Source of the DNA: Verrucomicrobiota bacterium
GTDB taxonomy: Bacteria > Verrucomicrobiota > Verrucomicrobiia > Opitutales > Opitutaceae
Assembly (NCBI GenBank): GCA_030916665.1
Contig: JAUPWC010000562.1
Coordinates: 1-16,869, forward strand
Length of the DNA: 16,869 bases
Direction: 5' to 3'
Positions 1 to 16,869 of the stretch are shown here, piece after piece. The first letter of the stretch is position 1. Every line of letters begins with the position of its first letter. The notes beneath the pieces are model-generated. The model did not search any database. It was not told the DNA's origin and saw only the letters and a program-made list of their open reading frames with translations. Made by a program: the position numbers and the translations under genes.

Positions 1-1390
1 CCGGCAGACGACCGGGAAAGGCGGACTCGCCGCGCAGGGTGCCGGCATCCACGCCGGTGGCATCGACGGTTTCCAGCGCGTGGGTGAAATACTCCGGCCG
101 GTTCGCGCCCCAGCGAACCTCACAGTCGCGGAAGGCGACGCTGTCGGCGTGGCGCACGTGGATGGCGGGCGTGGCGTGCGCTTCAAGCTCGGACAGCGCC
201 GTGGTCGGCCGGTTGTCCCAGACGCCGCCGGGATACTTCGTCCAGCGATCGAGCGTGAGCGCGACGTTCTGGAAGCGCACGTCGCGGATGCGGCTCCTCG
301 AGGACCCGCTGATGCGCGTGGTGTTCTCGGCGCGGCCGGTCACGTCGGTCACGCGGACGTTGCTGATCGTGCCGAGCTTCGCCCCGGGCGTGCGCGGGAG
401 GGCGGTGAACGAGATGCCCTCGCCGCGGCCCCACCACGGGGCGGAGTGGTAGCGGGCGGTGAAGCGGATGTCCTTGAACTCGATGTCGGAGACGTTGCCC
501 TCGTCGCGTAGCTGGATGGTGAGACCGCGGCAGCCGGTCTTGATCTCGCAGCGTTCGAAACGCACGCCGCGGATGTCGGCGACGGTCTCGGTGCCGATCT
601 TCAGGCCGGAGTCCTGCGTCTCGAGCACGCAGTCCTTCACGGTGATGTTCTCGCAGCCGCCGTAGGCTGCGCCGGCGCGCGTGGCCTTGATGACGATGGC
701 GTCGTCGCCGCACCGGATGTCGCAGTTCCGGATTTCCATGTCGTGGCAGTGGTCGGGGTCGATGCCGTCGCAGTTGGGCACGTCGAGCTGGTTGCGGATC
801 TTCACGCCGTCCACGAGCGTGCTGCAGCAGCCGACCATGTGCAGCGTCCAGCTCGGGGCTTCGAAGAAGGTGATGTTGCGCACCTCAAGTCCCTGGCAGC
901 CGGTGAGCACGGCGAGGCGCGGGCGGAACTCCTTGGGCCGCCACCACTCGTCCTTTTCGTCGTGGTGGGTCATGAATTCGCGGGAGCGGCCGTTGATGCG
1001 GCCCGTGCCGGTGAGCCGCAGGCCGAAGGCGTCCTGGGCGGAAAGCAGGGCGCGGTTGGGGTAGTGAGCGGGATCGGTGCTGGCCAGCAGCTCGGCGTCG
1101 TCGGCGAGGTGGAACTCCAACCCGGAGCGGAGCACCAGACTGCCGCAGAGGAAGCGTCCGCCGCCAGGCAGGAGCACGCGCGCGCGTCCGCCCGCGGTCG
1201 CAGCGGCATCGATCACGCGCTGAATGGCCGCGGTGTCGAGGGTGCGGCCGTCGCCGACGGCGCCGTAGTCGCGCACGTTGAACTCGCGGATCACGCGCGT
1301 GCGCTGGCCGCGGACCAGCGGGCCGGCCAGCAGCGAGGCGGTCAACAGGGCGCCGGCGCGGAGCGCCTCGCGGCGGGTGGGCGGGGTCAT
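1..1390 (-). CDS. GH28-like pectin glycosidase (polygalacturonase/rhamnogalacturonase fold), C-terminus outside window
   Basis: The frame opens at ATG 1390 and stays open to base 2, giving 463 residues without a stop; the 3' end is outside the window. The N-terminus has a twin-arginine-like start (TRREALR, residues 5-11), then a hydrophobic stretch to about residue 28, so export, possibly by Tat, is likely. Residues 36-60 (FNVRDYGAVGDG and on) are the usual opening of right-handed beta-helix pectin enzymes. NCDGID (206-211) and CGDD (227-230) match the GH28 NTD and DD catalytic motifs. The GHG motif is replaced by DSG (260-262, before LKIGTE), and the RIK position reads LTIQ (290-293), so the usual His and Arg/Lys are absent. 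GH28 enzymes hydrolyse galacturonan or RG-I backbones in the periplasm or outside the cell. The fold is well supported, the exact activity is not. It lies 225 bp after the BNR_4 gene, beyond a nested repeat. Confidence 0.85.
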   Translation of the reverse strand, partial: MTPPTRREALRAGALLTASLLAGPLVRGQRTRVIREFNVRDYGAVGDGRTLDTAAIQRVIDAAATAGGRARVLLPGGGRFLCGSLVLRSGLEFHLADDAELLASTDPAHYPNRALLSAQDAFGLRLTGTGRINGRSREFMTHHDEKDEWWRPKEFRPRLAVLTGCQGLEVRNITFFEAPSWTLHMVGCCSTLVDGVKIRNQLDVPNCDGIDPDHCHDMEIRNCDIRCGDDAIVIKATRAGAAYGGCENITVKDCVLETQDSGLKIGTETVADIRGVRFERCEIKTGCRGLTIQLRDEGNVSDIEFKDIRFTARYHSAPWWGRGEGISFTALPRTPGAKLGTISNVRVTDVTGRAENTTRISGSSRSRIRDVRFQNVALTLDRWTKYPGGVWDNRPTTALSELEAHATPAIHVRHADSVAFRDCEVRWGANRPEYFTHALETVDATGVDAGTLRGESAFPGRLP

Positions 1391-1434
1391 TTCAGGGGCT
1401 GGGGTTTGGGGACTGGAGTCCGGGGGACTGATCT

Positions 1435-1591
1435 GGAGCCGGGGCGCCCTCGCCCCGGTGGCCCCGCGTAACTCAGGGTGGAGCGCACTGACCCCAGTGC
1501 GCTGGTTTGGGTGCTGTCGCCGCCAAGCGCGATGGGGTCAACGCGCTCCACCCCAAGTCCCAAGCTGACCGGCCCGGGGCGGGCCGGCTCC
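1435..1591. repeat. Outer REP doublet (foot GGAG), interrupted by a second doublet
   Basis: The left unit is GGAG (1435-1438) followed by a perfect 8-bp stem CCGGGGCG/CGCCCCGG with a CCCT loop (1439-1458). The right unit, read on the minus strand, is GGAG (1591-1588) followed by CCGGCCC/GGGCCGG with a 5-nt loop (1587-1569). The flanks extend the symmetry (CTGGAGCCGG at 1433-1442, its complement at 1584-1593). A different doublet sits between the two units. It fills most of the gap between BNR_4 and GH28. Confidence 0.65.
1478..1551. repeat. REP doublet, family A (foot GTGG), nested copy
   Basis: GTGG (1478-1481) is followed by AGCGCACT/AGTGCGCT with loop GACCCC; the inverted right unit is GTGG plus AGCGCG..CGCGCT with a TGACCCCA-type loop, ending at 1551. 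The 28-nt arms (1476-1503 and 1526-1553) match at 24 positions after inversion. Total length is 74 bp. Two more copies of the same layout occur at 10262-10336 and 12152-12226. Confidence 0.75.
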
Positions 1592-1615
1592 AGTGGCACA
1601 GCGAGTCGACGGAAA

Positions 1616-3037
1616 TCATGGCTTGGGGGTGGGCGGATGCCAAATGAGAACCGAAACCGGCGTGGGGGCAACGGCGGCGGCTTCGCGGTCGTTGCCGTCG
1701 CGCTGGACGACCGGCTGCACGAGCAGGTGGAGCTCGCCGGTGCGGGCCCAGGCGACGGGATCGAAGGACGGCTCCCATGCGCCGACAGAACCCGCCGTGA
1801 GCGCGGTGAAGCGCCAGCCGGTCTTCCGCAGGTCCTCGCAGGTGGCGGCGACGATGCGGCCTTCCTTTTCGTCGTCGCGATAAACCAGCACGACCTCGCG
1901 GCCCTCGTCCTCGGTGGCGCGCACGGCGAGGACGGCGCGCGAGATCGGCGGGTTCTTGGTGCCGCCGCCGGCGAGCGTGAAGGGCGTGGTGCGCGCCGTG
2001 ACCTGGGTGACCCGCCACTTGAAGCCGTCATGGCGCACCACATGGAACTGCGGGATGTCGCTGCCCTCGGGCGTCCAGTAATTGGCGATCAGCGGGCGTC
2101 CGAGACTGTCGGCGGCGAGGCTGGGCGGGTTCATGAGCGAGCGGTTCGGGCCGACGCGCAGCGCGTAGTCGGCGTTGGCTGCGGTGAAGGGCACGGCGAG
2201 CGGGCGGCCATCCGCGGCGGACCAGGTGACGCCGCCGTCGAGCGAGCGGGCGTAGGCGAGATCCTGGTTGGTGGCCACGTCGGGCGTGGCGCGCCAGACC
2301 CAGGCGAGGTGCAGCGTCCCGCGTGCGTCCACGGTGTAGGCCGGGTAGGCGCTGCGCGCGCCCTCGCCGTCGATGAGGCTGGCGTGGACCCGCGACCAGA
2401 GGCGGGCGCGCCGGTCGTAGCGGCTGAGCACGAGGTTGCCGCGGCCGGAACCGCCGTCGCGGTGGAAGAACAGCAGGTCGCCGCCGGGGAGCGGCAGGAA
2501 GGCCGGATACGTGACGCGGTTCTCGTGCGCGCCGGTCATGGCCTCGCGCGGGCCGAGTTCGAGCGAACCCGGCGCGGTGCCGCGCGCGTAGTTGAGCGCG
2601 TTGTTGTGGTGATCCCACGCGATGTGGAGAAAGCCGTCGCCGTCCACGCCGAGGGCGATGGAGTTGTGGGCGTCGGCCGTGCGGCCCTTGAACGCGGTGC
2701 GGTGTGTCGTCCAAGTGTCGCGGCCAAGCGGGCGCTGCGCGAGCACGAGGGTGGAGTCGGCGGCGTAGAAGGCCGCGTATTGCGTGTCGCCATGCGTGAC
2801 CAGCGTGTGCTGGGAGTTGGCGAGCACGTTGACTGAGCTGCCGGCAAAGGCGTTGTCGGCGATCTTCAGGAGCCGCGCGCCGCCGGCGGGAGCGAGGTCG
2901 GCGGCGGAGAGGAGTGCCGGGATAAGCAGCAGGGCGAAAAATCCGGATCCCGTGTGGGCAGCGCGCTTGCGCGCGCGGATCGGGAAGAGGCGCGCGCAAG
3001 CGCGCTGGCCCACAAAGATTTCACTTCGAGTCGTCAT
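1616..3037 (-). CDS. Secreted BNR_4-type beta-propeller protein, candidate polysaccharide lyase (PL24/PL25-like) or GH145-like enzyme
   Basis: 473 residues from ATG 3037, which overlaps the upstream stop as ATGA. The start is followed by an Arg-rich n-region (residues 9-28) encoded by a palindromic repeat, then the hydrophobic core FFALLLIPALLSA (33-45). The mature part is a repeat-rich beta-propeller of the BNR_4 type: WDHHNNALNYARG (141-153), YPAF (177-180), HRDGGSGRGN (192-201), an Asp-box-like SLDGGVTWS (265-273) and NPP motifs (303-305, 362-364). BNR_4 proteins include ulvan lyases PL24/PL25 and GH145. His124 and His144 are spaced like the histidine pair I recall as catalytic in those lyases; this is from memory and not aligned. 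In this pectin cluster a role on a uronic-acid/rhamnose linkage of RG-I is plausible. It is the last gene of a four-gene coupled run. Family call is firm, substrate is inferred. Confidence 0.8.
   Translation of the reverse strand: MTTRSEIFVGQRACARLFPIRARKRAAHTGSGFFALLLIPALLSAADLAPAGGARLLKIADNAFAGSSVNVLANSQHTLVTHGDTQYAAFYAADSTLVLAQRPLGRDTWTTHRTAFKGRTADAHNSIALGVDGDGFLHIAWDHHNNALNYARGTAPGSLELGPREAMTGAHENRVTYPAFLPLPGGDLLFFHRDGGSGRGNLVLSRYDRRARLWSRVHASLIDGEGARSAYPAYTVDARGTLHLAWVWRATPDVATNQDLAYARSLDGGVTWSAADGRPLAVPFTAANADYALRVGPNRSLMNPPSLAADSLGRPLIANYWTPEGSDIPQFHVVRHDGFKWRVTQVTARTTPFTLAGGGTKNPPISRAVLAVRATEDEGREVVLVYRDDEKEGRIVAATCEDLRKTGWRFTALTAGSVGAWEPSFDPVAWARTGELHLLVQPVVQRDGNDREAAAVAPTPVSVLIWHPPTPKP
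2954..3013. repeat. REP doublet, family B (foot GTGG), inside the BNR_4 coding region
   Basis: A near-perfect inverted repeat (TGTGGGC, then AGCGCGCTTGCGCGCG, on the left; the complement on the right with one extra base) with a 15-16 nt centre. Each arm can also fold alone as GCGCGC-TT-GCGCGC. From foot to foot it is 60 bp, exactly 20 codons, and it encodes residues 9-28 of the BNR_4 protein. The motif resembles pseudomonad REP sequences with a GTGG(G) foot. Confidence 0.8.
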
Positions 3038-3918
3038 GGCTTCTGGGCCGGCTCCAGCGGCATCAGGCGGAAGGCGCAGAGCAGGGACGCGTGGCCGAAG
3101 GCGGAACGTTGCGGCGAGAGGCACCAGAAACCGCGCGGGGTCGGGCCGTCGTAGTCGATCACGATCCAGGACAGGCCGATGATCTTGTTTTCGGTCAGCA
3201 GGGAAGTCACGGAGCGCTCGGGGCCCTCGGCGCCGGCGTAGTCGAAAGGCGTGACGTAGAACTCCACCGTGACCTTGCCGCTCTCGCCGGGCTTGACCGT
3301 GAAACGCTGCGCGGCCTTTGCCCAGGGCGCGTCCTTGATCCAGGTGCCCGAGCCGAGGATGAAGGCCCAGTCCTTGTTCACGGCGGGCGTGAAGACGTGG
3401 TAGTTCTGCGCATGCACGCCGTGGATGGCGCGGCGCGAGGCCTCGGCGTCGATGCGCGGCTCGGTGCGCAGGTCGGCCGGGGCGATGAGCGCGGGCGTCC
3501 ACACGCTCTTCTGGTCGCGGGCGACGAAGGGCCCGCCGGAGGCGTCGCCATCCACCATGATCTCGAAGGTGTCGTTGCGCAGACCGGGCGAGGCAAAGTC
3601 CCAGAAGTCGTCCTCGGCTTCGTAGAGGAAGTAGAGCCGGTTCTGTCCCTTCACCCAGCCGACCTTCACCCGCACCGCGAGGGTCTTGTCCCCCGCGGCC
3701 GGCGGGGGCGTGGCCGTGTTGTGCATGTGCGAGCGGTCCACGACGTAGCTCTCGGGCACTTGGTCCCAGTCGGTGGTGTCGCCATCGATGACCGGCACCT
3801 TGTCCGCGGGGAACTGGAAGATTGGGTAGGTGACGTCAGGTTTTTCGAGGGCGCGCAAGCCGGCCGGGGCGACCAGCAGCAGAAGGAGCAGCAGGGAAGC
3901 GAAGCGGGGGGCGGTCAT
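3034..3918 (-). CDS. Secreted CBM9-like carbohydrate-binding protein
   Basis: 294 residues from ATG 3918, which overlaps the upstream stop (ATGA, 3915-3918). It has a clear Sec signal peptide: MTAPR followed by a leucine-rich core to about residue 23. Residues 44-56 (IDGDTTDWDQVPE) are the typical opening strand of CBM9/DOMON-like sugar-binding domains, followed by LYFLYEAEDDFWD (95-107) and NDTFEIMVDGD (115-125), the strand pair that usually follows. No catalytic domain is visible, so it probably binds an oligosaccharide or anchors an enzyme to substrate outside the inner membrane. Its own stop overlaps the BNR_4 start, so the two should be made in step. The fold is fairly clear; the ligand is unknown, with RG-I pieces the natural guess from context. 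Confidence 0.72.
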   Translation of the reverse strand: MTAPRFASLLLLLLLVAPAGLRALEKPDVTYPIFQFPADKVPVIDGDTTDWDQVPESYVVDRSHMHNTATPPPAAGDKTLAVRVKVGWVKGQNRLYFLYEAEDDFWDFASPGLRNDTFEIMVDGDASGGPFVARDQKSVWTPALIAPADLRTEPRIDAEASRRAIHGVHAQNYHVFTPAVNKDWAFILGSGTWIKDAPWAKAAQRFTVKPGESGKVTVEFYVTPFDYAGAEGPERSVTSLLTENKIIGLSWIVIDYDGPTPRGFWCLSPQRSAFGHASLLCAFRLMPLEPAQKP

Positions 3919-4799
3919 TTGGCGGGCGCAGGCGTGGGGTCGGGAAGGGCCGTGCCGATGATGATGAGCGGCCCGAGCGTGACGGAGCCGCGGCTGATGC
4001 GGCGCTCGAGGGCGAGCGTTTCGCCGGTGTCGCGACCGTAGAAGTCCATGGCGCTGGTGATCAGCGGCGGGAGGGTTTCTTTCATGGAGACTCCCTGGTC
4101 GTTGACGGTCAGCGTCGTGCGCCAGGCCAGCTTGCGCTCCCCCCGGGTGAGGGCGCCGAAATCGTAGGCGGACACCACGACGTAGTAGAGATCGTGGTTC
4201 ACCTGGTAACCCAGATGCTCCTCGCGCGCCATGCGTTGTAGCGGGGGAATGCCCGAGTCCATTTCGCGGGCCATCTTTTCGACGCGCGCCATTCCGCCCA
4301 CGAGCCGGGCCCGCTCCAGGATGTCGCGTCGGCGGAGGGCTATCAGCTCGGGCGACGCCATGACATCCCGCAGGTCGATGCCGGTGTGTGAACCCCAGTA
4401 ATAAAAGAGCGCCAGGCTCGGCGGGTGGGATATTTCGCGGGCGGGCAGATAGCCGCGTTTTTCGAGCACCCGTTGCAACAGCCCATCGATCTTCTCCCGC
4501 TCGGGCGGATTTTCCCGGATCGGACTCGACCCCATCTGCGTGTAGCCCTGGCTGTGTGCCACGTAATACACCGGCTGCTCCGGGGTGGGTTCGGGCAGGG
4601 TGCGGCCGTAGGTGGTTCGCTCGCTGAAAACCGTCATTTCAATCTGCGGGTTCGAAGCAAACGCTTTCGGCAGCAGATCAAGGTGGAATCCGCCCGGCCT
4701 TTTCACGAGGGGCTGACCGGGTTCCGGAACAGGGTCGGGTTCCTGGGCCGGGAGCCAAGTCGCGGCCAGGGCGCAGACGAGCAGGGGAATCGTTTTCAT
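3915..4799 (-). CDS. Secreted protein of unknown function in the PL11 operon
   Basis: 294 residues from ATG 4799, chosen because it gives a good signal peptide (MKTIPLLVCALAATWLPAQ, 1-19) and an ATGA overlap with the PL11 stop (4796-4799); an open extension further upstream only overlaps PL11. After the signal comes a Pro-rich linker (20-33), a segment with PVYYVAHSQGY (76-86), a predicted helical stretch with many charged residues (150-182), and a beta-rich C-terminal half (DLYYVVVSAYDFG, 203-215; WRTTLTVNDQG, 226-236). A proline-rich tail ends the protein. I recognise no domain or catalytic motif. LFYYWGSHTGID (131-142) is the most distinctive block. Being coupled on both sides to RG-I functions suggests an accessory role in the same pathway, but the sequence itself does not show one. 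Confidence 0.8.
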   Translation of the reverse strand: MKTIPLLVCALAATWLPAQEPDPVPEPGQPLVKRPGGFHLDLLPKAFASNPQIEMTVFSERTTYGRTLPEPTPEQPVYYVAHSQGYTQMGSSPIRENPPEREKIDGLLQRVLEKRGYLPAREISHPPSLALFYYWGSHTGIDLRDVMASPELIALRRRDILERARLVGGMARVEKMAREMDSGIPPLQRMAREEHLGYQVNHDLYYVVVSAYDFGALTRGERKLAWRTTLTVNDQGVSMKETLPPLITSAMDFYGRDTGETLALERRISRGSVTLGPLIIIGTALPDPTPAPAK

Positions 4800-6766
4800 G
4801 GCACGGGTGGGGAGTGGGGAAACTCCACGACCGGCGGGGGCGGCAGCGGGAGCGATTCGTCGAGGGCGAAGCTCGGATGCGGGGGCTGGTTGTAGGCGGT
4901 GTTTTGCCAGGCGATGGCGGCGCGGTATTGCGGGTCGTGCATCAGGGTCACGAGGCGGTGCTTGGTCGGGATCGTGCTTGTGTAGAGGCGGAGCTCCTTT
5001 TTGTCGCGCGTGGCCCAGATGACTTCCTCGCGCCAGTCGCCCCAGAGGTCGGCGCAAAGCGCGGGCGTGGCCTTGGTGCCGTTGGCGGAGGTGCATTCAG
5101 GGTCCGTGAGCAGGAGGTCGAGCGACTCGTTTTCCCAGTTCCATTTCACGATGCGGTTCTGGTCGAGCAGCTCGTTGAGCAGGTCGCCGTCCCAATAGAT
5201 GCCAAAATTCACGGGCATGCCGCGCGGGCGCCGGGCCACGACCTGGTGGCCGGTGGCGTCGTGGATGCCGTCCATCCCCGCGCCGGCGGCCCAGGATTCG
5301 GCACCCGGGAAACGCGGGTCGATGTTGAAGGTGTTGCCGCGGCCCGGACCCTCGCCCTTGTCGCCGCCCTCGGTGGCGGCCTTCACGGACGGGATCGCGA
5401 AGATGGCTTCGCCGGTCCGCGCGTCACGCAGGCTCAGGCCCTGGGCGTCGAAACGTTCCTGGATGTCGCCGATCTCGAGACCGGGGCGGCCGGGCACGAA
5501 GTCGCCGACGTGCAACGCGTCGCCGTGGCCCCAGCCGGTGGAGTAAAGGCCGGTGCCGTTGTCGTTCACGACCATGGCGCCGTAGATGATCTCCTGCTTC
5601 GCGTCACCGTCCACGTCGGCGACGGACAGGTTGTGGTTGCCCTGGCCGCGCCATTGGTTGGTTCGATCCGGTGGCCCGAGTTTGTCGGAATCGAAAACCC
5701 AGCGCGAGGTGAGCTTCCCGTCGCGCCAGTCCCACGCGGCGAGGGTGCTGCGCGTGTAGTAACCGCGGCACATGACGAGGCTGGGCAGGTGTCCGTCGAG
5801 CCAGGCCACTCCGGCGAGGTAGCGTTCGCTGCGGTTGGCGTTGCCGTCGCCCCAGACGGTTTTCATCTGGTCGGGCGTCGGGTTCGGGGTGTCGGGATGG
5901 CGGCCGGGGAGGTAATCCACGGTGGCGAGCGCGGCGCCGGTGCGGCCGTCGAAAACCGTGAGAAACTCGGGGCCGCGCACGATGTGGCCGCGGTCGTTGC
6001 GGTGGTCGGCGGAGGCGTCGCCGATCACCTTGCCCGTGCCGTCCACGGTGCCGTCGGCGGTTTTGCAGGCGAGTTCGGCGCGGCCGTCGCCGTCGAGGTC
6101 GGCGACCATGAACTGCGTGTAGTGCGCGCCTTCACGAATGTTTTTCCCGAGGTTGATCGTCCACAGGAGTTTGCCGTCGAGGCGGTAGGCCTGGAGGAGG
6201 GTCTCGCCGGTGAGACCGGAGCGGGAGTTGTCCTGCGGATTCTGCTCCTGCTTGAGGATGATTTCGTAGTCCCCGTCGCCGTCGAGATCGCCGACGGAGG
6301 CGTCGCCGGGCGTGTAGCCCTCGGGGGTCTGGATCGGCACGGACAGGTAAGGCAGGGGCGCGGGATAAGGCCGGAAGACAAAGCTCTTGCTGGGCGGACC
6401 TACGACGCCGTCCACCACGGGGCGGACGAACCAGGCGGTCTCGCGGTCGAGGCTGGGGGCGGGGTCGATGAACCAGGTGGGGCCGGCGAGGGGCTCGGAG
6501 TTGAGTTTCGCCATGACCGGCCCGCGTTCCTGGTTGTTCGACATCTGGCCGGGTGCGCCGGGACGCCCGGGTCCGGGGGCCGTGGTGCGATAAACGTTAA
6601 AGGCCGTGCCGGGCGCGTCGTTGGCGAGCAGGCGCCAGCTCACGAAGACCTTGCCGTCGGGCTGCTGGACGGCGGTGACGCCGCGGGAGAGGCGCTCCAT
6701 GACCGGAGCGGCGGGGAGCGGCAGGCCGAAAGCGACGGTAAAGGTGAGGAGGGTGACGAGGCGCAT
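4796..6766 (-). CDS. Rhamnogalacturonan endolyase, PL11 family (YesW/YesX-like)
   Basis: 656 residues from ATG 6766 (C-rich upstream context CCCC-ATG). Signal peptide 1-20, then a fibronectin-like N-terminal domain (about 28-135; VSWRLLANDAPGTAFNVYRT) and the eight-bladed PL11 propeller. Calcium-binding repeats of the DxDGDGxxE type are visible at 160-168, 223-231 and 384-392 (DVDGDAKQE). Family blocks include GDGNANRSERYLAGVAWLDG (306-325), CRGYYTRS (333-340), GQGNHNLSVADVDGD (374-388) and GWGHGDALHVGDF (411-423). PL11 enzymes cleave the rhamnose-galacturonate backbone of RG-I by beta-elimination with calcium. Length and domain order match the family. It opens the four-gene ATGA-coupled run and is the strongest substrate marker in the cluster. 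It starts 17 bp after a single REP element that follows the esterase stop. Confidence 0.95.
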   Translation of the reverse strand: MRLVTLLTFTVAFGLPLPAAPVMERLSRGVTAVQQPDGKVFVSWRLLANDAPGTAFNVYRTTAPGPGRPGAPGQMSNNQERGPVMAKLNSEPLAGPTWFIDPAPSLDRETAWFVRPVVDGVVGPPSKSFVFRPYPAPLPYLSVPIQTPEGYTPGDASVGDLDGDGDYEIILKQEQNPQDNSRSGLTGETLLQAYRLDGKLLWTINLGKNIREGAHYTQFMVADLDGDGRAELACKTADGTVDGTGKVIGDASADHRNDRGHIVRGPEFLTVFDGRTGAALATVDYLPGRHPDTPNPTPDQMKTVWGDGNANRSERYLAGVAWLDGHLPSLVMCRGYYTRSTLAAWDWRDGKLTSRWVFDSDKLGPPDRTNQWRGQGNHNLSVADVDGDAKQEIIYGAMVVNDNGTGLYSTGWGHGDALHVGDFVPGRPGLEIGDIQERFDAQGLSLRDARTGEAIFAIPSVKAATEGGDKGEGPGRGNTFNIDPRFPGAESWAAGAGMDGIHDATGHQVVARRPRGMPVNFGIYWDGDLLNELLDQNRIVKWNWENESLDLLLTDPECTSANGTKATPALCADLWGDWREEVIWATRDKKELRLYTSTIPTKHRLVTLMHDPQYRAAIAWQNTAYNQPPHPSFALDESLPLPPPPVVEFPHSPPVP

Positions 6767-6783
6767 GGGGTGGGCGCGGGGCA

Positions 6784-6809
6784 GGCGGGGTTCGGAGACC
6801 CCGTCCTAC
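6784..6809 (-). repeat. Single REP unit, family C (foot GTAG)
   Basis: On the minus strand it reads GTAG followed by a stem with 7 of 8 pairs (GACGGGGT/ACCCCGCC) and loop CTCCGA. It is nearly identical to the two units of the doublet at 13487-13564 but has no partner. It sits in the 53-bp gap, 10 bp after the esterase stop and 17 bp before the PL11 start. Confidence 0.75.
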
Positions 6810-6819
6810 AACTGGGAGC

Positions 6820-7770
6820 TCAGGGTTTCGGGGTGGGCGTCAGCAGGCCGCGGGCGCGGAGCCATTCGCGGGCGCGGTCAGGCCAGTCGGAGGCGGTGCC
6901 GAATTCCGCCTTCATGCCCATGCCGTGCGAGCCGCGCTCAAAGGCGTAGAATTCGGCGGGCGCGCCGGCCTTGGTCAGCGCCTGGAAAAAGCGGATGCTG
7001 TTCTCGACCGGCACGGCCTTGTCCTCCTGGGTGTGGATGAGGAGCGTGGGCGGGGTGGCGGCGGTGACGCGGTTCTCCAGAGAGAAGAAGGCCTCCTGTT
7101 CCGGCGTGCGGGCTTTGCCGAGCAGGTTTTCGCGCGAGCCGTTGTGCGTGACGCCGTCGGCCATGGTGATGACGGGATACATGAGGATGAGGAAATCGGG
7201 GCGCGCGTTGACCGCATCGAGCGCGTGATCGGTCTTGCCGTCGGCGTGGTCGAAGAGCGTGCCGGCGCTGGCGGCGAGGTGGCCGCCGGCGGAGCTGCCC
7301 ATCACGCCGAGGCGCGCGGGGTCGATCTTGAACTCGGCGGCGCGCGAGCGCACGAGCCGCACAGCGCGGAGCACGTCCTGCAGCGGAGCGGGGTGGCCGT
7401 ATTCCTTCAGGCGGCTCTTGAGGATGAAACTGGTGACGCCGAGGTGGCTGAGCCACTGGGCGTATTGCACGCCCTCACGGTCGTGGGAGAGCATGCCGTA
7501 GGCGCCGCCCGGGCAGATGATGACGGCGGTGCCGTTGGGGCGATCCACGGCGGGCCAGTAAACCGTGAGCGTGGGCGCGGAGACATTGGCGATGCGGCCG
7601 CCCTCCTCGAGCTTCTCCGGTCCGAGCGGGCCGAGGGCAGCCGGCGCGTCGGGCCGCACGGCGGCGGGCACGCCTTCGGGCCAGAGCGGGATGACCGGGT
7701 GGTCGGTGAAGGCGGCGTCGGCGACGGAGGTGAACAGGAGCGAGGACATGAGGAGGGCGGGGAGTTTCAT
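6820..7770 (-). CDS. Secreted alpha/beta-hydrolase, probable acetyl (xylan/pectin-type) esterase
   Basis: 316 residues from ATG 7770 with a signal peptide (MKLPALLMSSLLFTSVADA, 1-19). It has the alpha/beta-hydrolase fold: an oxyanion-hole region PGGAYG (87-92), a nucleophile elbow GSSAGG with Ser160 in the centre, an acid candidate Asp250 in HTQEDKAVP, and His282 in RGSHGMG. The opening IPLWPEGVPA (27-36) is typical of secreted esterases annotated as acetylxylan esterase-like or endoxylanase-B-like in plant-polysaccharide clusters. In this setting it probably removes acetyl groups from pectin so that lyases and hydrolases can act; the substrate is inferred. It lies between GH53 and PL11, separated from each by a short repeat-bearing gap (109 bp and 53 bp), so a shared transcript is possible. 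Confidence 0.88.
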   Translation of the reverse strand: MKLPALLMSSLLFTSVADAAFTDHPVIPLWPEGVPAAVRPDAPAALGPLGPEKLEEGGRIANVSAPTLTVYWPAVDRPNGTAVIICPGGAYGMLSHDREGVQYAQWLSHLGVTSFILKSRLKEYGHPAPLQDVLRAVRLVRSRAAEFKIDPARLGVMGSSAGGHLAASAGTLFDHADGKTDHALDAVNARPDFLILMYPVITMADGVTHNGSRENLLGKARTPEQEAFFSLENRVTAATPPTLLIHTQEDKAVPVENSIRFFQALTKAGAPAEFYAFERGSHGMGMKAEFGTASDWPDRAREWLRARGLLTPTPKP

Positions 7771-7788
7771 GGGAAACGGTATCGGGTC

Positions 7789-7850
7789 GTAGCTGCGTTG
7801 GAGCGTAGCGACAACGTGGCTACGCTTTCGCTGCGCTCAAGCGCGGCTAC
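7789..7850. repeat. REP doublet, family D (foot GTAG)
   Basis: GTAG at 7789 and inverted CTAC ending at 7850 bound a 62-bp element. The left unit folds as GCTGCG/CGTAGC with one G-T pair, the right as GCNGCGC/GCGCNGC with loop TTGA. An inner CGTAGC..GCTACG pairing is also possible. It lies 29 bp after the GH53 stop and 18 bp before the esterase start. Confidence 0.65.
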
Positions 7851-7879
7851 GAAGAACAAGCAGCGATGCACGCGGAAAT

Positions 7880-9034
7880 TCATGGCGGGTTGGCTTTCAC
7901 GGTTTTCCCGCGCGTCCAGCGGTCGAAGACGGTGATCACGGGCAGGGCGTTGCCGGCGGCGTCGAACATGCCGCGGCTGGCGATGCGGGTCTGCGGCGGG
8001 ACGGCGGGCTCCCACCAGAACACGCCCTTGCCGAGACCGTGGGGGGTGGCGAGGACGGCGCGGTGCACCTCGTCGAGAAAGTCGCGCTGGCCCTCGGGCG
8101 TCTCGGGGAAGGGCGCGGGCTCGTCGAGGTATTCGGTGGGCCGCCAGTTGTAGGCCACTTCGACGAGGTAGATGTCCTTGCGGTAGGTCTCCGCCATGAA
8201 GGCGAGCGTGTCGCGCAGGTCGAGCAGCGAGCCGTGCCACCACGGGTAGTAGGACTGGCCGATGACGTCGAACTCCACGCCGCGCTGCTTGAGGTTGTCG
8301 AAGAACCAGCGCGTGCGCTCGCGGTCGCCGCTCTTCTCGATGTGCAGCATGATCTGCGGGCGCGGGGCGTCGCCGCGGCCGGCCTCGACGCCGGCGATGC
8401 CGGCCTTGAGCAGCGCGGCGAAGGTATCCCAGTTTTCCGGCAGCTTGCCGTGGGGCCAGAGCATGCCGGGCGTGACCTCGTTGCCGATCTGCACCATGTT
8501 GGGCATCGCGCCGGCCTCGCGGAACGCCGCGATGGTGTCGCGCGTGTAGTCGTGCACGGCGGCGACGAGCGCGGCGGGATCGAGCGCTTCCCACGCCTTG
8601 GGCAGGAACTGCTTCGCCGGGTCGGCCCAGGTGTCGGAGTAGTGGTAGTTGAGCAGGAACTTGTAGCCCTTGGCCTTCGCCTCCTGCGCGAGCGCGAGGG
8701 TGTAGGCGAGGTCGTTGGGCAGCGGGCGCGGCTGCGTGGACGGCGTATGAAACAGCCGCAGGCGGATCCAGTTGTAGCCGTGGTCGCGGAAGATCTGCAG
8801 CCCGGGTTTCACCACGCCGCCATCCTTGAACGGTACGCCGCGCGCCTCGACCTGTTTCAGAAACGACAGGTCGGCGCCGATGGCGTAGTCGTGCGCGGCG
8901 GGGAGCGACGCGCCGGCCAGCAGGCAAAGAATGCAGCCGGCGAGGATGGTTTGTAGGGGCGTGGCTCGACCACGCCCGTCGCGGGCGAGCACAAGGCGCG
9001 CCCCTACAGAAGAGGTGGCTGGTTGCCGGCTCAT
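7880..9034 (-). CDS. Endo-beta-1,4-galactanase, GH53 family
   Basis: 384 residues from ATG 9034, which overlaps the stop of GH43 gene a (ATGA, 9031-9034) and has CCC just upstream. The first 28 residues are Arg-rich and largely encoded by a palindromic repeat; the signal-peptide core follows (ILAGCILCLLAGASLPAA, 30-47). The mature enzyme begins at about 48 with DYAIGADLSFLKQVEARG, a standard GH53 opening. Catalytic residues are Glu186 in VQIGNEVTPGMLW (acid/base) and Glu292 in YLVEVAYNW (nucleophile); DVIGQSYYPWWHG (256-268) and GVFWWEPA (337-344) are further family blocks. GH53 cleaves beta-1,4-galactan, the main galactan side chain of RG-I. No other in-frame ATG lies between the repeat and the hydrophobic core, so ATG 9034 is the best start despite its long n-region; a GTG inside the repeat is the only near alternative. 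Confidence 0.93.
   Translation of the reverse strand: MSRQPATSSVGARLVLARDGRGRATPLQTILAGCILCLLAGASLPAAHDYAIGADLSFLKQVEARGVPFKDGGVVKPGLQIFRDHGYNWIRLRLFHTPSTQPRPLPNDLAYTLALAQEAKAKGYKFLLNYHYSDTWADPAKQFLPKAWEALDPAALVAAVHDYTRDTIAAFREAGAMPNMVQIGNEVTPGMLWPHGKLPENWDTFAALLKAGIAGVEAGRGDAPRPQIMLHIEKSGDRERTRWFFDNLKQRGVEFDVIGQSYYPWWHGSLLDLRDTLAFMAETYRKDIYLVEVAYNWRPTEYLDEPAPFPETPEGQRDFLDEVHRAVLATPHGLGKGVFWWEPAVPPQTRIASRGMFDAAGNALPVITVFDRWTRGKTVKANPP
8953..9007. repeat. REP doublet, family E (foot GTAG), inside the GH53 coding region
   Basis: The left unit is GTAG plus a perfect 8-bp stem GGGCGTGG/CCACGCCC with loop CTCGA. The right unit, inverted, is GTAG plus GGGCG-GC/GC-CGCCC with one mismatch and loop CTTGT, ending with CTAC at 9007. 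The 55-bp element encodes most of residues 10-27 of GH53, before the signal-peptide core. Confidence 0.8.
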
Positions 9035-10188
9035 GGGTTGGGCGCGGTCGGATCGTCCGGTCGCGGCACGCCGAAGTCGGGCGTGCCGTCGGCGCGCCAT
9101 TGCACGGCCTGCACGCGCGTGTGGCGGTTGGGATCGCGCAGCGGGTCGCCCTGGATGTCGCGGTAACTGCGGCCGTGATAGACGATGAGGTCGGTGACGC
9201 CGTCCTCGGCGACCGTGAAGCAATGGTGTCCCGGGCCGAAGATGCGGTTCTCCTCGCTCGTGACGAAGACCGGCTCGGGCGACTTGGTCCACGATTTGGG
9301 ATCGAGGAGGTCGGCGTTCTCGTCGGCCGTGAGCAGGCCCACGCAATACTCGGGTCCCGTGCCGGCGGCGGAGTAGGTGAGAAAGAGGCGGCCGTTTTTG
9401 CGGAGCATCATCGGGCCCTCGTTGACCCAGTAGCGCACCTGCTCCCACGGGAACTCGGGTTTCGAGAGCAGCACGGCCGGGCCGCCGAGGGTCGTCGGCG
9501 TGGCCAGCGGGGCGAGGTAGAGGTTGGTGTTGCCCTTGATGCCGGGCTGCTGCTGGGCCCAGAGCAGGTAGCGCTTGCCGCGATGCTCGAAGACCGAGGC
9601 GTCGAGCGCGAAGGATTCCCAGCCCGTCTTGAGCTGGCCGCGCTCGATCCATTCGCCCTGAAACGGATCGGCCGAGGCGTTTTCGAGGACGTAGATGCGG
9701 ATGTTCCAAATCTTCTCGGCCTCGCCGGCGGCAAAATAAACGAACCACTTGCCGTCGAGATGGTAGATCTCCGGCGCCCAGATGTGCGCGCCCATGATGC
9801 CCGTGGCGTGCTTGCGCCAGATGACCTTCTCCTCGGCGCCCGCGAGGCCGGCGATGGTCGGCGCACGGCGCAGGATGAGGCGGTCGTATTCCGGCACGGT
9901 GCCCATGAAGTAATATTGCCCGTCGGTGTGCCGGAGGAGGTGCGGGTCGGCGCGCTGGCGGATGAGGGGATTCGGGTAGTCGGCGGCGGCAGCGGAAGGG
10001 AGGAACCACGAAACACACGAAAGACACGAAAAAAGCAGAAGCACCCATGGTGGCATCCGGGTAGCAGCCGTGGTCACACGGCTGGACAGCGGCGTGACCG
10101 CCGCTGCTACGGGGAAAAGCGAATCTCCGACAACGCGCTCAGGATGACAGGCAAGGGCGGCTCCCTCGTTCTGGCGGGGGTGGGGCAT
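9031..10188 (-). CDS. GH43 family glycosidase (a), probable arabinan-active enzyme
   Basis: 385 residues if it starts at ATG 10188; a shorter form from ATG 10056 has 341. I prefer 10188 because it has the CCC-ATG context of the other first genes and a promoter-like motif 45 bp upstream, but 10056 (MPPWVLLLFSC) directly precedes the hydrophobic core. A TTG at 10224 is also open and less likely. The catalytic domain is a five-bladed propeller with the three GH43 carboxylates, numbered on the short form: Asp37 (RADPHL), Asp152 (ALDASVFE), Glu213 (VNEGPMML). IWAPEIYHLDGKWFVYFA (92-109) is a typical blade. GH43 enzymes mostly release arabinose or xylose; with GH51 and GH53 nearby, arabinan or arabinogalactan is the likely target. 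The gene is translationally coupled to GH53. Family firm, start uncertain. Confidence 0.88.
   Translation of the reverse strand: MPHPRQNEGAALACHPERVVGDSLFPVAAAVTPLSSRVTTAATRMPPWVLLLFSCLSCVSWFLPSAAAADYPNPLIRQRADPHLLRHTDGQYYFMGTVPEYDRLILRRAPTIAGLAGAEEKVIWRKHATGIMGAHIWAPEIYHLDGKWFVYFAAGEAEKIWNIRIYVLENASADPFQGEWIERGQLKTGWESFALDASVFEHRGKRYLLWAQQQPGIKGNTNLYLAPLATPTTLGGPAVLLSKPEFPWEQVRYWVNEGPMMLRKNGRLFLTYSAAGTGPEYCVGLLTADENADLLDPKSWTKSPEPVFVTSEENRIFGPGHHCFTVAEDGVTDLIVYHGRSYRDIQGDPLRDPNRHTRVQAVQWRADGTPDFGVPRPDDPTAPNP
10004..10031. repeat. 9-nt tandem repeat encoding a signal-peptide core, copy 1
   Basis: Three units of CACGAAA plus a two-base joint (CA or GA), preceded by AAC. On the coding strand the 9-nt period equals three codons and gives Ser-Cys-Leu, Ser-Cys-Val, Ser-Trp in the hydrophobic core of GH43 gene a. 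The 28-nt block matches the one at 13230-13257 except at two joint bases. Confidence 0.8.
10061..10110. repeat. REP doublet, family F (foot GTAG)
   Basis: Both units are perfect: GTAG plus CAGCCGTG/CACGGCTG with loop GTCA (10061-10084), and inverted GTAG plus CAGCGGCG/CGCCGCTG with loop GTCA ending at 10110. The stems differ at two pairs between units but each pairs fully within itself. Only four bases separate it from ATG 10056; with the preferred start at 10188 it lies inside the coding region of GH43 gene a. Confidence 0.85.
10134..10149 (-). repeat. Half copy of the CATCCTGAG palindrome
   Basis: On the minus strand it reads GTCATCCTGAGCG, matching the left edge of the full palindrome at 13278-13371; the second half is missing. 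It sits exactly 40 nt after ATG 10188, as the full copy does after ATG 13411. Confidence 0.6.
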
Positions 10189-10217
10189 GGGAGGAAGGGT
10201 CGGCCAAAACTTTCCCC

Positions 10218-10245
10218 GCGGCAAACGGTAACTCGTCTTACTGTC
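10218..10245 (-). promoter_or_regulatory. Upstream motif shared by both GH43-type genes, copy 1
   Basis: On the minus strand it reads GACAGTAAGACGA, four bases, then CCGTTTGCCGC. The counterpart at 13439-13466 matches at 22 of the 24 fixed positions. It ends 30 bp before ATG 10188. TTGCCG could be a -35 element, but no convincing -10 follows here, so an activator or repressor site is also possible. Confidence 0.4.
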
Positions 10246-10261
10246 CGGCGAGGGACTGGAG

Positions 10262-10336
10262 GTGGAGCGACCTGCTCCTCAGGGCGCTTTCCGCGAGCGG
10301 GTCTCCTTTTGCGCGTTGGGGAGCAACGCGCACCAC
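10262..10336. repeat. REP doublet, family A (foot GTGG), copy 2
   Basis: GTGG (10262-10265) is followed by AGCGaCCTG/CAGGgCGCT with loop CTCCT; the inverted right unit is GTGG plus a perfect 8-bp stem TGCGCGTT/AACGCGCA with a 7-nt loop, ending at 10336. Length is 75 bp, as in the other family A copies. It begins 10 bp after the GH29 stop. Confidence 0.65.
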
Positions 10337-10346
10337 CTGGCGGACC

Positions 10347-12032
10347 TCACCGCAGGCTGATCTTGAAAACCACCGGGCCAGCCGGGCCGGTCGTGGCGCC
10401 GGCGTCGAGCACGAGGGCGTCGGCGGTCCGGCTCCATTTCACCGGGGCGGCGGAGCCGAGCAGTTCCACGCTGGCGATGGCGCGGTCGAGGCGGCTGGCG
10501 GCGGAGCCGAGAGCTTTGACGGAGACGGGGGCGGTGGGACGGACGAGGCCGATCACGTAGAGCGTGCGGCCGTCCTTCGACTGCGTGTAGCGCACGTCGT
10601 CGGCGGTGTAGGGTTTGCCCTTGTCCTCGTTGAAGCCCTGCGCGTTGAGGGCGGCGCCGGCGCTGGCCGGGCCTTCGCCGAAGATCTGCCACGGGCGCGT
10701 GCCGAAGATGGCCTCGCGGTTCACGTCCATCCAGGCGGCGATGCCCTCGACCACGGCGAGGCTGGCGTCGTCGGGCGTGCCGTCGCCACGGAGCGGGATA
10801 TTGAGCAGGAGATTGCCGTTCTTGCTGACGATGTCGGCGAGCATCTGCAGGACGGTGGCGGCGCTCTTGTAACGGTTCTGCGCGGCGAGCTTTTGGTCGT
10901 AGTGCCAGCTGCCGATGCAGGTGCAGGTCTGCCACGGGAGCGCCTGGATGTCGTTGGGTGCGCCGCGCTCGACGTCCCACACGACGGCGCGCTTCTGGTC
11001 GGCGGTGAGGACCTTGCCGAACAGCACCGTGTCGGGCTTGCCGCCGTTGCGCGCGGTGCCCTGGTTGTAGAAGTGCGCCGCAATCTTCAGGCCGGCGTCA
11101 CTGACGGGCCAGAGCGGCAGCGCGGTGTCGTCGAAGTAGAGCAGGTCGGGCTTGAACCGGTTGATGAGGTCCATCGTGCGGTTGTAGAACCGCTCGGAAT
11201 AGGCCTGGTCGGGCGGGGTGATGCCGTTCCCCCAGTCCCAGCGCTCGTGGATCTTGAGCGGCTCGGCGAAGCCCTCGGCCGGCGCGTGGCGTTGCTCGTA
11301 GAGGTCCTGCGGGTCGAGGCCCTCCCACCAAGTCCCCTTGCCGGCGGCGGCGGTGAGCTTGCCGTCGTAGGGCACGCCGGCGAGCGGGCCTGCTTTGTCG
11401 GCGCCCTGCGAGGGCTCATACCAGCTCCACGCGTGGGCGGCGTGGACGCTCACGCCGAACTTCAGGCCGTTCGCCCGCGCGGCCTTGGCCCAGCCGGCGA
11501 TGAGATCCTTCTGCGGGCCGACACGCACGGAGTTCCACGGCTGGTATTTCGAGTTCCAGAGGTCGAGGTTGTCGTGGTGGTTGGCGAGGGCGAAAAAATA
11601 CTGGGCGCCCGCGCGCTTGTAGAGCGCGACGAGCTGGTCGGGGTTCCAGCGCTCAGCCTTCCAGCGGTGGATGACGTCCTTGAAGCCGGCCTGCGACGGG
11701 TGGCCGTAGGTTTCGCGGTGGAAGGCCGTGACGTTGGGCCCCCAGGCGGGGCCCTTTTCGAAATACAGGTGGCGCGCATACCAGTCACCCCTGCCGGGTT
11801 CGCACTGCGGCCCCCAGTGGGCCCAGATGCCGAATTTCGCGTCGCGGAACCACTCGGGTGCCTCGTAGCCGCGGAGCGAGTCCCAGGTCGGCGCAAACGG
11901 CCCGGCGGTGACGGGCTCGCGCGCGGTGCTGACGATCACGCTGGGCACGGCGTCGCTCGGAATCGAGGCGGGCGCAAAGGCGGGCAACAGTGGCAACAGC
12001 AGGGCAGGCAGGAAGCGAACGCGGGTATTCAT
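10347..12032 (-). CDS. Alpha-L-fucosidase, GH29 family
   Basis: 561 residues from ATG 12032 (CCC-ATG context), with signal peptide MNTRVRFLPALLLPLLPAFA (1-20). GH29 blocks are clear: WFRDAKFGIWAHWGPQ (61-76), ANHHDNLDLWNSKY (150-163), and KPDLLYFDD (294-302), whose Asp301 fits the catalytic nucleophile. NGNLLLNIPLRGDG, further along, is the conserved end of the TIM barrel, followed by a beta-rich C-terminal domain. An open 23-residue extension upstream of ATG 12032 has no export signal and was not used. GH29 enzymes remove alpha-L-fucose; fucose decorates RG-I side chains, RG-II and xyloglucan, so the fit with the cluster is good but not exclusive. The start codon lies 119 bp downstream of a palindromic doublet that follows the GH43 gene b stop. 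Confidence 0.93.
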   Translation of the reverse strand: MNTRVRFLPALLLPLLPAFAPASIPSDAVPSVIVSTAREPVTAGPFAPTWDSLRGYEAPEWFRDAKFGIWAHWGPQCEPGRGDWYARHLYFEKGPAWGPNVTAFHRETYGHPSQAGFKDVIHRWKAERWNPDQLVALYKRAGAQYFFALANHHDNLDLWNSKYQPWNSVRVGPQKDLIAGWAKAARANGLKFGVSVHAAHAWSWYEPSQGADKAGPLAGVPYDGKLTAAAGKGTWWEGLDPQDLYEQRHAPAEGFAEPLKIHERWDWGNGITPPDQAYSERFYNRTMDLINRFKPDLLYFDDTALPLWPVSDAGLKIAAHFYNQGTARNGGKPDTVLFGKVLTADQKRAVVWDVERGAPNDIQALPWQTCTCIGSWHYDQKLAAQNRYKSAATVLQMLADIVSKNGNLLLNIPLRGDGTPDDASLAVVEGIAAWMDVNREAIFGTRPWQIFGEGPASAGAALNAQGFNEDKGKPYTADDVRYTQSKDGRTLYVIGLVRPTAPVSVKALGSAASRLDRAIASVELLGSAAPVKWSRTADALVLDAGATTGPAGPVVFKISLR

Positions 12033-12101
12033 GGGCGGTTGGGGGTTACCGACAATGCAAGGGAACGGACTCACCCTGTAGATTCCGGGCGGCTGCGCCA
12101 A

Positions 12102-12124
12102 CCCGCTCTCATGGAGATAGCGGG
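12102..12124. other. Hairpin in the GH29 leader
   Basis: CCCGCTCTC pairs with GAG-AGCGGG across an ATG loop, with a two-base bulge. It lies 70 bp upstream of the GH29 start and 28 bp from the family A doublet. It has no GTAG-type foot and no T-run, so it is neither a clear REP unit nor a clear terminator; a leader RNA structure is possible. Confidence 0.35.
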
Positions 12125-12151
12125 CCCAATGATGGATAAGATGGGCGGAGG

Positions 12152-12226
12152 GTGGAACACGTTGACCCCAACGCGTTGTTCGATCCTCGCTCGCCGAACC
12201 AGAGTCTTGGGGACAAGCCGCTCCAC
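12152..12226. repeat. REP doublet, family A (foot GTGG), copy 3
   Basis: GTGG (12152-12155) is followed by AACaCGTT/AACGcGTT (7 of 8 paired) with loop GACCCC, identical to the loop of the 1478 copy. The right unit, ending CCAC at 12226, is decayed but keeps GTGG, AG, CTT/AAG and a TCCCC loop. Length is 75 bp. It begins 12 bp after the stop of GH43 gene b. Confidence 0.65.
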
Positions 12227-12238
12227 CTCGATCGGCCC

Positions 12239-13411
12239 TTACCGCGGCGCCCTCAGCACCACATGCGTCGGCGCATCGCGGTCGCAGGTGAGGACGCCGT
12301 TCTTTTCAACGAGTTCGACGACCTGGATGGAGCTGCGGCGGAGCTCGAGGTTCTGCTTGTCGTCGGGGCTGATGGTGCCGTTGCGGCCGGGGTGGGTGAA
12401 GTAGAACACGTAGGCGCGGTCGCCGGCGACCACGACGCCCGGATGGCCGCCGTTCACGCCGTCGTCGGCGCCCTGGCCGGGCACGCCGAGCAGGTCACCG
12501 GTTTGCGCGGTCCAGGTCTCAAGGTCGTCGGAACGATAAACGCCGAGGCCCTTCCACAAATCCACCAGCATCCAATACGCGCCGCGCCAGTGGAAGACGT
12601 AGGGGCCCTCGCCCGGACGCTCGCCGACGCCGGCGCATTTGCCCTTTTCGGTCCAAGTAAAGAGGTCGGTGCTGTCGGCGTAGTAGATGGATTTTTTGTC
12701 GCGCTCGTTGTTATACCACATGCGCCAGCCGCCGCCGGGGAGGGGATATACGGCGGCGTCGATCACGCGGTCGGAGGCGAGCGTGAGGGCGGACTCGTAT
12801 TTCCACTTCCGCAGGTCGCTGCTCGTGAGATGGACGATGCGGCGCGGGTGCTGCCAGTTTTCGAAGATGCCGGGCACGGCGGTGAGATACATGTGGTGCT
12901 TCCCATCGGGCGCGGTGATGACATCCGGCGCCCAGTGCGTGGGCTCGGCGCCGCCGATGTCGGCGGGCAGCTCGATGTCGGCGGTGCCGAGATAGGTCCA
13001 ACGCGCGCCGTCGGCCGATTCGGCGATGCCGATTTTGCAGCCATGCACCCAGGCCACGCCGGAGAGGCCGGGCTGGTTGGCGCGGCGGTTGGTGTAGAAC
13101 ATCCACCAGCGCTGGGCCTTGGTGTTCCACACCACAACTGGATCGGCCGCACCGTCGAAGACCGGGTCGCGGAAAAGGGGCTTCGGGGCCACGGGGCCGG
13201 CGGGTTCCGCGGCGTGAGCGAGTGGGAGAAACCACGAAAGACACGAAACACACGAAACCAGAACCATCAGCCGCAGCGTCATCCTGAGCCGTGCGAAGGA
13301 TCCAAGGGAATGTCCGTAAACGAAATCAGGCTCGTCGCACCGCATGGATCCTTCGCGCGGCTCAGGATGACATGCCAAGGGGATGGGAGCGGAACAAGGG
13401 GTCAGGGGCAT
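12239..13411 (-). CDS. GH43-like (clan GH-F) five-bladed propeller glycosidase (b)
   Basis: 390 residues from ATG 13411; shorter forms start at ATG 13282 (347 residues) or 13267 (342). ATG 13411 has the CCC-ATG context and a plausible promoter ending 6 bp upstream, which would make a leaderless message; the 13282 form has the more ordinary signal peptide (MTLRLMVLVSCVSCLSWFLP). Three carboxylates fit the GH43 pattern, numbered on the 13282 form: Asp47 (GAADPVVVW), Asp175 (RVIDAAVYP) and Glu225 (GEGPYVFHW). THWAPDVI (115-122) and WWMFYTNRR (59-67) are typical blades. It is only distantly similar to GH43 gene a in sequence, so it is not a simple duplicate even though the two leaders are alike. 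Substrate is unknown; arabinose- or galactose-containing side chains of pectin are likely from context. Confidence 0.85.
   Translation of the reverse strand: MPLTPCSAPIPLACHPEPREGSMRCDEPDFVYGHSLGSFARLRMTLRLMVLVSCVSCLSWFLPLAHAAEPAGPVAPKPLFRDPVFDGAADPVVVWNTKAQRWWMFYTNRRANQPGLSGVAWVHGCKIGIAESADGARWTYLGTADIELPADIGGAEPTHWAPDVITAPDGKHHMYLTAVPGIFENWQHPRRIVHLTSSDLRKWKYESALTLASDRVIDAAVYPLPGGGWRMWYNNERDKKSIYYADSTDLFTWTEKGKCAGVGERPGEGPYVFHWRGAYWMLVDLWKGLGVYRSDDLETWTAQTGDLLGVPGQGADDGVNGGHPGVVVAGDRAYVFYFTHPGRNGTISPDDKQNLELRRSSIQVVELVEKNGVLTCDRDAPTHVVLRAPR
13230..13257. repeat. 9-nt tandem repeat encoding a signal-peptide core, copy 2
   Basis: Same three-unit block as 10004-10031, with the two variable joint bases swapped. 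It encodes Ser-Cys-Val, Ser-Cys-Leu, Ser-Trp in the hydrophobic core of GH43 gene b. Confidence 0.8.
13278..13371. repeat. Full CATCCTGAG palindrome
   Basis: Arms GTCATCCTGAGCC..GCGAAGGATCC and the complement bound a 94-bp element; each arm also folds on itself (ATCCT..AGGAT around GC/GC). This palindrome type recurs in many environmental genomes, and its translation gives the familiar HPEPREGS and FARLRMT strings, seen here in the frame of GH43 gene b. The ATG at 13282 lies inside it. Confidence 0.8.
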
Positions 13412-13417
13412 GGGTGA

Positions 13418-13466
13418 AAATTAGCCGACTGGGGCGCGGCGGCAACCGGCGGTTCGTCTTACCGTC
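13418..13466 (-). promoter_or_regulatory. Shared GH43 upstream motif, copy 2, with candidate promoter
   Basis: On the minus strand GACGGTAAGACGA (13466-13454), four bases, CCGGTTGCCGC (13449-13439). TTGCCG (13445-13440) could be a -35 and TAATTT (13423-13418) a -10, spaced 16 bp. The -10 ends 6 bp before ATG 13411, so transcription would start at or next to the start codon. Confidence 0.42.
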
Positions 13467-13486
13467 AGGCTGCCGACGGTTCGGTT

Positions 13487-13564
13487 GTAGGCGGGGTCTC
13501 CGAACCCCGCCTTTGCTCGATCAACCAAGCCGCCCCGAGGCGGGGTTCGGAGACCCCGCCCTAC
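13487..13564. repeat. REP doublet, family C (foot GTAG)
   Basis: Both units read GTAG followed by a perfect 8-bp stem GGCGGGGT/ACCCCGCC with loop CTCCGA (the left unit shares the last foot G with the stem). They face each other across about 28 bp. It begins 16 bp after the GH51 stop. The single unit at 6784-6809 is the same family. Confidence 0.85.
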
Positions 13565-13580
13565 AACAAGACAGGTCGGC

Positions 13581-15131
13581 TCACAGCTCCAGCACCACCA
13601 CCGACTTCGCGGGGAGGGTGACGGTCAGCAGGCCGCCGGCGAGCTTGGCGCCGGTGAAGGCGACGGGCTTGACGGCCTCGGGGGCCTCGAAGGTGTTGCG
13701 CGCGTCCATCGCCTCGGCGGTGAGGATGCGACCGCTCACGGTGCCGGGCTTCACGCCCTCGAGCGTCGTGCTGACCGTGACGGCGTCGTGCGGATGCAGG
13801 TTCACGAGCGAGAGGTGGATCTTGCCGGCGGCGTTGCGCGAGGCGGAGGCGCTGACGGCGGGCAGCTTCTCGGCGCCGAAGACGAAGTCGGGCGTCTTCA
13901 GGTCGAGCTTCAGCGAGGTCGCGCCCTGGTGGACCTTGAACATCTCGAAGACGTGGTAGGTCGGCGTGAGGATCATCTTCTCCTTGTCGGTGAGGATGAC
14001 GGCCTGGAGCACGTTGATCATCTGCGCGATGTTGGCCATGGTCACGCGGTCGGCGTGCTTCTGGAAAATGTGGAGGTTGAGGCCCGCGACGACGGCATCG
14101 CGGATCGTGTTCTGCTGGCGGAGGAAGCCGGGGTTGGTGCCGGGCTCGACGTCATACCAGGTGCCCCATTCGTCCACGACGAGGCCGACCTTCTTCTGCG
14201 GGTCGTATTTGTCCATGATTGCGCTGTGCTTGGTGACAAGCGTTTCCATGATCAGGGTGTTGCGCATCGTGGTGAACCACTGGGTCTCAGGGAAGCCGTA
14301 GGCCGCGCCCTTCGGGCCGCTCCAGCTCCCGCTGGGCAGCGTGTAGTGGTGCAGCGACAGGCCGTTCATGTGGCGCGTGGCGCTGTGCATGAGCTCCTCG
14401 GTCCAGGCGTAGTTGTCGCCGTTGGGGCCGCAGGCGATGCGCTGGATGCGGTGCTCGCGGTCGTAGTTTTTGATGAACGTGTTGAACTGCTTGTAAACGT
14501 CGGCGTAATACTCGGGGCGCATGTTGCCGCCGCAGCCCCAGGTCTCGTTGCCGACGCCGATGTATTTCACGCGCCAGGGCTTGTCGCGGCCGTTGGCGCG
14601 GCGCAGGTCGGCCATGGGGGACTTGGCGTCGCTGGTCATGTATTCGACCCACTCCTGCGTCTCCTGCACGGTGCCGCTGCCGACGTTGACCGACACGAAG
14701 GCCTCGCAGCCGAGCAGCTCGACCAGGTCGAGGAACTCGTGCGTGCCGAAATGGTTGTTCTCCACCACGCCGCCCCAGTGGGAGTTATAGATGGCGGGGC
14801 GCTTCTCGCGCGGGCCGATGCCGTCCTTCCAGTGGTATTCGTCGGCGAAGCAGCCGCCCGGCCAGCGGAGCACGGGGATCGAGAGGTTCTTGAGCGCGGC
14901 GACGACGTCGTTGCGGATGCCGCGCGTGTTGGGGATGGACGAGTCGGGACCGACCCACAGGCCCTCGTAAATGCAGTGACCGAGATGCTCGGCGAAATGG
15001 CCGTAGATCTCGCGGCTGATGACGGCGCCGGGCTGGTCGGCGCGGACGGTGAGGGTGGCGGTCGCGTCGGCGCGGAGCACCGGGGCCGCGGCCAGGGCCA
15101 GCAGGCCCAGCAGGGGGAGAAGTCTTTTCAT
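13581..15131 (-). CDS. Alpha-L-arabinofuranosidase, GH51 family
   Basis: 516 residues from ATG 15131 (CCCC-ATG context) with signal peptide [21 protein letters not shown] (1-21). The TIM barrel shows the GH51 signatures [18 protein letters not shown] (42-59), [13 protein letters not shown] (89-101), VGNETWG with acid/base Glu196, HHY (261-263), and [10 protein letters not shown] with nucleophile Glu321. A beta-rich C-terminal domain follows from about residue 390. GH51 enzymes remove alpha-L-arabinofuranose from arabinan and arabinoxylan. Many bacterial GH51 enzymes are cytoplasmic; the signal peptide here indicates an exported form, which fits side-chain trimming outside the inner membrane. 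The stop codon is followed 16 bp later by a palindromic doublet. Confidence 0.95.
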
Positions 15132-15160
15132 GGGGTTAGGGGAGGGGAAACCGAGGGTTG

Positions 15161-15179
15161 GCGACCGGCGGGCGGTCGC
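15161..15179. terminator. Hairpin between GH2 and GH51
   Basis: GCGACCG/CGGTCGC, a perfect 7-bp stem with a 5-nt loop, 36 bp after the GH2 stop and 30 bp before the GH51 start. There is no T-run and no REP foot, so the terminator reading is tentative; it is the only such gap without a REP unit. Confidence 0.35.
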
Positions 15180-15215
15180 AACGGACCGTGACCTTGACCG
15201 TCATGTGCGGAATGA

Positions 15216-16869
15216 TCAACCGTGCAGCGCGGTGACCAGGGCCGCGGGCTCCACCGGCACCTCGGGCGCGAAGGCGGGCGAGGCGGCGTAGCGGAGGAGG
15301 CTGGAGAGCAGCGCGCGCGCCTCGGGGTGCGTCGCGCCGAGGGCAGGCAGGTCGAGGCCGCAAACAAGCAGCCGGCCCGGTCCGACGCGCACCTCGAAAA
15401 TCAGACCGAGCCGCTGCGCCCGCTCGGGGTTGTCGATCACCTCGATGATGGGCCGCAAGCCGGCGGGCAGCGCGTCGAGCCCGACGGGTTGTGCAGCCCC
15501 CGCGAGGTGGAACCACTGCCAGTTGGAATGCGTTTCGGTCGGAAAACAGGCGAGTGCGGGATGGGTGGCGTCGATGGCAAGTCCGAGCGTGCCCGGGACG
15601 TTCTTGAACATGCTCCAGCACCAAAAATCCGGCGTGAACCCGCCGCCGGGCGTGCCCGGAAACGGTCGCGCTGCGTCGGCGCACAGCACGACCGTGCCGC
15701 CGGCGGCGAGCGTTGACTCCGCGGCGGCATCGAAGCGGCGCGTCAGCACGAGCCCGGGCGGCACGGGCGTATTTGCGGCCGGGTAAACCCAGAGCGGGTA
15801 GGCGTTGGTCGCGCCGGAGGGAACGTGCGTGAGAGTCAGTTCCAACCGGCAGGCGCGCGCGGTGTCGGGCAGGCGACATTCAAGCCGTCCGAGCGGGCGC
15901 AGGCCACCGTGCGCGGCGGCCGGGGCGGGAAGCGAGCCGGCGGCTTCGCCGAGGGACCAGCGCACTTCGCCAGGGGTGAAGTCGGCCGGACCGTAATGCG
16001 CGAATTCGAGATCCGCGATGAAGGTTACGCCCGCCGTCCAGGTGTGCCGGTCGAAACGGGCAAGCAGCACGTGCGGCGCGCAGAATCGCCGGAACTCCGC
16101 CGGCGAGATCGCGCCCTTGGATTCGAGAAAAACATCGAGCAACCCGACGAGCGCCGTGCCCTGACCGGGGAAATCCTGCAAACCGAGCAGCTCGAAGCCG
16201 CCAAAGCCGGGCGTGCGCAGCGCCGCCTCAATTTCCTCGCGGTAACAGAGCGCCGCCAGAGCGGACGAAGCGCGGGCGAAATCATCGGCGCGCGCCCGCA
16301 GGCCCGCGGCTTCGGCCTTGGCGCGGAAGCGCTCCAGGTTGTGTGCGGCAAACACGCCGCGATGCCGGGCGATCTCCGCGTAGCGCGGGTAGGTCGCATA
16401 CTGGCCGATCTCATGGCTGACGACCGGCAGCGGCGACGCGGCGATGGCGGCGCGGTAGTCGGTGCGCGTGCCGCCGGGGCCGGTTTGGAGGTGGCCGTCG
16501 GCCCGGTCGGGCGTGGCGTGGGCGCCGCGCACATTGACGTAGCGCCGGGTGCCGTCCGCGGCGGGCAGGCGCGCGGTGATCCAGCAGTCGTCGTGGGGCG
16601 CGAGCGAAGGGGTTTCGAGGTCGTTGTTGGCGCCCTGCGCATAAAGCCGCGATGGATCGAGCGCCCGCAACCGCGCAACCAGTCCCGCGCGTGCGGCGCG
16701 GTCACCGCGGTGCTCGTTGCCGAGCGACAGCAGCACGAATGACGGATGATGCCCGTAGGCGCGCAGGATGGCCTCGCCCTCGGGGGCTAGCGCGTCGGCG
16801 ATGGCGGGCGTCCACTCACCCCAGAACGGCAGCTCCGTCGCCACGTAGAAGCCCAGCTCGTCCGCGGCC
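15216..16869 (-). CDS. GH2 family glycosidase (beta-galactosidase-like), N-terminus outside window
   Basis: The frame is open from base 16868 to the stop at 15216, 550 residues visible; the start is beyond the right edge, and a GTG at 16844 is an internal Val codon. The visible part begins inside the TIM barrel with DELGFYVATELPFWGEW (residues 3-19 of the visible part), a typical GH2 stretch. LLSLGNEH (46-53, Glu52) fits the acid/base and VVSHEIGQYATYPRY (149-163, Glu153) fits the nucleophile. About 300 further residues form C-terminal beta domains. GH2 includes beta-galactosidases, mannosidases and glucuronidases. With a GH53 galactanase in the cluster, beta-galactosidase action on galacto-oligosaccharides is the likely role, but the binding residues that would decide this lie partly outside the window. 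Confidence 0.85.
   Translation of the reverse strand, partial: AADELGFYVATELPFWGEWTPAIADALAPEGEAILRAYGHHPSFVLLSLGNEHRGDRAARAGLVARLRALDPSRLYAQGANNDLETPSLAPHDDCWITARLPAADGTRRYVNVRGAHATPDRADGHLQTGPGGTRTDYRAAIAASPLPVVSHEIGQYATYPRYAEIARHRGVFAAHNLERFRAKAEAAGLRARADDFARASSALAALCYREEIEAALRTPGFGGFELLGLQDFPGQGTALVGLLDVFLESKGAISPAEFRRFCAPHVLLARFDRHTWTAGVTFIADLEFAHYGPADFTPGEVRWSLGEAAGSLPAPAAAHGGLRPLGRLECRLPDTARACRLELTLTHVPSGATNAYPLWVYPAANTPVPPGLVLTRRFDAAAESTLAAGGTVVLCADAARPFPGTPGGGFTPDFWCWSMFKNVPGTLGLAIDATHPALACFPTETHSNWQWFHLAGAAQPVGLDALPAGLRPIIEVIDNPERAQRLGLIFEVRVGPGRLLVCGLDLPALGATHPEARALLSSLLRYAASPAFAPEVPVEPAALVTALHG

Follow-up and report, generated by a model that had tools for sequence, protein, structure and literature searches.

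Short palindromic repeats with GTAG-type feet have been described in Opitutus terrae, whose genome is reported as 'highly enriched' in the GTAG-17, GTAG-19 and GTAG-20 families (Di Nocera et al. 2013, PMC3733652); according to the text of that report, most GTAG-20 units carry GTGG feet, stems measure 6-9 bp, HH dimers are formed and repeat-specific REPtrons are found. For Stenotrophomonas and Pseudomonas, the passages on REPs in Nunvar et al. (2010, PMC2817692; 2013, PMC3686654) report RAYT genes located between inverted REPs, RAYT-REP coevolution, a GT(A/G)G head, stem changes that come in pairs and REP class switching beside orthologous RAYTs. Several GTAG families in O. terrae, one with GTGG feet (2013), and RAYT-REP coevolution (2010) are therefore already known.

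The DNA analysed here, a stretch of 16,869 nucleotides hereafter called the window, comes from an Opitutaceae-like host and contains ten foot-plus-hairpin elements, located in the gaps among sugar-digesting genes. None of the ten overlaps a protein match of the window; where the gene next to element C begins is uncertain. The elements fall into seven stem families, the number given in the initial annotation (A at 1435; B at 1478, 10262 and 12152; C at 2954; D at 6784 and 13487; E at 7789; F at 8953; G at 10061), and all were found in place, well above the level observed in shuffled sequences. Their units are as follows.

1435..1458, + strand: family A unit 1, GGAG CCGGGGCG CCCT CGCCCCGG
1569..1591, - strand: family A unit 2, inverted, outside the B pair
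1478..1503, + strand: family B (first element) unit 1, GTGG AGCGCACTG ACCC CAGTGCGCT
1526..1551, - strand: family B (first element) unit 2, inverted, one mismatch
2954..2976, + strand: family C unit 1, GTGGGCAGCGCGCTTGCGCGCGC
2991..3013, - strand: family C unit 2, inverted, GTGGGCCAGCGCGCTTGCGCGCG
6784..6809, - strand: family D single unit, one A-C mismatch, GTAG GACGGGGT CTCCGA ACCCCGCC
7789..7820, + strand: family E unit 1, long loop, GTAGCTGCGTTGGAGCGTAGCGACAACGTGGC
7819..7850, - strand: family E unit 2, inverted
8953..8977, + strand: family F unit 1, GTAG GGGCGTGG CTCGA CCACGCCC
8983..9007, - strand: family F unit 2, inverted, one C-T mismatch
10061..10084, + strand: family G unit 1, GTAG CAGCCGTG GTCA CACGGCTG
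10087..10110, - strand: family G unit 2, inverted, two compensated pairs relative to unit 1, CAGCGGCG GTCA CGCCGCTG
10262..10288, + strand: family B (second element) unit 1, one mismatch
10310..10336, - strand: family B (second element) unit 2, inverted
12152..12177, + strand: family B (third element) unit 1, one mismatch
12201..12226, - strand: family B (third element) unit 2, inverted, imperfect
13487..13511, + strand: family D (second element) unit 1
13539..13564, - strand: family D (second element) unit 2, inverted, GTAG GGCGGGGT CTCCGA ACCCCGCC

The foot is GTAG or GTGG in six families and GGAG in family A. An inverted partner is present in nine of the ten elements, as had been proposed, the exception being the single D unit at 6784; the B pair at 1478 is nested inside A, whose partner (1569-1591) lies beyond it. 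The geometry suggested as common to all, a foot followed by a stem of about 8 bp and a loop of 2-7 nt, describes most elements; it fails for family E, whose loop measures about 11 nt by simple pairing, and for family C, in which GTGGGC(C)A precedes a short GC stem around CTTG and no stem of that size directly follows the foot. Unpaired positions occur in the second units at 1478, 8953 and 12152, in the first units at 10262 and 12152, and at 6784. Compensated stem pairs, claimed for fully paired arms in one element, are present at 10061 (CAGCCGTG/CACGGCTG versus CAGCGGCG/CGCCGCTG), whereas at 8953 the second arm contains the C-T mismatch listed above. An eighth inverted pair, absent from the initial list, was found at 13278-13371; it was rejected as a RAYT element, since a search of 95 RAYT flanks did not find its core, CATCCTGAG.

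As in the published description of O. terrae, several GTAG-type families per Verrucomicrobia genome, GTGG feet and facing dimers are observed. With the text description of the O. terrae families, family B shares the GTGG foot and, beyond that, no more than the broad lineage. RAYT flanking, coevolution and paired stem changes are those described in the Stenotrophomonas and Pseudomonas passages, from which the present set differs by the GGAG foot and by the long-loop family E; GGAG, the foot of family A, lies outside the GT(A/G)G by which REPs are defined there. Most hairpins resemble those of TnpAREP group 3 (Corneloup et al. 2021, PMC8266576), near-perfect short palindromes placed straight after the foot, and some RAYT-flanking ones show internal mismatches, like group 2. 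The Pseudomonas-type REP (GTAG-1, with GA between foot and stem) has counterparts among the RAYT-flanking hairpins, of the form GT(A/G)G-GA-stem-TTTAC or CTTG-stem-GA, while in family C of the window GA is replaced by GCCA or GCA. Three things are new: the density of elements; the GGAG foot, which neither the text of PMC3733652 nor any other text searched mentions; and a natural series of many RAYT-hairpin pairs, suited to the study of recognition.

The ten elements are very probably REPs, mostly arranged as inverted doublets (REPINs), each family having been spread by its own RAYT, with many RAYT-hairpin pairs coexisting in the genus and families replacing one another at the same sites. The REP/REPIN identity and the link to RAYTs, both already proposed, are borne out by copy number and by gene flanks. 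Pattern searches of the host genome returned 36 matches for family A (control 1), 122 for B (control 1), 44 for C (unit-2 pattern, control 0), 64 for D (control 0) and 31 for F (control 0). The expected high copy number is thus found for five of the seven families; E and G are nearly single-copy, with 3 matches each, of which one (E) and two (G) are the window's own and the remainder have 3 mismatches. Both are commoner in relatives than in the host, G reaching 52 matches in genome G088; family B has 82 in the complete congener G071. The family A pattern is noisy in some relatives, with controls of 6 in G091 (0 hits) and 3 in G071 (6 hits).

RAYT-like genes are matched by NCBIfam NF047646; three were found in the host assembly, which is 85% complete, and they score below the curated cut-off. 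Among 100 RAYT frames, HxH is present in 98, the Y...NP-like tyrosine in 94, and both in 93. By a foot-free test, matching inverted sequences bracket 69 of 95 RAYT genes, versus 7 of 285 mismatched flanks; the 26 genes that fail it include L114 and L207, with E units, and L071 (G037), with F units. Flanking by the same family, as predicted, was observed for B in the host, where a RAYT gene (C316) sits among B units, and in relatives for D (G082, units on both sides), F (G037 and G071, both sides) and E (G020, both sides, with a remnant in G088). For A and C, only RAYTs with related hairpins, and none with an exact match, were found in the genomes examined, and no RAYT flanked by G units was found in the host or the relatives examined. 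A match of D to the host RAYT C529 was considered and dropped, because the D-type RAYT of G082 belongs to another clade and has another hairpin than C529, whose hairpin is GGCCGGT CTCCG.

Two readings had been offered for so many families, several RAYTs or one enzyme. The first is supported by G071, in which 12 RAYT genes carry 12 different flanking-hairpin labels (11 of the 12 pass the foot-blind flank test), compared with the six RAYTs of the 2010 Stenotrophomonas case in the text of PMC2817692. Furthermore, the hairpin family follows the RAYT clade: hairpin similarity tracks RAYT similarity over 73 RAYT-hairpin pairs (Mantel r = -0.558, a value reached in 0 of 2000 permutations), and the RAYT tree agrees with the hairpin families, the same hairpins recurring beside related RAYTs in different genomes. 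On the second reading, one RAYT or very few would serve all seven families by foot and hairpin shape, ignoring the letters of stem and loop. This would suit the three RAYT-like genes of the host assembly against seven families, the feet and geometry common to the families, the stems that vary within a family yet remain paired, and the many units for which no matching RAYT was found, those of G in G088 (52 matches, yet only 3 weak RAYT matches) and of B in G071 (beside none of the 12 RAYTs despite the 82 matches). Nevertheless it is improbable, and a single RAYT shared across families was rejected on the 12 labels of G071 and on the RAYT-hairpin agreement.

A weaker form of the one-enzyme idea holds, as tolerance of stem letters is supported within a family only, where letters change in pairs. 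Free stem positions are paired in 24 of 26 units of F, 43 of 54 of B, 11 of 11 of D and 21 of 21 of a CGGCG family, in each case exceeding all 500 shuffles. A constancy of loops was dropped, the paired-stem patterns themselves fixing most loop letters; moreover, the loop is the less variable part only when the RAYTs compared share 40-60% identity, whereas above 60% it varies no less than the stem. A column scan for foot-linked residues gave candidates, for example F in place of Y before the HUH motif in 18 of 23 GTGG rows versus 3 of 52 others; a foot-setting residue is not claimed, because the tests listed comprised just 4-5 independent pairs. Seven independent foot changes were counted on the RAYT tree. 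Base profiles after the hairpin gave no clear foot-dependent site for a cleavage dinucleotide. Tentatively, and on a balance that falls a little short of even, Opitutaceae may provide a natural recognition series, in which, for up to a dozen RAYT-hairpin pairs per genome, foot, loop and stem change independently of one another on a single RAYT tree. Related RAYTs would keep stem and loop (GCGGGGTG CCCT) and differ in foot (GGAG versus GTGG), and GGAG-footed REPs would be a variant with RAYTs of its own. RAYTs of this sort, alike in stem and loop, have the GGAG foot in G082, G083, G086 and G090 and the GTGG foot in G037, G049 and G086.

In the syntenic congener G092, 8 of the 10 element sites are empty or differently occupied; therefore, the elements turn over. 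The family E site (7789) is occupied there too, and the second B element (10262) lies at the same site with a shortened unit 2; a D-type pair is also found in G082 near the place corresponding to the second D element (13487). At the empty A/B site, boundaries do not coincide with the feet. This turnover bears on the view that the hairpins serve the gene cluster as ordinary transcription terminators or as stabilisers of its mRNA, and are not mobile. They do lie between genes of the same orientation and would fold in RNA, and REPs have been credited with roles of this type in the abstract of PMC3733652; however, different or missing elements at those orthologous sites, copies genome-wide and around RAYT genes, and facing doublets make it very improbable. 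No Rfam match was found in the window at the gathering threshold. A secondary role of this kind may exist alongside mobility.

A strict search rule, requiring any of the three feet, a perfect stem of 7-9 bp and a loop of 3-7, with nested hits merged, passes over imperfect units (those of C, E and I, the D unit at 6784, and half of those of B, F and H); it found 9 units and 3 facing pairs in the window, 10 and 4 before merging, one of the three pairs joining a B unit to an A unit. One hundred dinucleotide shuffles of the window gave a mean of 0.34 units (maximum 2) and 0 facing pairs (maximum 0). When stems were scanned irrespective of foot in 257,278 bases of the host (the window plus 40 contigs), the 4-mers enriched before perfect stems (seen/expected) were GTAG (19/0.4), GTGG (7/0.9), AAAA (5/0.4), GGAG (5/0.8) and CCGA (5/1.2); in 400 kb of a congener, the top ones were GTAG (27/0.7), GGAG (15/1.5), AAAA (7/0.8) and GTGG (6/1.7). 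Facing pairs were also found across both samples. That the elements are chance palindromes of a genome whose high GC yields many short ones, visible among the single hits, is extremely improbable given these counts, and is refuted for the five multicopy families by their genome-wide copies (controls 0 or 1), the case for E and G resting on copies in relatives.

Under the preferred reading of many RAYT-hairpin pairs, the elements would be short non-autonomous DNA hairpins that settle in intergenic sites, each family probably being mobilised by a RAYT of its own. RAYTs (TnpA-REP) are single-strand transposases of the HUH type, and the gene for each would be bracketed by inverted copies of the family's hairpin. 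Recognition of the folded strand by the enzyme would rest on the foot and on the stem's paired shape, with a less clear part for the loop; the letters of the stem would then be free to drift while pairing is kept. Families would grow, shrink and be replaced at shared intergenic sites, and 17 kb would therefore capture seven of them at different stages.

For this lineage, the choice between the two readings is decided in favour of many specific enzymes over a general one. The large set of matched enzymes and hairpins, some differing in foot alone, opens the way to direct tests of RAYT recognition and cutting; if the foot is the cleavage guide proposed for TnpAREP, pairs with the same stem and different feet would be naturally rewritten guides.

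The host genome (4.29 Mb in 698 contigs, 85% complete) includes the window as contig C140, whose genes form one minus-strand cluster. Eight of the ten frames scanned match families for degradation of pectin and related sugars or esterases (GH28, BNR_4, RGL11, BD-FAE esterase, GH53, GH43 twice and alpha-L-fucosidase), and two match no family. The ten foot-plus-hairpin elements described in the initial annotation were all confirmed in place, between genes, the start codon beside element C being uncertain, and so were the seven stem families read among them.

Elements of the window by family: start, pattern, and matches in the host assembly (reversed-pattern control in brackets).
Family A, 1435: GGAG CCGGGGCG CCCT; 36 (1)
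Family B, 1478, 10262 and 12152: GTGG AGCGnnnTG nnCC; 122 (1)
Family C, 2954: GTGGGC(C)A GCGCG CTTG; 44 (0)
Family D, 6784 and 13487: GTAG GGCGGGGT CTCCGA; 64 (0)
Family E, 7789: GTAGC[CT]GCG.., long loop; 3 (0)
Family F, 8953: GTAG GGGCGTGG CTCGA; 31 (0)
Family G, 10061: GTAG CAGCCGTG GTCA; 3 (0)

A strict count gave 9 units and 3 facing pairs in the window, with means of 0.34 and 0 over 100 shuffles. When 257 kb of host DNA were scanned blind to the foot, the 4-mer GTAG was found 5' of perfect 8-bp stems at 52 times expectation, followed by AAAA (14x), GTGG (7.4x), GGAG (6.2x) and CCGA (4.0x). In the fetched loci, T precedes the foot in 76-100% of the units of four GTAG families and in 90-100% of those of three GGAG families, a fourth GGAG family having 43%; in two GTGG families the preceding base is G in 98-100% of the units, and in the third it is T (n=5). 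An eighth inverted pair, absent from the initial list, lies at 13278-13371 (GTCATCCTGAGC..GAAGGATCC) and occupies the same site in the complete congener G092. Its core, CATCCTGAG, has 7 matches in 154 kb of host, one of them poor, and is absent from all 95 RAYT flanks examined.

Copies were counted as pattern matches on both strands of the whole host assembly, with a limit of 2 or 3 mismatches according to the family. Multiple copies in the host were found for families A, B, C, D and F (31 to 122 matches), but E and G reach 3 each, of which the window itself contributes one and two, respectively; the E pattern covers one arm only, so that its count is a lower bound. Among the matches listed, E regions also occur in the relatives G088, G091, G092 and G097. 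Abundance contrasts sharply between congeners: family G has 52 matches in G088, 10 in G091 and none in 8 of 13 genomes; family D 158 in G082 and none in 8 of 15; family F 76 in G037 and none in 7 of 15. Controls in these other genomes gave 0-2 matches, except for family A (up to 6, in G091).

Three RAYT-like genes, all below the NCBIfam cut-off, were seen in the host. The one on C316, an open frame of 173 codons with HVH, is surrounded by B units, one upstream, one at the 3' end and further ones beyond; that on C529 is interrupted by an internal stop and lies between GTAG GGCCGGT CTCCG hairpins; that on C667, of the 309-residue type, is without such hairpins. By eye, the C667 gene is bounded instead by inverted GGGGTCATGC-type sequences, and in this it resembles the TIR-flanked RAYT type described in passages of PMC3733652. 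B-like units are present at 8 of the 9 named homologue loci (L091 is the exception), and several of the named loci, which carry the nearest RAYT, belong to Opitutia, Opitutaceae or Opitutus MAGs. Matching hairpins accompany RAYTs for B in the host and for D, E and F in relatives. In G082 a RAYT is bordered by D units (GGCGGGGT CGCCGA), and F units occur to either side of RAYTs in G037 (GGGCGTGG CTTGA) and in G071. The E units to the left and right of one RAYT in G020 (locus L114) all have the same orientation, and those around a RAYT remnant in G088 (L207; G088:C14:149954) face each other. For A and C the hairpins are only similar: GGAG GCGGGGTG CCCT, found beside RAYTs in G082, G083, G086 and G090, differs little from A, and G082 also has intermediate stems; C resembles RAYT hairpins in G064 and G089. 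For G, no flanked RAYT was found among those of the host and relatives examined. The two hairpins beside one further RAYT (L061, G049:101071) share stem and loop, but one has the foot GTGG and the other GTAG.

Two accounts of these families had been offered, several RAYTs or one enzyme reading foot and shape. The sample comprised 100 RAYT-like genes, namely 91 of 169 matches in 24 genomes and 9 named loci; 95 of them, with enough flank and duplicates removed, were submitted to a flank test. At a score of at least 16, the same inverted sequence was found on both sides of 69 RAYTs (73 at score 14, 57 at 20) and in 7 of 285 controls with flanks mismatched between genomes (10 and 5, respectively), leaving 26 RAYTs without matching inverted flanks. 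Of the 12 RAYTs of the complete congener G071, 11 pass; each of the 12 has its own hairpin label, two of these labels being just 2 edits from each other.

A foot-stem-loop hairpin could be named for 76 of the 100 RAYTs, the other 24 being unfit for that form or duplicates; labels were assigned from the flanks ahead of tree construction. Hairpin families form clades on the RAYT tree, which was built by a quick method and has 25 of its 73 inner branches open. Removal of one long-branch row and two near-duplicates left 73 RAYT-hairpin pairs, in which hairpin edit distance falls as protein identity rises (r = -0.558), more strongly than in any of 2000 permutations. For 55 of the 73, the closest RAYT in a different genome carries a hairpin no more than 4 edits away (null mean 2.8, maximum 13). 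Since hairpin similarity tracks RAYT identity, the pattern is one of many specific, co-inherited RAYT-hairpin pairs, which supports several RAYTs rather than one enzyme for all families. A strict rule of one RAYT per family is countered by 82 B matches in G071 and the 52 G matches in G088, for which no matching RAYT was found; such counts would be expected of relic families or after loss of a RAYT. G088 has only 3 weak RAYT matches and, between E-type hairpins, a RAYT remnant (L207), so that a family may have persisted there after its enzyme was lost.

Stem letters vary within families while pairing is kept. With units pooled from all fetched loci, genomes mixed, and shuffled halves as the null, full pairing at free stem positions was found in 24 of 26 F units (shuffled mean 6.5, maximum 14), 43 of 54 B units (20.8, 26), 11 of 11 D units (5.7, 10) and 21 of 21 units of the GTAG CGGCG family (13.3, 19). 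Hairpins of the same length differ at 0% of foot, 15% of loop and 12-13% of stem positions for RAYTs more than 60% identical (34 of 34 pairs), at 4%, 11% and 18-19% for those 50-60% identical (57 of 77), and at 15%, 22% and 36-37% for those 40-50% identical (66 of 219). The foot is therefore the most constant part, and among close pairs loops show no clear excess of constancy over stems. According to PMC8266576, group 3 TnpAREP tolerate GTAG changes and not changes at certain loop positions, a result on which these differences do not bear either way. Along the RAYT tree there are 7 foot changes, too few for the responsible RAYT residues to be named.

The window aligns collinearly with G092, at 84-92% identity. 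Element E and the left unit of the 10262 element occupy the same site in both; the other sites are as follows.

Contents of G092 at sites of window elements.
A/B stretch: missing, gap ends not at feet
C: a pair of the 13278 type instead
D (6784): GTAG GGTCGGCC pair and an extra reading frame
F: extra reading frame
G: another doublet, GTGG GCGGTGAG CTTG
12152: E-like element
13487: other sequence

From these contents, 8 of the 10 elements are absent or replaced in G092, a two-genome comparison compatible with gain or loss in either. Against window positions 6767-6814 (element D), 8923-9049 (element F) and 10324-10362 (end of the 10262 element), G092 (loci L243/L244) has open stretches of 309, 404 and 370 codons, respectively; gene gain or loss thus coincides with REP sites.

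The main texts of PMC3733652 and PMC8266576 do not contain the string GGAG; PMC3686654 has it 18 times, as part of GTGGGAG- or GTAGGAG-type sequences in the passages compared, and no paper in the literature set searched combines GGAG with REP and RAYT as whole words. These main texts and passages give weak evidence for the novelty of a GGAG foot. For Opitutus terrae, PMC3733652 describes coexisting GTAG families, GTAG-20 with its GTGG feet, dimers of facing units and REPtrons specific to each repeat. PMC2817692 and PMC3686654 treat the position of RAYTs between inverted REPs, the coevolution of RAYT and REP, and the switching of REP class. Because coexisting families, RAYT flanking, coevolution and class switching are all published, the system of the window is a rich addition to an already known kind of REP/RAYT system.
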